A DNA stretch of 64,000 nucleotides from Terriglobia bacterium (lineage in GTDB: Bacteria > Acidobacteriota > Terriglobia > Acidiferrales > UBA7541): positions 1,364,001 through 1,428,000 of the forward strand of contig JAIQGG010000002.1 in assembly GCA_020072785.1 (NCBI GenBank). Direction: 5' to 3'. Below the pieces are notes generated by a model. It made no database searches. It worked only from the letters and a program-made list of their open reading frames with translations, and was not told where the DNA came from. This document shows, piece by piece, positions 1-64,000 of the stretch (position 1 is its first letter; the number at the start of each line of letters is the position of its first letter). Position numbers and translations under genes: made by a program.

Positions 1-835
1 TCATGGCGACGGCGACGGCATCGAGGAATTGGCGTTCGGTCAGCCAGTGCGTCTGAGCGACAACCCCTCCATAAAGAAATGGAACAATCGCCAGCCCGCT
101 GCCGAATACGAAAGCGCCGGCCTTCAGGAAAAAGAGAAAGAGGGTGGTGGTTTTCGCCGCGGAGGCTGGCCCTTGAATGCCCCCCGTCAGCCAGCCGAGG
201 CCGCCGAGCAGCGCGGGCGCAATATCTTGACGGAGAAAAGCAGGCGGAGCCTTCAGAAAAAGTGCGATCAGCCCGCTCACTAGAAAGAGCCAAACAATCT
301 CCGACTCAGTCCGGGCGGTGACCAGCGCCGTAGCCGCAAACAGCAGCCACAGCAGTGGATCCCTTTTCAGCGTTGTGCGGATAAGTTTGCAGGCGCTGCG
401 CAGGAGAATGGCGATGACCGCAGCGCCGACGCCATAGAAGATGGCGCGAATCCACGAGAGAGTCCCGTGATGCACGTAGAAGAAAGCCAAAGCCAGGACC
501 ATCAGGAAGGAAGGCAGGATGAAGACCGCGCCGACCAGCGTGGCGCCCAGGCGCCGGAAGCGGACCCAGCCGAGATACATGGCCAACTGGGCCGCAAGAG
601 GGCCCGGGGAGAGCTGCGAGAAGGCCAGGCCCTCGAGGTAGTCGCGTTCCGAAATCCATTGCCGTTCTTCCACCAGATCGCGGTGCATGTGGCCGGCAAG
701 AGCGATGGGGCCGCCGAATCCGAAGGTTCCCAAGCGGAGGAAGTAGGACAGGAAATCGCGGAGGCTGCCGCGCGTGGCGGGATCCGCCGCAGCTTCGCGG
801 GATTTGCCCAACGGGTCTTTGCCGCCTGCTTGCAT
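1..835 (-). CDS. chrA: chromate transporter ChrA, 3' end outside window
   Basis: Reading leftward from the ATG at 833-835, this frame is open to the window edge (about 278 codons) and encodes a hydrophobic CHR-family protein. Visible hallmarks are LGTFGFGGP near residue 40, followed by AGHMHRDLVEERQWI, then FSQLSPGPLAAQLAMYLG, and a second half with FFLKAGAFVFGSGLAIVP. These are the duplicated CHR repeats of ChrA, an inner-membrane transporter thought to expel chromate by proton exchange. The gene starts 7 bases after the stop of the DUF1259 gene, so the two are probably co-transcribed; this pairing is common in chromate operons. The C-terminus lies outside the window. Confidence 0.9.
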   Translation of the reverse strand, partial: MQAGGKDPLGKSREAAADPATRGSLRDFLSYFLRLGTFGFGGPIALAGHMHRDLVEERQWISERDYLEGLAFSQLSPGPLAAQLAMYLGWVRFRRLGATLVGAVFILPSFLMVLALAFFYVHHGTLSWIRAIFYGVGAAVIAILLRSACKLIRTTLKRDPLLWLLFAATALVTARTESEIVWLFLVSGLIALFLKAPPAFLRQDIAPALLGGLGWLTGGIQGPASAAKTTTLFLFFLKAGAFVFGSGLAIVPFLYGGVVAQTHWLTERQFLDAVAVAM

Positions 836-842
836 GCTGCGC

Positions 843-1754
843 TCAGTGAGCGCCGGAGGAGCCCAGAAGGTCCAGTGCGGCGCGGAACCCTTCGGCGAGC
901 TTCGCGGCAGGCCCGCGGCCCCAGTAATGGAGAAAGAAAACCGCCGGCTGCGTCTTCAGCATGTGCTGATGGATGGCCACAATGTTCAGGCCGTGCACCC
1001 GAAGCGCCTTCAATACACCCTGGACTTCCGATTCGCGCATGGCGATGTCGCCGGCGATCTGCGCATCGCCATCCGAGCCGGCGAAGGCGGCCCAGGAGTT
1101 CAATCCCATCCGGGCGTTGATGACCGTTCCCATTTCGGTGAGGTGCAGATCGTCGCGGCCGACGGTGAATTTCTGCACCGCGCCAAACGTTTCGCCGGGA
1201 CGCCCGATGATTTTGGTAAGCGCAGCGGCATCCAGAGCGGGCGCGGCAAGAGAAGCGCCGGGCGCGGATGGCGCAGAGGCGGGAGTGGCGTGTCCGACGA
1301 GGTCGAGTGCGGGCTTGATTCTTTGCGCGAGATCCAGCGCCTTTCCGTGACCGTGCACATGAAGAAAAAACAGCCGCGGCTCCTCCCAGAAAAAGTGGTT
1401 GTGGAGAGCGGTAGCCTCCAAGCCGTGATCGAGAAGCGCGGAAAGCACGGGGTTAACTTCTTCCTGCGTCAGGACCAAATCGCCCATGAGCACATCCATG
1501 TCCCCATCGCCCTTCGTCAATCCAATCCAGCCGCCGAAGCCGAAGGGCGTTGGCGTATCGCGGCCGGCGATCTGTACATGCAGATCGTTGCGCGGAATGT
1601 TGATCTTCAGAACGGCCGCCTTGTAGTCGCCACTGCGGCTCAGGTACCGGAGCACGGCCTGGTAGTCAGCGGGAATCTCCTGCGCGGGGAGCCTGGAGGC
1701 GGCCAGAAACATGCACAGGACAAGAAGAAAAATCATTCGGCGGAGATGTTTCAA
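843..1754 (-). CDS. DUF1259 (LppY/LpqO-like) secreted protein
   Basis: This 303-residue protein has a Sec signal peptide (MKHLRRMIFLLVLCMFLAAS, cut expected near residue 25). It then has two tandem copies of the DUF1259 fold. Each copy has a VxxINIPRxDLHV or FTVGRDDLHL strand, a GD region, and a motif such as ALHNHFFWEEPRLFFLHVHGHG or AIHQHMLKTQPAVFFLHYWGRG. The histidine-rich strands look metal-binding, but the biochemical role of the family is unknown. It is usually found beside chrA, as here, where the next gene begins 7 bases downstream, so a role in chromate response is likely. The start is the only one that gives a complete signal peptide. Confidence 0.85.
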   Translation of the reverse strand: MKHLRRMIFLLVLCMFLAASRLPAQEIPADYQAVLRYLSRSGDYKAAVLKINIPRNDLHVQIAGRDTPTPFGFGGWIGLTKGDGDMDVLMGDLVLTQEEVNPVLSALLDHGLEATALHNHFFWEEPRLFFLHVHGHGKALDLAQRIKPALDLVGHATPASAPSAPGASLAAPALDAAALTKIIGRPGETFGAVQKFTVGRDDLHLTEMGTVINARMGLNSWAAFAGSDGDAQIAGDIAMRESEVQGVLKALRVHGLNIVAIHQHMLKTQPAVFFLHYWGRGPAAKLAEGFRAALDLLGSSGAH

Positions 1755-1855
1755 GATATACCTCCTGTGTTAGGGACTGGAGTGTAACGCCGGGCTGGCG
1801 CCGCGGCAATGAATTCGTCCGGCAAGCCTGCCAAGAGGCGTGCCGGGGAGTGTGC

Positions 1856-1861
1856 TAAACT
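1856..1861 (+). promoter_or_regulatory. -10 box TAAACT of miaB, start codon very close
   Basis: TGTGCTAAACTGG lies just before miaB; the TAAACT hexamer ends 12 bases before the ATG at 1874. A very similar motif precedes nuoI. The expected transcript start is only a few bases ahead of the start codon, so the message would have little or no leader. No good -35 hexamer is visible. Confidence 0.4.
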
Positions 1862-1873
1862 GGCCGGGAAAGC

Positions 1874-3271
1874 ATGGGAAAAGCCTTTGATATCGGGCTG
1901 GATGCGCTGGCGGCGGGAGGCGCTGCTTCGCGGGAGACGCCTGCAAGTGCGGGCTGCGGCGCGCGCGGCACGTTTTTTCTGGAGACCTTCGGCTGCCAGA
2001 TGAACGACCACGACTCGGAAAAAGTGGCCGGGGTGCTGGTGGCGCGCGGGTACCGCCAGGTGCACTCGCCCGAGTCCGCCTCGGTGATCCTGTACAACAC
2101 CTGCAGCATCCGCGAAAAGGCGGCGCAAAAGGTCTTCTCGCGGCTCGGGGAGTTTCGCGCGCAGCCGAACGAGGGGCGGATGATCGGCGTGCTGGGCTGC
2201 CTGGCGCAGCAGGAGGGCGCGGATATCTTCGAGCGCGCGCCGTGGGTGGGGCTGGTATGCGGCTCGGCCAGTTACAGCAAGCTGCCGGAGCTGCTGGCGC
2301 AGTGGGAAGCGGGGAACCGGCGGGTCACGGGGCTGGAGACGGACACGGACGAAACTTTCGAAACGGAAATTACGCGGCGCGACAATCCCTGGCGCGCCTA
2401 CCTGACGATCATCGAGGGCTGCGACAAGGCCTGCTCCTACTGCGTGGTGCCGTTCACGCGGGGGCCGGAGCGCAGCCGGGCAAGTGCGGCGGTGCTGGCA
2501 GAGGCGCGGCAGCTCGCGGATCTAGGTTACACGGAAATCCAACTGCTCGGACAAACCGTGAATTCCTACCGCGATCCCACGCCGCGCGGGATGCGCTTTG
2601 CGGAGCTGCTGCTGGCGGCCGCGGAGATTCCGGGGATTCGCCGGGTGCGCTTCACGACGTCGCACCCGCGGGACTTCACGCCGGACATCGTGCGCGCGAT
2701 CGAGGCGCACCCGGCGGTCTGCGAGCACGTGCACCTGCCGGTGCAGTCCGGCTCGACGCGGGTGTTGCGCGCGATGCAGCGCACCTACACGCGCGAGGAG
2801 TATCTGGAAAAAATCGAGCTGCTGCGGAGCGCGCGGCGGGCCATCAGCGTGACGACGGATTTTATCGTAGGCTTTCCGGGCGAGACGGGAAAGGATTTTC
2901 AGGAAACGCTCAGCCTGCTCGATGCGGCGCAGTTTGACGGGGCGTTCTCCTTCAAGTACTCACCGCGGCCCAATACGCCGGCGCAGGCGATGGCCGACGC
3001 GATTCCCGAGGAAGAGAAGAGCCGGCGCCTGGCGGTGCTGCTGGAGAAGCAGCGGGAGATCCAGACGGCGCGCAACGCGGCGCTGACGGGGCAGCGCTTC
3101 GAGGTGCTGGTGGAAGGGAAGTCGCGGAGGCAGAACCAGTGGGCCGGGCGTACTTCTAGTAACCGCATGGTGAATTTTACTTCGCCGGTCGCCGAGCTTC
3201 TGGGACAATACGTGCAGATCCAAGTGAGCAGCGCAGGGCCCAACAGTCTGGCGGGCGAACAGGTTTTGTAG
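1874..3271 (+). CDS. miaB: tRNA-2-methylthio-N6-dimethylallyladenosine synthase MiaB
   Basis: This 465-residue radical-SAM methylthiotransferase adds the 2-methylthio group to N6-isopentenyladenosine 37 of tRNAs that read UNN codons. The N-terminal UPF0004 domain shows three cluster cysteines: C41 (FGCQMN), C77 (NTCSIR) and C109 (GCLAQ). The radical-SAM motif CDKACSYC gives C183, C187 and C190. It is followed by QTVNSY, HLPVQSGSTRVLRAMQR and DFIVGFPGET, and by a C-terminal TRAM domain from about residue 395. Length and motif order match MiaB rather than RimO or MtaB. It stands alone, with a near-leaderless promoter and no clear Shine-Dalgarno sequence. Confidence 0.95.
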   Translation: MGKAFDIGLDALAAGGAASRETPASAGCGARGTFFLETFGCQMNDHDSEKVAGVLVARGYRQVHSPESASVILYNTCSIREKAAQKVFSRLGEFRAQPNEGRMIGVLGCLAQQEGADIFERAPWVGLVCGSASYSKLPELLAQWEAGNRRVTGLETDTDETFETEITRRDNPWRAYLTIIEGCDKACSYCVVPFTRGPERSRASAAVLAEARQLADLGYTEIQLLGQTVNSYRDPTPRGMRFAELLLAAAEIPGIRRVRFTTSHPRDFTPDIVRAIEAHPAVCEHVHLPVQSGSTRVLRAMQRTYTREEYLEKIELLRSARRAISVTTDFIVGFPGETGKDFQETLSLLDAAQFDGAFSFKYSPRPNTPAQAMADAIPEEEKSRRLAVLLEKQREIQTARNAALTGQRFEVLVEGKSRRQNQWAGRTSSNRMVNFTSPVAELLGQYVQIQVSSAGPNSLAGEQVL

Positions 3272-3320
3272 CCCAGACTTCAGTTTGTACCGGTGGATGG
3301 TGCGCGGTGAGAAATGAGGA

Positions 3321-3364
3321 GCACAGGCTCCCGACTCGGTCGGGACAAGTTCGGCCTGTGCTAC
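3321..3364. repeat. compound palindrome ending in CTAC
   Basis: An outer stem GCACAGGC...GCCTGTGC ends in CTAC and encloses an inner hairpin CCCGAC-TCG-GTCGGG. On the other strand it reads GTAG plus an imperfect palindrome, as in REP elements. Relatives with the same inner core occur at about 13,417-13,460 and 31,236-31,281. It lies just before the Shine-Dalgarno of the DUF151 gene. Confidence 0.6.
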
Positions 3365-3375
3365 GGGAGGGCTCG

Positions 3376-3861
3376 ATGGAAGTCGAAATGAAGATTCGCA
3401 GCCTGATGATGGATCCCGTGACCAACATGCCCATTGTGGTGTTGAAGGACCTGCAGGGCAGCGCCGTGCTGCCCATCTGGGTGGGCATCTACGAAGCCAA
3501 CGCCATCGCCCTGGAGATCGAAAAGGTGCAGACGCCGCGGCCGATGACCCATGACCTGCTGCGCAACGTGCTGCTGGGGCTGGACGTGCACGTGCAGAAG
3601 GTGGTCGTGAACGACCTCAAGGACGACACCTTTTTCGCGCTGATCTGGGTGGAGACGCGGGGCGAGCTGATGGCCATCGATTCGCGGCCCAGCGATGCGC
3701 TGGCCCTGGCGCTGCGCGTGGATTGCCCGATTTTCGTGGAAGAAGAAGTGCTGAAGAGCTCCAAGGTGTCGAGCGCGGTTTCCGAACGGAACTCCACCGA
3801 GCAACTGCGCAACTGGCTCGAAGGCCTCTCCGACGACGACCTCGGCCGCTACAAGATGTAG
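3376..3861 (+). CDS. bifunctional nuclease family protein (DUF151)
   Basis: This 161-residue protein belongs to the DUF151/BFN domain family. Typical motifs are DPVTNMPIVVLKD near the start, LPIWVGIYEANAIALEIE, then RPMTHDLLRNVL, and FFALIWVE...IDSRPSDALALALR. Members in plants and some bacteria have DNase and RNase activity; in most bacteria the role is unproven. I chose the ATG at 3376 because GGGAGG sits 6 bases upstream and the conserved domain begins at once. A longer upstream reading would run through the palindromic repeat. The C-terminus (about 125-161) has a charged helix. It stands alone between miaB and the MATE gene. Confidence 0.9.
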   Translation: MEVEMKIRSLMMDPVTNMPIVVLKDLQGSAVLPIWVGIYEANAIALEIEKVQTPRPMTHDLLRNVLLGLDVHVQKVVVNDLKDDTFFALIWVETRGELMAIDSRPSDALALALRVDCPIFVEEEVLKSSKVSSAVSERNSTEQLRNWLEGLSDDDLGRYKM

Positions 3862-4047
3862 AGCGGCAGGACTTCTGACAGCCACATGCGGTTGACCGTG
3901 AGTCATGCCGCTGCTCTTTTTCCTTCTCCGGACTTTCGGTGTCTCCGCGTTTCTTCTCGATCTCCCAGGGCCGTCCAGGACAAATGAAAAGAAAAACGGC
4001 CACGGCGGTGCCGCGCCCCTACCGGCTCGTTGCGTGAGGAATCCGGG

Positions 4048-5514
4048 TTAGCGGACGGCGGATGCGCGCAGGCGGCGCACGGTCCTTTGCCAGACGAGCA
4101 ACAAGACACATCCGATCAGGATCAGGGCAAAGCTCAGGCCGGTCCACAGACCGAAGACGCCCCAGCCGCGGCGGAAGCAGAGATAGGCGCCGAGCGGAAA
4201 GCCGATCAGCCAGTAGGCCGAGAAGTGACAGAGCATGGGCGTGCGGGTGTCGCCGGTACCGCGCAGCGCGCCGGTGGCCACCGACTGGATGCCGTCGAAG
4301 AGCTGAAAGGCCGCGCCGGCGGCGAGCAGGAGTATCGTGTTGCGGATCACCGCTTCGTCGGGCGTGTACATGCGGGCAATCCAGCGGGGAAAGACCAGCA
4401 AGCCGAGCGAGGCGAAGCACATGAAGGAGGCGCTGAGAGCGATGGCCGTGCCGCCGGCGTCGGCGGCAGCCGCGGGGTCTTTGCGGCCGATGGCCTGGCC
4501 GACGCGCACGGTTGCGGCGGAGGAGATGCCCAGGGGCACCATGTAGGTCAAGGAAACGGTGTTCAGGGCGATCTGATGGCTGGCCAGAGCCACGGCGCCA
4601 AGGCGGGCGATGAGCGCGGTGGCCAGGGCGAAGACGGCCATCTCCAGCGTGATCTGCAGAGCGGCGGGAAGGCCCAAGGCGATCAGCCGGCGGATGCGGC
4701 GGAGATCCACTTCGACCGGCGTGTGCAGAAGCCGGGTGCGGTGCTTGCGGTCGTACCAGAGCAGGTAAGCGACGAGCACGGCGGCCATATAGGTGCGCGC
4801 GATGGCCGTGGACCAGCCGGAGCCGACCACGCCCATCGCCGGGGCGCCCCACTTGCCGTAGACGAGGAGCCAGTTGCCGGCGAGGTTGACGAAGTTCGCG
4901 GTGATGAGCGCGAAGGCCACGGGCTTGACGAGGTTCATCGCCTGCATGGTGCGGCGCAGGGCGAAATAGAGCAGCAGGGGGAGCACGCCCATGGCCAGGG
5001 CCTTCATGTAGGGGACGGCGAGGGCGGAGACGCGGGGTTCCGCGCCGAGAGCGGTGAGCAGCGGCGCGAAGAACCAAATAGGGGTCATCAGACAGGGCGT
5101 CATGGCCAGGGCCAGGTAGATGCTGTTGAGCAGCGAGCGGTGGCAGTCCTCGCGCTGGCCCGCGCCAAAGGCCTGGGAAACCAGGGTGTCCAGGCCGATC
5201 AGCAGGCCTCCGCCGAACAGGGCCAGGACATGGAAGAGGATGGAGCTGATGCTCACGGCGCCGATGGCTGCGGCACTGTCGGGGAGGCGGCCGACCATCA
5301 TGGTGTCCACGATGGCCATGCTCATCCAGCCAAGCTCGGCGAGAACCAGGGGCAGTGCCAGCTTAAGCGTGGGGCGGAACTCCGCCCGCAATGTGCGCAT
5401 GCGGAACATGGCGAATGGCGAGGCAAGTGTAAGCGGGAGAGGCCCCGGAAATAAAGCCGAAGGCAGCAGGGGCAGGGAGGTAACCGATGATACTCCCTGG
5501 TGCGTAAGTTCCAT
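4048..5514 (-). CDS. MATE-family multidrug exporter
   Basis: This polytopic protein of up to 488 residues has about 12 membrane segments in two MatE halves. Motifs include LGWMSMAIVDTMMVGRLPDSAAAIGAV near residue 62, LDTLVSQAFGAGQ, and in the second half ASHQIALNTVSLTYMVPLGISSAATVRVGQAIGRKDP and DGIQSVATGALRGTGDTRTP. NorM-like proteins export cationic drugs and dyes using Na+ or H+ gradients. The start is uncertain: the first 35 residues are not typical, and the family homology begins near an internal ATG at 5409 (MFRMRTLRAEF). It is divergent from the PilZ gene, and no partner regulator is visible. Confidence 0.92.
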   Translation of the reverse strand: MELTHQGVSSVTSLPLLPSALFPGPLPLTLASPFAMFRMRTLRAEFRPTLKLALPLVLAELGWMSMAIVDTMMVGRLPDSAAAIGAVSISSILFHVLALFGGGLLIGLDTLVSQAFGAGQREDCHRSLLNSIYLALAMTPCLMTPIWFFAPLLTALGAEPRVSALAVPYMKALAMGVLPLLLYFALRRTMQAMNLVKPVAFALITANFVNLAGNWLLVYGKWGAPAMGVVGSGWSTAIARTYMAAVLVAYLLWYDRKHRTRLLHTPVEVDLRRIRRLIALGLPAALQITLEMAVFALATALIARLGAVALASHQIALNTVSLTYMVPLGISSAATVRVGQAIGRKDPAAAADAGGTAIALSASFMCFASLGLLVFPRWIARMYTPDEAVIRNTILLLAAGAAFQLFDGIQSVATGALRGTGDTRTPMLCHFSAYWLIGFPLGAYLCFRRGWGVFGLWTGLSFALILIGCVLLLVWQRTVRRLRASAVR

Positions 5515-5644
5515 TGACCGAATTGGATACGACGTTTAGGGTAAAAGAGTAGGAATATGGTGAGCGCGCTGGCGCGCGGCCGATTGCGACAGCGTTTATG
5601 GTGGCAGGATTTTGCCGCGCCCCGCGCTACGGAGGAGAAGCACT

Positions 5645-5980
5645 GTGGCCCTTCCAGGTTCTGGATTGAACGAGAGCACAGAAAAGCATTTCCGCACGGT
5701 ATCGCGCGTGAATTCGCGGGTGCCGATCGCCGTGGAGTGGACCGAGGCCAGCAACAGCATGCGCGTAGAAGGGGTTACCCTGGATGTCAGCTCGAAGGGC
5801 TGCCTGGCGGTTGTGCCCCAGGGCTTCACCGTGGGCCAGCGCATGCGGGTGGTCAATCTGGTAACCAACCAGGGCTGCGATGCCGTGCTCGTCTGGCGCG
5901 GCCACGAAGGCCGCACCGGCTGGGAATTGGGCCTGGAGCTGCAGGATCCTCCGGTGGACTTCTGGAGCCTGGATTTCTGA
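5645..5980 (+). CDS. PilZ-domain protein
   Basis: This short protein of 111 residues starts at a GTG with GGAGGAGAAG directly upstream (5631-5640). An RxxxR-like segment (VSRVNSRVPIAVEW) is followed by DVSSKGCLAVV, a variant of the D/NxSxxG signature. It then continues as a beta barrel with VGQRMRVVNL and GWELGLELQDPPVDFW. PilZ domains bind cyclic di-GMP. Both signature parts are present but altered (C in place of the second A/G position), so binding is likely but not certain. A strong terminator follows at 6051-6089, so the gene is monocistronic. Confidence 0.75.
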   Translation: MALPGSGLNESTEKHFRTVSRVNSRVPIAVEWTEASNSMRVEGVTLDVSSKGCLAVVPQGFTVGQRMRVVNLVTNQGCDAVLVWRGHEGRTGWELGLELQDPPVDFWSLDF

Positions 5981-6050
5981 GCGGGGCTACGGGCGGCGCC
6001 TGCGGTTGAAAGCGGGAAACGGACAAGTTTAGGTCGAGTAAATGAGAAAC

Positions 6051-6089
6051 GGGGCTGGGCCGCGAGGTCCAGCCCCGTTGATTTTTTGG
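6051..6089 (+). terminator. rho-independent terminator after the PilZ gene
   Basis: The inverted arms AACGGGGCTGG and CCAGCCCCGTT are separated by a short loop and followed by GATTTTTTGG. The stem is GC-rich and the T-run is short but clear. The rest of the gap to parA (about 6,090-6,347) holds only a possible promoter. Confidence 0.8.
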
Positions 6090-6212
6090 GGAGCCAGGCT
6101 ACGGAGCAAGGGGCCCGACAGGCCAGCGGGCAGCGCGAAGGAGAGGGGGTGGGCGGGGAAGGGGGCTCTGGGGCGAGGGGGCCCGGCGAGGCCAAAAAAG
6201 TGTACTTTTTGC

Positions 6213-6242
6213 TTGCACTTCCACAGGCAGCTTCCGTACATT
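6213..6242 (+). promoter_or_regulatory. possible promoter of parA
   Basis: TTGCAC (6213-6218) and TACATT (6237-6242) are 18 bases apart, about 105 bases before parA. The match is moderate. No parS-like palindrome was seen nearby. Confidence 0.35.
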
Positions 6243-6347
6243 TAGCCTAGCCCTTGGGGGGTAATTGCGGGAGACACCTACATATAGGAAGGCTGTTGCC
6301 GGACCGCGGCGGCCCCGGTATGCGCCGGCGGATGGAGGCAGAAGCGC

Positions 6348-7157
6348 ATGACGGCCATCATCACGATCGCGAATCAGAAAGGCGGCGTGGGCAAAACCAC
6401 GACGGCGATCAATCTTGCCGCGTCGCTCGCGCACCGCGGCAAGCGGACCCTGCTCATCGATCTCGACCCGCAAGCCAATTCCACGATCGCTTTTTTTCAT
6501 GCCAGCGATGTGGCCCTGTCCATGTTCGAAGTGCTCAGTGATGCGCGGGCGGAGATGGCCAAGGTGATCAAGCCCACGAAAGATCCGAACCTGTTTGTGG
6601 GGCCGGGGCGCCTGGCGCTGGCGAAACTCGAGCAGGTGCTGGCCGGGCAGTTCGACGCGCCGTACAAGCTGAAGGACGCGCTGGCGCCGGTGCTGCGGGA
6701 ATTCGACTACGTCATTCTGGACACGCCGCCGTCGCTGGGCATCCTGACGGTGAACGCCATGGTGGCCTCCACGCACCTGCTGGTGCCCATCCAAGCCGCC
6801 TATTTCGCGATCGAAGGCACCGACGACCTGCTGGAAACCTACGAGCGCATCCGCGCGCGGCCCAACCCGGCGCTGAAGGTGCTGGGCGTGGTGATCACGC
6901 TGTTCGACCGGCGCACGAACATCTCGCGCGACACGCACGAGCAGATCCGCTCGGTGTTCGGCGGGGTGCTGTTCAAGACGCGCATCGGGAAGAACGTGCG
7001 TCTGGAGGAAAGCCCGGCATACAAGGAAACGATTTTAACGTTTGCTCCGAAGTCACCCGGCGCTGCCGATTATAAAAAGCTAGCCGCGGAGGTTATCCAA
7101 CGTGTCGAACGTGTCGAAGAGGATCGGATTGCCCGTCACGCTGAAGATGCGGCATGA
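6348..7157 (+). CDS. parA: chromosome-partitioning ATPase ParA (Soj)
   Basis: This 269-residue ParA/MinD-type ATPase has the deviant Walker A motif KGGVGKTT at residues 11-18, with the signature first lysine. LLIDLDPQANST (Walker A' region) and VILDTPPSLGILTVNA (Walker B region) follow. It works with ParB to segregate the chromosome origin: nucleoid-bound ParA-ATP is released by ParB. The length fits chromosomal Soj. It overlaps parB by 56 bases, so the two are translated from one message. The C-terminal residues (about 250-269) are charged and overlap the parB start. Confidence 0.93.
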   Translation: MTAIITIANQKGGVGKTTTAINLAASLAHRGKRTLLIDLDPQANSTIAFFHASDVALSMFEVLSDARAEMAKVIKPTKDPNLFVGPGRLALAKLEQVLAGQFDAPYKLKDALAPVLREFDYVILDTPPSLGILTVNAMVASTHLLVPIQAAYFAIEGTDDLLETYERIRARPNPALKVLGVVITLFDRRTNISRDTHEQIRSVFGGVLFKTRIGKNVRLEESPAYKETILTFAPKSPGAADYKKLAAEVIQRVERVEEDRIARHAEDAA

Positions 7158-7968
7158 CGCCCACTACATCGAGTCGCTGACGACGTACAGCGGCGCGGCG
7201 ATAGGGCGCATGATACCGGTGGAGAATATCCGGCCGAATCCGGAACAGCCGCGCAAGGCCCTGGGCGACCTGCGCGACCTGACGGACTCCATCCGGGAGA
7301 AAGGCGTGCTGGAACCGCTGCTGGTGCGCTACGTGACGCAGGAGGAGTGCTACCACATCATCTCGGGGGAGCGGCGCTATCACGCGTCGCGGGCCGCGGG
7401 GCTGCGCGAAGTGCCGTGCATCGAGAAGGTTGCGGACGACGCGGAAACCCTGGAACTGGGCCTGATCGAGAACATCCAGCGCAAGGACCTGACGCCCTTT
7501 GAAGAGGCCGACGGGCTGCACCGGCTGGCGACGCAATTCGAATACACGCACGAAGATCTGGCGCGGAAGATCGGGCGGGCGCGCTCTTCGGTGACGGAGA
7601 CACTGTCGCTGCGCAATATCCCCGAGGCCATCCGGCGCAAGTGCGCGGAGCACGGGGTGGCCTCGAAGTCGGTGCTGCTGCAGATCGCCCGGCAACCCAC
7701 CGAGAAGAAGATGGCCGAGATGCTGCAGCGCATCCTGCAGGGCGGGCTGACGCGCGACCAGGCGCGCCGCGAGAGGCGCGACGAACAGCAGGGCGGGCCG
7801 CGGCCGCAGCCTTTCGTCTTCCATTTTGAGCCGGAGACGGAGAAGTTCAAGCTGCGCATCCAGTTCCGGAAGAGCAACGTGTCGCGAGACGAGCTGATCA
7901 GCACGCTGCGCGAGATTCTGGCTTCCCTCGAGGAGTCGTCGGAAACGGCGAACTCCGCAGTCGCTTAG
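7102..7968 (+). CDS. parB: chromosome-partitioning protein ParB (Spo0J)
   Basis: This 288-residue ParB starts at a GTG with GGAGG at 7088-7093, inside the 3' end of parA. Box I (ENIRPNPEQPRK, about 41-52) and the CTP-binding box GERRYHASR (89-97) are intact. A helix-turn-helix follows (YTHEDLARKIGRARSSVTETLSL, about 150-173). The C-terminal part (230-288) is a dimerization-like domain after a charged linker. ParB binds parS sites near the origin, spreads as a CTP-dependent clamp and stimulates ParA. I did not find a canonical parS site in this window. Confidence 0.93.
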   Translation: MSNVSKRIGLPVTLKMRHDAHYIESLTTYSGAAIGRMIPVENIRPNPEQPRKALGDLRDLTDSIREKGVLEPLLVRYVTQEECYHIISGERRYHASRAAGLREVPCIEKVADDAETLELGLIENIQRKDLTPFEEADGLHRLATQFEYTHEDLARKIGRARSSVTETLSLRNIPEAIRRKCAEHGVASKSVLLQIARQPTEKKMAEMLQRILQGGLTRDQARRERRDEQQGGPRPQPFVFHFEPETEKFKLRIQFRKSNVSRDELISTLREILASLEESSETANSAVA

Positions 7969-8022
7969 GCGGCTGTTCGCAAGGAAGGGCCGGAGGAGGG
8001 ACTCCGCCGGCCCGCCTGTCCC

Positions 8023-8358
8023 ATGGTCGAACTCACACCCCAGCAGATGCGCATTGTGGAGCGGCTGTTTGCGGCGGGCTTCCGCCCTATGGCTATACCC
8101 CCGTATGAGAACGCGCTGTGCGTGCGCCGCGGGGAGTGCGCGGCAGTGCTGGCGCTGGTGGAAAACGGCGGTCTGCGGCTGCAGGCGCCGCCCAGCTACC
8201 TGGTGGAAGGCAAGCTCAGCGTGCGCATCCAGCGCGGCGGCCAAGAGCTCTTCGTGTGGAAGAAGAGCGAACTGGAAGCCACGGCGGAGCGGCGAGAGGA
8301 GCTGGAACGATTCCGGGCCGAACTGAACGAACTGCTCGAACAGGGACTCCCGCAGTAG
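8023..8358 (+). CDS. conserved hypothetical protein downstream of parB
   Basis: I do not recognise a named family in this 111-residue protein. It starts MVELTPQQMRIVERLFAAGFRP, has a middle beta-rich part (ALVENGGLRLQAPPSYLVEGKLSVRI) and ends in a charged helix (about 86-108, probably coiled-coil). There is no signal peptide or membrane segment. It follows parB by 54 bases on the same strand and may share its transcript. The composition is like its neighbours, so it looks like a resident gene rather than an import. Confidence 0.65.
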   Translation: MVELTPQQMRIVERLFAAGFRPMAIPPYENALCVRRGECAAVLALVENGGLRLQAPPSYLVEGKLSVRIQRGGQELFVWKKSELEATAERREELERFRAELNELLEQGLPQ

Positions 8359-8409
8359 TGGTCACAGATTTGCATTCCGTTTTCCGCCCCGGCAAACTCA
8401 TTAGGTTGC

Positions 8410-8454
8410 GCGACCGCAAAATGGTCGAAATATTGCGCGACCGCAAAGCGGTCG
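8410..8454. repeat. two 27-bp-spaced palindromes, GCGACCGC..GGTCG type
   Basis: Copies at 8410-8427 (one arm imperfect) and 8437-8454 (GCGACCGC-AAA-GCGGTCG like) are exactly 27 bases apart. The family recurs inside the MOSC gene (three copies, 27-bp period), at 14,829 and at 44,804. It lies directly upstream of the YpdA gene start. Confidence 0.7.
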
Positions 8455-8461
8455 ACCCCAC

Positions 8462-9433
8462 ATGACGACTTACGACCTGATCTGCATTGGCGCCGGACCG
8501 ACGGGCCTGGCCTCCGCAATCGAGGCCCGGCGCGCGGGGATGCGCGCGCTGGTGATCGACAAGGGCTGCCTGTGCAATTCGCTGTTCCACTACCCGGTCA
8601 ACATGGTGTTTTTCACCACGCCGGAACTGCTGGAGATCGGCGACCTGCCGCTGGTGTGCGCGGCGGAGAAGCCGACGCGAAGCGAGGCGCTGAAGTACTA
8701 CCGCAAGGCGGCGGAGCATTATCAGCTCGAGCTGCGGCTGTTTGAGCGGGTGGAGCGGGTCGAGGGAAGCGACGGGAAGTTCGCGGTGTTCACGCAAACG
8801 GAAAACGGGACGGCCCAACGTTATGCGGGCCGCAAGATCGTGGTGGCCACGGGCTACTACGACCAGCCGAATCTGCTGGGGGTGGAAGGGGAGAATCTTC
8901 CGCACGTCTCGCACTACTATACGCAGCCGCACGAGTTCTGGAACCGCGACGTGGTAGTCATCGGGGGAAAGAATTCGGCGGCGGAGGCGGCGCTGGACCT
9001 CTACCGTGGCGGCGCGCGCGTGACGCTGGTGTACCGCGGCAGGAGTCTGGGAGCGTCCCTGAAATACTGGGTGCGGCCGGACATCGAGAACCGCATCAAG
9101 GCCGGGGAAATTCGCGCGCTGTTCCGGACGCAGGTGGCGCGCATCGCCGCGGACCACGTCGTGGTGGGCGGCGGCTGGGGGCGGGAGCAGAGGGTACCGG
9201 CGCGGCAGGTGTTCGCCTTGACGGGCTATCACCCGGACTTTGAATTTCTGGAGAGACTGGGCGTGCGGCTGGACCGGGAGACGCGCAAACCTGTCTGCAA
9301 CCCGGAGACGCTGGAGAGCAACGTGCCCGGGCTGCACCTGGCGGGAGTGATCATCGGCGGGCGGCACACCAGCGAGATCTTCATCGAAAACGGGCGGTTG
9401 CACGGCAAGCAGATCGTGAAATCGCTGCAGTAA
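8462..9433 (+). CDS. ypdA: YpdA-family FAD/NAD(P)-dependent disulfide reductase
   Basis: This 323-residue flavoprotein has the FAD GxGxxG motif at residues 10-15 (GAGPTG) and a second NAD(P) dinucleotide site at VVVIGGKNSAAEAALDL, near residue 167. The N-terminal CLCNSLFHYPVNMVFFTTPELLEIGD is characteristic of the YpdA/Bdr group, which reduces bacillithiol disulfide at the cost of NADPH. Thioredoxin reductases carry a CxxC; this protein has only the YpdA-type cysteines. It may act on whatever low-molecular-weight thiol this organism uses. The gene stands alone between palindromic repeats and nuoI. Confidence 0.85.
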   Translation: MTTYDLICIGAGPTGLASAIEARRAGMRALVIDKGCLCNSLFHYPVNMVFFTTPELLEIGDLPLVCAAEKPTRSEALKYYRKAAEHYQLELRLFERVERVEGSDGKFAVFTQTENGTAQRYAGRKIVVATGYYDQPNLLGVEGENLPHVSHYYTQPHEFWNRDVVVIGGKNSAAEAALDLYRGGARVTLVYRGRSLGASLKYWVRPDIENRIKAGEIRALFRTQVARIAADHVVVGGGWGREQRVPARQVFALTGYHPDFEFLERLGVRLDRETRKPVCNPETLESNVPGLHLAGVIIGGRHTSEIFIENGRLHGKQIVKSLQ

Positions 9434-9461
9434 TACCGGGTGATGCGGCGCGAACGGCGGT

Positions 9462-9490
9462 TTGCCGCAACTTCGGGCGTTTGCTAAACT
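9462..9490 (+). promoter_or_regulatory. promoter of nuoI, near-leaderless
   Basis: TTGCCG (9462-9467), a 17-base spacer and TAAACT (9485-9490) lie only 9 bases before the ATG at 9500. The transcript should start at or within a few bases of the start codon. There is no Shine-Dalgarno sequence. The TTTGCTAAACTGGAC stretch resembles the miaB upstream motif. Confidence 0.55.
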
Positions 9491-9499
9491 GGACGGGCC

Positions 9500-10021
9500 A
9501 TGGCCTCCCTTTCAAGTGGAACCGCAAAACAATCCATTTTTCGCGATATCGCCGAGACGTTCAGCGCGCTGGCAACAGGTTTCAGCGTGACTTTCCGCAA
9601 TATGCTGCGCAAACCGGTGACGGAAAACTATCCGTATGAGCCGGTGCATTTCCAGGCGCGTTACCGCGGCATTCACGTGCTGCACCGCGATGAGAGCGGA
9701 CTGGAGAAGTGCGTGGGCTGCTTTTTGTGCGCCGCGGCCTGCCCGGCCAACTGCATCTACATCGAGGCCGCGGAAAACACCGGCGAGAAGCGCATTTCCG
9801 CAGGCGAGCGCTACGCCGAGGTTTACAACATCGATTATTCGCGGTGCATCTTCTGCGGCTACTGCGTGGAAGCCTGCCCCACCGATGCCATCACCCACGG
9901 ACACGGTTTTGAACTGGCCAGCTACGACATCAACTCGCTGATCTACCGCAAAGAAAAGCTGCTCGAGAAGATCGCTGCCGCTCCGGTGCGCTCCGCGGCC
10001 GGTGCCAAAGCCACCGCGTAA
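9500..10021 (+). CDS. nuoI: NADH-quinone oxidoreductase subunit I (NuoI)
   Basis: This 173-residue two-cluster ferredoxin subunit of complex I carries electrons between the peripheral arm and quinone. Cluster ligands are C71, C74, C77, C81 (CVGCFLCAAACP) and C116, C119, C122, C126 (CIFCGYCVEACP). The N-terminal amphipathic part and the FRNMLRKPVTENYPYE region fit NuoI. No other nuo gene is adjacent, which is unusual, since most genomes keep nuoA-N together. The remaining subunits must be elsewhere. The upstream promoter suggests independent expression. Confidence 0.92.
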   Translation: MASLSSGTAKQSIFRDIAETFSALATGFSVTFRNMLRKPVTENYPYEPVHFQARYRGIHVLHRDESGLEKCVGCFLCAAACPANCIYIEAAENTGEKRISAGERYAEVYNIDYSRCIFCGYCVEACPTDAITHGHGFELASYDINSLIYRKEKLLEKIAAAPVRSAAGAKATA

Positions 10022-10352
10022 TCCTGCAGAAATCACGTTTCCTCCATAAATAGCACGGCGTGTGTGCGCAGCTGCGATACGGGTGTGCGCTCTCTTCCTT
10101 CCTATAAAAAATATAAGGGCAACGAGACGTAAGTGCCGGGAGGCGAGCGATGGCGGCCGCGTGGGATGCGCAGGACGGGCGCGGGAGATACGGGCTTGAG
10201 CCTGTGACAAGGCACACCTTCCTGCCCGGTGGCGGCGGGGCGGGCCAGAGTGCATCGCGCCGGGCACACCATCGGAACAATTCGGACAATGCACGGAACC
10301 AGTCGTTTAAGGCCGCCGACCGGGCGGAAAGCCACCGGGTGGACGGCCCGCG
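10022..10352. other. gap without a convincing gene
   Basis: An AT-rich patch (TATAAAAAATATAAG near 10,105) is followed by a rightward ATG at 10150 with GGGAGG upstream. That frame runs 129 codons but into the antisense of the better-supported gene at 10,353-10,670, and its sequence has no recognisable structure. I see no RNA gene and treat the stretch as non-coding with a weak candidate ORF. Confidence 0.4.
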
Positions 10353-10670
10353 CTACGACGGGCCGCGGCGCATCCCAAATTCGGTAAGGAAATTATCGGA
10401 CGCAGGATTCGACGCGGGGCCGGGGGATTGCGTGGCGGCAGTCCCTTCTGGAGGGAACGCCGGGGCCTGCACGGAGCGCTCGCGCTGTTCGATGAGCCAG
10501 CGGGCCAGCAGGGCACTGGCGCTCTCTTCCATCCATTGATCCAGCAAGCGGCCAATGTCCTTGCGCAGGTTTGCAGCGTGGTTGAGCCGGGAGAGTTCGT
10601 AACTCTGCAGGGAGAAAGATGAGGCAGAGAAAAGAAACTCCCACGGGGGTTGCGTTTTATGGGTACTCAT
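10353..10670 (-). CDS. small protein with helical core, unknown
   Basis: This 105-residue protein starts at an ATG with TCTGGAGG a few bases upstream on the minus strand, a strong ribosome site. Residues 22-66 look like two amphipathic helices rich in Leu, Arg and Glu (around YELSRLNHAANLRKDIG and WLIEQRERS). The C-terminal third is proline- and serine-rich. I recognise no family. Upstream lies a promoter with a 17-bp perfect palindrome between its hexamers, so expression is probably repressor-controlled. It sits at the junction between host genes and phage-like genes. Confidence 0.6.
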   Translation of the reverse strand: MSTHKTQPPWEFLFSASSFSLQSYELSRLNHAANLRKDIGRLLDQWMEESASALLARWLIEQRERSVQAPAFPPEGTAATQSPGPASNPASDNFLTEFGMRRGPS

Positions 10671-10695
10671 AAGGGCCTCCAGAGGGAACGCCCGA

Positions 10696-10726
10696 GTACC
10701 TTACCGGACTAGTAATACTAGTCAAG
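10696..10726 (-). promoter_or_regulatory. promoter with palindromic operator
   Basis: On the minus strand TTGACT, a 16-base spacer and TAAGGT form a promoter aimed at the 10,353-10,670 gene. GACTAGTAATACTAGTC (10,707-10,723) is a perfect 17-bp palindrome filling the spacer, as expected for a repressor operator. Confidence 0.55.
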
Positions 10727-10745
10727 TGCCGAAAAGAGTAAGGGC

Positions 10746-10754
10746 TGTGGATAA
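10746..10754 (-). promoter_or_regulatory. single DnaA-box match
   Basis: TGTGGATAA is the exact complement of the consensus TTATCCACA. I found no cluster of boxes nearby, so this alone does not show an origin. Confidence 0.3.
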
Positions 10755-10964
10755 CTGTGGAAATCTCCGCCGGGACTTCGACGCGCATTGGGCCCCGGCG
10801 CTGCACGCCTGCAGCGCCTGCGCGGGGGATTACGAGGATCCGGATCGCACGGCGCCGCCGGACGAGGACGAAGGCGAGGACGACGGGAGTAACGCGTGGC
10901 CGGAAAGGGCGGGAGAGGGCGGTGGGGAAGATTTCTGTGGGGATCGGTAAGAGCGGAGGTGGCT

Positions 10965-11336
10965 ATGGTTCTGCGGGATGTGCGGACTAGGCGGACGGCG
11001 GGCAAACGCAACGGGGGGCGCGGTCCGGGGCGGCGCACCGCACTGCGGACGCAGCGGGAGATACTCTGCGACGTGCTGCTCTCGGCGGGGGAGTGCGCAA
11101 CGCATGCGGGAGACTCCGGGCAAGCGTGGCTGACGCTGGAGGAGCTGGCACAGCTGACGCAGTTCGGCGAGGCCAGCATCTCGGCGCAACTGCGGCATCT
11201 GCGCAAGCCGTGGAACGGCGGGTACGTGGTGGAGAAGCGACGGCGGGAGGCTGAGTCGTGGGCGCGGCCGGAGCAGGCGGGGGCGCTGTGGGAGTACCGG
11301 CTGCGGCTGCAGAGAGAACCTGGCGGCGTGGCCTAG
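10965..11336 (+). CDS. winged-helix DNA-binding protein, phage-like
   Basis: This protein has 123 residues from the ATG at 10965, which has GGAGG 5 bases upstream. After a basic N-terminus (RTRRTAGKRNGGRGPGRR) it has a winged-helix pattern: LRTQREILCDVLL, then WLTLEELAQLTQFGEASISAQLRHLRK as the recognition part, and a wing ending WEYRLRLQRE. It probably binds DNA and may regulate phage or repeat-region genes. It is followed 95 bases later by another phage-type gene. Longer upstream starts exist but lack a ribosome site. Confidence 0.6.
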   Translation: MVLRDVRTRRTAGKRNGGRGPGRRTALRTQREILCDVLLSAGECATHAGDSGQAWLTLEELAQLTQFGEASISAQLRHLRKPWNGGYVVEKRRREAESWARPEQAGALWEYRLRLQREPGGVA

Positions 11337-11431
11337 CAACGGGGAGTTCGCGTGGGGACGGTTCAACTGTTTAACCGTGGCAACGATTGAAGAGTTGAAG
11401 AGATGGAAGCGGAGGCGGCGGAGGAGGAACG

Positions 11432-11830
11432 ATGAGCGCAAAGCCGGAGCTGGCGTTCGATGTGTGCTGGGAGGTCTACCGCGGGGCGCGCGAGGTGCTG
11501 GAGACCAAGCGTGGGGTCGCGGCGCTGAACTTGACAGAGCCGACGAAATTTCTGTGGCGGCCGGACATCCGGCCGCGGCTGAATGAGTATGTGGCGGACT
11601 TTGCGCTGGCGGGGCAGGCGGCGCTGCACGGGGCGGAGTGGGCGTCGCGGCTGGTGCTGTTCCGGGTGTTCTACCTGGGGCTGGCGCCGTACGAGCGGGC
11701 GCGGCCGTTCTTGGGGCTGAGCGAGATGGGCTGGACGAACTGGACGGAGGAGATCCGCCGGCGCTGCGGGCGGGAGCTGCTGCGGCGGGAGATGTTTCCG
11801 CCGCGAAAGTATTTTCAGGAAGCGAGCTGA
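11432..11830 (+). CDS. phage-type unknown, possible late regulator
   Basis: This 132-residue protein has GGAGGAGG just before the ATG. There is no membrane segment. A conserved-looking second half has ASRLVLFRVFYLGLAPYERARPFLG, then WTNWTEEIRRRCGRELLRREMFPPRKYF, all helical with a basic C-terminus. Proteins of this build occur in phage regulatory modules, where some act as late-gene activators or antiterminators. That role here is only inference from position and from the promoter-terminator arrangement at 14,973-15,056. It follows the winged-helix gene on the same strand. Confidence 0.5.
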   Translation: MSAKPELAFDVCWEVYRGAREVLETKRGVAALNLTEPTKFLWRPDIRPRLNEYVADFALAGQAALHGAEWASRLVLFRVFYLGLAPYERARPFLGLSEMGWTNWTEEIRRRCGRELLRREMFPPRKYFQEAS

Positions 11831-12007
11831 GCGGGAAAGTAAAACCGGAAATGGACGCTCAGACTGTGCGCAACGATGGCGATTGCAAGAGGTCTCCGTT
11901 GAGATCCTTCGCCCCGATGCAGAACATCGGGGCTCAGGATGACACGTTTCAAAAGTTTTCTTGCGGGTTCAGTTACGCCTGCCCGGACCGGGCAGGAGGC
12001 AGGTGAT

Positions 12008-12172
12008 TCAAGTGCCGGCGAAGCCCTGGATCAGGAGCAGGATGCCGAAGATGGCCGGAGCGTAGAGGATCATGCGGGCGGTGGATTGGGTGATGGCGTA
12101 GCCGATCAGGAAGAGGCCGAGCACGACGTAGAGGGCGCGCAGGGCGAAGGCGAAATTGAGGTAACGAGACAT
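12008..12172 (-). CDS. small two-helix membrane protein, 54 residues
   Basis: The minus strand from the ATG at 12,172 reads 54 codons to TGA at 12,008-12,010. Two hydrophobic helices are clear: LRALYVVLGLFLIGYAI (about 11-27) and MILYAPAIFGILLLIQGF (about 34-51). A short polar turn QSTAR lies between them. The ribosome site is weak. No family is assigned; it resembles the many short inner-membrane proteins of unknown role. Confidence 0.55.
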   Translation of the reverse strand: MSRYLNFAFALRALYVVLGLFLIGYAITQSTARMILYAPAIFGILLLIQGFAGT

Positions 12173-12208
12173 AAGCTAATCGCCGGACTGAATAGGCGCA
12201 GTTTTATT

Positions 12209-12246
12209 GTAGCGCAGATCAGCGGACGGCAAGAGCGCGGCGCTAC
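12209..12246. repeat. paired GTAGCGC...GCGCTAC element
   Basis: GTAGCGC at 12,209 and its inverse GCGCTAC at 12,240-12,246 flank about 24 bases. The inverted pair with outward GTAG heads has the form of a small REPIN. Confidence 0.5.
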
Positions 12247-12382
12247 AGAACTGAAGAGCAAGGGGAAGATGACGGGATTACCCGCCGCTACAAACAGGAA
12301 CAGGGATAGTGGGTCAATTTAAAATAAGTCTTGCACTCGCCCGCCGCAGTATCGGAAACTGGGCGCGCGCGTATCAAAGCGA

Positions 12383-12577
12383 TTGAGCCATAGACTGACC
12401 AAAACAAGGGGGAAGAACGCTCAGGCCATAGAGCGCGGTCGGCAGTATGGGCCAAATGACGGCAAGGCTAGGGCAAAGAAGCTAACCGCTAAGCAGCAGA
12501 AAACAAAAGCCTTAAAAGCGCTAAGGCACGCTGGAGGTAGATTTTCCTTGACACAACCGGGGAATGTTGTAAGGTAG
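12383..12577 (+). CDS. doubtful basic small ORF
   Basis: This frame of 64 codons from a TTG is rich in Lys and Arg (GKARAKKLTAKQQKTKALKAL), without a clear ribosome site. It sits in AT-richer DNA, and its 3' end overlaps the promoter at 12,548-12,575. It could be a nucleic-acid-binding peptide or chance. Confidence 0.2.
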   Translation: MSHRLTKTRGKNAQAIERGRQYGPNDGKARAKKLTAKQQKTKALKALRHAGGRFSLTQPGNVVR

Positions 12578-12667
12578 TAGCTGAAATCCCGCCTAGAGTA
12601 ATCTAGGCCATGACCTGGACCCAGGACGACGGGCATAAAAAAGGCCACTTTAGACGTGGCCTTTTTT
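12548..12667 (+). ncRNA. candidate small RNA, promoter to terminator
   Basis: TTGACA (12,548-12,553), a 16-base spacer and TAAGGT (12,570-12,575) form a promoter. About 16 bases on lies a perfect hairpin GCCTAGA-GTAA-TCTAGGC (12,591-12,608). A terminator with stem GGCCAC/GTGGCC and T-run follows (12,637-12,667). The predicted transcript is about 85 bases and has no obvious reading frame. The same terminator can serve the convergent gene at 12,666-13,349. Confidence 0.45.
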
Positions 12668-13349
12668 ATTTGCAAGTGCAGGAGCATCCATCTCTCACGT
12701 AGAGCGCAGGAATTTCAGCACACTTTGTAACCCATTCTTTCGATACTCCAAAAGAACTCACTAGTATCACTTTCTGCAATTTCGGGTCGAGTCGTGTAAA
12801 GGCTACTTTCCGAGTATGTTTCCCATGATAGACGACATAGATGTGGTCGCCTTTGATTCCACCCTGTCCGCGATATTCATGATTGCGGAGATTCTTGTGT
12901 ATGCAGTTTGGCCTTTTGAGGAGATTTGGGATATTAAACAGCGCGTTGGCTCTCTGCTCGTTAATTCTGAAACCTGTTTCATCGAAAATGCCCTTTTCAA
13001 GCATGGGTAATACGACACTCGGTTTCGCCTGAATCCATTCATCTGGCTTAGCTAGATTTGGGTATTCGAGTTTTATCCAGTAAAGAAAATTTTCTGGCAG
13101 TAGATGAACTACCTCTGGCAATGGGCTATCGACAGCCTGTTGGTGCAGGTGTTTCTTATACCGATTAAAGAGAACCTGTATGGGACCGGGTGGCACGATT
13201 CGTGGAATACCCAAAGCCGCAGCAAGTTTCTCTGCAAAGGTTAAGGCCATCATCTGATAGTGTAAGTAAGCTAAGAGTAGACGACAAATTACGAGTTTAG
13301 ATGAAGTTACACGTTTAGCACTATTCATACCCAGAGAACATGTAAACAT
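12666..13349 (-). CDS. AT-rich protein, possible BECR-fold RNase-like
   Basis: This protein has up to 227 residues. The C-terminal half (HEYRGQGGIKGDHIYVVYHGKH, then KVAFTRLDPKLQKVILVSSFGVSKEW) resembles the compact beta-sheet of barnase/EndoU/RelE-like nucleases found in phages. The match is by pattern only, and no catalytic set can be assigned with confidence. The ending CSCTCK is cysteine-rich. The start is unclear; MMALTFAEK at about 13,252 is a good alternative. Base composition is clearly more AT-rich than its surroundings, which suggests recent transfer. No antitoxin gene is adjacent. The stop lies inside the bidirectional terminator. Confidence 0.45.
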   Translation of the reverse strand: MFTCSLGMNSAKRVTSSKLVICRLLLAYLHYQMMALTFAEKLAAALGIPRIVPPGPIQVLFNRYKKHLHQQAVDSPLPEVVHLLPENFLYWIKLEYPNLAKPDEWIQAKPSVVLPMLEKGIFDETGFRINEQRANALFNIPNLLKRPNCIHKNLRNHEYRGQGGIKGDHIYVVYHGKHTRKVAFTRLDPKLQKVILVSSFGVSKEWVTKCAEIPALYVRDGCSCTCK

Positions 13350-13416
13350 CTGCTGGCAACAAAAAATATTCTTTAAATTTCAAGCTGACCCACTGCCGGA
13401 AAAGGCAAGAGAAGAT

Positions 13417-13460
13417 GCCGACCTCCCGACCAAGTCGGGATATGTCCTGGCCGGCGCTAC
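13417..13460. repeat. compound palindrome ending in CTAC
   Basis: An inner hairpin CCCGAC-CAA-GTCGGG is followed by ATATGTCCTGG and GCCGGCGCTAC. It shares its core with the elements at 3,321 and 31,236. Its right end reaches into the 3' end of the MOSC gene. Confidence 0.5.
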
Positions 13461-14341
13461 AAGAGAAGGGGATCGCCTGTGCGGAGGAGTTTGCCGGATT
13501 CGGTGGAAGCGACGTGGGTGTTGACGGCGAGGCGGTAGAAGTGGTCGAAGCGGGAGGCGGGGGACCAGGCGGGGAGCTGGGCCTGGCGGAGGTCGGCGAA
13601 ACGCTTTTGGAAGCCCTCGATGGGCGCGGCGGTGCGGGGATCGCGGGGCGGGACGACGCAGCGGGCGCAGGGATTGCTGCCCTCGAAGGCGACTTCACCG
13701 ATGTGGAAGCGCACGACGCTGCGTTCTTCTTCACCGAAGAGGCGATCTTCCCAGAAAGCAGGGAGAACGTCCGGTGTGACCGCGGAGCGGTCAGCATCAC
13801 GCGTGACCGCAGAGCGGTCAACATCCTGTGTGACTGTGGAACGGTCAACATCGATTTCGAGGGTGGTGCGGAAGCGCAGGCGCATGTCGTCGAGGGTCAC
13901 ACCGGGGAACCACGCGCAGACGGCCTCGAGCGTCGCGGTGGAAATAATCGTGGGGCCATGGGCGATCCTGTCGTCCGGGAAGCCTTCCCGGGCGTAGCGC
14001 ACGAGGATGTGCTGCTCGAAGTAGACGCTGAACCACTCGGCGGCGGATTCGGTGTCGCGTGGGAAGGCAAATGTCCTCGCGGGGATATTACGGCGGTCAC
14101 CGGGAACGGACAGCGTGACCGAGCTGAGATCCGGAGCAAAGTCCGCGCGAATGAGGTGCATCGCCGCGGTGCGCTTGCCATTCACCCAGCGGCCATCCAC
14201 GGAGTAGAGCGCCCAGGCGCGGTCGAGCTCGAGGCCGCCGTGGGGGCCGATGCGCGCGGCGGAGACTTCGACGGGATCCAGGGACTTGATGGGGTGCAGG
14301 CGGATCTTCGCGAGATGAACGTGGGAAGAGCCGGTGCGCAT
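13457..14341 (-). CDS. MOSC-domain protein with inserted repeat
   Basis: This 294-residue protein has the MOSC N-terminal beta barrel (VHLAKIRLHPIKSLDPVEVSAARIG...LELDRAWALYS) and a C-terminal MOSC domain. NPCARCVVPPRDP carries the conserved cysteine (C225) that takes part in sulfur or molybdenum-cofactor chemistry, as in mARC and YiiM relatives. The substrate is unknown. Residues about 164-191 are three tandem 9-residue units of the form DxDRSxVTx. They are encoded by 27-bp palindromic repeats and were inserted between two conserved blocks. The reading frame is kept, so the protein may still work. Confidence 0.85.
   Translation of the reverse strand: MRTGSSHVHLAKIRLHPIKSLDPVEVSAARIGPHGGLELDRAWALYSVDGRWVNGKRTAAMHLIRADFAPDLSSVTLSVPGDRRNIPARTFAFPRDTESAAEWFSVYFEQHILVRYAREGFPDDRIAHGPTIISTATLEAVCAWFPGVTLDDMRLRFRTTLEIDVDRSTVTQDVDRSAVTRDADRSAVTPDVLPAFWEDRLFGEEERSVVRFHIGEVAFEGSNPCARCVVPPRDPRTAAPIEGFQKRFADLRQAQLPAWSPASRFDHFYRLAVNTHVASTESGKLLRTGDPLLL
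13776..13856. repeat. three tandem 27-bp palindromic units inside the MOSC gene
   Basis: GTGACCGCGGAGCGGTCA at 13,776, GTGACCGCAGAGCGGTCA at 13,803 and GTGACTGTGGAACGGTCA at 13,830 have an exact 27-base period. Each has about 7-base arms around a short loop. The period keeps the reading frame. Confidence 0.85.
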
Positions 14342-14442
14342 CCGGACATCTTAGCAAATCCGCGGGAAAAGTTGAGGGAGGGTTGCGGCGCAGCGTTCGC
14401 GAAACGCCGGTGCGCCGCAACCCTGGTGCCTACCCGAAGGCC

Positions 14443-14790
14443 TCAGGAAGAGGCCGCCCGGGCAGCAGCGGTGATAGGCCGATAGCCGCACATACTGGCC
14501 TTCTTGAGCGCGTCCAGGGCCTCGGCGGTGGTCATGAGCGGGGTGGTCTTGAGGCTCTTGACGGCGCCGCCGCCAGCGAAGGCCATGGCGATGGCTGCGG
14601 CACTGATGTTGTCGGGCATCTCGGTGATGACCGCCACATCGAATTCGCCGAAAGCGAAGTAGCCGGTCTGGATGCGCCCGCCGAGCTTCTCGATCGGTGC
14701 GCGAATGGCATCCATGCGATCCTGTGGGTTGGCGATGAGCATGGACCAGGTTTCCGGGGTGTAACTGACTTGGTGTAGAAAGTACGGCAT
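14443..14790 (-). CDS. GYD-domain protein
   Basis: This 115-residue protein starts at the ATG at 14,790 with AAAGGAG upstream on the minus strand. It begins MPYFLHQVSYTPETWSMLIANPQDR. The GYD-family core follows: a helix, GGRIQTGYFAFGEFDVAVITEMPDN, and AAAIAMAFAGGGAVKSLKTTPLMTTAEALDALKKA. It is a small ferredoxin-like fold of unknown function. A single copy of the GTGACCGC-type palindrome (14,829-14,846) lies just upstream and may affect its message. Confidence 0.85.
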   Translation of the reverse strand: MPYFLHQVSYTPETWSMLIANPQDRMDAIRAPIEKLGGRIQTGYFAFGEFDVAVITEMPDNISAAAIAMAFAGGGAVKSLKTTPLMTTAEALDALKKASMCGYRPITAAARAASS

Positions 14791-14828
14791 GCGAGGGCTC
14801 CTTTCGGGGAGAGCGGACCGTGGCCTGT

Positions 14829-14846
14829 GTGACCGCAGAGCGGTCA
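14829..14846. repeat. single GTGACCGC..GCGGTCA palindrome
   Basis: GTGACCGCAGAGCGGTCA is identical to the middle unit in the MOSC gene. It lies 38 bases upstream of the GYD start. Confidence 0.75.
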
Positions 14847-14972
14847 ACTGCGCGGCCCCGCTCGGAAAATTCCGGGGATTGCGCGAATATGCGCCCGGCG
14901 AAAAGCGAAGTCAAGAGCGAGGAGCCGGCAAAGCGATGACCGGCCTGTGCAAAAAAAAGTTTAGAATGGGGC

Positions 14973-15000
14973 TTGACAGGATGTACTAGTGTGCTACACT
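14973..15000 (+). promoter_or_regulatory. strong promoter ahead of the late phage region
   Basis: TTGACA (14,973-14,978), a 16-base spacer and TACACT (14,995-15,000) match sigma-70 consensus closely. The stretch from 14,971 matches 16 of 18 bases of the promoter at 45,080. A terminator starts about 20 bases after the expected transcript start. Confidence 0.7.
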
Positions 15001-15021
15001 TATGCCTGTAGAAATACGGTC

Positions 15022-15056
15022 AAACGCCCCGGACAGGTCCGGGGCGTTTTTATTTT
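15022..15056 (+). terminator. terminator directly after the late promoter
   Basis: CGCCCCGG and CCGGGGCG are separated by ACAGGT, with A-run before and TTTTTATTTT after. Placed between promoter and first structural gene, it would stop transcription unless bypassed. Confidence 0.85.
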
Positions 15057-15145
15057 GGGGACATCCTTCCGGCAGGGCCATCTAAACGAAATCTTGTGTT
15101 TGCAGTGAATTCCGGCGCACAGGTGCGCCTGGACGAGGAGTTGCG

Positions 15146-15517
15146 ATGCCGAACTATCAGAACGTAACGCCGCCGTATTCCCTGTTTCCGGGGGACGCCG
15201 GCTTCAGCTGGAATAACGAGGCGTTTCCCTCGGCGAACACCGCCGGGACGCAGTTCGCGCTGCCCAGCTACGCGGGACAGCCGGACACCGGAACGACGAT
15301 CCGCTGGCAGACGATTTTCGGGACGGCGCCGACGGCGGTGAACATCGTGCTGCAGACGGCGATGGCCGACGTGGACGCGGAGTACCAGACCATCGACACG
15401 TCTACGGCGACAGCAGGCGAGGCGCGCACCGTGGCCAGCGTGCAGGGGAAGTTCATCCGCACGAAGGTGGTGTCCAACACGGGCGGGGCGGGGCTGACGG
15501 CGAAGGTGCTGGCGTAG
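15146..15517 (+). CDS. phage structural-region protein, unknown
   Basis: This 123-residue protein has GAGGAG upstream of the ATG. It has no signal peptide or helix-rich part. The sequence is rich in Thr, Ala, Gly and beta-formers, as in minor virion proteins (for example TTIRWQTIFGTAPTAVNIVLQ and EARTVASVQGKFIRTKVV). It is the first gene after the late promoter and terminator. The next gene, of similar style, starts 27 bases later. No named family is recognised. Confidence 0.65.
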   Translation: MPNYQNVTPPYSLFPGDAGFSWNNEAFPSANTAGTQFALPSYAGQPDTGTTIRWQTIFGTAPTAVNIVLQTAMADVDAEYQTIDTSTATAGEARTVASVQGKFIRTKVVSNTGGAGLTAKVLA

Positions 15518-15544
15518 GGGCGGCACGGCACAGGGACAAAAGAG

Positions 15545-15865
15545 ATGGCGAGTCATCCCAACTACGTGAAGAAGCAGGTGGCCGTGGACACGGTGAGCTG
15601 GACGCCGGTGGTGGCGCCGATCGATTGCCAGGGCGTGGGAATCAAGAACAGCGTGGCCGTGGACCTGAAGATCCGGACCGATGCGGCCGATCCGGCGACA
15701 CAGGACACGATCCCCGCGGGCAATCAGGAAGGCGTGATGGTGGCGCGGTCGCAGGGAAGCGTGCAGTTTGATGCGGGGCCGCAGAGGTTCCGCGCGGGCG
15801 AGACGATCTGCTACCTGCAGGCGGGCAGCGGGACCGGGCCGGCGCTGGCGACATTTGTGCGATGA
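15545..15865 (+). CDS. phage structural-region protein, unknown
   Basis: This 106-residue beta-rich protein (AVDTVSWTPVVAPIDCQGVGIKN, DLKIRTDAADPATQDTIPAGNQEG, GETICYLQAGSGTGPALATFVR) resembles small virion decoration or head-fibre proteins in composition only. It is followed after 7 bases by the next gene, on one transcript. Confidence 0.6.
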   Translation: MASHPNYVKKQVAVDTVSWTPVVAPIDCQGVGIKNSVAVDLKIRTDAADPATQDTIPAGNQEGVMVARSQGSVQFDAGPQRFRAGETICYLQAGSGTGPALATFVR

Positions 15866-15872
15866 GGTGGAA

Positions 15873-16307
15873 ATGCGCGTAAAGATCATTGGCGAAAACG
15901 ATTGCGCGAAGGCGGCGCGAGGGCTTCTGCGGCAGGCGGGCTTTGCGGTGACGGAATTTCTGCCGGGCGAGGCGGTCCTGCAGGGGCCGCTGGCCGGCTA
16001 CGTGATCACCATCGAAGAGATTGCGGGGACGGAGCGGATCCACATCGATTCGGTAGATTGCCCGTTCGAGGCGGCCCTCTTGAAGCACATCACGCAGCTC
16101 TCGAAGCTGCCGGTCGTGGTGGACCGGCCGGGCGGCGTGGTGCACGGCGACCGGGAGATTGTCCTACTCGTGCCGGCGAGCGCGGAACAGCAGCAGGCCG
16201 TGGAATTCGGCGTGCTGCGGGGATTGCTCGAGCTGGGCGGCCGGCAGAAGGCGGCGGAAAAAGCGCTGCCGCCGCGAGCGCCCTGGTACAAGCGGTTGCG
16301 CCCATGA
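15873..16307 (+). CDS. phage-region protein, unknown alpha/beta
   Basis: This protein has 144 residues from the ATG at 15,873 (AGGTGG upstream). It begins MRVKIIGENDCAKAARGLLRQAG, an alpha/beta start, followed by GYVITIEEIAGTERIHIDSVDCPFE and a helical C-terminal part (about 105-135) ending in PRAPWYKRLRP. No family was recognised. Its stop overlaps the ATG of the next gene (ATGA), so the two are translationally coupled. Confidence 0.6.
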   Translation: MRVKIIGENDCAKAARGLLRQAGFAVTEFLPGEAVLQGPLAGYVITIEEIAGTERIHIDSVDCPFEAALLKHITQLSKLPVVVDRPGGVVHGDREIVLLVPASAEQQQAVEFGVLRGLLELGGRQKAAEKALPPRAPWYKRLRP

Positions 16308-17899
16308 AGCGGCGAATGCACAGGGCGTGGCTCCTGGCCGTGCTGGGCGTAATGGTTAGGCTTTGTGTACTGCCAGCGGCGCAGGGTGGGCCTGCACCGA
16401 AGCGCGCGCTTCGATCCGAGGTGGCTGAGGTGGCGCTGCGCGCGCGGGATGCGGAAGGAAGCGAGCTGGCGTTGCGCGTGCCGGCAGGCATTCTGCTGGC
16501 CCAACTGCAGCAGCAGGGCAGCAGCGCCAACACCAATCTGAACCAGATCGGCGGCGCGAGCGTGTCGCCAGGCCTGTACGACAGCGCGAACACGGCGCTG
16601 AAGGTGAGCTGCGTCGTGGGCTGCTCGGCAACGGGGTCGTTTGCGGACAATAGCGCCTTCACGACCGGTGCGACGGGCGTCACCAACATTTCCGGTCTGT
16701 TCAACGACGCCGCGGCGAACCTGACCAGCGGCAATGCCGGCGCCATTCGCGCCACAACAGACCGGATGCTTTATGTGAACATCGGCAAGATCGCCGGAAG
16801 CGTGCCGGGACTGACGGGCAGCAGCCTGAATGTGAATTGCACGGGCGGCTGTTCCGGGAGCGCGGGATTTACGGATAACACGGGGTTCACCGCGGGAACG
16901 AGCGCGGAATCGAACATCGGCGGGGTGTTCAACGATGCGCTGGCGGCGGTGACCAGCGGGAACGCAGCGGCAGCGCGCATCACCAGCAGCCGCGCGATGC
17001 ATGTGAACCTGCGCAACGCTTCCGGGACGGAGATCGGCACGGCGTTCAACCCCCTACGCACGGACCCAACAGGGACGACCACGCAGCCGGTCTCCGGCAC
17101 GGTGACGGCGAACGCGGGGACGGGAACGTTCGGGGTCAGCGGCACGGTGACGGGAAACCAGGGCACCGCGGGGGCGCTGGCCGGAGCGTGGCCGGTGAAG
17201 GTGACGGACGGCACGAACTCCATGCCTACCGGCGATGCTTCCGCGCGGTCCATTCATGTGACCGCCGACGGTCTGCCCGCGCTCCCCACCGGCGGAAACA
17301 CCATCGGCGCGGTGAATCTGGCGCAGTACACGCCAGCGGCGGGGCGGTTGCCGGTGGACGGCTCGGGCGTGACGCAGCCGGTCTCCGGAACGGTTACGGC
17401 GAATCAGGGGGGGACGTGGACGGTGCAGCCGGGCAATACGGCGAACACCACGCCTTGGCTGACGACGGATTCGGCGGACGGCAACACCGGATCGGCGGTT
17501 CCGGCGAAGGCCGCATATCTCGGCGGCAATGCGAGCGGCAACCTCACGGGCGTCACGGTTTGCGACCACTGGACGCCGATCAGCCTGACGGCGAACACGC
17601 AGATCATCACCGGCGCGGCAAGCAAGCAGACCTACGTCTGCTCGATCAACCTGGTGGCGGGCGCGGCGACGAACGTGGCGGTGGTCGAGGGAACGGGCAC
17701 GACGTGCGCCACGGGCATCGCGGGCATGGCGGGTGGAACCACGGCGGCCACTGGCTGGAACTTCGCGGCGAACGGCGGCCTTACTCAGGGAAACGGCGTC
17801 GGGGCCATCATGCGCACGGCCACGGCGGCGGACAACGTGTGCATTCTCGTTTCAGCGGCGAATCAGGTATCGGGGACGATCTCGTGGACACAGTTCTAA
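16304..17899 (+). CDS. exported repeat protein in the phage region
   Basis: This 531-residue protein begins with a basic stretch and a hydrophobic helix (AWLLAVLGVMVRLCVLPAAQG), a likely Sec signal. Two copies of a roughly 90-residue unit follow. Each has a cysteine pair (VSCVVGCS or VNCTGGCS), a TGATG/AGTSAE loop, FNDA and TSGNAxAxR motifs. Further on are repeated QPVSGTVTANxG segments of the kind seen in phage fibre proteins. It is probably a virion or surface fibre. An export signal is unusual for a tailed-phage virion part. Its end overlaps the next gene by 16 bases. Confidence 0.65.
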   Translation: MKRRMHRAWLLAVLGVMVRLCVLPAAQGGPAPKRALRSEVAEVALRARDAEGSELALRVPAGILLAQLQQQGSSANTNLNQIGGASVSPGLYDSANTALKVSCVVGCSATGSFADNSAFTTGATGVTNISGLFNDAAANLTSGNAGAIRATTDRMLYVNIGKIAGSVPGLTGSSLNVNCTGGCSGSAGFTDNTGFTAGTSAESNIGGVFNDALAAVTSGNAAAARITSSRAMHVNLRNASGTEIGTAFNPLRTDPTGTTTQPVSGTVTANAGTGTFGVSGTVTGNQGTAGALAGAWPVKVTDGTNSMPTGDASARSIHVTADGLPALPTGGNTIGAVNLAQYTPAAGRLPVDGSGVTQPVSGTVTANQGGTWTVQPGNTANTTPWLTTDSADGNTGSAVPAKAAYLGGNASGNLTGVTVCDHWTPISLTANTQIITGAASKQTYVCSINLVAGAATNVAVVEGTGTTCATGIAGMAGGTTAATGWNFAANGGLTQGNGVGAIMRTATAADNVCILVSAANQVSGTISWTQF

Positions 17900-18648
17900 G
17901 GCGCTGGCCGCTTTGGGCCTTGGTTGTCTTTTTGTTTATGGCCCCTTCCGCGTGGAGCGCTCCCGCTTTCGTGCAGTACGCCAGCGCCGGAAACGGCGGG
18001 TCGGGCAACGCCAGTACTGCATTCACAGCCGCAAATATCACGGCGAATGACTTGCTTGTGGTGCATTGCTTGTGGGCAAGGACGACGCAGACTCTGAATT
18101 CCGTAACGGATACGGCAGGAAACACCTACACCCTTCTAACGAATACATCCGTGACGGATGGCACGGTATTGCGCACGGAATCGGCCTATACGGTGGTCAC
18201 GGCGGGCGGTGGCACAAAACCGACGGTCACCTGCAACCGCAGTTCTACTTCGGGCGCGGCCTGGATTCAAATTGCCGAGTATAGCGGAACGGCCACCTCG
18301 GGCGTCCTCGATCAGTCCGCCGGCACATTTGGCGCCTCGACGACGCCTACATCGCCATCCGTGACCACGACAGCCAGCGGAGAATTGATCGTGGGCCTGT
18401 TCACGCAAGATGGCGGCGCGGGCATAACTTGGTCTGCGGGCAGCGGATATACCTTGCGCTCTCCCGCCACCGGAAGCAATGAGCGCGCCCTGGAGGACCA
18501 GGTACAAAGCACGGCGGGTTCGATTTCGGCTAACGCCACGATCTCCTCCACGCAGCCTTGGACCGCTGTAATTATCACGTTTAAAGCATCGGGCGGCGCG
18601 CCGCCCTGCGCGAATTCCATGGCCCTGATGGGCGTGGGATGCCGCTAG
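17884..18648 (+). CDS. exported beta-rich protein in the phage region
   Basis: This protein has 254 residues from a GTG at 17,884, inside the previous gene. The N-terminus WPLWALVVFLFMAPSAWS is a good signal peptide with cleavage near AWSAP. The mature part is a single beta-rich domain (SVTDTAGNTYTLL, AWIQIAEYSGTA, SGELIVGLFTQDGG, PWTAVIITFKA), similar in style to jelly-roll or lectin-like domains. The role is unknown; a fibre tip or adhesin is possible. It is translationally linked to its neighbours. Confidence 0.6.
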   Translation: MDTVLRRWPLWALVVFLFMAPSAWSAPAFVQYASAGNGGSGNASTAFTAANITANDLLVVHCLWARTTQTLNSVTDTAGNTYTLLTNTSVTDGTVLRTESAYTVVTAGGGTKPTVTCNRSSTSGAAWIQIAEYSGTATSGVLDQSAGTFGASTTPTSPSVTTTASGELIVGLFTQDGGAGITWSAGSGYTLRSPATGSNERALEDQVQSTAGSISANATISSTQPWTAVIITFKASGGAPPCANSMALMGVGCR

Positions 18649-18656
18649 GAGAAAAC

Positions 18657-19061
18657 ATGAAGAGAATCATGGCGCTCATTGGGGGATTGCTGTTCGGCGT
18701 TGTGGCGGCCTTTGCCGTTCCCGGCCAGCACACGGTTACCGCGACGCTCAATTACGACTTCACGGTGGACAATGCGTGCGGCGCGACAGTGACGACCGGC
18801 TGCGTGAAGCAGTTCAACATCTACGATCTGACGGGCGCGACACCGGTGCTGCTCTTCAGCATTGCGGCGCCGCCGGGCGCGACGGGGCCGGTAACGGGCA
18901 TCACGGGAACGAGCCCCGCGCTTACACTCAAGGCCGGGTCGAGGACTTTCGGCGCGACGGCACAGATGGCCGACGGCACGGAGTCAAACCCAAACGCGGC
19001 AACTGCTACTGCCACCGTAAAGCCCGGGGCGCCCGTGAGCTTCACTGTGTCGATTCAATAG
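18657..19061 (+). CDS. small exported Ig-like protein
   Basis: This protein has 134 residues from the ATG at 18,657 (AGGAG upstream). A signal peptide (MKRIMALIGGLLFGVVAAFA) precedes one fibronectin/Ig-like domain. C-A-T-V and GCVKQFNIYDL supply a likely disulfide, and TATLNYDFTVDN and GAPVSFTVSIQ form edge strands. Such small secreted domains accompany phage fibres in uncultured phages, but no function is known. It is the third of three consecutive genes with export signals. Confidence 0.6.
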   Translation: MKRIMALIGGLLFGVVAAFAVPGQHTVTATLNYDFTVDNACGATVTTGCVKQFNIYDLTGATPVLLFSIAAPPGATGPVTGITGTSPALTLKAGSRTFGATAQMADGTESNPNAATATATVKPGAPVSFTVSIQ

Positions 19062-19439
19062 CCCGCTCGAAGCGGGACTCAATAGCCCGCTCGAGGCGAG
19101 ACACAGTGAGACCCAGGCGGTAGCAGGGGCGATGCCGAGGGCATCGGCTTCAAGTGCGCTGCCCGAGGCAGCGACACCGAGAAAACGAATGAGCGGGGCA
19201 CACGGAAAAGCGCAGCAGGCAGCAGGCGCCGGCAAGAGCGGCAAGGCCGACGGCTGCACCGAATCAAGCGCGATGCCCAGGGCATCGACTTCATGCGCGA
19301 TGCCACCGGCATCGACACCTCTGAATGCGGCGGCCGCTGCGAGCGCGCCGCCGGCTTTAACGATGTCGCCGGAGCGCGCGAAGCGCTCCGGAAGGACGCC
19401 CATCTCCCGGACGCGCGGCTCCTCCCCGGCAAGCCGGGG
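19062..19439. repeat. cluster of short hairpins, several with 3-base loops
   Basis: Perfect small palindromes follow one another: CCCGCT-CGA-AGCGGG (19,062), GATGCC-GAG-GGCATC (19,131), CGCTGCC-CGA-GGCAGCG (19,157), CGATGCC-CAG-GGCATCG (19,271), CGATGCC-ACC-GGCATCG (19,298) and CCCCGGC-AA-GCCGGGG (19,424). The pair at 19,271 and 19,298 is spaced by 27 bases, as in the GTGACCGC family. Confidence 0.7.
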
Positions 19440-19890
19440 CAAGGCCCCGAGCAGTCGGGGCGAGGCCAGGACCGCAACCAACGGTCATGGCTCACCCTCG
19501 ATTCCTCGAGGCGAGGCTGCGTCTGACGACGCTAGCGGAACATCCGTTGTTACGGCCGCGCCCTCCGCCGCGGCCCGCACGGACCGCGAGGCGTACGCTG
19601 AGGTGGCTTTGCCCCGGAGGAATGGGGCCGAGCCGCGCGTTCCGGAAGAGCCGGCTCCAGAAGCGAGCGCCGGGGTGGCGTGGATGCAGGACGGCGCGGC
19701 GTTCGTCAACGCCATGTTCGCGCGGGTAAATCCGCTGGACGTGGGCGCGCGATTGCTGCGCAGCGAGGACGAGAAGGTGGCGCAGCGGGCGTGGGAGCGG
19801 ATGCTGGAGATGAAGTTTGGGAAAAGCGCGGTAGTGAGCGACGAGGCGCCGCAGGTGGTGCTGGATCTGCCGCGGCCGCACAGAGAGTGA
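19132..19890 (+). CDS. phage protein before TerL, repeat-built N-terminus
   Basis: The open frame gives 252 residues, but residues 1 to about 170 are low-complexity Ala/Ser/Pro/Arg sequence read from the hairpin cluster. Only the last 70 or so look like a folded protein: VAWMQDGAAFVNAMFARVNPLDVGARLL, then EDEKVAQRAWERMLEMKFGK. An internal ATG at 19,684 could be the true start (68 residues). Its place ahead of TerL suggests a small-terminase or packaging accessory role, but I see no clear HTH. Confidence 0.45.
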   Translation: MPRASASSALPEAATPRKRMSGAHGKAQQAAGAGKSGKADGCTESSAMPRASTSCAMPPASTPLNAAAAASAPPALTMSPERAKRSGRTPISRTRGSSPASRGKAPSSRGEARTATNGHGSPSIPRGEAASDDASGTSVVTAAPSAAARTDREAYAEVALPRRNGAEPRVPEEPAPEASAGVAWMQDGAAFVNAMFARVNPLDVGARLLRSEDEKVAQRAWERMLEMKFGKSAVVSDEAPQVVLDLPRPHRE

Positions 19891-20022
19891 CTCGTCACGG
19901 GTGATTCCCGAAGGGTGGCGGGCAGGCGCGGGGCGAGAAATGCGGCGCCGTGCGCGCATCTCCGCGCTCCGCGGAGAACCGGATGCAAACAGCATTTTGC
20001 AGCAGCCTGCTGGAACAGTCTC

Positions 20023-20286
20023 ATGAAAATGTGCGCGGCCTACTCTCCGCTGGGAGGTACCCGGCAGGGATGGGCGCCCTGTGCACGCCAAGCGGAGGGT
20101 CCGTCCCTGTTTTGCCGGAAGCATGGGGAGGCCATCGCCGGCGCGGTGCTGGGACTCTGCGTGAACAGGGCTGGCGAGGGCCAGCGCGTTGCCAAAGGCC
20201 GTGGGTGCTCGCGCAGCGCGACCCCGGCGGCGCCGGTCAGGCTGGAGTTGCCGCCGCCGAGCGGGGAGTGCAGCCGTGAAGAATGA
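20023..20286 (+). CDS. small Cys/His-rich (zinc-ribbon-like) protein
   Basis: This protein has 87 residues from the ATG at 20,023. CAAYSPLGGTRQGWAPCARQAEG and FCRKHGEAIAGAVLGLC give four cysteines and a histidine in a spacing that suits a zinc site (Cys4, Cys18, Cys31, His34 by this start). The C-terminal half is basic and unstructured. It is followed by the small membrane protein and TerL. The role is unknown. Confidence 0.45.
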   Translation: MKMCAAYSPLGGTRQGWAPCARQAEGPSLFCRKHGEAIAGAVLGLCVNRAGEGQRVAKGRGCSRSATPAAPVRLELPPPSGECSREE

Positions 20287-20320
20287 GGAGTGGCTGACGG
20301 CGAAAGGAAGGAGAAGCGGG

Positions 20321-20485
20321 ATGGCGAATGCGAAGACGGTGTTCATCGGGGAGATTGCGCAACTGGCGGGCGTGGCGGCGGTGGTGGCGGGACTGGTAAT
20401 GAGTCTGCATCACTGGCCGGTGGCGGCGGCGCTGCTCGGAGGGGGCACGGCGTACGTGGTGGGCAAGAAGCTGCGGGCGCAGTAG
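20321..20485 (+). CDS. small membrane protein before TerL
   Basis: This 54-residue protein has GGAG about 10 bases before the ATG. Two hydrophobic segments are GEIAQLAGVAAVVAGLVMSL and WPVAAALLGGGTAYVVG, with a basic tail KKLRAQ. The size and layout fit a small holin or lysis-accessory protein, but lysis genes lie at 43-44.7 kb, so this is uncertain. Confidence 0.5.
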   Translation: MANAKTVFIGEIAQLAGVAAVVAGLVMSLHHWPVAAALLGGGTAYVVGKKLRAQ

Positions 20486-20533
20486 AGGGCTTGCAGAGCG
20501 GGTTTGGCGGCGGTTCGGCTGGAAGAGAAAAGC

Positions 20534-20556
20534 CGCAGGGCTGGGTCCTGCGCTAC
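20534..20556. repeat. REP-like hairpin with CTAC end
   Basis: CGCAGG-GCTGGGT-CCTGCG is followed by CTAC (opposite strand GTAG head). It ends 5 bases before the TerL start codon. Confidence 0.6.
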
Positions 20557-20561
20557 AGGGA

Positions 20562-22091
20562 ATGGCCACACGACGAAGCCGGGGACGGGCGGGGGCGCTG
20601 CGGGTGAGTGCGCACTACCAGCCGTTCCCGCGGCAGCGCGAATTTCATTGTTCGCCGGCGAAGTACCGGCTCTTTGGAGGCGCGGCGGGGCCGGGGAAGA
20701 CCAAGGCGCTGCTGTGGGAAGCGATCCTGCAGGCCAACGAGACGCCGGGGTGCGACACGCTGCTGCTGCGGCGGACGTATCCGGAGCTGGAGACGTCGCT
20801 GCTGGCCTATCTCCGGCGCGACGTGCCGCGGGCGCTGTATCGCAGCTACAACGAATCGAAGCATGTGGTGACCTGGCACAACGGGTCGACCACGCGGTTC
20901 GGCTACTGCCGCAATGAACATGACGTCTATCAGTACCAGGGCGCGGAGTTTCTGTTCATCGGGATCGACGAGCTGACGCATTTTACCCTGAAGCAGTGGC
21001 AGTTTCTGACTTCGCGCAACCGCTGTCCCGTGCGGGGAAGTTATCCGTGCATGGCGGGGGCGACGAATCCGGGGAACATCGGGCACGCCTGGGTGAAGGC
21101 GCTGTGGGTGGACCACGTGCCGCCGCCGGGATTCGAGCGGGCGGAGCTGTACGACCCAGAAGAGTACGATTTCATCCGCGCGCGGCTGGACGACAACCCC
21201 ATCTACGCGAACGATGCGGCCTACCGGCGGACGCTGGAAGCGCTGCCGGAGCATCTGCGGCAGGCGTTTCTGGCGGGCGACTGGAACGTCTTTGCCGGGC
21301 AGTACTTCGACGTGTTCGATGTGGGACGGCACACGGCGCGGCCGGAGGAGCTGCGGCTGGAGCCCTGGTGGCCGCGGTGGATCTCGGTGGACTGGGGATT
21401 TCAGCATCCCAGCGCGGTGTATTGGCATTGCGCCGTTCCCGCCGCAGGAACCGACAGCGCGCGAATCGTCACCTACAGGGAATTTGTGCAGAACGGATTG
21501 TCGCCGCGGATGCTGGGGCAGGCGATTGCCGAGCGCAGCGGGCGGGAGCGGATCGGCGAGGTGTTTCTCTCGCCGGATGCGTTTGCGCACCGCACGGCGG
21601 AGACGTCCATCGCGGAGCAGTTGGGCGAGGTGCTGGCGGGCAACGGGCTGCCGCGGCCGGCGCCGGCCGACGATGACCGCGTGGGCGGGTGGCAATGGAT
21701 GTACCAGTTGCTGGAGAACGACGCGTGGGTGATCACGGAGAATTGCGCGCGATTGATCGAGTGTTTGCCGCTGCTGGTGCGCGACGACCGGCGGGTCGAA
21801 GACATCCGCAAGATGGATGGGGATGATGCGGCGGATGCGGCGCGGTACGGGCTGGTGTCGGGAGCGCGGCTGGCGGGGTTGACGATAGGCGATAGGGACG
21901 GACGGGCACGGCGTGCCGTGCCCCTACAGGCGGATGCGGGGCCGCATTTTGTGACGGGCATGCCGCTGGGGGAGCAGATTGCGCGGCAGGTGACGGCAAC
22001 GGACCAGACGTCGCGGGCGATCCATTTTCAGCGGCTGGAGAGCGAGGCGCGCAAGGCGTTCCGCCCGGCGAAGTTTCCCCGGCGGTGGTAG
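20562..22091 (+). CDS. terL: terminase large subunit
   Basis: This 509-residue DNA-packaging motor has an ATPase with Walker A GGAAGPGKT (39-47) and Walker B FLFIGIDE (131-138). The C-terminal RNase-H-like nuclease has Asp278 (SVDWGF) and a late acidic cluster DGDDAADA (420-427). It pumps phage DNA into proheads and cuts concatemers. An in-frame REP-like hairpin (21,904-21,927) encodes about residues 446-455 after the nuclease core. A start at GTG 20,604 is possible, since homology begins near SAHYQPF. The TAG stop is part of the GTAG head of a REPIN. Confidence 0.92.
   Translation: MATRRSRGRAGALRVSAHYQPFPRQREFHCSPAKYRLFGGAAGPGKTKALLWEAILQANETPGCDTLLLRRTYPELETSLLAYLRRDVPRALYRSYNESKHVVTWHNGSTTRFGYCRNEHDVYQYQGAEFLFIGIDELTHFTLKQWQFLTSRNRCPVRGSYPCMAGATNPGNIGHAWVKALWVDHVPPPGFERAELYDPEEYDFIRARLDDNPIYANDAAYRRTLEALPEHLRQAFLAGDWNVFAGQYFDVFDVGRHTARPEELRLEPWWPRWISVDWGFQHPSAVYWHCAVPAAGTDSARIVTYREFVQNGLSPRMLGQAIAERSGRERIGEVFLSPDAFAHRTAETSIAEQLGEVLAGNGLPRPAPADDDRVGGWQWMYQLLENDAWVITENCARLIECLPLLVRDDRRVEDIRKMDGDDAADAARYGLVSGARLAGLTIGDRDGRARRAVPLQADAGPHFVTGMPLGEQIARQVTATDQTSRAIHFQRLESEARKAFRPAKFPRRW
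21904..21927. repeat. REP-like hairpin inside terL
   Basis: GGGCACGGC followed by GTGCCGTGCCC and CTAC makes a near-perfect hairpin, read in frame as part of GRARRAVPLQ in TerL. Confidence 0.65.
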
Positions 22092-22163
22092 CACAGCCTT
22101 CCGGCTGTGTTTCGCTCTGGCATTTGCCAGGCAGCACCACGCACAGGCTCAAGCCTGTGCTAC
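22088..22163. repeat. REPIN-like pair of inverted REP elements
   Basis: GTAG + CACAGCC-TTCC-GGCTGTG (22,088-22,109) and CACAGGC-TCAA-GCCTGTG + CTAC (22,142-22,163) point outward in opposite orientation, 32 bases apart. This is the textbook layout of a REPIN. It supplies the terL stop codon. Confidence 0.75.
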
Positions 22164-22172
22164 CAGGACTCC

Positions 22173-22484
22173 ATGATCAACTGGCTCAAACAAATCGTTC
22201 GGTCGAGGTATGTTCGCGCGCTGGAAGAGGACGTGGAGCGGCTGCGGGCGGAGAACCGGGCGCTGGTGAATTCGCTGCTGGGGACGGCGGGGTTTCCGCC
22301 GGTGGAGTTTCCGGAGGCGCCGAAGCCGCAGGCGTTGCCGCGGCTGCGCAAGCGCTCGTGGCCCCAGCTCCAGGCGTGGCGCGAGACCGAAGCGCGCCGT
22401 TCGCGTCCTGATCCCTTCGGGACGGCGGGCGATGCGGCGGTGAGCGCGGAGGAGAGGATCTATGGACCCGTTCCACACAGTTGA
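22173..22484 (+). CDS. small phage protein between TerL and portal
   Basis: This protein has 103 residues from the ATG at 22,173. The N-terminal helix (MINWLKQIVRSRYVRALEEDVERLRAENRALVNSLL, about 1-36) is a coiled coil. The rest is proline-rich with a basic patch LPRLRKRSWPQLQAWRETEARR. It overlaps the portal start by 23 bases. Small coiled-coil proteins in this position are common in podovirus packaging modules. The function is unknown. Confidence 0.6.
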   Translation: MINWLKQIVRSRYVRALEEDVERLRAENRALVNSLLGTAGFPPVEFPEAPKPQALPRLRKRSWPQLQAWRETEARRSRPDPFGTAGDAAVSAEERIYGPVPHS

Positions 22485-25119
22485 GGCGAGAGGCACGATC
22501 GCGCCGGCGGATGGGAATGCGGGGCACGCTGGAACCGCCCAGGCGCGGGTGATGACGGATCGTGCCGAGGATCCGTTTGATGCAAGCCGGGATTCCTCGA
22601 CTCGCGCGAATGACGCGCTCGCTCGGAATGACAGAGAAGGCGACGGCGCAAGAGATACCCCCCTAAAAGCGGGCGCGACAGAAGATCTGGGGCCGAACTT
22701 CGAGCGGCTGGAGGAGTTGCGGCCGGAGCTGGTGAATGCGCTGCGCGACCTGGTGCGGCAGTACCGCGAAGAGGGCGTGGTGGCGCGGCGGCACGAGATC
22801 CGGCGCATGCGCCAGGCGCGGCTGTTCTGGCAGGGGCTGCAGTACGCCTGGTGGAACCCCAACGACATGAATTGGCATCTGCCGTTCGAGTCGCGCTCTT
22901 CCGACGACCGGGCGCTGGAGGAGATGCCGCGGTACCAGTTCGTCACGAATTTTTACCAGGGCTTCGGGCTGTCGTTCATCGCCGTGCTTTCGCAGGACGT
23001 GCCGGGGGTGCGCTTCTATCCGCAGTCGGCGCAATCGCTCGAGGATATTTCGGCGGCGCGCGCGGCCAGCGACGTGGCCGAACTGATCGAACAGAACAAT
23101 CACATGGAGCACCTGCTGACGCTGGTCGGCTATCACTTGTGGACCGACGGAAAGCTGGGCGGGTACGTGCGCTACGTGGCGGACGGGCAGCGCTTCGGAT
23201 TTCACGAGGAAGAGCTGCTGGAGGCGGTGGAGATTCCGCTGGGCGAGGATGTGTACGTGTGCCCGCAGTGCGGGAAGGAGAATGGAAAATCGAAACTCGA
23301 AAATCGAGATTCGGGCGGCGAGGACGGCGAAGCTGAGTCGAATGGCGAATTTCGAGTTTCAAATTTCGCCGCACAGGAAGGTGCGCAGAGCGGGGAACAG
23401 GCGCAATGCCCGGATTGTGGCGCGCAGCTTTCCGATGCAGATCTGCGGCGGGCGGAGCGGGTGACGGTGCCGCGGGTGGCGGGGCGGCGGCGGGTGGCCA
23501 ACGGGCAGGAAGTGATCTCGATCGTCGGCGGGCTGGAGCTGAATACGCCGGTGTGGGCCAACGAGATGCACGAGTATCCCTACCTGCAATGGCAGGCGGA
23601 GGTGCATCGCGCGAAGCTGAAGGCGGCGTATCCGCACGCGGCGGACAAGATCGAAAGTTCGCCGTCGCAGGGCTCCGAGGACGTGTACGCGCGGGTGTCG
23701 CGGCTGAGCGTGTCGCAGGGGCTGCCGTCGATCCATCCGGGCGACGCGCTGGTGAATTTGATCACCTTCGATCGCACGTGGATCCGGCCGTGGGCCTTTT
23801 ACGCGATCGAGGACGAAGACGTGCGCGCGGAGCTGCTGGCGCTGTTCCCGGACGGCTGCTACGTGGCGTTTGCGGGCGAGGCCTATTGCGAAGCGCGCAA
23901 CGAAACGATGGACGACCACTGGCGCGTGCTGCACGCGCTGCCGGGCGACGGGCAGAACCGCCCGAGCGTCGGCGATTCGCTGGTGCAGGTGCAGGAGCGC
24001 TACAACGTGCTCTCCAACATGCAGGCGGAGACGTATGAATACGGCATCCCGCCGATCTACGCCGATCCGCAAGTGCTGGATTTCGACGCGCTGTCCAACC
24101 AGGTGGCCGAGCCGGCAGCGCATTTTCCGGCGCGCGCGCGGCCGGGACAGCCGTTGGCGGCGGGATTTTTCCAGCCGGCGCCGGCGCAGGTGCCTCCGGA
24201 CATGCTGCGGCACCAACAGGACCTGATCGGTCCGGTGTCGCAATTTCTGACGGGGCTGTTTCCCGCGGTGTTTGGCGGAAACATGGAGGGTGTGAAGACG
24301 GCGTCGGGCTATGCCATGGCGCGGGACCAGGCCATGGGGCGGCTGGGGCTGGTGTGGCGGCGCACGAAGCAGTTTTACGCCGACGTGATGCTCCTGGGGG
24401 TGGATTGCTTCCGCAAGAACCGCCCGGAGGACGCGGAGATACCGCTGCTGGGGCCGGACGGCGTGTTCGATTCGCGGGTGATCCGCCTGGCGGAGCTGAA
24501 GGGCAACATCTGCGTGCATCCGGAGGCGGACGAAACGTTTCCGCGGCTGAAGTCGCAGCAGCGCGGGGTGCTGCAGCAGCTCTTTGGGATCAACGACCCG
24601 GTGATCCAGCGGGCGCTGACCGAACCGGCGAATATCGGATACATCAAGAACGTGCTGGGGTTGACGGAGCTGGTGGTGCCGGGAGAGGACGCGCGGAACA
24701 AGCAGTTGCGGGAGATCCAGCAGCTGCTCTCGAGCGCGCCGATGGTGGTGCCGGTGTACACGCGAAGCTCGAAATACGAAACTCGAAATTCGGGCATGAG
24801 CGATGCGCCCAGCCAAGACGCAGCGGCGGGCGGGGCAAGCCCCGCCCCTACAGGTGGGGCCGAGGGTGGGTTGCACGAGCCGCCCTTCGACACTGCTCAG
24901 GGCGCGCCAGTCACGAGTGACCAGGCACCGCTTCTGCTGCTGCCGTCGGTGCCTGTGGATCAGCTGCTGGACGACCATGCGGCGGAATTCGAGGAGTGCA
25001 AGCGCTGGGCGAATTCGGATGCGGGGCAGGCGGCGAAGATGACCAATCCGGCGGGGTTTGCCAACGTGCGCGCGCACGCCGAGGCGCATCTGCGGGCGAT
25101 GCGAGATAGCCGTTCTTAA
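22462..25119 (+). CDS. portal protein with repeat-derived insertions
   Basis: This 885-residue, P22-type-sized portal forms the dodecameric ring for DNA entry and exit. Recognisable parts are FWQGLQYAWWNPNDMNWHLPF, YQFVTNFYQGFGLSFIAVLSQDVPG, YNVLSNMQAETYEYGIPPI, PVSQFLTGLFPAVFGG and a long helical C-terminal part. A zinc ribbon (C267/C270 with C316/C319) is split by about 40 residues encoded by TCGAAA-type repeats. Residues 38-65 come from another dispersed repeat (ASRDSSTRANDALARNDRE). About 775-815 contain a third insertion with a REP hairpin. The last codons are duplicated beyond the Fic gene. Confidence 0.85.
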   Translation: MDPFHTVEARGTIAPADGNAGHAGTAQARVMTDRAEDPFDASRDSSTRANDALARNDREGDGARDTPLKAGATEDLGPNFERLEELRPELVNALRDLVRQYREEGVVARRHEIRRMRQARLFWQGLQYAWWNPNDMNWHLPFESRSSDDRALEEMPRYQFVTNFYQGFGLSFIAVLSQDVPGVRFYPQSAQSLEDISAARAASDVAELIEQNNHMEHLLTLVGYHLWTDGKLGGYVRYVADGQRFGFHEEELLEAVEIPLGEDVYVCPQCGKENGKSKLENRDSGGEDGEAESNGEFRVSNFAAQEGAQSGEQAQCPDCGAQLSDADLRRAERVTVPRVAGRRRVANGQEVISIVGGLELNTPVWANEMHEYPYLQWQAEVHRAKLKAAYPHAADKIESSPSQGSEDVYARVSRLSVSQGLPSIHPGDALVNLITFDRTWIRPWAFYAIEDEDVRAELLALFPDGCYVAFAGEAYCEARNETMDDHWRVLHALPGDGQNRPSVGDSLVQVQERYNVLSNMQAETYEYGIPPIYADPQVLDFDALSNQVAEPAAHFPARARPGQPLAAGFFQPAPAQVPPDMLRHQQDLIGPVSQFLTGLFPAVFGGNMEGVKTASGYAMARDQAMGRLGLVWRRTKQFYADVMLLGVDCFRKNRPEDAEIPLLGPDGVFDSRVIRLAELKGNICVHPEADETFPRLKSQQRGVLQQLFGINDPVIQRALTEPANIGYIKNVLGLTELVVPGEDARNKQLREIQQLLSSAPMVVPVYTRSSKYETRNSGMSDAPSQDAAAGGASPAPTGGAEGGLHEPPFDTAQGAPVTSDQAPLLLLPSVPVDQLLDDHAAEFEECKRWANSDAGQAAKMTNPAGFANVRAHAEAHLRAMRDSRS
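23281..23371. repeat. TCGAAA-type repeat in the portal gene
   Basis: Repeated AATCGAAACTCGAAAATCGAG and the inverse AATTTCGAGTTTCAAATTTCG form inverted arms within the portal gene. Related segments occur at 24,765, 27,297, 42,551 and 43,186. Confidence 0.6.
24765..24851. repeat. TCGAAA repeat plus REP hairpin in the portal gene
   Basis: AAGCTCGAAATACGAAACTCG (24,765 on) is followed at 24,828-24,851 by GGGCGGGGC-AA-GCCCCGCCC and CTAC. All of it is read in frame as a low-complexity linker. Confidence 0.65.
25033..25102 (+). repeat. left 70-bp direct repeat flanking the Fic cassette
   Basis: This segment is identical at 67 of 70 positions to 26,450-26,519. It encodes AKMTNPAGFANVRAHAEAHL and a few more residues at the portal C-terminus. 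Confidence 0.9.
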
Positions 25120-25140
25120 GAGATGGGTTTGTACGAGCGA

Positions 25141-26340
25141 TTACTCCGGCTTAGCAGATGCTTGACCGTGGGTCACGATAGATAGGATGCGCGGGGCCAA
25201 ATAAACCCGATTACGGGGTTTGCCGGTAATCTCATGCAGGATGCCGGCATCCACGAGTTTCTGGACAGTGGCTTGGGCACTCGGAAAAGTTACTTTTAAT
25301 ATTTGCGCGGCCCCGGAAATTGTCACTGCAGGTGTCATGAAAAGGGAGTCGACTAGCTTTAGCGCGTGAGCGGATGCTCGCGGGCCCTGCAACTGGTCAC
25401 GGTACTCCTGACGAAGATTCAAGAGTTTTTCCGATCGTGCTGTTGCTTCCTTTGCTTCCTGTGCCACACCGCGCAGGAAAAAGGTGATCCAAGACTCCCA
25501 TGCCCCCGACTGACTAATATCGAGGAGATGGTCGTAGTATTCAGCTCGATTACGTTCAAAATGGGCACTTAATTGGAGGACGGGTTGCGAGAGGATGCCC
25601 CTCTCGCACAACAAGAGGAGCAGCAGGAGACGGCCGATGCGGCCATTGCCGTCCTCGAACGGGTGAATTGCTTCAAATTGGTAGTGGCTCAGCGCAAGCC
25701 GAACCAGGAACGGCAGCGGGCTTTCTGCGTGGAGTACCTTCTCAAATGCATCGAGACAAGCAGCTAGTTCCGCGGGAGGTGGCGGCACGAATCGCGCTTC
25801 TGTGATTGACCGGCCATGACGTCCAATCCAGTTTTGTACACGCCGGAACTCGCCAGCCCGCCGATCCCCTCCGCGAACACCGCGCATGAGTTGCGCATGC
25901 AACTCGCTGATCAATCGGAGGCATACAGGCAAATCGCGGAGACGTTTGAGTCCATATTCTAGAGCATCGACGTAGTTCTGTACTTCCTTTACGTCTGGGT
26001 TCTTGGCTTCTGTGGGGTTGATTTCAAACAGCAGCAACTCTTTCTGAGAAGCATACGTTCCTTCTATGCGGCTGGAGAGTTCGGCTTCGCGGCGCAATAA
26101 TGGACGTACGAGAAGTTTCGAGTTTGGGAGCGAACGAGTGACGCCTTCGAGCAAACCAAGCGCATGGCCTGCCTCCTCGGCAAGCTGCGTGATTTCGGAG
26201 CTGAGCGGGAGGTCGATAGGAATAGGTGCGGGCACAAATGCCATTCCACCTTCGGGGATGGCAATCAATCGACCAGGGCTATCTGCTTTGAAATCTGCAG
26301 GATTCATAGCAGAGTTTACTTTAGCATAGGTTTGTAACAA
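25141..26340 (-). CDS. Fic-family AMP-transferase
   Basis: This 399-residue Fic protein has the full active-site loop HPFEDGNGRIGR (226-237) and an N-terminal inhibitory helix motif SxxxEG at 89-94 (SSRIEG, Glu93). Together these mark a class II Fic enzyme that holds itself inactive until released. Such enzymes transfer AMP from ATP to hydroxyl side chains of target proteins. A winged-helix-like C-terminus (about 335-385) follows. An alternative start is at 26,307 (MNPADFK). It is AT-richer than the phage genes, lies opposite to them, and is bracketed by direct repeats, so it is a moron-like insertion. Confidence 0.93.
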   Translation of the reverse strand: MLQTYAKVNSAMNPADFKADSPGRLIAIPEGGMAFVPAPIPIDLPLSSEITQLAEEAGHALGLLEGVTRSLPNSKLLVRPLLRREAELSSRIEGTYASQKELLLFEINPTEAKNPDVKEVQNYVDALEYGLKRLRDLPVCLRLISELHAQLMRGVRGGDRRAGEFRRVQNWIGRHGRSITEARFVPPPPAELAACLDAFEKVLHAESPLPFLVRLALSHYQFEAIHPFEDGNGRIGRLLLLLLLCERGILSQPVLQLSAHFERNRAEYYDHLLDISQSGAWESWITFFLRGVAQEAKEATARSEKLLNLRQEYRDQLQGPRASAHALKLVDSLFMTPAVTISGAAQILKVTFPSAQATVQKLVDAGILHEITGKPRNRVYLAPRILSIVTHGQASAKPE

Positions 26341-26449
26341 ACGGCATAATTAAAGATAACGGCGCGTATCTTTAATAAGAATCCCCTTATTAAAGACGAC
26401 TTTAGTGGCCCGTGCGCCGATCGAAGAGACTACTGCTGTTCACTCACTT

Positions 26450-26519
26450 GCGAAGATGACCAATCCGGCGGGGTTTGCCAACGTGCGCGCGCATGCCGAA
26501 GCGCATCTGCGGGCCATGC
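26450..26519 (+). repeat. right 70-bp direct repeat flanking the Fic cassette
   Basis: This second copy of the portal 3' end remains open to a stop at 26,540-26,542 (ending ...RAMPQRPGIA). It has no start codon of its own and is a remnant of the portal gene. Confidence 0.9.
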
Positions 26520-26574
26520 CGCAGCGGCCGGGGATTGCCTGAACGATTTGCGGGCTCAACGAGGCGAATGAGCA

Positions 26575-27972
26575 ATGATCATGAGCGTGAATCCACAGAG
26601 CGATGCGGGGACGAACGGGCATTCGGCCGTGGGGGATGTGCTGTACGCGATGAGCGATGAGCAGATCCTGGAGATGGAGCCGGAAGGAGACGCGAGCCGG
26701 GAAGAGGGGGCGGGGCGCGGCGAGCGTGTAGCGCTGGGCGATAGCCCTGCGGGTGTTGCGGTTCGCGGGGAAGGGAATGCGCGAGCGGAAAATGCCGCGG
26801 GGCTGACGCCCCGCGCTACAGGAACGGCCGACGGGGCAGCATCGGCTGTCGAGCCAGCGCCTGCGGCGAAGCAAGACAAGGGGCAAGCGCCCGAATGGCT
26901 CGAGAGGGCGATGAGCGATGCCGAGCGCGGCGCGGAAGCCCGCGCGTTCTGGGAAGGGGCGCAGAAGGCCCAGCAGGAGGCGGCGGCGTACCACGAAGTG
27001 TTTGCCAAGCCGGAAGAGGCGCGGGCGGCGGCGGAACGGGCGCGGCAACTGGAGACGCTCGACCGCTTGTATTTCGGGGCGAGCGGCGGGCGTCCGGAGG
27101 AAGCGGCGGCGGCGCGGGAGGAGCTGGCGCAGACGCTGCTGCGGGAGGATCCGGCGGCGTTCCGGGAGATGGTGGCGGCGGGAGTAAGAATTCTTCAGAA
27201 AGCCACCCCGACTGGGCCGGGGCAAGCGCCGGCACAGAGTCACGGAGAAAAGCGGGAAGATGCCGGGCTCGCGGCCAGGCCCGGGCTTGAGGCAGGACGA
27301 AACTCGAAAAGCGAAATGCGAAATTCGCCCGCGGCGGATCGGTCCAGCCAGGATGGGGTGGCGCGGTATGCGGCGTTTGAACGGGCGGCCAACGAGGAGT
27401 TGAACCGCGAGGTGGGCGGGGAGATTGCACGCACGATTGCGCGGGCCTTGCCCTACGCCGAAACAGGCGGAGATGCCGGGCGGCCGGGAGAAGCTGTGCG
27501 TGGCGCGACCGCGTCCGGGCGCGGAGCGGTGCAGGAGCGGCTGAGCGCGGCGATCCGGGAAGAGGTGGAGGCGGGACTGCGGAGCGACCGGCAACTGGGC
27601 GAACAAGTGGCGCGGGTGCTGGGCGGCGCGGGGGCCCAGGGGCCGCGGCTGGATGAAGAGGCGCGCGGGCAGGTGGTGCGGTTGATCGGGGAGCGGGCGC
27701 GGCAGCTGGTGCCGGGCGCGGCGCGGCGCGTGCTCCAGGAGTGGACGCAGACGGCACTGGCGGCGCATCGCGCGCGGGGCGGGCGGGGGGATGCGGCTGC
27801 GGCGCGGACGGATGTGGCGCCGGCGAGTTCCCGAAGCAGGGCCGCAGCGGAGACGGCCGCGGGTTTACGCGGCAGCCCGGAGAGGCCCAGCCGCGACCGG
27901 GACGCTGGCGCGACCCGAGCGCGCGGGGTGGATTACCGGAAGATGAGCGACGAACAGATTTTGGAGATGTAG
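26575..27972 (+). CDS. scaffold-like assembly protein
   Basis: This 465-residue, highly charged, Ala/Glu/Arg-rich helical protein lies between portal and capsid, where the scaffold gene normally sits. It has no membrane or signal segment. MSDEQILEM occurs twice, at residues about 26-34 and as the last residues of the protein, suggesting two capsid-binding ends. Inserted low-complexity stretches come from repeats at 26,796 (REP) and 27,227-27,330. Scaffolds guide coat assembly and are removed later. The assignment rests on position and composition. Confidence 0.65.
   Translation: MIMSVNPQSDAGTNGHSAVGDVLYAMSDEQILEMEPEGDASREEGAGRGERVALGDSPAGVAVRGEGNARAENAAGLTPRATGTADGAASAVEPAPAAKQDKGQAPEWLERAMSDAERGAEARAFWEGAQKAQQEAAAYHEVFAKPEEARAAAERARQLETLDRLYFGASGGRPEEAAAAREELAQTLLREDPAAFREMVAAGVRILQKATPTGPGQAPAQSHGEKREDAGLAARPGLEAGRNSKSEMRNSPAADRSSQDGVARYAAFERAANEELNREVGGEIARTIARALPYAETGGDAGRPGEAVRGATASGRGAVQERLSAAIREEVEAGLRSDRQLGEQVARVLGGAGAQGPRLDEEARGQVVRLIGERARQLVPGAARRVLQEWTQTALAAHRARGGRGDAAAARTDVAPASSRSRAAAETAAGLRGSPERPSRDRDAGATRARGVDYRKMSDEQILEM
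26796..26819. repeat. REP-like hairpin in the scaffold gene
   Basis: CGCGGGGC-TGAC-GCCCCGCG is followed by CTAC and read in frame (AAGLTPRATG). Confidence 0.65.
27297..27330. repeat. TCGAAA-type repeat in the scaffold gene
   Basis: GACGAAACTCGAAAAGCGAAA continues to GAAATTCG; it is related to the portal-gene repeats. Just upstream, GGCACAGAGTCACGGAG (27,231 on) belongs to the CACAGAG family. Confidence 0.55.
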
Positions 27973-27994
27973 TCCCCAAGAAAAACAAAATTTG

Positions 27995-28037
27995 CCACAG
28001 AGGCACAACGGACACAGCGGTAGAAGTGTCTCTGTGG
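27995..28037. repeat. CCACAGAGGCAC inverted repeat before the capsid gene
   Basis: CCACAGAGGCAC and GTGTCTCTGTGG form inverted arms about 20 bases apart. The element matches the arms of the larger palindrome behind the capsid gene. Confidence 0.65.
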
Positions 28038-28091
28038 ATTCCCAGCGGATTCCCTTCGGGAGTGCAGCAGCAATTCTAAGGAGAAAAACGA

Positions 28092-29348
28092 ATGCCAGCA
28101 CAGAACAACGCGAACGTCGTCGCGTTGCAGCTCGAGAAGGTGCGCGACAAGGTGCCCCTGCTCTACGAGCGCGACGACATTCTGCTTACCATGATCCAAC
28201 AGCGCGGCGATGTGGAGAAGGTTTCCAACCGCGCGATGCGCCTGCCGCTGCAGGTGAACCCCGGCGGCAAGGCGGGCAGCTACAACGCGGACGGCGGCGA
28301 CCTGGGCCGCGGCTCCGGAACGCAGTACGACGTGGCCACGATCTCGCCGATCTTCTTCCGCTTCGCGATTGAAATCACGAAGCTGGTGGAGTACGCGACG
28401 GCGGGCCGCGAGCGGGCGGTGGAAAACGCGGCGAAGCGCGAGGTGGCGAACGGGATGAAGCAGTTCCGGGCGTTCCTCGACAAGCTGATGCAGACGGGCG
28501 GGAACGGCGTGCTGGGCACGGTCAGCGCGATCAACGGCACCACGCTGACGATGAGCGTGCCGAGCGGCGCCGCGCTGGTCTACGTCGGACAAACGATCCA
28601 GGCGTACGACACGACGCTGACGACCAACCGCGGCACGGCCAACGTGACCGCGGCGGACCCCATCAGCGCGACGCAGACGATCACTCTGGACGCCAACCCG
28701 GGCGGGCTGGTGGTGGGCGACGTGCTGGTGCACGACGGGCTGAGCGGGGCGAGTCCGGTGTCGCTGTTCGGCATCAAGTATCACCAGAACAACGCGACGA
28801 CCGGGACGTGGCTGAACCTGAACCGCGCGACCTATCCGGTGCAACTGGCGACCCCGCGCGTCAATGCCGGGAACGCCGCGCTGACGCCGGCCAACGTGCG
28901 CCTGGCCATCAACAAGGTGCGCAAGGCCCTGGGCATCAACCATCTGGGCAAGCTCATCGCGTACATGGCGGTGGAGCAGGAGCACGCCTGGGAAAACCTG
29001 GGGATCACCGTCAGCCAGATCATCAAGGAAGGCGGCGGACGCGACGGCAACGACCTGGATCTGCTCTTCAGCGGGCGCAAGACGATGAGCGGGATCCCGA
29101 TCAAGTCCAGCGTGAACGCCGATCAGACGCGCGTGGATTTCCTCGACCTGTCGCACTGGGGCCGCGCCGTGCTGAAGGACATCGACTTCTTCGAGGTCAA
29201 CGGCAACACGGTGTTTCCGATCTACGGGGCGAGCGGCGGGCTCGCGGCGTCCTACATCTTCTACTTCGACACGGCGTTCCAGGTGTGGAGCGACTCGCCG
29301 CGCAGCGGCGCGTACATCGACACGCTGGCACGGCCGAGCGGCTACTAA
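28092..29348 (+). CDS. major capsid protein
   Basis: This 418-residue HK97-fold-type coat protein has a strong ribosome site (AAGGAG) upstream. N-terminal residues 1-60 are helical (ALQLEKVRDKVPLLYERDDILLTMIQQRGDVEKV). A beta insertion of Ig or telokin type sits at about 140-220 (LGTVSAINGTTLTMSV...GGLVVGDVLVHD). Later motifs include LAINKVRKALGIN, GITVSQIIKEGG and GIPIKSSVNADQTRVDFLDLSHWGRA. Size and order fit phage coat proteins of P22-like and N4-like type. Inverted repeats bracket the gene and a terminator follows it, so it may be transcribed at a distinct level. Confidence 0.85.
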   Translation: MPAQNNANVVALQLEKVRDKVPLLYERDDILLTMIQQRGDVEKVSNRAMRLPLQVNPGGKAGSYNADGGDLGRGSGTQYDVATISPIFFRFAIEITKLVEYATAGRERAVENAAKREVANGMKQFRAFLDKLMQTGGNGVLGTVSAINGTTLTMSVPSGAALVYVGQTIQAYDTTLTTNRGTANVTAADPISATQTITLDANPGGLVVGDVLVHDGLSGASPVSLFGIKYHQNNATTGTWLNLNRATYPVQLATPRVNAGNAALTPANVRLAINKVRKALGINHLGKLIAYMAVEQEHAWENLGITVSQIIKEGGGRDGNDLDLLFSGRKTMSGIPIKSSVNADQTRVDFLDLSHWGRAVLKDIDFFEVNGNTVFPIYGASGGLAASYIFYFDTAFQVWSDSPRSGAYIDTLARPSGY

Positions 29349-29357
29349 GAAGGATTA

Positions 29358-29460
29358 GCCACAGAGGCACAGAGACACGGAGAGAAAAGGCACGAAAAAG
29401 AAGGCCGGGAAGAGCCGGCCTTCTTTCTTTTTTCTTCTGTGACTCCGTGTCTCTGTGGCA
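29358..29460 (+). terminator. large inverted repeat with terminator after the capsid gene
   Basis: Outer arms GCCACAGAG...GACACGGAG and CTCCGTGTC/CTCTGTGGC enclose a hairpin AAGGCCGG-GAAGAG-CCGGCCTT (29,401-29,422). This is followed by CTTTCTTTTTTC, a strong rho-independent terminator. The whole palindrome spans about 100 bases. Confidence 0.85.
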
Positions 29461-29466
29461 TTCCCC

Positions 29467-30063
29467 ATGATTGTCATTCTTCGCGAGAGGCACGAGGCGC
29501 CGGAAACGGTGGCGCGGCGGCTATTGCTGGCCGGGGGCGTGAACCGCTTTGGCGGGGGCAATTACCGGGCGGTGTGGGGTTGGAACCGGCTGGCGTGGAT
29601 TGGCGGAAAGTTCGAGGAGCGCGATCCGCAGACGGGCGCGCTGCTGCGGGAAGTGGTGGAGCTGCGGCAGGAGCCGAAGTATCCGGCGGTGAACCGCTGG
29701 CACATCGAGCGCTGGGTGGCGCCGGAAGTGTACGGCTCGCCGCGGGCCTGGTACGCGCAGACGGCGGAGATTGCGGACGGGCGCAGCGTGCCGGCGCTGG
29801 GGCCGTATCCTTCGCGGGGTGAGTACGAGCACTGCTTCACGCTGGAAGGGCGGCGGGGCGAGTTCCTGCAACTGACGGCGACGGCGGCGGAGCGGATTGC
29901 GCAGGCGATCGAGTGGTCGCGGGGGCAGGCGCGGGTCTTGCGGCGCGCGGCGCTGTATGAACGGGAGAGGCGCGAGGAGCGGGAGTACGGGGAGTGGGCG
30001 TACGACCTGCTGGATGACGCGGGGCCGGCGTTTCATAGGCAGCCGTTTGTAACGGTGCTGTAG
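29467..30063 (+). CDS. phage head-region protein, unknown
   Basis: This protein has 198 residues from the ATG at 29,467 (MIVILRERHEAP). The ribosome site is poor and a start at 29,455 is also possible. It has a Trp/Tyr/Arg-rich middle (GGGNYRAVWGWNRLAWIGGKFEERD, AVNRWHIERWVAPEVYGSPRAWY) and a helical, acidic-basic C-terminal part (VLRRAALYERERREEREYGEWAYDLLD). It lies between capsid and holin-like genes. No family was identified. Its TAG stop is part of a GTAG-headed repeat. Confidence 0.6.
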   Translation: MIVILRERHEAPETVARRLLLAGGVNRFGGGNYRAVWGWNRLAWIGGKFEERDPQTGALLREVVELRQEPKYPAVNRWHIERWVAPEVYGSPRAWYAQTAEIADGRSVPALGPYPSRGEYEHCFTLEGRRGEFLQLTATAAERIAQAIEWSRGQARVLRRAALYERERREEREYGEWAYDLLDDAGPAFHRQPFVTVL

Positions 30064-30082
30064 CGCAGGGCGAAGACCTGCG
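30060..30082. repeat. GTAG-headed hairpin
   Basis: GTAG + CGCAGG-GCGAAGA-CCTGCG. The TAG is the stop of the upstream gene, as also seen with terL. Confidence 0.6.
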
Positions 30083-30148
30083 GGGTAACGCAAAACAATT
30101 GCCGCGGGGCTGGCGCTTCGCGCCACACCAGGCAGGGTGCCGGACACC

Positions 30149-30373
30149 ATGACACGACTACAGATCTGGCTGCGGGGAATAGTGGCGGCAGCGATCAGCG
30201 GAGCGTCGGGCGGGGCGCTGACCGGGTTTGCGGCGGTGGGGATCGATCCGCAACATTTCAATCTGCAGGCGGGGATCGGGGCGACGCTGCGGATCGGAGC
30301 GGCGGCGGCGCTGATCAATGCGGTGATCGGAGTGGCGGCGTATCTGCAGAAATCGCCGCTGCCGGAAGAGTGA
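30149..30373 (+). CDS. small holin-like membrane protein
   Basis: This protein has 74 residues from the ATG at 30,149; a GTG at 30,137 adds four. Two hydrophobic helices are GIVAAAISGASGGALTGFAAVG and LRIGAAAALINAVIGVAAYL, joined by a short polar loop, with an acidic-ended tail KSPLPEE. The layout fits class II or III holins, although it sits among head genes. Confidence 0.5.
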   Translation: MTRLQIWLRGIVAAAISGASGGALTGFAAVGIDPQHFNLQAGIGATLRIGAAAALINAVIGVAAYLQKSPLPEE

Positions 30374-30457
30374 CTCGTGACTGGCGACCCCGCTCCAGGC
30401 TCTGGCCGCGAATAGGCCGCTCGCGGAACAAACAAAACAAGAGGCAAAGGACACACC

Positions 30458-31180
30458 ATGCCCGTCGTCGGATCATCGGCTTATAACACTGCGGGACAGA
30501 TTACGTCGCTGGTGCGCGCGCTGCTGAACGACGCGCAGGGCAATCTGTTTACGGATGCCGTGCTGCTGCCGTATGCGAATTCGGCATATCGCGCGGTGCA
30601 GCGCGAGCTGGCCAACGCGGGGGCCGGCGGATTTCTCACGGACAACGTACAGGTGGTGGTGACGGCGGTCGGCGCCGCGGATCCCTCGCTGCAGGTGTCC
30701 ATCACCGACGCGACGGCGCCGCCCAATCAGTTGCCGACGGATCTGCTGGCACCGTTGAAGCTGTGGGAGCGGGCGAACGGGTCCTCGGACGACTTTGTGG
30801 AGATGGTGGACCTCTCGCGGCACGGGGGGCTGCCGTCGCGGGCCCAGGGCGTGACGCTGAGCGTGTGGGAGTGGCGCGCCGACGGGATCTATTTTCTGGG
30901 GGCAACGCAGGACACCCAGGTGCGCATCCGCTACCTGAAGTCGTTCCCGGACCTGGCGGATGCGACGTCGCCGGTGCTGGTGCGCAACGCGCAGGAAGCG
31001 ATCGCCTACGGCACGGCGGCGCTGGCGGCCTGGGCGCGCGGGACACCGCTGGCGGAGAAGTGGGACACGGCGGCGAGCGACGCGATCGAGAGCCTGGTGT
31101 CGGCGGCCGTGCGGCGGGAGCAGCAGACGGCGCGGCGGCGGCGGCCGTTTTCGGCGCGGTCGGGTTACACACCGTTTTAG
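30458..31180 (+). CDS. phage head-tail adaptor-like protein
   Basis: This 240-residue protein starts at the ATG at 30,458 after GAGGCAAAGG. The N-terminal helical part ITSLVRALLNDAQGNLFTDAVLLPYANSAYRAVQRELAN is typical of podovirus adaptor proteins (P22 gp4-like position). LPTDLLAPLKLWER, GIYFLGATQDTQVRIRYLKSF and NAQEAIAYGTAALAAWARG follow, and then a basic tail. Such proteins dock below the portal and receive the tail hub. The match is by pattern and position. Confidence 0.65.
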   Translation: MPVVGSSAYNTAGQITSLVRALLNDAQGNLFTDAVLLPYANSAYRAVQRELANAGAGGFLTDNVQVVVTAVGAADPSLQVSITDATAPPNQLPTDLLAPLKLWERANGSSDDFVEMVDLSRHGGLPSRAQGVTLSVWEWRADGIYFLGATQDTQVRIRYLKSFPDLADATSPVLVRNAQEAIAYGTAALAAWARGTPLAEKWDTAASDAIESLVSAAVRREQQTARRRRPFSARSGYTPF

Positions 31181-31235
31181 GAATAGCTGCAGCGGCGGGC
31201 TTTGGCCCGCCATCCTGGTTCGCGAGGATGCCGCC

Positions 31236-31281
31236 CTCCCGACCCGGCCGGGATAAATTCCGGGCGGCGCCACACAATTGT
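31236..31281. repeat. compound palindrome with CTCCCGAC core
   Basis: GCCGCCCTCCCGACCCGG continues to CCGGGATAAATTCCGGGCGGC. It shares the core of the elements at 3,321 and 13,417, and ends just before the next gene's ribosome site. Confidence 0.55.
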
Positions 31282-31296
31282 TTTGGAGAGGACACG

Positions 31297-31644
31297 ATGG
31301 CGATAACGATTGCATTGAGCCCCTTGAACGTGGACAGCAGCGCGAGTAACTTCGCGTACGCGATAGCGGCGCTGACCTTTTCGGGGAATTACGCGACCGG
31401 CGGGGACACGCTGGACTTCACACAGGTGGCGGACAAGATTCCGAGCACGCAGATTGTGCAGGCGTTCGCGGAATCACAGAACGGGAACGCGGGCTACTAC
31501 GTGGCCGTGGCCGGGAGCGCGCTGAACAACTGGAAACTGAAGGCGTTCAACGGCGGCGGGACGGAAATTACGGCGGGAGCGTATCCGGCGAGCGTCACAA
31601 CGGACGTAGTGCAGCTCTCGATCACGGCGCGCAAGCTGCTGTAG
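31297..31644 (+). CDS. small phage virion-like protein
   Basis: This 115-residue protein has GGAGAGGA before the ATG at 31,297. It is beta-rich without signal: ITIALSPLNVDSSASNFAYAIAALTFSGNYATGGDTLDFTQVADKI, then GYYVAVAGSALNNWKLKAF and TTDVVQLSITARKLL. Its size and composition resemble minor head-decoration proteins. The function is unknown. Confidence 0.6.
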   Translation: MAITIALSPLNVDSSASNFAYAIAALTFSGNYATGGDTLDFTQVADKIPSTQIVQAFAESQNGNAGYYVAVAGSALNNWKLKAFNGGGTEITAGAYPASVTTDVVQLSITARKLL

Positions 31645-31748
31645 CACCAATTGCAGCGTGCGCCGTGTGCGGGCAGGATAAGGAAAAAGAGCACAGGCTG
31701 AAGCCTGGGCCACGGACGGGATCAGCGCAAGATGCGAGGGAAAACGCG

Positions 31749-34700
31749 ATGAGGCTTCGTTGGATTTGGCTGCCGATAACGCTGCTGCTGTGGCCGCTGG
31801 CGCCGGGGGCGCGGGCGCAGAGCTCGCGCAAGGACGATATCGTTCTGAATGCCCGCGGATTGCCGCTGGCGGGTGCGACGGTACGGGTGTGCGCCATGCC
31901 GGCGTCGGGGCAGCCGTGCACGCCGCTGGCGCTGATCTATTCGGACGCGGCCCTCACGCAGGCACTGGCCAACCCGACGACCACGGACGGCCTGGGGAAC
32001 TACTACTTCTACGCCGCGCCGGGGAAATACATGCTCGAGATTTCCGGGCCGGGGATCACCACGCGGCAGATCCCCAACGTGATTCTGCCGAACGATCCGA
32101 CGGCACCGTCCTTCAGCAGCCTCTCGAGCTCGGGAGCGATGAGCGCGTTCTCGCTGAACCTGGGCGGCAACCTGACGGTGAACGGGAACGCCACGGTGGC
32201 GGGTTCGCTGGCCGGCGGGACGATGAATTTAGCGAATCAGGGCGTGGCGCCGGGCGCGGCGAGCGCGGGCACAGTCAATCTCTACACGAAGACCGCGGAT
32301 AAGCGACTGTACTACAAGGACGACAGCGGGACGGAGATAGGGCCGGTGTCGGGCGGAGGAGCGTCCACCGGCGCGACGAACAGTTGGACGGCGCAGCAGA
32401 ACTTCGATGCTGGAGCGGCGTTCAAGGGGCCTGATCCGTGGTTTGACGTTACGCGCTATGGGGCGCGGGCGGTGGCTGCTGGAGGCATTCCGCAGACCAC
32501 GGCGACCATGGGAGCAGGGTCTACATCTGCAACCCTGGCTGGCGCCAGCACGTTTCAAAATGGCGATGGCCTGGTGGTCTATGGGGCCGGGGCGACGAAC
32601 ACGCTGACGACTCCCGGAGCGCCTACGGTCACACCCTCGCAGGATGCCGGACCCACGGGGATCGGCGTGGTCGTCAGTTCCGCAGCGGCCGCAACAACGT
32701 ACAACTATCAAATCGTCGCGGTGACGAAGAACGGCGGAGTGACCGCCGCAGGTTCCGTGGGCACGGCCACGACCGGGGCCGCGGCGCTGGGCGACAACTC
32801 CGTCTCCATCACCAGCATCGCGCGGTCGAACAACACCAGCACGGTGACCTGCGCGGCTACCTGCGCGGTGGCGGTTGGAGCCGTAGTGTATGTTTCGGGC
32901 GCTTCGGACGTGACCTTTACCGGATTTTTTATCGTTTCCGCTGTCACCGATGGAACGCACTTTGCCTTTACGCAGGGACAAGACACGCGCGCCGGAGCGT
33001 CCACTTCCGCGACTGGCGGCACGCTGCACTGGTACGTCTGCAACCACCTCACCTGGACGGCGGTGCCGAACGCCTGGAAGTACTACATCTACGGACGCAC
33101 GGGAGGCTCGTTGACGCTCATCGGCGTCTCAAAAGCGCTGGATGCAGTTTGGGACGATTACGGCGCAACGATGGATGGAGGAACTACTTTTCCTTCCTGG
33201 GTGCCGTCCACGCCCCCCGTTTCCGCGACGAACGAATGGCTTTCGACGACTATCGTGAGCGGAGCGGGCACGACGAGCGTGACACTTGCCAACGCCGCGA
33301 CCAACGCCGTGAGTGGAGCCACATTTCTGTTCGATGACGTCCCTGGAATCATGGCCGCAATTACGGCCCTAAACGGCAGCAACAACAGCCGGGGAATACT
33401 GCGGTTCCCCTCTGATTTCTTCAACTATTACATCATCAACTCGTACCTGACATTCCCTGTTGGGAATGTATCCGTGCAGGCCGCGGGTCCGTTAATCGTC
33501 AACGAGACCATCGAAATTCCCAGCGGGATGTACTGGAACGGCCACAGTGGAGGCACCCTGGCGGCAACATCATTCGCTCTCTCCCCCGGAGAATTCGTCC
33601 GAGGAAACGGGAACCCGATGTTTTACGCAACGGGACGCAGCACCATTCACTTCGATGCGGTTTCCTTTAGCGGAGACATGGGCAATCAGCAGAATTTGAT
33701 TCTTCTGGACACCGCTACGAACTTCACATGCGACTCCTGCGCGATTGTAAGCAGCAGTTCGCTCAACGATTACATGGGGATGGGCTTTATCGCCCGCGGC
33801 GATTTCTCGTTCAAGTTCCGAAACACCCTGATCTCCGGGGGCGGACCGTCCGCCACCGGGTCTACTCTCACCCCCGGTGCGCTTTTCCGCAAGCGCATCG
33901 GCGATGGCACAGCAGGCGCGAATTTCCTGTTCGAGAACTGCTGGCTGGTCGCCCGGGGAGTCGCGCAGGACTACACAGGAGCCAGTGGCGGCGTCAATTT
34001 CATACAGATGAAATACGTTCAAACGCAGAGCTTGCGCACTCCGGCGCTCATGTTTTCAGGAGCAGGCGTAAAGGGCCAGACCTATCTTGAGGGCTTCACC
34101 CCGGCGGATTTCGCTACACCGGTGGTTGCCAACTGGAGCAATCAGTACGGCATTCATGTGGTCAATTCGACCGGCCCCGCTTCGGGAGTGGGATTTGTCA
34201 CCGGTAATCTCATACCCAATTTGACGTTCTTTAATTCTCCCGTTACTCCGGCTACAGCGGGACAGAACCGGGAAGTGTTGATAAATACCGAAGGGCAAAT
34301 GATGAATGGCGGCCCTTTTATCTCTTCCGGTGTTCCTGCAACTTTAGGCGCCCTCGAAATGCGCCAGCAAATGCACTTTCCGGCGGGGAATACGCTGTTT
34401 TGGGATGGCGCAGTCATGACCGCACCGACCTGCGCGGTCGCCGCTGGCGGCTCCGTGCCGGTAGGTACATGGACGTATGCGGTTAGTCCGGTGTGGCAGG
34501 ATGGAGGCGAGGGGCTATTGTCTCTTCCGTCCAGCGGGTGCACGACTTCCAGCGGCAACCAGACCATCAACATAAGTTGGACCGCGCTCACGGGAGCTTC
34601 CGGGTACAACCTTTACAGGTCAAACGGAGGCGGCTATACCCGCGTGAACCAGTCGCCCTGCGCCGGGCCGCAATTCACCACCACATCGTTTGCTGACACA

Positions 34701-35153
34701 TTTAGTTTTTCCTGCGGTACCGGGGCTCCCGGCGCTGCTGGAGGAGGGCCGGTAAGTTTGACCGGCTCGGCGGTCTACACCCCTAAAATCACGTTAAGCG
34801 GCGAATCTTTCACCGCGAGCCCAAGGAGTCAACAAGACGTGTTTCTTCCGGGTGCGCTCACCTCGACATGGACCGGCTCGACCTGGACCCTCGACAAGGC
34901 CATTACCGTGACGCGCGTCGAGGCGCAGGCGAAAACGGCTCCCGCAGGATGCACGACGAATGCCGTGGTGCGGCTGACCGATGGCACAACTCCGGTGAAT
35001 GTGACCCTCAGCGCCGCCGCCAACAGCAGCGGCGCAATCACGCAGAATTACGCGGGCGGGGCGGCCCTGACCATCGCCGTGAGCACGGCCGCCGCGGGGT
35101 GCACGACCAGCCCAGCGGACGTGAACGTGACGGTGCAGTACAAGATGCAGTAA
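31749..35153 (+). CDS. tail spike or fibre with signal peptide
   Basis: This protein has 1,134 residues. A signal peptide (MRLRWIWLPITLLLWPLAPGARAQ) is followed by a carboxypeptidase-regulatory-like domain (LPLAGATVRVCAMPASGQPCTPLALIYSDAALTQALANP...GNYYFYAAPGKYMLEISGPG) and a pectate-lyase-like beta-helix entry (WFDVTRYGARAVAAGG). Inserted Ig-like repeats, a long beta-helix stretch (about 560-880), then another Ig/FN-like domain and a C-terminal domain follow. Receptor-binding spikes that degrade capsule are built this way. The export signal on a virion-type protein is odd. Start chosen at 31,749 because GAGGG lies upstream and the signal begins there. Confidence 0.75.
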   Translation: MRLRWIWLPITLLLWPLAPGARAQSSRKDDIVLNARGLPLAGATVRVCAMPASGQPCTPLALIYSDAALTQALANPTTTDGLGNYYFYAAPGKYMLEISGPGITTRQIPNVILPNDPTAPSFSSLSSSGAMSAFSLNLGGNLTVNGNATVAGSLAGGTMNLANQGVAPGAASAGTVNLYTKTADKRLYYKDDSGTEIGPVSGGGASTGATNSWTAQQNFDAGAAFKGPDPWFDVTRYGARAVAAGGIPQTTATMGAGSTSATLAGASTFQNGDGLVVYGAGATNTLTTPGAPTVTPSQDAGPTGIGVVVSSAAAATTYNYQIVAVTKNGGVTAAGSVGTATTGAAALGDNSVSITSIARSNNTSTVTCAATCAVAVGAVVYVSGASDVTFTGFFIVSAVTDGTHFAFTQGQDTRAGASTSATGGTLHWYVCNHLTWTAVPNAWKYYIYGRTGGSLTLIGVSKALDAVWDDYGATMDGGTTFPSWVPSTPPVSATNEWLSTTIVSGAGTTSVTLANAATNAVSGATFLFDDVPGIMAAITALNGSNNSRGILRFPSDFFNYYIINSYLTFPVGNVSVQAAGPLIVNETIEIPSGMYWNGHSGGTLAATSFALSPGEFVRGNGNPMFYATGRSTIHFDAVSFSGDMGNQQNLILLDTATNFTCDSCAIVSSSSLNDYMGMGFIARGDFSFKFRNTLISGGGPSATGSTLTPGALFRKRIGDGTAGANFLFENCWLVARGVAQDYTGASGGVNFIQMKYVQTQSLRTPALMFSGAGVKGQTYLEGFTPADFATPVVANWSNQYGIHVVNSTGPASGVGFVTGNLIPNLTFFNSPVTPATAGQNREVLINTEGQMMNGGPFISSGVPATLGALEMRQQMHFPAGNTLFWDGAVMTAPTCAVAAGGSVPVGTWTYAVSPVWQDGGEGLLSLPSSGCTTSSGNQTINISWTALTGASGYNLYRSNGGGYTRVNQSPCAGPQFTTTSFADTFSFSCGTGAPGAAGGGPVSLTGSAVYTPKITLSGESFTASPRSQQDVFLPGALTSTWTGSTWTLDKAITVTRVEAQAKTAPAGCTTNAVVRLTDGTTPVNVTLSAAANSSGAITQNYAGGAALTIAVSTAAAGCTTSPADVNVTVQYKMQ

Positions 35154-35212
35154 AGCGAGCGGTTCGGCCCTTCGAGTTACTTCACTGCTGGAACGGAAAG
35201 GAAGCAATCGTG

Positions 35213-35845
35213 ATGGCAGCAACGCGCGATGTGGTGTGCCTGGTGAACATCTGTCCGGAGAAATGGCCGCCGCGCCACCGGACCTATTTCGGCTCGCTGG
35301 AGATCCATTCGCCGGCGCCGGGGGAGCCGTACGCAATCACTCCGGTGCGCGGCGGGCGCGGGGTGATCGATCTCGGCGACAAGCGCACGATGGAGTACAC
35401 GATCTCCGCGCGGGAGATCGCGGAAGACCTGGCGCGGGAGCTGAACGGCGACTCCGGGGAGGGAAGTTTCCACGGCGTGTTCGTGGCGGCCGGGGAAGCG
35501 CCCACGGCGGCGGAGCTGGCCGGGGCGCGGCGGCGGCTGCAGGAGTTCCAGGAGCGGCTGGTGGGCGCGGCGGACCTGGAATGGGAGCGCACGCACAATC
35601 CGATGTTCATCACGGACCTGGAGCGGCGGGCGGCGCGGCAACTGGGGCTGGAGAAGCCGTGGCTGTACGACCCCAAGCCCCTGGCGGAGTGCCCGGTGTG
35701 CGCGGAGAAGATCAAGCCGGGCGTGGCGGTATGCCGCGGGTGCGGAGCCATCCTGGACCGGGCGCGGGCCGCGCAGTTCGGGCTGGTTGCCGCAGAGGAA
35801 GAGAAGAAAGCCACGGAGACACCGAGGGCCCCAAAAGGGAAGTAA
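35213..35845 (+). CDS. phage tail-module protein with zinc ribbon
   Basis: This protein has 210 residues from the ATG at 35,213 (AAAGGAAG upstream). After a beta-rich N-terminal part (VVCLVNICPEKWPPRHRTYFGSLEIHSPAPGEPY) and a helical region (about 60-140), residues 162-180 form CPVCAEKIKPGVAVCRGCG, a four-cysteine zinc ribbon. The tail is charged (AEEEKKATETPRAPKGK) and is partly derived from a CACAGAG-type repeat. The role is unknown; position between spike and hub suggests assembly. Confidence 0.6.
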   Translation: MAATRDVVCLVNICPEKWPPRHRTYFGSLEIHSPAPGEPYAITPVRGGRGVIDLGDKRTMEYTISAREIAEDLARELNGDSGEGSFHGVFVAAGEAPTAAELAGARRRLQEFQERLVGAADLEWERTHNPMFITDLERRAARQLGLEKPWLYDPKPLAECPVCAEKIKPGVAVCRGCGAILDRARAAQFGLVAAEEEKKATETPRAPKGK

Positions 35846-35934
35846 GGAAAGAGTTGCCAGGAGTCTTGCAGGCAGCTGGCCGTATTTTTAAGCGTACCCC
35901 GTTCTCCTGCAACGACGAGTTTTAACGGATTCCT

Positions 35935-38883
35935 ATGACTACAGCGGGATCATACGACGCACCGATTGAGATATTTGGCGGGCTGGTGACGGATATGGCG
36001 CCGGCGGACCTGCCGCACGGGGTTTCGCCCGATTGCCAGGACGTGGTGTTCAGCAGCGGCGGGGTGGCGACGCGGCCGGGGCTGCAGGCGCTCTTCGGGC
36101 CGCTCGCCGGAAATCCGACGGTCAACTATTTGAAGACCTACGCGACGCTGAACGCCACGCTGCGCACGCTGGCCTTCGACGCCAACGGCGTGCTGTACAA
36201 GGAGACGACGCCAGGGACGCTGACCGGCATTGCCAGCGGGCTGGCGGCAAACGCCCAGGCGAATTCGACGGCGCTTTTCGGGCGGGAGTACCTGGCGATC
36301 AGCGACGGACGCACGGGCAACGACCTGCCGCGGCAGTACGACGACACGAATCTGGACCGCGTGAGCCAGGGCGGGCCGGGAGCGGGACCCTCGGTGGTGG
36401 AGGAAAACGTAGTGGTGAGCGTCGCGGCGAGTCCCAACGGAGCGACGCAGCCGGCGGCGGTGGCTATCGCGGCCAGCCCCAATGGCGCGACGCAGAACGG
36501 CTTTCTGGTGACCATCACGACGACGGCGGCGCACGGGCTCACGGCCGGGCAGTCGGTGACGGTCGCTGGAGTGCTGGTGGCGGGCTACAACGGAACGTTC
36601 GCGGTGGTCTCCGCGCCGAGCAGCACACAGTTCACCTACATCGCGGGGGTGTCGGGGCTGGCGGCCTCCGGGAGCGGGACGGCGGCGGTGGCGACGGCGA
36701 CGGTCCAGACGGCGAGTGCGCACGGATTTTCCGTGGGGCAGCTGGTGACCACGTCAGGAATCGGCGTGGCCGGGTACAACGGGACGTTTGCGGTCACGGG
36801 CGTACCGGACGCCACGCACTTTACCTATACCGCGGGGAGCGGCGGCCTGGCGGCTTCCGGCGGGGGAAGCGCGGCGGCGGCGGGCAGCATCGCCGCGGGC
36901 GTGCATCAGGTGAGCGTGATCTTCAAGACGCGGCAGGGCTACCTGACGCATCCGAGCCCAGCCACGAGCTGGACGGCGAGCGGCGGCAAGCGCGTGGTGG
37001 TGACGAACATCCCGATTGGACCGGCGAACGTGGCGGCGCGCATTTTGTGCTTCACCGGAGCCGGCGGGGCGAGTTTCTTCTACGTCGGGAGCGGCGCGAC
37101 GCTCTTCAGCGGGAACCTGGTGATCGGCGATAACACCACAACCTCGGCGACCGTGGATTTCTCCGACGCGATCCTGCTGGCCGGGACGAACGTGGACGAC
37201 CTCTTTAAGCTGGTGGAACTGGGGGCCTGCGCCGGGGTGCTGGACTACGCGCAGCGGCTGTTCTGGTGGGGCGAACGCACCAAGATGAACAACTGGGTGA
37301 ACCTGGGCTTCGACGGAGGCTTCACCGGGCCGGCGTTCCCGCACTACCCGCTGGGGTGGACGCCGGACGTAGTCTACGCGCCGGGGGGCACGGACGAGCA
37401 GAGCTTCGTGGTATGGGGGGCGGCGTATTCGATCGTGGGCAACGGGACGACGGCGACGCGCGGGCTGCTCACGCAGGGCGCGGTGCAGGATGCACTGGGA
37501 ACGCCGCTGATCCAGGGGAACACGGACTACACGGTGCGGGCTAGGTGCGCGCGCAATGCGACGCTCGCGCAGGGCACGCTGCACGTGGATCTCTACAGCG
37601 CCAGCGCGGCGCTTACGACCACGGGGCTGCAACTGACGGCGGGGCAGCTCACGACCAGCTACGTGGAATACACGGCGCAGCTGACGGCGCCGCTGGGGAC
37701 GATTCCCAGCGATCTCGCGCTGCGCATCTACGCCGACGGGACACCGAGCCAGTTCGGCCAGTTTTACATCGATTGCATCGAGATCTACCCGACGCTGCAG
37801 CCGGTGAACGCGACGCTGGTGCGGGCCAGCCGCGTCGAGGACCCGGAAAGCTACGACGGAGTGAACGGGTTCCTGAGCGTGGCGGAAAACAACGGGCAGG
37901 CCGTGCGCGCGGCGTTCAAGTTGCGCGAGCTGCTCTATTTCGTGAAGGAGCATTCGCTGTACGTGACGCAGGACGACGGAACGAACGAGCCGGCGTTGTG
38001 GTCGATCGCGGAGGTGTCGCGCAAGGTGGGCACGCCGTCGGTGCGCGGCGTGGGCCTGGGCGAAGACTGGGTGGTGATCGCGCACCGCTCGGGGCTGTAT
38101 CTCTTTGCGGGCGGCGAGCCGGTGAAGATTTCGCAGGAAGTGCAGCCGCTGTGGAACACCATCAACTGGCAGTACGCGCAGACGCTGTGGGTGACGGTGG
38201 ACACCAAGGAACGGCGCATCCTGGTGGGGGCGCCGTTCGGCAGTGCGACCTCGCCGAACAAGGTGCTGCTGCTGGACTACCGCGACCTGGATACCGCGGA
38301 CCAGATCGCCACGCGCCCGCCGGTGAACATCACATTCGCGGGACGCAAGACGGCGGCGGACAAGACGCGCAAGTGGTCGCCGTGGTCGATCGCGGCGAAT
38401 TGCTGCGCGGTGCTGCAGCGGGCGGATGGCACGGCCGCAGTGGCGTTTGGCGGCGGCACGCCGGGGGTGGGCGGCGGCGGGGCCACGGGCAAGGTCTATC
38501 AGCTCAGCGACACGCAGCTTTCGGATGACGGCGCGGCCATCGCCAGCTACTACATGACGCACTACCTTCCGGAGCGCGCCGTGGAGCAGCAATTGGATCT
38601 GGGAGCGCACCGCAAGCTGTTCACGTATCTGACGCTGTATGTGGAGGGGGCGGGTTCACTGGCGCTGACGGCGTATGTGGGCGCCGCGAGCGCGGCGCAG
38701 GCGCAGCAGCCGCTGGCGCTGAGCTCTCCGGCGCTGCGGGACCTGGAGCTGCCGATCAATGTGAGCGGGGAACGGGTGGCGTTCCGGGTGGGCACGGGCG
38801 CGGCGGGGGCGTGGTTCCGGCTGCAAAAGTTCATCCCCTCGGTGCGCGTGGATCCCTGGGCGCCGGTGCGGGGAGGGAATTAG
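35935..38883 (+). CDS. podovirus tail hub or stabilization protein
   Basis: This 982-residue protein starts PIEIFGGLVTDMAPADLPHGVSPDCQDVVFSSGGVATRPGLQALFG, the usual opening of P22 gp10/T7-tubular-like tail proteins. Residues 170-320 are two tandem beta-repeats with the shared phrase AGYNGTFAVxxxPxxTxFTY. The later half has WGERTKMNN, a carbohydrate-binding-like domain (about 490-620) and ESYDGVNGFLSVAENNGQAVRAAFKLRELLYFVKEHSLYVTQDDG, a beta-propeller-like core. It closes the tail below the adaptor. No signal peptide. Confidence 0.8.
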   Translation: MTTAGSYDAPIEIFGGLVTDMAPADLPHGVSPDCQDVVFSSGGVATRPGLQALFGPLAGNPTVNYLKTYATLNATLRTLAFDANGVLYKETTPGTLTGIASGLAANAQANSTALFGREYLAISDGRTGNDLPRQYDDTNLDRVSQGGPGAGPSVVEENVVVSVAASPNGATQPAAVAIAASPNGATQNGFLVTITTTAAHGLTAGQSVTVAGVLVAGYNGTFAVVSAPSSTQFTYIAGVSGLAASGSGTAAVATATVQTASAHGFSVGQLVTTSGIGVAGYNGTFAVTGVPDATHFTYTAGSGGLAASGGGSAAAAGSIAAGVHQVSVIFKTRQGYLTHPSPATSWTASGGKRVVVTNIPIGPANVAARILCFTGAGGASFFYVGSGATLFSGNLVIGDNTTTSATVDFSDAILLAGTNVDDLFKLVELGACAGVLDYAQRLFWWGERTKMNNWVNLGFDGGFTGPAFPHYPLGWTPDVVYAPGGTDEQSFVVWGAAYSIVGNGTTATRGLLTQGAVQDALGTPLIQGNTDYTVRARCARNATLAQGTLHVDLYSASAALTTTGLQLTAGQLTTSYVEYTAQLTAPLGTIPSDLALRIYADGTPSQFGQFYIDCIEIYPTLQPVNATLVRASRVEDPESYDGVNGFLSVAENNGQAVRAAFKLRELLYFVKEHSLYVTQDDGTNEPALWSIAEVSRKVGTPSVRGVGLGEDWVVIAHRSGLYLFAGGEPVKISQEVQPLWNTINWQYAQTLWVTVDTKERRILVGAPFGSATSPNKVLLLDYRDLDTADQIATRPPVNITFAGRKTAADKTRKWSPWSIAANCCAVLQRADGTAAVAFGGGTPGVGGGGATGKVYQLSDTQLSDDGAAIASYYMTHYLPERAVEQQLDLGAHRKLFTYLTLYVEGAGSLALTAYVGAASAAQAQQPLALSSPALRDLELPINVSGERVAFRVGTGAAGAWFRLQKFIPSVRVDPWAPVRGGN

Positions 38884-38899
38884 CGGTGGCGGGCCGGAA

Positions 38900-41320
<2,421 letters not shown>

Positions 41321-41459
41321 CTGCCCATCCCTACTTACTGTGGAGTGCCGATTGCCTCAGGGAAGCCCCGGCAACAGCATGCGCAGTTTCGTAAAACCAA
41401 TCGTTTTTGTCAATGAACCGAACGGTGGGGGAGTTTCTTCGCAGAAACGTTAAGTACTC

Positions 41460-42002
41460 ATGCTGACGATTGCCCAACTGGCGCCGCTCAAGGAACGCGA
41501 TCCCTATCTTTACGAGACGCTCACCAAGCTCGTGGCGGCGGTGAACGCCACCGGCCAGCGCGCCGGGCTGGATCCCGGGCAGCCGCTACCCGCGCCGCCG
41601 GCGATTGCCGCGCTGACCGTGCAGGCCGCCAACGGCTGGTTCGATCTGGCCATCAGCGACCCCTCGGGTGCGCGGCCGGGGCTTTTCTACTTCGCCGAAT
41701 CGGATACCACGCCGGCCTTTGCCGCGCCCCGCGTCTACTTCCTGGGCGCTTCGCGGAACCTCTATGTGCAGCTGGGCAATCAGACGCTGTACTGGCGTGG
41801 CTATTCCCAGTACATCGGGTCACACCCTTCCGCATCTGTAACGTACGGGAATCCGCCGGTCGCGGTAACCGGGGGTGGGGCGTCCGGGCCCGCGCCGCTG
41901 CCCTCGACCGGGAGCGGTACGTTGCCTCCAGGGGTGGTGCGCGGCGGAAATGGCTTTGGAATTCTCGGCAGCGGGCGGCTGCGCGGGCCGTCGCTGCTGT
42001 GA
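41460..42002 (+). CDS. phage tail-region protein
   Basis: This 180-residue protein has a helical start (LTIAQLAPLKERDPYLYETLTKLVAAVNATGQ), then a beta-rich central part (IAALTVQAANGWFDLAISDPS, FYFAESDTTPAF, VYFLGASRNLYVQLGNQTLYWRGYSQY). The C-terminal 50 residues are Gly/Pro-rich. The core resembles small tail-accessory proteins that dock with fibres. No named family. It is the first rightward gene after the kinase. Confidence 0.6.
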   Translation: MLTIAQLAPLKERDPYLYETLTKLVAAVNATGQRAGLDPGQPLPAPPAIAALTVQAANGWFDLAISDPSGARPGLFYFAESDTTPAFAAPRVYFLGASRNLYVQLGNQTLYWRGYSQYIGSHPSASVTYGNPPVAVTGGGASGPAPLPSTGSGTLPPGVVRGGNGFGILGSGRLRGPSLL

Positions 42003-42021
42003 GCACGGTTTTCAGGCGCAC

Positions 42022-42534
42022 GTGATCGTCCGCGAATACCAACCGGAAGACCTGGAGGCCCTGCGCGCCCTGCATGCGGCGCAAGGCTTTGCCTATCCGT
42101 TCCCGGACCTGGGCGATCCGCTGTTTGTGACCCGGCTGGTGCTGGCGGAAAAGCCCGGGAACCAATCGCCGGGCGCTCCAGGGGAAGAAAATCGCCAGCG
42201 GCACGCCAGCGCTACCCAGGGACGGATCGTGGGGGCGGCGCTGCTGCGCCTGACGGCGGAAGCCTATCTGCTGCTGGATCCGCGCGAGGGGACGCCGCGG
42301 GAACGCTGGACGCGCCTGCTGGCGCTGCATGCCGCCACGGAGGGCGACGCCTGGCGGCGCGGGCTAGAGGACGTGCATGCCTGGCTGCCGCCGGCGATCG
42401 CCGGAAAATTCGGACGGCGGCTGGCGCGGCTGGGCTGGGTGCGCGACGACGCCTGGACGCCCTATTGTCGCCGGCTGACCGATGAAAAAGGTGAGATGGT
42501 AAAAACGTCAAATCGGCCAGAAGCGGCGGGCTAG
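42022..42534 (+). CDS. GNAT-type acetyltransferase, phage-region
   Basis: This protein has 170 residues from the GTG at 42,022. The start VIVREYQPEDLEALRALHAAQGFAY fits the GNAT first strand and helix. IVGAALLRLTAEAYLLLD supplies the central strands, and FGRRLARLGWVRDDAWTPYCRRL the end. The acetyl-CoA loop is not clear. Residues about 48-72 (KPGNQSPGAPGEENRQRHAS) look repeat-derived. Such acetyltransferases are frequent in phage tail modules, with targets unknown. Confidence 0.6.
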   Translation: MIVREYQPEDLEALRALHAAQGFAYPFPDLGDPLFVTRLVLAEKPGNQSPGAPGEENRQRHASATQGRIVGAALLRLTAEAYLLLDPREGTPRERWTRLLALHAATEGDAWRRGLEDVHAWLPPAIAGKFGRRLARLGWVRDDAWTPYCRRLTDEKGEMVKTSNRPEAAG

Positions 42535-42550
42535 AGGGGAATCCCCAGGC

Positions 42551-42600
42551 TCTTCAATTCTTCAAGCTTTCGACTTTCGACTTTCGACTCTTCAACTTTC
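42551..42600. repeat. CTTTCGA tandem repeat
   Basis: Three tandem 7-base units (CTTTCGA) flanked by TTCAA blocks lie directly before the ribosome site of the next gene. An inverted relative (GTCGAACAGTTGAAGAGTCGA) follows that gene at about 43,187, so the two bracket it. Confidence 0.6.
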
Positions 42601-42614
42601 CTCCGGAGGCTTCC

Positions 42615-43178
42615 ATGGGACGTGGCGCACAAGCAGCGACGCAGCAAGCCAGCGATCAGGAACGCGCGCGCATCAACGCGCTGAACCAGCAGTTTCTCGG
42701 CGAACGCTCGCAGATCGGCAACCTGCTCCTGCCGCAGTATCAGGACATTCTGCAGAATCCCGGGCTGAGCGCGGCGGACAAGGCCGCGGTTACCGGGCAG
42801 TCGCAGGGGGCGCTGGCCAGCGCCTTCGACGCGCTGCAGCAGGCGGCGCAGAATCGCCTGGCGCGCACGCGCAATTCCGCCGGCTTCGGCGAGTTGGCCG
42901 ACGAGTTGGCGCGGCAGCACGGGAGGGACGAGGCCAATCTGGCGCAGCAGAACGACCTGACCTTCTCGAACGAGGCCTACCGCCGGCGCATGAACGCCCT
43001 GCAGGGGCTCTCCGGCCTCTTCGGGGTGGACACCAGCCTGCTGGGCCGTTCGCTGGGCATTCCCGCCGATCTGCTGAATGTACGCGCCAATGCCTCGCGC
43101 AGCGGCGGCGGATTTTTCTCCGCGCTGGGCTCTTCGCTGGGCCACACCCTGGGCGCGGTTCCGGGGATGTTCTTCTAA
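42615..43178 (+). CDS. phage DNA-ejection or internal virion-like protein
   Basis: This 187-residue protein has CCGGAGG just before the ATG. It is mostly amphipathic helices, rich in Gln and Ala (QAATQQASDQERARINALNQQFLGER, LASAFDALQQAAQNRLARTRNS, LARQHGRDEANLAQQNDL). A glycine-rich tail ends GGGFFSALGSSLGHTLGAVPGMFF. This build matches small ejection or internal proteins of podoviruses. Exact role unproven. Confidence 0.6.
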   Translation: MGRGAQAATQQASDQERARINALNQQFLGERSQIGNLLLPQYQDILQNPGLSAADKAAVTGQSQGALASAFDALQQAAQNRLARTRNSAGFGELADELARQHGRDEANLAQQNDLTFSNEAYRRRMNALQGLSGLFGVDTSLLGRSLGIPADLLNVRANASRSGGGFFSALGSSLGHTLGAVPGMFF

Positions 43179-43274
43179 AACAAGAATGTCGAACAGTTGA
43201 AGAGTCGAAAAGTTCCGGAACCGCCGGGGCTGCGTGACCGCCCCGCTTGGCGCGCTCCACGGCACAGGGGGCCC

Positions 43275-43547
43275 ATGCCGCACATTCCGATCAGCCTATT
43301 CCTGACAGCCGCGTCCTTATTGGTACAAACTGTGGTGTTTCTGCGCTGGCTGCACCGGCGCATGCGCGACGATGAGATCGCGCGCACCTTCGTGCGCGAT
43401 GTCGCCACCAATCACCTTCCGCACATCTACTCCGCGCTGCGCCAGATCGCCGAGCAGCAGGGAATTTACCTGGAAGAGCCGCCGCTGGTGCAATTCCTGG
43501 AAGTAAACGGCCGGCCGCGCCGCTGGCGTCACAGCGCAACGCGTTGA
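43275..43547 (+). CDS. small membrane-anchored phage protein
   Basis: This protein has 90 residues from the ATG at 43,275. It has one N-terminal hydrophobic segment (IPISLFLTAASLLVQTVVFLRWL) and then a basic helix (HRRMRDDEIARTFVRDVATNHLPHIYSALRQIAEQQG). It is placed directly before the lytic transglycosylase, so a lysis-accessory role is possible. No family recognised. Confidence 0.5.
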   Translation: MPHIPISLFLTAASLLVQTVVFLRWLHRRMRDDEIARTFVRDVATNHLPHIYSALRQIAEQQGIYLEEPPLVQFLEVNGRPRRWRHSATR

Positions 43548-43563
43548 CCGCTTTGCGGCCACA

Positions 43564-44013
43564 ATGATGACTCCTCCTCCGGAAGATCTGGTCGCCCTGG
43601 CACGTGAGTTCGCCGCCGCGCACGCGCTCGACCCAGCGCTGGTCTGCGCGGTGATCGAGCAGGAGTCCGCGTGGAACCCCTGGGCCATACGCTACGAGCC
43701 GGCGTTCTTCGTCAAATATGTGGCGCCTATGTATACCAACAACAAAATCTCCGCGACAGAAGCTTATGCGCGCGGCTTTTCCTGGGGCCTGATGCAGGTC
43801 ATGGGACAGGTGGCGCGGGAAAATGGATTTGCGGAGGCCTGCCTCACCGAGCTGTGCGCGCCCGGGCAGGGAATTGCCGTGGGTTGCCGGGTCCTGCGGA
43901 AGAAGCTGGCTGCGGCCGGGGGCGATGTCGAGCGCGGTTTGCTGGCCTGGAATGGCGGGGCCAATGCCGGGTATCCTGCGGCGGTCCTGGCGCGGAAGAA
44001 CCGCTACGCGTGA
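43564..44013 (+). CDS. lytic transglycosylase (SLT domain)
   Basis: This 149-residue SLT-type murein hydrolase has the catalytic glutamate in VIEQESAWNPWAIRYEP (Glu34 by this start), followed by GFSWGLMQVMG (about residue 72) and GLLAWNGGANAGYPAAVLARKN. These are the three usual SLT blocks. It has no signal peptide, so release would need a holin or delivery with the virion. It may open the wall during infection or at lysis. It sits at the right end of the late genes next to the spanin-like gene. Confidence 0.88.
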   Translation: MMTPPPEDLVALAREFAAAHALDPALVCAVIEQESAWNPWAIRYEPAFFVKYVAPMYTNNKISATEAYARGFSWGLMQVMGQVARENGFAEACLTELCAPGQGIAVGCRVLRKKLAAAGGDVERGLLAWNGGANAGYPAAVLARKNRYA

Positions 44014-44079
44014 GAGCTACGGAGTGGAAGCGTTGAACAGCGAAAAATGCAGGCGGCTTCCCTGGCCGCGATCGTGAAT

Positions 44080-44724
44080 ATGACTTCTTTGTGGATACGC
44101 GCGCTCGCCGTTCTTGCGGTCTGCGCGCTGGGCGCTTTCTTTGTGCGCGAGGAGATTGCCTGGCGGCGGGAGCGGGCACGACTCACCGAGGAGATCGCCG
44201 CGGCGCGCAAGCTGGTGCAGGAGGCCGACGCCCGGCAGCGCCAGCGCGACGCCGAGCTGGACGCGGCGCTGGGACGGATTGCGCTACGCAAGCGCGCCGT
44301 GCAGACGCCGCAGGAGATCGTCCGCGAATTGCCGCGCGATCTGCCGCTGCCGGCGCCGATCACCCTGGCGGCTGAAGGGACGGCGGCCCAAAAACAGCCG
44401 AGTGCCCCGGCGCAGGCAGCGGGCGAATCCCGTGCGCCGAGTGCCGCCGTGGCGGATAGCAACCGCCCCGCACAGCTCCCCGTGGAGGACCTCAAGCCGC
44501 TTTTCGATTTTGTGCAGGACTGCAAGTCGTGCCAGGTTGAATTGGCCGGGGCCCGCGGCAATCTCGCCGATGAACGCGCCAAGACCGCAGCCCTGACGCG
44601 GGAGCGCGATGCCGCCCTGCGGCTGGCCCGCGGAGGCGGATTCTGGCGCCGCACGGCCCGCGCCGCCAAGTGGTTTGCCGTGGGAGCCGCCGCCGGAGCC
44701 GTAGCGGCGAAGGCCGTAAGATAG
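44080..44724 (+). CDS. Rz-like inner-membrane spanin
   Basis: This protein has 214 residues from the ATG at 44,080; a start at 44,047 adds 11. It has one N-terminal transmembrane helix (ALAVLAVCALGAFFVREEIAW), then a long coiled coil (RRERARLTEEIAAARKLVQEADARQRQRDAELDAALGR), a Pro/Ala-rich linker and a second coiled coil (VELAGARGNLADERAKTAALTRERDAA). It ends with a second hydrophobic segment (GVAGAAAGAVAA type). Spanins fuse inner and outer membranes at the end of lysis. No separate outer-membrane lipoprotein gene is visible. Confidence 0.6.
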   Translation: MTSLWIRALAVLAVCALGAFFVREEIAWRRERARLTEEIAAARKLVQEADARQRQRDAELDAALGRIALRKRAVQTPQEIVRELPRDLPLPAPITLAAEGTAAQKQPSAPAQAAGESRAPSAAVADSNRPAQLPVEDLKPLFDFVQDCKSCQVELAGARGNLADERAKTAALTRERDAALRLARGGGFWRRTARAAKWFAVGAAAGAVAAKAVR

Positions 44725-44803
44725 CCCAGCCAAGCCACCCTAGGGAGCCTCCGGGGCCGGGGAAGAGGCCTGCTCCTGAGAGACCCGCAGGCAGATCCTT
44801 TCC

Positions 44804-44830
44804 ATGTGTGACCGCGAAGCGGTCACACAT
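44804..44830. repeat. perfect 12-bp palindrome with GAA loop
   Basis: ATGTGTGACCGC-GAA-GCGGTCACACAT is the most perfect member of the GTGACCGC family, lying just past the late genes. Confidence 0.8.
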
Positions 44831-44907
44831 ATGTGCGTGATAAATCGCCACGCGGGAATTCTCTCGTCATGCTTCCCAACATGCAGACAACAAGATGAAT
44901 ACCACGC

Positions 44908-44937
44908 GCGGCTGGCGTCTCCCCCCACGCCAGCCGC
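44908..44937 (+). terminator. GC-rich hairpin ending the late region
   Basis: GCGGCTGGCGT-CTCCCCCC-ACGCCAGCCGC is an 11-bp perfect stem without T-run. The gap 44,725-45,174 otherwise holds a palindrome (44,804) and a promoter (45,082) and no convincing gene. Confidence 0.5.
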
Positions 44938-45081
44938 ATTGATCATCTCTAGTCCTCAGACAAGAGGTGGGAAAGGCCCAACGGAGAAGGCTGGCGCCAT
45001 CGGCTCAGGAAAGCTCAGCAGGGGAAGTGGCAGGAGAAAGAGAGTAGACGCAGAAATCCCCAATAAAGCTAAAGATAGCGC

Positions 45082-45110
45082 TTGACAGCATGTCCTATAA
45101 GATATATTAT
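45082..45110 (+). promoter_or_regulatory. strong promoter at the right end of the phage region
   Basis: TTGACA (45,082-45,087), a 17-base spacer and TATTAT (45,105-45,110) is near-consensus. It shares GCTTGACAGxATGTxCTA with the promoter at 14,971. It reads into the antisense of the DsbA-like gene. Confidence 0.6.
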
Positions 45111-45174
45111 GTTAACTAAGAAATCTGCCTAACTTTAATCTACAGCCGCGCCAGGTCCGTGAACCATCCCCTGC

Positions 45175-46086
45175 TTAAGGCTTCTTGCCCGCTACCTTCC
45201 CCGCTTGGTGCTCCAGTTCATACCGGATGTATTGTTCGAGCTGTGCAGCGTCGGCTCCCACCAGGCGGCGCCCATTGACGAAGACGGTGGGCGTGCTGGC
45301 CACGTCCATCTCCCGTCCATTTTCGAAACTGGCATCCACGGCCTGAGCGGCTTCCGGGCTGGCCATACAGGACTTGAAGGCATCGGCGTTCAGCCCGGCG
45401 TCCCCTGCATAGTCGATCATCTTGTTCCAGGCGTTCTCCGCGGAGATGACCTGCTGGTCGTCGTAGATCCGGTCATAGAAGATCCAGAAGGCCTTTGGGT
45501 CCTGCTGGAATGCGCAGCGCGCGGCGATAGCAGCGGAGCGCGCCCAGGGATGGATATTGGAGAGCGGGAAATCCTTGAAGACCAGCCGGACCTGAGGATA
45601 TCTGGGCAGGACGGTTCGCATGACGTCGTGAAGCTGTTTGCAGACCGGGCACTGAAAGTCGGCGAATTCGACCAGGGTGATGGCGGCCTGGGGGTCGCCG
45701 GTGGCGGGTGCGTTGTCGAGCTTGAGTTTGGCCCGAGTCTCGGCGAGGGGGTCCCGACTCATGTCCGTGAGCTCGCCGCGGAAGAGATATTTTCCGTCGC
45801 GGCTCACGAAGAGCTTTGCGGACTCCTTCTGGTCGCCCAGTTCGAGGTCCGCGGTGGTCTCCAGCATTCCCGGCACGCCGGTTTCCTTCAGCGGCGCCAC
45901 GGTGAGCTTGACCTCGGGACCCCAGGCATAGAGGTGGCGCAGATAGTCGTCGATCTTCTTCCGGAGAGCGGCGTCTGCACCACTGGACGACGCCGGGATG
46001 CTCCCCGGAGCGGCCTGCTGCGCCTGCGTGGAAAGTCCTGCGACCAGCAGGAGGAGTGCAAGGAATGCCGAGCGGAAACGAATCAC
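45175..46086 (-). CDS. DsbA-like thioredoxin-fold protein, exported
   Basis: This 303-residue protein has a Sec signal (MIRFRSAFLALLLLVAGLSTQAQ), an N-terminal domain (about 40-120) of unknown type, and a DsbA/thioredoxin_4 domain. The active site is CPVC in ITLVEFADFQCPVCKQLHDV. A later STPTVFVNGRRLVGA carries the cis-proline. It probably acts as a periplasmic thiol oxidoreductase or isomerase. It is 18 bases downstream of nadE on the same strand and may be co-transcribed. Confidence 0.85.
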   Translation of the reverse strand: MIRFRSAFLALLLLVAGLSTQAQQAAPGSIPASSSGADAALRKKIDDYLRHLYAWGPEVKLTVAPLKETGVPGMLETTADLELGDQKESAKLFVSRDGKYLFRGELTDMSRDPLAETRAKLKLDNAPATGDPQAAITLVEFADFQCPVCKQLHDVMRTVLPRYPQVRLVFKDFPLSNIHPWARSAAIAARCAFQQDPKAFWIFYDRIYDDQQVISAENAWNKMIDYAGDAGLNADAFKSCMASPEAAQAVDASFENGREMDVASTPTVFVNGRRLVGADAAQLEQYIRYELEHQAGKVAGKKP

Positions 46087-46104
46087 GGTGGAATTCTCCA
46101 GTCT

Positions 46105-47742
46105 CTAAGGAATAAATTTCTGGGCAATTGGGAACGGACGTCCGAAGCCGAAGGCCCGCGAAGTGATTTTCAGACCCGGGGCGGCCTGTTTGCGCTTGTA
46201 TTCGGCGCGGTCCACGCGCAGAGCGATGTCGCGGACCAGCGCCAGGTCGAAGCCGTAGTGCGCGGCAATCTCTTCCGGGCCGCGCACATCCTCTATATAG
46301 GCTTTCAGGATGCGGTCGAGGACGTCGTAGGGCGGGAGGCTGTCCAGATCGGTCTGATTGGGGCGCAACTCGGCGGAAGGCGGTTTCTCAATGGTCGTCC
46401 GGGGGATCAGTTCCCTTTCGCGGTTGATGAAATTGGCCAGCTCGTAAACCATCAACTTCGGCACGTCGGAGATGATGGCGAGGCCGCCGGCCATGTCGCC
46501 GTACAGCGTGCAATAGCCAACGGCCAGTTCGGACTTGTTGCCGGTGCTCAGGACCAGCAAGCCGAACTTGTTGGAGAGGGCCATGAGGAAATTACCGCGG
46601 ATGCGCGCCTGGATGTTTTCCTCGGTGACATCCATGGGGCGGTCGCCGAAGGCCGGGCGCAGGGCCTTGCCGTAAGCTTCGAAGACCTCGGTAATGGGCA
46701 GGGTGAGCAACTCGATGCCGAGATTTTCGGCGAGCTTTTTGGCGTCGGTGCGGCTGCCTTCGGAGGAAAACGGGCTGGGCATGGAGACGCCGAGAACGTT
46801 TTCACGGCCCACGGCTTCCACGGCAAGGGCAGCAACGACGGCAGAGTCGATACCCCCGCTGAGGCCGATGAGGACTTTGCGAAAGCCGCACTTGCGCACG
46901 TAGTCGCGGGTCCCGGTGATCAGGGCGCGATAGGCATATTCGAGCTCGCCCGGGGGCTGCGCGTGAATCTCGCCCTGCCCGGTGGCGGTATCGAAAAGCA
47001 CCATGTCTTCCTCAAACGCGCTGGCCTGCGCGGCAATCTTGCCGCCGGAGGTAATGGCCATGCTGCCGCCGTCGAAGATCAGGGTGTCGTTTCCGCCGAC
47101 CTGGTTGACGTAAATCAGAGCCCGGCCGTGGTTCCGGGCCAGCGCGCAGAGCATATCGCGGCGCAGCGCACGTTTGTCGATAGTGTAGGGGGAGGCGGAG
47201 ATGTTGATGATGATGCTGGTTCCCTGCCGGACGAGTTCGGCAATGGGGTCGCGCGCGTAGAGCGGCTTGGCCCAGAAATTCTTGTCGTTCCAGGCGTCCT
47301 CGCAGATGGTAATGCCGAGATTGGCGCCGCCCAAGGAAAAGACGGATTGCCGCTCGGCGGGCTGAAAGTAGCGCGACTCGTCGAAAACGTCGTAGGTGGG
47401 CAGCAACATCTTGCTCTGCTCGAAAACGATGTGGCCGCCGCTGAGAAGCGCCGCCTTATTGGCAATGGCTTTTCCCGTGGACTGGTCAACGCGGCCGACG
47501 AAGCCAACGATTGCCGGGAGGGTCAGCTGGGCGGCCAGGGCGTCCAGGGTGCGCAGGTTGCGCTCGATGAAGGCCGGGCGCTCGAGGAGATCCTGGGGGA
47601 GATACCCGCACACGCACAGCTCGGAGAAAACGGCCAGATCGGCGCCGCGCTGTTTGGCCTGCTCCGCCAGGCTCAGGATGCGCGCGGAATTGCCAGCGAA
47701 GTCCCCGACCGTGGGATTGAATTGAGCGAGGGCGATTTTCAT
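46105..47742 (-). CDS. nadE: glutamine-dependent NAD+ synthetase
   Basis: This 545-residue two-domain enzyme has an N-terminal nitrilase-type glutaminase (about 1-260). Glu41 (FSELCVCGY), Lys112 (SKMLLPTYDVFDE) and Cys148 (ITICEDAWND) fit the Glu-Lys-Cys triad. The C-terminal synthetase has the P-loop GLSGGIDSAVVAAL, then PSPFSSEGSRTDA and LVLSTGNKSELAVGYCTLYGDMAGG. It makes NAD+ from deamido-NAD+, glutamine and ATP, with ammonia passed between domains. Full length, ATG at 47,742. Confidence 0.95.
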   Translation of the reverse strand: MKIALAQFNPTVGDFAGNSARILSLAEQAKQRGADLAVFSELCVCGYLPQDLLERPAFIERNLRTLDALAAQLTLPAIVGFVGRVDQSTGKAIANKAALLSGGHIVFEQSKMLLPTYDVFDESRYFQPAERQSVFSLGGANLGITICEDAWNDKNFWAKPLYARDPIAELVRQGTSIIINISASPYTIDKRALRRDMLCALARNHGRALIYVNQVGGNDTLIFDGGSMAITSGGKIAAQASAFEEDMVLFDTATGQGEIHAQPPGELEYAYRALITGTRDYVRKCGFRKVLIGLSGGIDSAVVAALAVEAVGRENVLGVSMPSPFSSEGSRTDAKKLAENLGIELLTLPITEVFEAYGKALRPAFGDRPMDVTEENIQARIRGNFLMALSNKFGLLVLSTGNKSELAVGYCTLYGDMAGGLAIISDVPKLMVYELANFINRERELIPRTTIEKPPSAELRPNQTDLDSLPPYDVLDRILKAYIEDVRGPEEIAAHYGFDLALVRDIALRVDRAEYKRKQAAPGLKITSRAFGFGRPFPIAQKFIP

Positions 47743-47819
47743 GTTTGGCCTTTAGGATACGGATGCCCACCCCGGATTGCAAACCCTGGCCGCGCCGCAT
47801 GTTACGGGAGTGCCAGCGC

Positions 47820-47850
47820 AAAAAAAACCCGCGGAGGGAAATCCGCGGGT
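47820..47850 (-). terminator. terminator of the ErpA-type gene
   Basis: On the minus strand ACCCGCGGA-TTTCCC-TCCGCGGGT is followed by TTTTTTT. Good stem and T-run, 50 bases after the gene. Confidence 0.85.
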
Positions 47851-47900
47851 CCGGAAATAACAGGCGCGCGCAGCGGTCAAGCCGCGAGGCCGCCGCCGCT

Positions 47901-48224
47901 TCAGGCGCTAAAGGAGCTGCCGCAGCCGCAGGTGCTCTTCACGTTGGGGTTGTTGAACTTGAACCCCGCACCCTCGAGCGTTTCGATGTAGTCGATTTCG
48001 ACGCCATCGAGGTACATCGAGCTCATCTGGTCAACGAGGACCTTGAGCCCGTCGAATTCCAGCACGTGGTCGGTCTCATTAGTCTGGGTTTCGAAAGCCA
48101 TGTGGTACTGGAAGCCTGAGCAGCCACCGCCCACGACCGCGACACGCAGGGCCGTCGGCGCTGGGTTCTGCATGCTCATGATTTCTTTGACCTTGCCGGC
48201 CGCGACTGTCGTCAGGTTGATCAT
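47901..48224 (-). CDS. erpA: iron-sulfur cluster A-type carrier (ErpA/HesB)
   Basis: This 107-residue A-type carrier starts at the ATG at 48,224 with GGAGAG upstream. It has the three conserved cysteines in GGGCSGFQYHMAF and STCGCGSSFSA. It accepts iron-sulfur clusters from the assembly scaffold and inserts them into client proteins. A longer reading upstream to 48,320 lacks family homology. It is monocistronic with its own terminator, and divergent from isocitrate dehydrogenase. Confidence 0.9.
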   Translation of the reverse strand: MINLTTVAAGKVKEIMSMQNPAPTALRVAVVGGGCSGFQYHMAFETQTNETDHVLEFDGLKVLVDQMSSMYLDGVEIDYIETLEGAGFKFNNPNVKSTCGCGSSFSA

Positions 48225-48380
48225 GGAATTTACTCTCCTCCGGTCGCAGGCGCTCCTGCGAGATTCCTTACTTTTAAAGTATAACAAAATTGCCTGCTGC
48301 TGCGCAGCCCCTTTCCGCAACTCGTGTTGTTACCGGAAACGCGGCGTATCACCGGTTTCGACATCTTCCGGGCATTCGCA

Positions 48381-48386
48381 TAAAAT
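48381..48386 (+). promoter_or_regulatory. -10 box of icd, near-leaderless
   Basis: CATAAAAT gives TAAAAT at 48,381-48,386, 6 bases before the ATG at 48,393. The transcript should begin at the start codon. A weak -35 (TTTCGA) lies about 18 bases upstream. Confidence 0.45.
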
Positions 48387-48392
48387 AGATAA

Positions 48393-49400
48393 ATGAGCCA
48401 TAAAGTGACTTTGATTCCCGGTGAAGGCATCGGCCCAGAAGTGGCCGCGGCGACGCGACGCATTCTGGAAGCCGCGGGCGTGAAGATTGACTGGGAAGAG
48501 TTTGAAGCGCGCGGTGCGCAGTACGAAGAAAAAGGCCCCCTGCTGCAGGAAGCGGCGCTGGAGTCCGTGCGCCGAAACGGGGTGGCCTTGAAAGGGCCCA
48601 TGACCACGGCCATCGCCGGCGGCGCGCCCAGCATCAACGTGGCGCTGCGCAAAACCCTGGACCTCTATGCCAACCTGCGCCCGGTGCGCAACCTGCCCGG
48701 AGTGAAATCGCGCTTCGAAAACGTGGACCTGGTCATCGTCCGCGAGAACACCGAGGATCTCTATTCCGGGCTGGAGCATGAAGTCGTGCCCGGCGTGGTC
48801 GAGAGCCTGAAGATCATCACCGAGCGGGCCTCCACGCGCATCGCGAAATTTGCCTTTGACTACGCGCGCAAGCACGGCCGCAAAAAGATTCACGCCATTC
48901 ACAAAGCCAACATCATGAAGCTCTCCGACGGGCTGTTCCTGCGCTCGATCCGCAATATCGCCCAGGGCTATCCGGAGATCGAATACCGCGAGATGATCGT
49001 GGACAACACCTGCATGCAACTGGTGCTCAATCCCCAGCAGTTCGACATGTTGCTCCTGCCCAACCTCTATGGTGACGTGGTGAGCGACCTGGGGGCGGGA
49101 CTGGTCGGCGGACTGGGCGTGGTGCCCAGCGCCAATTGGGGCGACAAGGCGGCCATGTTCGAAGCGGTGCACGGCACCGCGCCGGACATCGCGGGCAAGG
49201 GCCTGGCCAATCCCACGGCGCTCCTGCTGAGCAGCATCCTGATGCTCGACTATTTGGGGGAATCGCCCGCCGCGCGACGCATCGAAAAAGCGCTCGAAAC
49301 AGTCTACCGTGAGGCCAAGCATACCACCCGTGACGTCGGCGGGACCTCCGGCACGAATGAGTTTACCGACGCGGTGATCGCGGCATTGTCCGCTCCTTGA
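48393..49400 (+). CDS. icd: NAD-type isocitrate dehydrogenase
   Basis: This 335-residue decarboxylating dehydrogenase belongs to the isocitrate/isopropylmalate family. VTLIPGEGIGPEV opens the fold. LDLYANLRPVRN, VIVRENTEDLYSGLEHEV and IHKANIMKLSDGLF carry substrate-binding and catalytic residues (Arg, Tyr, Lys). LLLPNLYGDVVSDLGAGLVGGLGVVPSANWGD and AVHGTAPDIAGKGLANP bind metal and NAD+. NTEDLYSG fits isocitrate specificity rather than isopropylmalate. It converts isocitrate to 2-oxoglutarate in the TCA cycle. Confidence 0.9.
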   Translation: MSHKVTLIPGEGIGPEVAAATRRILEAAGVKIDWEEFEARGAQYEEKGPLLQEAALESVRRNGVALKGPMTTAIAGGAPSINVALRKTLDLYANLRPVRNLPGVKSRFENVDLVIVRENTEDLYSGLEHEVVPGVVESLKIITERASTRIAKFAFDYARKHGRKKIHAIHKANIMKLSDGLFLRSIRNIAQGYPEIEYREMIVDNTCMQLVLNPQQFDMLLLPNLYGDVVSDLGAGLVGGLGVVPSANWGDKAAMFEAVHGTAPDIAGKGLANPTALLLSSILMLDYLGESPAARRIEKALETVYREAKHTTRDVGGTSGTNEFTDAVIAALSAP

Positions 49401-49528
49401 TTCCCCGCTCCCCGGAGCGTTCCTGCCCTGCCCTATCCGAACTCTTGGTTCCTCTGCTTGCCGTCTACGCGCCGTTTCTCTGCCGCATCAATGAGGGCGC
49501 GGAACCGGCACGCGCGCTATGCGGCAAT

Positions 49529-49954
49529 TCAAGCGCTGTGCGCCGCGTAGAAACGATAGAGGAGGAGGTAGACGAGGACGCCACTGACGGAGACGTAGAG
49601 CCAGATGGGCAGCGTCCAGCGGGCGATGTCGCGATGGCGTTCGATCTGCCCCTTCCAGGCGCGCTGCATGGTCAGAATCGCCATCGGCGGCACCAGCGCA
49701 GCCAGCACCGTGTGCGTGATCAGCAGCACGAAGTAAAACGGGCGAATCGCCCCCTGCCCCTGGAAATGCACGCTGCCGACGCGCGCGTGGTAAACAAGAT
49801 AGGAGACCAAGAAGGCCGTGGAGACGCAAAAGGCCGAGCCCATGCACAGTTTGTGCGCCAGGACCAGGCGCCGGCGGATGCAGCCGTAGCCGGTGACAAG
49901 CAGTACGGCGCTGGTGCCGTTGAGAGTGGCGTTGAAGGCCGCGTGCGAGAACAT
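49529..49954 (-). CDS. DUF420 membrane protein, oxidase-associated
   Basis: This protein has 141 residues from the ATG at 49,954. Four membrane segments are visible (LNGTSAVLLVTGYGCI, MGSAFCVSTAFLVSYLVYHA, FYFVLLITHTVLAALVPPMAIL and LPIWLYVSVSGVLVYLLLYRF). The family (DUF420, CtaM-like) is found with cytochrome oxidase genes. Four histidines (His34, His56, His81, His107) may bind metal or haem. It is the last gene of the ccm-hem-cta operon, 62 bases after ctaB. Confidence 0.8.
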   Translation of the reverse strand: MFSHAAFNATLNGTSAVLLVTGYGCIRRRLVLAHKLCMGSAFCVSTAFLVSYLVYHARVGSVHFQGQGAIRPFYFVLLITHTVLAALVPPMAILTMQRAWKGQIERHRDIARWTLPIWLYVSVSGVLVYLLLYRFYAAHSA

Positions 49955-50016
49955 GGGCTGGGGGGGGGTGCTCTCCGTTTCCTTGGGATGCGCTGCGCGT
50001 TCTGCGCGGAGCGGGC

Positions 50017-50910
50017 TTACCGGGGCAGCTTGTCGTAGAGCATCAGCCCGAGCAGCACGGGGATATGCAGCACCGTGGCGTGCATGAGCCACTTGGCGCG
50101 CTGGTTGGAGCGCACCGCGGAGGCCCACAGGCAAACCTGCACCAGCGCCGCGCTGAGAACCAGCGCGCCCGAGAAATAGCGCAACCCGGCCAATCCGATC
50201 ACCGCAGGCAACAGGCTGACAGCGACCAGCGCCGAAGCCGCCAGAAGAATCTGGCGAAAGGTGCGTGTGCCATCGCGGTCCACCACCGGCAGCATGAGGA
50301 TCCCGGCGCGCGCGTAGTCCTCGCGGTAGATCCAGGCGATGGCATGGAAGTGCGGGAACTGCCAGAGAAAGAGAATGGCGAAGAGCAACCAGGCGCCGCG
50401 CTCGAGATGTCCGGTGGCCGCGGCCCAGCCGATCATCGGGGGGATGGCGCCGGGAATGGCGCCGATGAAGGTGGCCCAAACGGTGCGCTTTTTGAGCGGG
50501 GTGTAGGCCAGCAGGTAGCTGAGACAGGTGATAACGCCCAGGGCGCAGCCGAGGAGCCCGGCGGTGATCCACAGGTCCGCAGCGCCAACCACAGCCAGGG
50601 AAACGCCGAAGACCAGGGCTTCGGCGGGCTCCAGCACACCGCTGGGCAGCGGGCGGGAAGCGGTGCGGCGCATCTGCGCGTCGGAGTCGCGCTCGATGTA
50701 GTGATTGAGCGCGGCGGTGCCGGCGGCGATGAGCGTGGTGCCGAAGACGGCGTGCACCAGGTGCAGCCAGTCCACCCGGCCGCGAACTCCCATGTAGTAG
50801 CCCGCCGCCGTGGTCATCACCACGAGGAAAGAGACGTCAGGCTTGGTCAGGGCCAGGTAGGCGCTGGCGCGCGAGCCCAGCGTCAGTTCGGTGCTGCTAA
50901 CAGTGCTCAT
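50017..50910 (-). CDS. ctaB: protohaem IX farnesyltransferase (haem O synthase)
   Basis: This 297-residue UbiA-type prenyltransferase with about nine membrane helices attaches a farnesyl group to haem B to make haem O. Key motifs are NHYIERDSDAQMRRTASRPLPSG (Asp-rich site) and IAWIYREDYARAGILMLPVV. Its start overlaps the ctaA stop (ATGA), so ctaA and ctaB are coupled: haem O is the substrate for CtaA. Confidence 0.93.
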   Translation of the reverse strand: MSTVSSTELTLGSRASAYLALTKPDVSFLVVMTTAAGYYMGVRGRVDWLHLVHAVFGTTLIAAGTAALNHYIERDSDAQMRRTASRPLPSGVLEPAEALVFGVSLAVVGAADLWITAGLLGCALGVITCLSYLLAYTPLKKRTVWATFIGAIPGAIPPMIGWAAATGHLERGAWLLFAILFLWQFPHFHAIAWIYREDYARAGILMLPVVDRDGTRTFRQILLAASALVAVSLLPAVIGLAGLRYFSGALVLSAALVQVCLWASAVRSNQRAKWLMHATVLHIPVLLGLMLYDKLPR

Positions 50911-51833
50911 GAAAAGGCGGCCTCGGTCCGGCGTGCCTCGAGCGCTTCCCCGCCCCGCGGCACGAGCCGGTAGCAGAGCAGGACCACCACGACCGCGCAG
51001 GCAAACATCAGCGCCCCGGCGACGGTATGCGTAACCGTGAGAACGATCATGCGCAGCATGGGCTGCGGGGCATCCGCGGTGGTCAGCCGCGACCACCACG
51101 CCGCCAGTCCCAGGATAAACTGCACGCCGAAGATCGAGTGCAGCAGCAGGCGCACACGGGAAATCTCCCGTGAAGCGCCGAAGCGCCGGCGCAGCACAAT
51201 CGCGGTCCAGGTCACTGTCGCCATCACCGCGAAGGCCCCCACGATGTGCGGCCAGATAAGAATGTCCCGGTGGCGGAAGCCCGCGCCGAAAATCACCTGC
51301 ACAAAGATGACGCCGGCATTGAACAGTGCCAGCCTGTGCACCGAGGGTGATCCGCTGTCCGTGAGTTGCCCCTGAGTGGAAATCCACCACCGGCTGGTGA
51401 ACAGGGCGATGCCCACAACGGTGCCGAAAAAGATTTGCGCCAGGCAGGCATGCGCCACGGGCATGCCGTAGTGCAGGTTGAGCTTGACCGTCAAGCCGCC
51501 AAGAATGCCCTGGGCGATGACCGCGCCGAGCGCGGCCAGGCTCAGCCAGCGCAGCCAGCGGCGCTCCTCGGTCCTCCACGTCCAGACCGCGAGAATGATG
51601 GTGAACAAGCCGACCACGGCGGCGATCACGCGGTGGCTGTGCTCGTAGACGATGCCCCCGACCATGGGCGGCGTGAGCGTGCCGTAGGAGAGCGGCCAAT
51701 CCGGAACGGAAAGCGCGGCGTCGTTGGAGGTCACCAGGGCCCCGGCGATCAGCAGCAGAAAGGTGCACACGGCCACGAAGATCGCGTAGCGATGCAAGCC
51801 GGCATGGTATCGGGGCAACATGTGGTTTGCCAC
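50907..51833 (-). CDS. ctaA: haem A synthase (COX15/CtaA)
   Basis: This 308-residue membrane protein has eight helices in two four-helix halves. Haem-ligand histidines are visible in YEHSHRVIAAVVGL, LHYGMPVAHACLAQ, WPHIVGAF and TVTHTVAGALMF. The ALVTSNDAALSVPDWP segment is a family hallmark. It oxidises the methyl group of haem O to make haem A for aa3-type oxidases. ATG at 51,833. Confidence 0.92.
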   Translation of the reverse strand: MANHMLPRYHAGLHRYAIFVAVCTFLLLIAGALVTSNDAALSVPDWPLSYGTLTPPMVGGIVYEHSHRVIAAVVGLFTIILAVWTWRTEERRWLRWLSLAALGAVIAQGILGGLTVKLNLHYGMPVAHACLAQIFFGTVVGIALFTSRWWISTQGQLTDSGSPSVHRLALFNAGVIFVQVIFGAGFRHRDILIWPHIVGAFAVMATVTWTAIVLRRRFGASREISRVRLLLHSIFGVQFILGLAAWWSRLTTADAPQPMLRMIVLTVTHTVAGALMFACAVVVVLLCYRLVPRGGEALEARRTEAAFS

Positions 51834-51898
51834 GGCGGGTCATTATAGCCCAAGGGACGGGGAATGCCAGCCCCTGGCAGCAATTCCCGGCCGGGGGC

Positions 51899-52705
51899 TC
51901 AGTTCCCTCCCGCGGCGGACTGGAAGGTAAAGGAGAGGCTTTTGGCTTCTTTCGCGCCCAGGGTCACCGTCTGGCGCAGGGCGCCGTACTTTTCGTGCCA
52001 GGCCTCGACGGTATAGGTGCCCGCCGGCAGATTCTTGATTTCAAAGCTGCCGTCGGCGCCGCTCACAGCGAAGTAGGGATGCGCAAAGACGGCGACGTAG
52101 CTCTTCATCCACGGGTGGACATTGCACTTCATGGCGATGGCCAGCTCTTCGCGTGCAAAAACTTCTTCAATGTCCGGTGCACCAGGAGCCTGGGAGCGGT
52201 TCCACTCGCGGTTGTTTTTCGCGGCGGAGTGCACGTTATGCAGGGTCTTGTCGGCGTTGCGGACCAGCAGGGCCTGGCCGGTCATGAGCGCGACAACGTG
52301 CGGGCTGTACAGACAGCCCTCCTGGATGATCTCCACGGGCGTCTTCGGCGCCGCGAAAGCGCGGTTGCCCAGACCTTCCTTCACATATACGACCACGTTG
52401 GCCAGGTTGCCACTCCGGTCCGCGACCACTTCCTGGCTGGCGAAGCCCGCCGGATGCGCGGCGGTACAGGCCGGATCCGTGGTCATATTCAAAGAGCGGG
52501 GCTGCGGAATGGGGCCGTCGAGACGCACGCTGCCGCGGATGGAACCGGCCGTGGCCGGATCCACAGGCGCTGCAGCCGGCTGTGCGGCGGCCGCTCCCGG
52601 GGTGTTCTGTTGTGCTGCTTCTTTCTTTTGGCAGCCGGCCAGCATCCATAGGAGCGTCGTCACGCAGGCCAGCGCGGTGCAAAGACGAACGTTCATCCGA
52701 AACAT
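51899..52705 (-). CDS. lipoprotein with cupredoxin-like and regulatory-like domains
   Basis: This protein has 268 residues from the ATG at 52,705 with GGGAGAGA upstream. Lipobox LAGC gives lipidation at about residue 25. An Ala/Pro linker is followed by GSIRGSVRLDGPIPQPRSL, then plastocyanin-like features: TPVEIIQEGCLYSPHVVALMTGQALLVRNADKTLHNVH and AMKCNVHPWMKSYVAVFAHPYFAV, where Cys and His could bind copper. GADGSFEIKNLPAGTYTVEAWHEKYG is a carboxypeptidase-regulatory-like domain. It may carry copper or electrons to the oxidase; this is inference from operon context. Confidence 0.75.
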   Translation of the reverse strand: MFRMNVRLCTALACVTTLLWMLAGCQKKEAAQQNTPGAAAAQPAAAPVDPATAGSIRGSVRLDGPIPQPRSLNMTTDPACTAAHPAGFASQEVVADRSGNLANVVVYVKEGLGNRAFAAPKTPVEIIQEGCLYSPHVVALMTGQALLVRNADKTLHNVHSAAKNNREWNRSQAPGAPDIEEVFAREELAIAMKCNVHPWMKSYVAVFAHPYFAVSGADGSFEIKNLPAGTYTVEAWHEKYGALRQTVTLGAKEAKSLSFTFQSAAGGN

Positions 52706-52748
52706 TCTCTCCCTCTCGTACCAGGTTCCTGCGTGCAAGTACAGCGCC

Positions 52749-53756
52749 TCAGCGCATCCCGCTGGCGTGCAAGACCAGGTCGGCCAGCGCGGCGATAAAG
52801 TGCGGCGAATCGCCGACAGCGGGCATCATGCGGAAGGTGTCGATCCCCGCCTTTTTCGCTTCGGCGCGCGCTTCGATATTGATCTCGTGCAGCGTCTCGA
52901 TGTGCTCGGTTACAAAGGAAATCGGAACGACGAGCATCTCGCGCACGCCTTCGTGCCCCATCCGGTCAATCGTTTCCAGGAGCGAGGGCTGCAGCCATTT
53001 CGCCGGGCCGACCTTGCTCTGATAGCAGAGCAGGTGCGCTTTCGGCCAGCCGGGGTATTGCGCCGCGCCGCCCTCGCACACCAGGCGCACCGTCTCCTGC
53101 ACCTGGTGCGGGTACGGATCGCCATTCTCCACCAGGCTCATGGGCAGGCCATGAGCGCTGAAGAGCAGTTGCACCCGGCCGCTTTCCGGGAATTGCCGCA
53201 ACACGGAGCCGATGCGCTCCACCAGCGCCTTGATGTACAGCGGGTGGTTGTAGAACTGCGCGACGATCTTCTCAGGCGGGCCGCCCTGCGCCAAGCGGGT
53301 CACGCGATGCCACTCCTTCAGGCTGCTCAACGTGGTGGCGTAGGAATAATGCGGATAGAGCGGGAGGAGCACGATCTGATCGAGCGGACCGGCCTGGCGC
53401 AGCGTCTCCACCGCCTCTTCCGTGAGCGGATGCCAGTAGCGCATGGCGATCACCGCGACGGGATCCATGTGCGGAGCAAGGGCCGCGACCAGAGCGTCGC
53501 GCTGGCGCTCGGTGAGCTCGCGGATCGGCGAGCGCCCGCCGATCTGTGCGTAGCGCCCGGCCACCGGCTTGGAGCGCCGCGAGGCGATGAGCCGGGCCAG
53601 CGGCCCGCGCAGGAAATTCAGCGGGCCGAGCGGGATGATGTCCGGATCGAGGAAAAGATTCAGCAGAAACGGCTGAACGGACTCCAGCGAATCCGGCCCG
53701 CCGAGCTGAAACAGGACAATCCCCACGCGTTTCTTCCCCGCCACGCTATCTCCCAC
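52749..53756 (-). CDS. hemH: ferrochelatase
   Basis: This 335-residue enzyme inserts Fe2+ into protoporphyrin or coproporphyrin. VGIVLFQLGGPDS starts the fold. RPLARLIASRR, MRYWHPLTEEAVETLRQAG, LLFSAHGLPMSLVENGDPY (catalytic His) and LCYQSKVGPAKWLQPS with MLVVPISFVTEHIETLHEINIEAR complete it. Starts are GTG 53,756 or a later GTG. It overlaps ccmD-like by 11 bases, linking haem completion to haem export. Confidence 0.92.
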   Translation of the reverse strand: MGDSVAGKKRVGIVLFQLGGPDSLESVQPFLLNLFLDPDIIPLGPLNFLRGPLARLIASRRSKPVAGRYAQIGGRSPIRELTERQRDALVAALAPHMDPVAVIAMRYWHPLTEEAVETLRQAGPLDQIVLLPLYPHYSYATTLSSLKEWHRVTRLAQGGPPEKIVAQFYNHPLYIKALVERIGSVLRQFPESGRVQLLFSAHGLPMSLVENGDPYPHQVQETVRLVCEGGAAQYPGWPKAHLLCYQSKVGPAKWLQPSLLETIDRMGHEGVREMLVVPISFVTEHIETLHEINIEARAEAKKAGIDTFRMMPAVGDSPHFIAALADLVLHASGMR

Positions 53757-53889
53757 TTTTCAGCGAACTCTTTAACCGCTCCAGGTCCTCGCGCAGCGCC
53801 GACACGCGCCGCCCCACCGTCAGGTAATAGCCGAAGAAGATGGCCCAGCCGATCAGATACGCCGCGAACACACTGTCGAGATTTTTCAC
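53746..53889 (-). CDS. ccmD: small CcmD-like protein, 47 residues
   Basis: A GTG at 53,889 overlaps the ccmC stop (GTGA). It has one membrane helix (VFAAYLIGWAIFFGYYLTVG) and then a charged tail RRVSALREDLERLKSSLKSGR. Size, topology and position after ccmC fit CcmD, which helps release holo-CcmE from the CcmABC complex. It is missed by size cut-offs. Confidence 0.75.
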   Translation of the reverse strand: MKNLDSVFAAYLIGWAIFFGYYLTVGRRVSALREDLERLKSSLKSGR

Positions 53890-54560
53890 GCTGCCTCCCC
53901 TTCCCGCCGTAGCACGTCCACTTGCGCGCGCAGGGCTTCCAGTTCATACCGTTCCCGCACCAGAAAGATCATCAGGCTAACCAGGGCGATGAAGGAGATC
54001 AGCAGGACCCGCTTCATCTCCGGCGCCAAGCCCGTCCCCGGTCCGCCCATCAACACCGGCTGCGGGTGCTGCGTCCGCCACCAGCGGATGGACATGTGCA
54101 CCAGGGGCACGTCAAGAAAAGCGAAAATGCCGTAAACCGCGCTCAGCAGCGCGCGGCGATGCGGGTCCTCCACCAGGGTGCGCAGCAGCAGGTAGGAGAC
54201 GTACAGCAGCCAGAGGACGAACGTGGAGGTGAGCCGCGCGTCCCAAGTCCACCAGATGCCCCACACCGGGTGCGCCCAGATCGGACCGGTGATCAGCACC
54301 ACGGAGATAAACGCCAGGCCCACTTCCGCCGCGGAAACGCCCAACCAATCCCAGCGTTCCTGGCGCCGGAAGACATAGAGCAGATTGGCCACGAAAGTGA
54401 TGAGAAAGGCGCAGAAGGCCACGACCGCGCTGGGCATGTGCAGATAGAAGATGCGCTGGATATCGCCCATGGTGCGCTCCGTGGGCGCGACGAACAGCGA
54501 AGCGTAGGCCGCAATGCCGAGCAGTACTACTACCAGGAACGCCGCGAATGCTTTCTTCAT
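53886..54560 (-). CDS. ccmC: haem exporter subunit CcmC
   Basis: This 224-residue protein has six helices and the tryptophan-rich motif WGIWWTWDARLTS, with flanking histidines in FYLHMPSAVV and VPLVHMSIRWW that hold haem. It loads haem onto CcmE. ATG at 54,560, 42 bases after ccmB. Confidence 0.93.
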   Translation of the reverse strand: MKKAFAAFLVVVLLGIAAYASLFVAPTERTMGDIQRIFYLHMPSAVVAFCAFLITFVANLLYVFRRQERWDWLGVSAAEVGLAFISVVLITGPIWAHPVWGIWWTWDARLTSTFVLWLLYVSYLLLRTLVEDPHRRALLSAVYGIFAFLDVPLVHMSIRWWRTQHPQPVLMGGPGTGLAPEMKRVLLISFIALVSLMIFLVRERYELEALRAQVDVLRREGEAA

Positions 54561-54602
54561 GGTCTGTCGCTCCTTTCGCCTTGCGTATTTTCCGGCATCG
54601 AA

Positions 54603-55277
54603 TCACTCCTCCAGCAGATATTCCCCGAAAAGCCACAACGCCGTCAAAAAGACGATGTCAAACGCCGCGAGAAATCCCACCCAGTCCAGGCGCAGCGCCG
54701 GCGCTTCGGCCAGCAATGCCGCGGTGGCTTCCGTGCTGGCGATGAGCACGGGCGTGAGGAGCGGCAGCAGCAGCAGCGGAAGCAGCAGTTCGCGCATGCG
54801 CGCCTGCGCGGAAATGGCGGCCACCGCCGTGCCGGTTACGCAAATGCCCGCGCTGCCCGCAAAAAGCACCAACAGCAGCGAGGGAAAGACTTTGAGGATC
54901 GGCACGTTATAGAGCACCGAGAAGATGGGGAGCATGAGCAGCTCCGTCAGCAGCAGGAAGATCGTATTCGCCGCCAGCTTGGCGAGAAAGATGGCGAACG
55001 GATCGGGGGCGGACATGCGCAGAGCGCTCAGCGTGTCGTTCATCTGTTCGCGCAGGAAACACGGCTGGAGCATGAGCGAAGCCGCGAAGAGAAACGCTAT
55101 CCACAGCAGTCCCGGGCCGAAGCGCCGCGATTCAGAGGACGTGGGATCGAAGGTAAAACTGAACAGGACCACGACCAGCAGGATGAAGACAACGGTGGTG
55201 GTAATGAGCTCGCGCGAGCGCAGCTCAGTGCGCAGTTCTTTGCCCAGCAGAATGCCCGTTGTATGCAGCAGCGCCAT
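54603..55277 (-). CDS. ccmB: haem exporter permease CcmB
   Basis: This 224-residue protein has six membrane helices (LITTTVVFILLVVVLFSFTF near the start, then PGLLWIAFLFAASLMLQPCFLREQ). It is the permease of the CcmABCD complex and starts 5 bases after ccmA. The family phrase LLPLLLLPLLTPVLIASTEAT is present. Confidence 0.9.
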   Translation of the reverse strand: MALLHTTGILLGKELRTELRSRELITTTVVFILLVVVLFSFTFDPTSSESRRFGPGLLWIAFLFAASLMLQPCFLREQMNDTLSALRMSAPDPFAIFLAKLAANTIFLLLTELLMLPIFSVLYNVPILKVFPSLLLVLFAGSAGICVTGTAVAAISAQARMRELLLPLLLLPLLTPVLIASTEATAALLAEAPALRLDWVGFLAAFDIVFLTALWLFGEYLLEE

Positions 55278-55282
55278 GGCCC

Positions 55283-56044
55283 TCAGGACTCCGTCACGCG
55301 CAGTACCGCCTCGATCGGCTCGCCCGATGCCGAATCCGCGGCCACCGCGCCGGCCTGCAGGCGGATGGCACGCGTGGCTACGGCGGCCAACTCGGCCTGG
55401 CCGTGCAGGCTCATCACAATGGTGCAGCCGGTGTCGCGCAACCGGGCCAGCGTGGCCGCGAGCCAGATGACGCCAGGAGCGTCGAGACCCGTCCCGGGCT
55501 CGTCAAAGAGAAGCAGCGAGGGCCGGTGCAGCAGGGCGCGCGCGATGGTCAGGCGCTGGCGCATGCCGCGGGAAAAGGTGCGCACCAGCGAGGTGCGGCG
55601 TTCGGCCAGGCCCACTTCGGCGAGCAGCGCGCTGACGCGTTCCGCGGCTCCGGGGATTCCCTGCAGGTTCGCGAAAAGAAAAAGATTTTCTTCGGCCGAG
55701 AGCTCGTCATAGAGCATCGTCTGGTGGGCCACGAAACCGATGTGCGCACGGCTCTCCGCGGCGGTGTGTTCTCCCTGGCCGATGTGCAATGCGCCGGCGG
55801 TGGGACGCGTGAGACCGGCGGCCAGGCGCAGCAACGTGGTCTTCCCCGAGCCGTTATGTCCGGCGAGGGCCACGGCTTCGCCGGGAAAGACTTCCAGGTT
55901 CAGCCGGCGCAGGGCCACGAAATTACCAAAGCGTTTTTCCAGATTGCTGCAACGCAGCCCGAGAGGGGAGACGGCGGCAGTCACGCGGCTTCCTCGATGT
56001 GCAGTTTGCGAATTGGGCGGAGGCGGCTCTTCTCCACGTCTCAC
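55283..56044 (-). CDS. ccmA: haem exporter ATP-binding protein CcmA
   Basis: This 253-residue ABC ATPase has Walker A GHNGSGKTT, signature FSRGMRQRLTIARALL, Walker B LLLFDEPGTGLD and H-loop MSLHG. It drives release of haem-bound CcmE from CcmC. The GTG at 56,044 overlaps the upstream stop; a start nearer residue 21 is possible because the ABC fold begins at about residue 30. Confidence 0.9.
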   Translation of the reverse strand: MRRGEEPPPPNSQTAHRGSRVTAAVSPLGLRCSNLEKRFGNFVALRRLNLEVFPGEAVALAGHNGSGKTTLLRLAAGLTRPTAGALHIGQGEHTAAESRAHIGFVAHQTMLYDELSAEENLFLFANLQGIPGAAERVSALLAEVGLAERRTSLVRTFSRGMRQRLTIARALLHRPSLLLFDEPGTGLDAPGVIWLAATLARLRDTGCTIVMSLHGQAELAAVATRAIRLQAGAVAADSASGEPIEAVLRVTES

Positions 56045-57327
56045 CCGCGGACAATGTCGCGCAGGATTTTTTCGGTTCGCGCGCGTTCCCGAGCGTACTC
56101 TTCCTCGGAGATCGTGCCGGCCTGGCGGCGCAATTCCAGGCGGAACAGGCTGTCCTTCAGCGCTTCGAGATTGGTCGCCACGCTGGAGTGCACCTCGGCC
56201 ACGCTCGTGGCTGCAGGGGCTTCGGCAGGAACCGCCTGCGCGAGGCGTGCTTCCTTGGCGCGTTTTTTACCGCGCGCGGGCTCTCCCTCCGCGAACTCCA
56301 CGGGCATTCCCGCGGGCACCGGTTTGCGCACCAGGAAAATTGCGCCCAGCCCGAAGAGTGCCGCGAAGCCGGCGACCAACGGCCATTTCAGCACGTCCAG
56401 TCTCCCGGGGATCATCTGCACGGGCACGTTGCCGTCCGGCGCTGCACCGGGCATGCCAGACTCCTGGCCGCCACCCGCGGGGGCAGGCGGCGCCGAACTT
56501 ACGCCGGATACCGCGATTTCCATCGCCTTGCCCGGCGCCAAGGTGTCGCCCGTGTACACGTTCATTCCCTGTTCGCTACCCGCGGCCTGCAATCCTTCGG
56601 CGCGCACCTCCACCCCCGGCGGCGCGACCAGCAACAGGCGGTCCCCTGGATATACGGCGGGCAGCCGCACGGTGGCGCGATTGTCCGCATACGGCAGCTG
56701 ATAAGAGAGCCGCACCCCGTTCTCGCCGGGGCGGAAGGCATAGGCGATGGCGTACTTATTCTTGCCGCGGTCGATGGTGGCCTGCACCACGGGCATGGCC
56801 GAAGGGCCCCACGCGGAGATCTGCTGCAGCTCGGCCTTTTCCGGGAGCTGCACCTCGAAGCTGCCGTCGGCGCGGAAGTAGGCTTGTGGCGGCTTGGAAT
56901 TGTTCTGCACGGTGTACTCTTCACCGACCAGCAGGGAGGCCCCGTTGGGCTGGAAGATCACCACGCGCGTGGGGTAGCTGAGCGTCTTGGCGTCGCGGGT
57001 GGGTTCGAAGACTTCGACCTCGACGACATTGCGGCCCGGGGGCACGGCCTGGTGAAAGTACACGCCGCGATAGACGGCGCGGACCAGCATGGGCTGCACG
57101 CCGACCGACGGATGGTCGAAGGTAAACGCTCCCTGCGCGTCGCTCTTGGTGTGCGCAACCTCTTCCATGCCGCCCTGCAACTGCAGCAGCAGAACTTCCA
57201 CGCCGGCGCCCGGGGCGCCGGTGGTGGCGTTCTTCACCGTGCCACGCAGCGTGGCGGCCCGCGCCGCACCCGCGCACAGAAAACAAAAAATGGCCGCGCT
57301 GCAGACCAGAAAGCCGCGGAGCTTCAC
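56041..57327 (-). CDS. exported membrane protein in the ccm operon, unknown
   Basis: This 428-residue protein has a signal peptide (MKLRGFLVCSAAIFCFLCAGAARA). A carboxypeptidase-regulatory-like domain (ATLRGTVKNATTGAPGAGVEVLLL, then GAFTFDHPSVGVQPMLVRAVYRGVYFHQAVPPG) and a second beta domain (about 130-255) follow. A transmembrane helix (LVAGFAALFGLGAIFLV) and a C-terminal short helical motif of SHOCT type (LEALKDSLFRLELRRQAGTISEEEYARER) complete it. It is tightly linked: 4-base overlaps on both sides. It may be an assembly factor peculiar to this lineage. Confidence 0.75.
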   Translation of the reverse strand: MKLRGFLVCSAAIFCFLCAGAARAATLRGTVKNATTGAPGAGVEVLLLQLQGGMEEVAHTKSDAQGAFTFDHPSVGVQPMLVRAVYRGVYFHQAVPPGRNVVEVEVFEPTRDAKTLSYPTRVVIFQPNGASLLVGEEYTVQNNSKPPQAYFRADGSFEVQLPEKAELQQISAWGPSAMPVVQATIDRGKNKYAIAYAFRPGENGVRLSYQLPYADNRATVRLPAVYPGDRLLLVAPPGVEVRAEGLQAAGSEQGMNVYTGDTLAPGKAMEIAVSGVSSAPPAPAGGGQESGMPGAAPDGNVPVQMIPGRLDVLKWPLVAGFAALFGLGAIFLVRKPVPAGMPVEFAEGEPARGKKRAKEARLAQAVPAEAPAATSVAEVHSSVATNLEALKDSLFRLELRRQAGTISEEEYARERARTEKILRDIVRG

Positions 57328-57710
57328 TGCGCACCCCGCCCGGCGGGCGCGCGGCGCGGCCGCGATCCAGGGCTGCGCGTCAGGTCCTGCGCCGTCTCTT
57401 CATCAATCTCCGCGAGCACCAGCGCGGCTTCATTCTCGAGCGCCGTTTTCATGCCTTCGAAGTCCCCTTCCGCGTATTTTCCGGCGCGGTATTCGAATTT
57501 CAAGTCGCGCAGATTGTCGTAGATGGCGTCGCGACGCTCGAGCAGTTGGTCCAGACGCGAGCGCAGCGGCGTGAAATCAGAGGGCTCGTAGCTCACCCAG
57601 AAGATAAAAAGCAGCATGGCCGTAGCCAGCGCCAGGCACGCCAGGAGTACGGCGGTGTCCGCGCCGGCCAGGGATGCTGTGGTCACTTGCACGAAACCCA
57701 GGGGCGCCAT
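57324..57710 (-). CDS. CcmI-like protein
   Basis: This 128-residue protein has one N-terminal helix (VLLACLALATAMLLFIFWVSY) followed by a coiled region (LRSRLDQLLERRDAIYDNLRDLKFEYRAGKYAEGDFEGMKTALENEAALVLAEIDE). This is the N-terminal half of CcmI/CycH, which helps present apocytochrome. The TPR half is missing. It is 3 bases after ccmH. Confidence 0.7.
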   Translation of the reverse strand: MAPLGFVQVTTASLAGADTAVLLACLALATAMLLFIFWVSYEPSDFTPLRSRLDQLLERRDAIYDNLRDLKFEYRAGKYAEGDFEGMKTALENEAALVLAEIDEETAQDLTRSPGSRPRRAPAGRGAQ

Positions 57711-57713
57711 GCG

Positions 57714-58200
57714 TTAATCCTCCGTTTCCCGGTCGGCACGCTGCCGCGCGCGCTCAAGCAGTTCGGGCGCAACGGCCTTCCCGCCGGCGGCTCCCGCGGG
57801 AACCGCGACCGGCCGCAGCCGCCAACGGCGAATGACCACGATCACCAGCGCCAGGCCCAGCCCCAGCGTGACGCCGGGAATAAACCAGGCCACGCGGCTG
57901 AAACCCTTCTTCGGCGGCTCCGCAAAAACGGCGGTGCCGAACTCCTGCACGAACGTTTGGATGATCAGGTCGTCGGAATCGCCGCGCGCGATTTGCTGGT
58001 CCAGTTTTTTCAGCATCGAGGCGGAAACCGTGCAGCCCACGTGGTTGCACTGCGTCAGGATCTGGCTGCACCCGCACATGCACAAAAACTTGCCCCCCAC
58101 CTGCTTGGCGCGGTCGCTCTGCTGCGCCCCAGCGGGAAGAACAAGCAGCGGCACGGCCGCCGCCGCGCACAACGCCGCAATCAGGAGCGGGATGCGGAGT

Positions 58201-58208
<8 letters not shown>
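57714..58208 (-). CDS. ccmH: cytochrome c maturation thiol protein CcmH
   Basis: This 164-residue protein has a signal peptide and a C-terminal membrane helix. In place of the usual LRCxxCQ motif it has FLCMCGCSQILTQCNHVGC, five cysteines instead of two. CcmH normally reduces the apocytochrome CxxCH disulfide. The extra cysteines suggest different chemistry or a lineage-specific variant. It overlaps the ccmF stop by 8 bases. Confidence 0.85.
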
Positions 58209-60261
<2,053 letters not shown>

Positions 60262-60297
60262 GAGTCACCCCGACCTGTCCAGTTCCGGACCGCCAGC

Positions 60298-60729
60298 TTA
60301 CATACTGCTCGAGCCCGCCTTGGAGGGAGCCCCGCCGGAGCCCGGCGCCGCCTCATACTTGGAGGCGCATTTGGCCTGAACGCGCTCTGCGACGAAACGC
60401 CCATCGGGAGCGGGCCTTCCTTCAACGAGCGCCTGGGAATTGTCGACAAACGTGTCCGGTAAAGGATCGCTGCCGACATAGCTGACCGCCATCGCCTTCC
60501 CTTCCCCGTCCAGGACAAAATCGACGCGGCCCGAGAGCTTACGGATCGAGCCGGGCGCCACGGTACCGCCGACGCGCATGCGTTGCGTGCGCGCCGATCC
60601 CTGGAGGGTCTGCAACTCTGCGATGGTGTGGTAGTAGGTCTTGCTCTCGCGGGCACCCAGCCAGCCAAGCCAGCCGAGGGATACGACGATGATCCCGATG
60701 CCGACGCCGAACTTCGCTCGATTCTGCAT
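60298..60729 (-). CDS. ccmE: haem chaperone CcmE, Cys-type
   Basis: This 143-residue protein has an N-terminal anchor (FGVGIGIIVVSLGWLGWLG) and an OB-fold (RMRVGGTVAPGSIRK, VDFVLDGEGKAMAVSYVG, LVEGRPAPDGRFVAERVQAKCASKY). The haem-binding His of the usual HxxxY motif is replaced by Cys, giving CASKY (CxxxY). Such CcmE variants are known. The first gene of the operon; the promoter should lie upstream of 60,730. Confidence 0.9.
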   Translation of the reverse strand: MQNRAKFGVGIGIIVVSLGWLGWLGARESKTYYHTIAELQTLQGSARTQRMRVGGTVAPGSIRKLSGRVDFVLDGEGKAMAVSYVGSDPLPDTFVDNSQALVEGRPAPDGRFVAERVQAKCASKYEAAPGSGGAPSKAGSSSM

Positions 60730-60805
60730 GAGAGAACTCCTCGCGTCTTCTAACTACGAGACTATCCTACCACATACAGTCGAAGGCTTGTCCAGCCCAG
60801 GCCGT

Positions 60806-61426
60806 TTAGCGTGTCCCACTGGTGTTCTCCGCCAACTCTTCCCGCAGCCGGGTGATGGCCGCTGCGGGGTCCGCGGCATCCAGCGCGAAGGCTTTGCCGT
60901 CATCCAACAGCAATGCCGCGCCCAGTTCGCCCGCCGCAAAGCGCGCCAGCAGGGCATCCAGGCTCTGCGCGATCACGGCAATCCGCTTGGGGCGCAACGA
61001 ACGCCGTATCCGGGCCAGCACCAGGGGCAACTGGTTCTCCATCGCGGCCCTGCCCGCTTCGTCGCTTACTCCGCTGGGGCATTCGAGTACATGTGCCAGG
61101 AAATAGCCGCGATGCTGGAATTCCGTGAGGGCCGCGGCGCGGCCGCTGGCCTGGCCCTGAGCCATGGCCAGCAAACCGGTGGCCGAAAGAAGATGACGCC
61201 CCTCGCCGTTCAGCGCGCCCGCCGTCGCCTCCTGCGCATTGTCCCCCGCGCCTGCATACAGATAGTCACCCGCCGCCGCCGGCGAAGCCGCGCCGAGAAA
61301 AAGCACCCCGATATGCACCGGGCGGAAGCGCGTGGCCCATTCCAGCCGCCACAATCGCGCCGCCAGATGTTCCGGGGAGGCCGGCTGGCCGCAACCGTCG
61401 CAAAGCAATGTTTTCAGAGAATTCAT
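60806..61426 (-). CDS. conserved hypothetical protein with CxxC start
   Basis: This protein has 206 residues from the ATG at 61,426 (GGAG upstream). It begins MNSLKTLLCDGCGQPASPEHLAARLWRLEWATRFRPVHIGVLFLG. CxxC, then the phrase RPVHIGVLFLGAAS, suggests a uracil-DNA-glycosylase-like alpha/beta fold. I cannot confirm this. There are no membrane segments. It is not clearly linked to the ccm operon, being 76 bases upstream of ccmE on the same strand. Confidence 0.6.
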   Translation of the reverse strand: MNSLKTLLCDGCGQPASPEHLAARLWRLEWATRFRPVHIGVLFLGAASPAAAGDYLYAGAGDNAQEATAGALNGEGRHLLSATGLLAMAQGQASGRAAALTEFQHRGYFLAHVLECPSGVSDEAGRAAMENQLPLVLARIRRSLRPKRIAVIAQSLDALLARFAAGELGAALLLDDGKAFALDAADPAAAITRLREELAENTSGTR

Positions 61427-61594
61427 GCAGGAACTCCATCGTAATGGAAGGCCGCGGCAGACGCAACGCGGACGGGGAATCCACACAGCCACGGGAATTT
61501 CGTCGCGGAACCCGGGAGGTAGCAGACCAACAAAAAGGCGCGCGCTGGGGGCGGGCGCCGAAATCAGACGAAAGTTCCGGCCAAACGCGCAGGC

Positions 61595-61915
61595 TCAGCG
61601 GGAAACCGGCTCATCCGCGGGGAGCTTCGCGCGCAAGCACCACTTCAGCTCCTGGCTCAGCTCGGTGATCTCCATTCCGGGCATGACGATGAATTTGCAG
61701 CTCAGCATTTCGCGCGGCTCATCCTCGTCCGGGAGCTGGCAGGTAACCCGGCAGAACTGGCAATCCTGATTCCAGCAGAACCGCCCGTAAGGAATCGTCT
61801 CCGGGCTGATGTACTGGAAGCAGCGCAGGACGGAGTTGCGTTCGGGAACCTGAAACTTTTTTCCCAGGATGGTAATTTCAACTAATTTTTCGTATGGACG
61901 GAATGGATCCGACAT
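61595..61915 (-). CDS. small iron-sulfur-type protein
   Basis: This protein has 106 residues from the ATG at 61,915. VEITILGKKFQVPERNSVLRCFQYI resembles the start of 2Fe-2S ferredoxin domains. Four cysteines follow in GRFCWNQDCQFCRVTCQ, and one more at LSCKFIVMPGM. The spacing is not the plant-type ferredoxin pattern, so the cluster type is uncertain. Ends in an amphipathic helix (ITELSQELKWCLRAKL). Confidence 0.6.
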   Translation of the reverse strand: MSDPFRPYEKLVEITILGKKFQVPERNSVLRCFQYISPETIPYGRFCWNQDCQFCRVTCQLPDEDEPREMLSCKFIVMPGMEITELSQELKWCLRAKLPADEPVSR

Positions 61916-62264
61916 GACGATGAGGCCCCTCTCCGAACCGGCTCGCGGGTATGCTGCTGCAGCCCTCGCGCCGCTTGCGATCCCCCCGGACCGGCGGAAT
62001 GATTGCTTTCTGCGCTGCCAGATAAGCGTAAGCCCCCTTCGCAGCGCAGACAACTTTCCTCACGGGCACCGTTGCCTATCAGCCACGGGGGCTGGTTCGC
62101 GCCGGTCCACCGCAACACGCTGCGAGCCAGCACGGGCGTGGTCTCCGCTCCCGGCTTTTTGCTCGTGCAAGATGTAATCGAAAACCGTACACTATCGTCC
62201 TGGAATTGACAGACAGCGTGGAAGGCCGGCGGGCCTATCCAGGAAGCGGCGAGGATACGGAGAC
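61916..62264. other. divergent gap without a gene
   Basis: This is about 350 bases between two divergent genes. A TACACT hexamer near 62,188 may be the -10 of the cytochrome c gene. No RNA gene, repeat or ORF with a ribosome site was found. Confidence 0.4.
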
Positions 62265-62798
62265 ATGTTCAAAACCCTGGTGGGTATTGTGCTGGGAGTT
62301 CTGCTGGTCGCAGCGGGAGTGGGATTTTACTTCGCTACCGGGCGCGCGCCCGTGGCCGTGACCGACCCGCCGATGCCCTTCGAAAAGAAGCTGGCGAACA
62401 TTGCGCTGCACGCCTACATCGAAAAACAGAAGCCGCAGGAGCCGGCCGTGCCCGCCGATGAAAAGAACTATCTGGCGGGTGCGCAGGTTTACAAGCAGAA
62501 CTGCGCGGTCTGCCACGGCTTGCCCGGACAGCCGAAAACGGCTATCGCTGAAGGGATGTATCCGTCGCCGCCGCAGTTGTTTCGCGGCATGGGCGTGACG
62601 GACGATCCGGCCTTTGAGACCTACATCAAGGCCCGCAACGGCATCCGTATGACGGGCATGCCAGGATTCAAGAGCCACCTGACCGATATTCAGTTGTGGC
62701 AGGTCAGCTTGCTGCTGGCCAACGCGGACAAGATTCCTGCTGCGGTCAAATCGGCCCTAGAGCCCGAAGCCGCGCCGCAGAAGCCCGCCGCGCAGTAA
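62265..62798 (+). CDS. membrane-anchored cytochrome c
   Basis: This 177-residue protein has one N-terminal helix (FKTLVGIVLGVLLVAAGVGFYFATG, uncleaved) and a class I cytochrome c domain. The haem site is CAVCH (Cys80, Cys83, His84). The distal Met is probably in MTGMPGFK (about 128-135). GAQVYKQNCAVCHGLPGQP and LWQVSLLLANADKIP are typical. It sits in the periplasm, probably as an electron carrier for a dehydrogenase or oxidase. CcmA-H of this window would mature it. Confidence 0.88.
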   Translation: MFKTLVGIVLGVLLVAAGVGFYFATGRAPVAVTDPPMPFEKKLANIALHAYIEKQKPQEPAVPADEKNYLAGAQVYKQNCAVCHGLPGQPKTAIAEGMYPSPPQLFRGMGVTDDPAFETYIKARNGIRMTGMPGFKSHLTDIQLWQVSLLLANADKIPAAVKSALEPEAAPQKPAAQ

Positions 62799-62860
62799 GC
62801 GCGGTCCACCCCCAGGGGAGCCTGGCTGCGCCACGCCTCCCTGAATCCCGCGTCGGCGCT

Positions 62861-63595
62861 TTAGCGCACCGCCAGCACTTCCGCGGCCAGCACCAGCGGA
62901 TGTTTGGTCCGTGCATTGCGCATCTGGCGAAGAATCCTCGCCTGCGCGAAGTTCGCCGCCAGAAATTCCGCGAGGAAAGCGCCGCCTTCCTTGGCTCCGG
63001 CGATTCAGGCAAACCAGTTGCTTTCGCTGGCGCACACTTCGGCGGGCAAAGGCTCGGAGAGGACCAGTTCCGCAGCATAGAGGGCCCCGCCGGGACGCAG
63101 CACGCGCGCCAGTTCACGGAAGATGGCCTCTCGCGCCGGATTCAAGTTGAAGATGCCGTTGACCAGCGCCACGTCGATGGAAGCGTCCCGGAGCGGCAGG
63201 TTCTCCGCCGCCGCCTCGCAGAACAGAACCCGGGAGAGCCCGGCTTCCTCCGCGGCCCGCCGCGCCAGGCTCAGCATCGAACGGCTGAAATCCACACCGA
63301 TTACTCTTCCCGTTGGTCCCGCGCGCCGGGCGGCCACCAGAGCGTCCAACCCCGCCCCGCATCCCACATCCAGAACCGCCGCGCCCTCCGGTATCTCGGC
63401 GCGCACGGAAACATTGGAAACCCCGGTAAACGCCTCGACCACAACCCCTGGCAGTCCCGCCAGTAACTCCTGCGGGTAACCCACGCTTTCCGCGAACGCG
63501 CGGCCCACCGGAAACGCATGCTTCCCCAGCGGATTCTCAGCCGCGACGGAATACGCCTTCCGCACGGCATCCCGAATATCTTCCGAATTTCTCAA
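62861..63595 (-). CDS. SAM methyltransferase with in-frame UGA, selenoprotein candidate
   Basis: This protein has 244 residues if UGA at 63,005-63,007 (residue 197) is read as selenocysteine. Otherwise it stops at 196. It has a class I methyltransferase fold: VLDVGCGAGLDALVAARR (motif I), VIGVDFSRSMLSLAR (motif II), LPLRDASIDVALVNGIFNLNP and LARVLRPGGALYAAEL. The N-terminal part (SVGYPQELLAGLPGVVVEAFTGV) resembles arsenite methyltransferases. The UGA falls in ESNWFA-UGA-IAGAKEGGAFL, where relatives often have Cys. The frame then continues 47 codons to TAA. A SECIS-like hairpin lies at 62,974-62,990. Confidence 0.7.
62974..62990 (-). promoter_or_regulatory. SECIS-like hairpin after the UGA
   Basis: The RNA GGAAGGC-GGC-GCUUUCC begins 15 bases after the UGA. 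It has seven pairs, one a G-U wobble, and an apical loop GGC starting 22 bases after the UGA. Bacterial SECIS elements have a G near the start of the loop and a loop 16-37 bases from the UGA, and both conditions hold here. Confidence 0.55.
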
Positions 63596-63761
63596 TTCCC
63601 TGTGCCCTCGCTGCCCATCCTCGGCAGCCTCTTAGTTCCGCATCGAGCGTGGCCGCAGATCCCAAGCGCTCAAAGTCCTCTGCACTCCACACGGGCAGAA
63701 AAACAGAGGCATCCCCGGAGGTTCTGCAAGCCGCTCTTCCCTGCCGCCGTGCGCGATGCGC

Positions 63762-64000
63762 TCAGCCGTGCAGGTCGAAGAACTGGCCCATCTTGCGGAA
63801 TTTGTCGTAGCGCTTACGGACCAGGTCCGCGGGCCCAAGCCCGCTCAATAGGGCCAGCTGCCGCTCCAGCACGGTGTCCAGAAACTGCGCCGCCGCTTCG
63901 TGGTCGGTATGCGCGCCGCCTTCGGGTTCGGGCACGATCTCGTCCACAATGCCCATCTCTTTCAGGTCCTTCGCGGTGATTTTCAGCGCCTCGGCCGCGA
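63762..64000 (-). CDS. accA: acetyl-CoA carboxylase alpha subunit, C-terminal part
   Basis: This 78-codon piece is open to the window edge. KITAKDLKEMGIVDEIVPEPEGGAHTD is the conserved C-terminal block of AccA, followed by a helical end (AAQFLDTVLERQLALLSGLG...RKRYDKFRKMGQFF). The carboxyltransferase moves the carboxyl group from biotin to acetyl-CoA for fatty-acid synthesis. The N-terminal part lies beyond 64,000. Confidence 0.85.
   Translation of the reverse strand, partial: AAEALKITAKDLKEMGIVDEIVPEPEGGAHTDHEAAAQFLDTVLERQLALLSGLGPADLVRKRYDKFRKMGQFFDLHG

Follow-up and report, generated by a model that had tools for sequence, protein, structure and literature searches.

Evidence for a selenocysteine-containing ArsM-like methyltransferase encoded in the genome of a Terriglobia bacterium

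Relation to described selenoproteins

A 2026 review includes among prokaryotic selenoproteins an arsenite methyltransferase with a UxxG motif (NF008823) and three fused or double-selenocysteine forms (NF041537, NF047649 and NF041536), and lists MduS as a protein with two selenocysteine (Sec) residues and a CxxU motif (PMC13188914). In the arsenite methyltransferase CmArsM arsenic is bound by Cys72, Cys174 and Cys224. Activity on arsenite is lost in the C72A variant, and the C174A and C224A variants are active on neither arsenite nor methylarsenite (PMC3877260).

The window analysed here is a stretch of 64,000 nucleotides from a Terriglobia bacterium (contig JAIQGG010000002.1), in which the frame of a SAM-dependent methyltransferase gene meets an in-frame UGA (Table 1). 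Under the standard code the gene yields an ORF of 196 residues, whereas reading the UGA as Sec gives a protein of 244 residues. The initial annotation had described this frame with its UGA and 47 further codons leading to a TAA, all of which was confirmed, on the minus strand. Apart from the UGA the methyltransferase frame is undisrupted. The TTG start is supported by a relative from the same genus (genome G007, 92% identity), which has ATG at the same position.

Table 1. Positions of the methyltransferase gene, its codons of interest and the downstream hairpin in the window
Feature	Position	Strand	Description
Selenoprotein gene (predicted), SAM-dependent methyltransferase	62861..63595	-	244 residues; TTG start at 63595; Sec at residue 197; TAA stop at 62863-62861
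Val59	63419..63421	-	position of CmArsM arsenic ligand Cys72; alignment to 4fr0; survey of 87 sequences
Cys79	63359..63361	-	SAM-binding motif I (DVGCGAGLD); conserved in the subfamily and its Cys sister group by alignment
Gly147	63155..63157	-	position of CmArsM arsenic ligand Cys174; alignment to 4fr0; survey of 87 sequences
In-frame UGA, codon 197 of 244	63005..63007	-	read as Sec197; residue context W-F-A-U-I-A-G-A
Coding part after the UGA	62864..63004	-	47 codons; conserved motifs AK/RE...FL.EF, then RNARTKxP
SECIS-type hairpin	62973..62991	-	8-bp stem, 62991-62984 with 62980-62973; GGC loop 62983-62981

Like the selenoprotein described by NF008823, the window protein is an ArsM-related SAM methyltransferase with a UxxG motif, here U-I-A-G. 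It differs in scoring 166.1 bits against that model, below the cut-off of 263, and in lacking the other two arsenic-ligand cysteines, the example of the review having been compared by description only. The best NCBIfam models also included NF041537 (ArsM/AhpD selenoprotein; 197 bits against a cut-off of 510), NF047649 (methyltransferase/UXPK-star double selenoprotein; 190 against 460) and NF041536 (ArsM/DUF2284 selenoprotein; 162 against 575). The matches to these three models cover the methyltransferase domain and end near residue 224 of 244. Proteins of these families are larger and carry a second domain or a second Sec, whereas the window protein consists of one domain with one Sec. MduS (NF045649) is likewise a methyltransferase-domain selenoprotein, but the match of the window protein is weak (32.8 bits against 380). 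Since the window protein remains below all four model cut-offs and has a single domain and a single Sec, it belongs to a divergent subfamily of stand-alone proteins within a kind of selenoprotein already known.

Decoding of the in-frame UGA codon

Relatives of the gene were collected by a scan of species genomes that gave 80 related loci, mostly in metagenome-assembled genomes (MAGs); the scan was motif-guided, and the number of loci is therefore not an estimate of prevalence. All 15 nearest relatives (50-92% identity) have UGA in the same column. These belong to at least seven phyla, namely Acidobacteriota, Verrucomicrobiota, Myxococcota, Chloroflexota, Nitrospirota, Thermodesulfobacteriota and Vulcanimicrobiota, and this shared position excludes chance as the origin of the UGA. 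In the sister group (Woesearchaeota, Phycisphaerae and others) the column holds Cys, with the exception of locus L082, which has UGA, and Cys is also found there in aligned ArsM sequences, in agreement with the initial annotation, which had described Cys as common at this site in ArsM-like relatives. The homologues run through the site, and the column is either UGA or Cys.

The part of the gene behind the UGA appears to be maintained as protein. Comparison with the G007 relative gave a dN of 0.043 and a dS of 0.240 before the UGA, and a dN of 0.042 and a dS of 0.205 after it (dN/dS about 0.2). The values on both sides are alike, and the downstream part is thus selected as protein; its 47 residues are also conserved across the subfamily and under the same purifying selection as the upstream part.

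The UGA is followed by a hairpin of the SECIS type. It had been described as a 7-bp stem with a GGC loop, starting 15 bases behind the UGA. The hairpin and its loop were recovered, with corrections to the stem, which has 8 bp (arms AGGAAGGC/GCTTTCCT) and begins at 13 nt after the UGA, the loop beginning at 21 nt. Published constraints on bacterial SECIS elements are a loop of 3-9 nt, a stem of 4-16 bp, a G in the first two loop positions, a spacing of 16-37 nt and an MFE of at most -7.5 kcal/mol (PMC13188914). The window hairpin lies within all of these, with a loop of 3 nt that starts with G, a stem of 8 bp, a spacing of 21 nt and an MFE of -12.0; the distance to the UGA thus suits a bacterial SECIS element, as had been proposed. 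The folding energy was no better than that of shuffled versions of this GC-rich sequence (z = +0.78) and was dropped as evidence for the hairpin. A search of the region against Rfam returned a single sub-threshold chance match and nothing else.

Support for the hairpin comes instead from conservation, covariation and the contrast with the Cys-containing relatives. In an alignment of 16 sequences standard pairs occupied 85.9% of the pair cells, as compared to 46-66% after displacement of the pairing partner by 1-3 columns. Covariation scored 0.233 against 0.160 for shuffled alignments, a value reached in none of 500 shuffles, and three stem pairs showed compensatory changes on both sides. RNAalifold recovered the same stem. 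All 16 sequences have G as their first loop base while the encoded residue varies between Gly, Val and Asp. The codons for all three begin with G, so that protein constraint contributes to this invariance. Over 79 relatives the best SECIS-like stem had a mean length of 7.7 bp in the 55 UGA genes and 4.2 bp in the 24 Cys genes (p = 3e-12, a value inflated by relatedness of the sequences), and hairpins in the Cys relatives were weaker or absent.

The genome that contains the window is 98.9% complete and carries selA, selB, selD and two genes for tRNA-Sec (selC), both with anticodon UCA; all the sel genes to be looked for according to the initial annotation were thus found. The selD gene (C1:111200-112165, L048) has an in-frame UGA of its own, in an N-terminal AG-U-AAKLSP site that is followed by a strong hairpin. 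Among the genomes with the UGA form of the methyltransferase 14 of 15 had a selA match over the cut-off, compared to none of the six that have the Cys form (Fisher p = 1.3e-4, again inflated by relatedness). The one UGA-containing genome lacking a selA match is a Nitrospira MAG (L065), perhaps because the MAG is incomplete. Within the genus, selA exceeded the cut-off in 55 of 61 relatives and among the same-genus genomes searched, besides the window's own, only G007 had the methyltransferase gene; since nearly all relatives have selA, its co-distribution is uninformative at this level.

Two observations on sel genes stand apart from these comparisons. Most bacteria have one tRNA-Sec gene; the two in the window's genome (G000; L040 at C2:1115713-1115807 and L041 at C2:1112064-1112158) are separated by 3.6 kb and show about a dozen sequence differences. 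Furthermore, a selA match in another genome (G048:C56:5613-6755) contains an in-frame UGA and has its first 68 positions in a separate piece, for which a frameshift or an assembly error is possible.

Taken from the comparative sequence data, decoding of UGA codon 197 as Sec through the normal bacterial insertion route is strongly supported, and we are highly confident that the gene encodes a real Sec-containing ArsM-like methyltransferase. When the ribosome arrives at codon 197, SelB carrying Sec-tRNA would bind the downstream hairpin, Sec would be inserted and translation would proceed to the TAA, producing a class I SAM-dependent methyltransferase of full length. The initial annotation had offered a recent nonsense mutation as the alternative, with a protein that stops at residue 196 and a decaying frame beyond it; the length of the standard-code ORF and the existence of a genuinely decaying relative in a Bryobacteraceae MAG agree with such an event, but it is extremely improbable and was rejected in view of the conservation of the UGA column across at least seven phyla, the otherwise intact frame with purifying selection past the UGA, the conserved hairpin and the complete Sec machinery. 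The decayed relative (L128:3001-3721) differs from the window gene in having frame breaks and several stops.

Fold and arsenic-ligand positions

The protein matches the Pfam families Methyltransf_31 and Methyltransf_25 and belongs to the class I SAM methyltransferases. An AlphaFold2 model, with the UGA entered as Cys, had a pLDDT of 95.4. The best structural match of the model was CmArsM (4fr0; Z 26.0, rmsd 1.9 Å over 204 residues), followed by CrArsM (5evj; Z 25.9) and 6cx6. The ArsM fold and the SAM-binding motif are thus present, and the likeness to CmArsM and CrArsM extends to the Cys224 column. Cys79 in motif I is not diagnostic, as the DxGCGxG motif is also common among other methyltransferases. 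The window protein differs from both ArsM enzymes in its short C-terminus with the RNARTKxP motif and in keeping one of the three arsenic-ligand positions, as Sec.

Profile alignment to 4fr0 placed Sec197 at Cys224, Gly147 at Cys174 and Val59 at Cys72, so that the set of three arsenic-binding cysteines is reduced to Val59, Gly147 and Sec197. Alignment and model together support a location of Sec197 next to SAM, at the site of arsenic binding in ArsM. The W..(U/C)..GA motif around it shows no variation or almost none. In a survey of the ligand positions in 87 sequences, Cys occupied both the Cys72 and the Cys174 position in 17, and the third position in each of these is Cys and never Sec. Sec was found in 58 sequences, none with Cys at either of the first two positions, and in the remaining 12 the third position is the only one with Cys.

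In a tree built with the three ligand columns left out, the Sec and single-Cys members were separated from the three-cysteine ArsMs and formed one clade of 70 (support 97), and the window protein was found within a subclade of 16 sequences that all have Sec (support 99). The window's genome has, in addition, a gene for an ordinary ArsM with three cysteines (L055). The wider clade is represented twice in a genome of the same class (G047), by the different Sec methyltransferases L053 and L012. The latter is nearly identical to L125 from a Betaproteobacteria MAG, suggesting recent transfer or contamination.

The protein is therefore ArsM-like in fold and descent, and not a demonstrated ArsM. With two of the three arsenic-binding cysteines absent, arsenite-methylating activity is not to be assumed. 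The assignment to a selenoprotein of the arsenite-methyltransferase-like group in the initial annotation holds as far as Sec, fold and descent are concerned, and does not extend to these two ligands.

Gene neighbourhoods and proposed function

The window copy is a solitary gene behind accA, with a cytochrome c gene running towards it, and the arrangement in G007 is the same. A conserved operon was looked for in the neighbourhoods of the subfamily and none was found. Three Nitrospirota members of the subfamily (L065, L071 and L073) have a gene for an ArsR-family regulator directly upstream, at about 600 nt, transcribed divergently in L071 and L073; the regulators of L065 and L071 have a C-terminal CCPV motif. 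A second ArsR-type cluster adjoins 11 further loci. In the wider clade, genes for OsmC, DsrE/DsrF-like and ArsR-family proteins and ArsR-rhodanese fusions recur beside the methyltransferase; OsmC, DsrE/DsrF-like and ArsR-rhodanese neighbours were noted at loci L085, L087, L090, L091, L093, L101, L105, L111, L117, L124 and L134. These neighbours hint at sulfur or thiol chemistry.

At a Chloroflexi locus (L075:3846-6721) the Sec methyltransferase gene is preceded by an Rv1681-type radical SAM gene and followed by genes of a selenate-type transporter, with a putative selenate ABC transporter binding protein over the cut-off of TIGR04553 together with an ATPase and a permease. The Rv1681-type gene also adjoins the methyltransferase gene in L082. 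A general link to the selenate ABC transporter was considered and rejected, the association being strong at L075 and absent from the window's genome.

In the mechanism that we propose, Sec197 would take the place of the arsenic ligand Cys224 of ArsM beside the SAM site, as the sole selenium- or sulfur-containing side chain at the three metal-ligand positions. We infer that its selenolate may hold or activate a soft substrate next to the methyl group of SAM, and that the enzyme would then methylate this substrate. Candidates would be a chalcogen compound or a metalloid in which one site is exchangeable. A single ligand suits such a substrate better than it suits free arsenite, which requires three. 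We give slightly better than even chances to this step, in which one selenolate binds the soft substrate and methylation follows. As the window gene stands alone behind accA, the substrate class is deduced from neighbours in other phyla, and these genes point in the same direction without proving it.

Two other functions were weighed. The enzyme could be an arsenite methyltransferase in the strict sense, with Sec standing in for one of the arsenic-binding cysteines and the remaining ligands coming from other residues or from glutathione. ArsM structures as the best structural matches, NCBIfam arsenite-methyltransferase models among the best matches, the UxxG motif shared with the selenoprotein listed in the review (PMC13188914) and the ArsR-type regulators adjoining some relatives are all consistent with such an enzyme. 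However, we consider it unlikely, given Val and Gly at the Cys72 and Cys174 positions and Cys at neither in any of the 58 Sec sequences, the loss of arsenite activity in CmArsM C72A, C174A and C224A (PMC3877260), the NF008823 score of 166 bits, which falls short of the cut-off (263), and the separate three-cysteine ArsM in the same genome.

Alternatively, Sec could have a redox or structural role in a methyltransferase acting on an ordinary small molecule rather than on a soft metalloid or chalcogen substrate. Many small-molecule methyltransferases occur among the similar folds and the window copy is surrounded by housekeeping genes (accA, cytochrome c), but Sec is at the substrate-ligand position of ArsM, the near-invariant W..(U/C)..GA motif suggests a substrate site, and no conserved partner thiol is evident except Cys79 in motif I. 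The probability of such a role appears to us to be low.

Returning to methylation of a soft substrate by one selenolate, the same proposal may be made for the whole group. We see about an even chance that the 58 Sec members of the 70-member clade are enzymes distinct from arsenite methyltransferases, in which one selenolate activates a soft substrate, and that, as part of the same joint reading, the stand-alone subfamily of the window protein is one branch of this group. Gene finders halt at the UGA and thereby miss the final fifth of the protein, including the residue presumed to act in its active site. The enzyme group is widely distributed, with members in Acidobacteriota, Chloroflexota, Nitrospirota, Verrucomicrobiota, Myxococcota and other phyla, and the loss of ligands in the 58 Sec sequences examined suggests that many Sec members may be wrongly labelled as arsenite methyltransferases. 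If true, the non-arsenite reading would open a selenolate-dependent methyl-transfer reaction.
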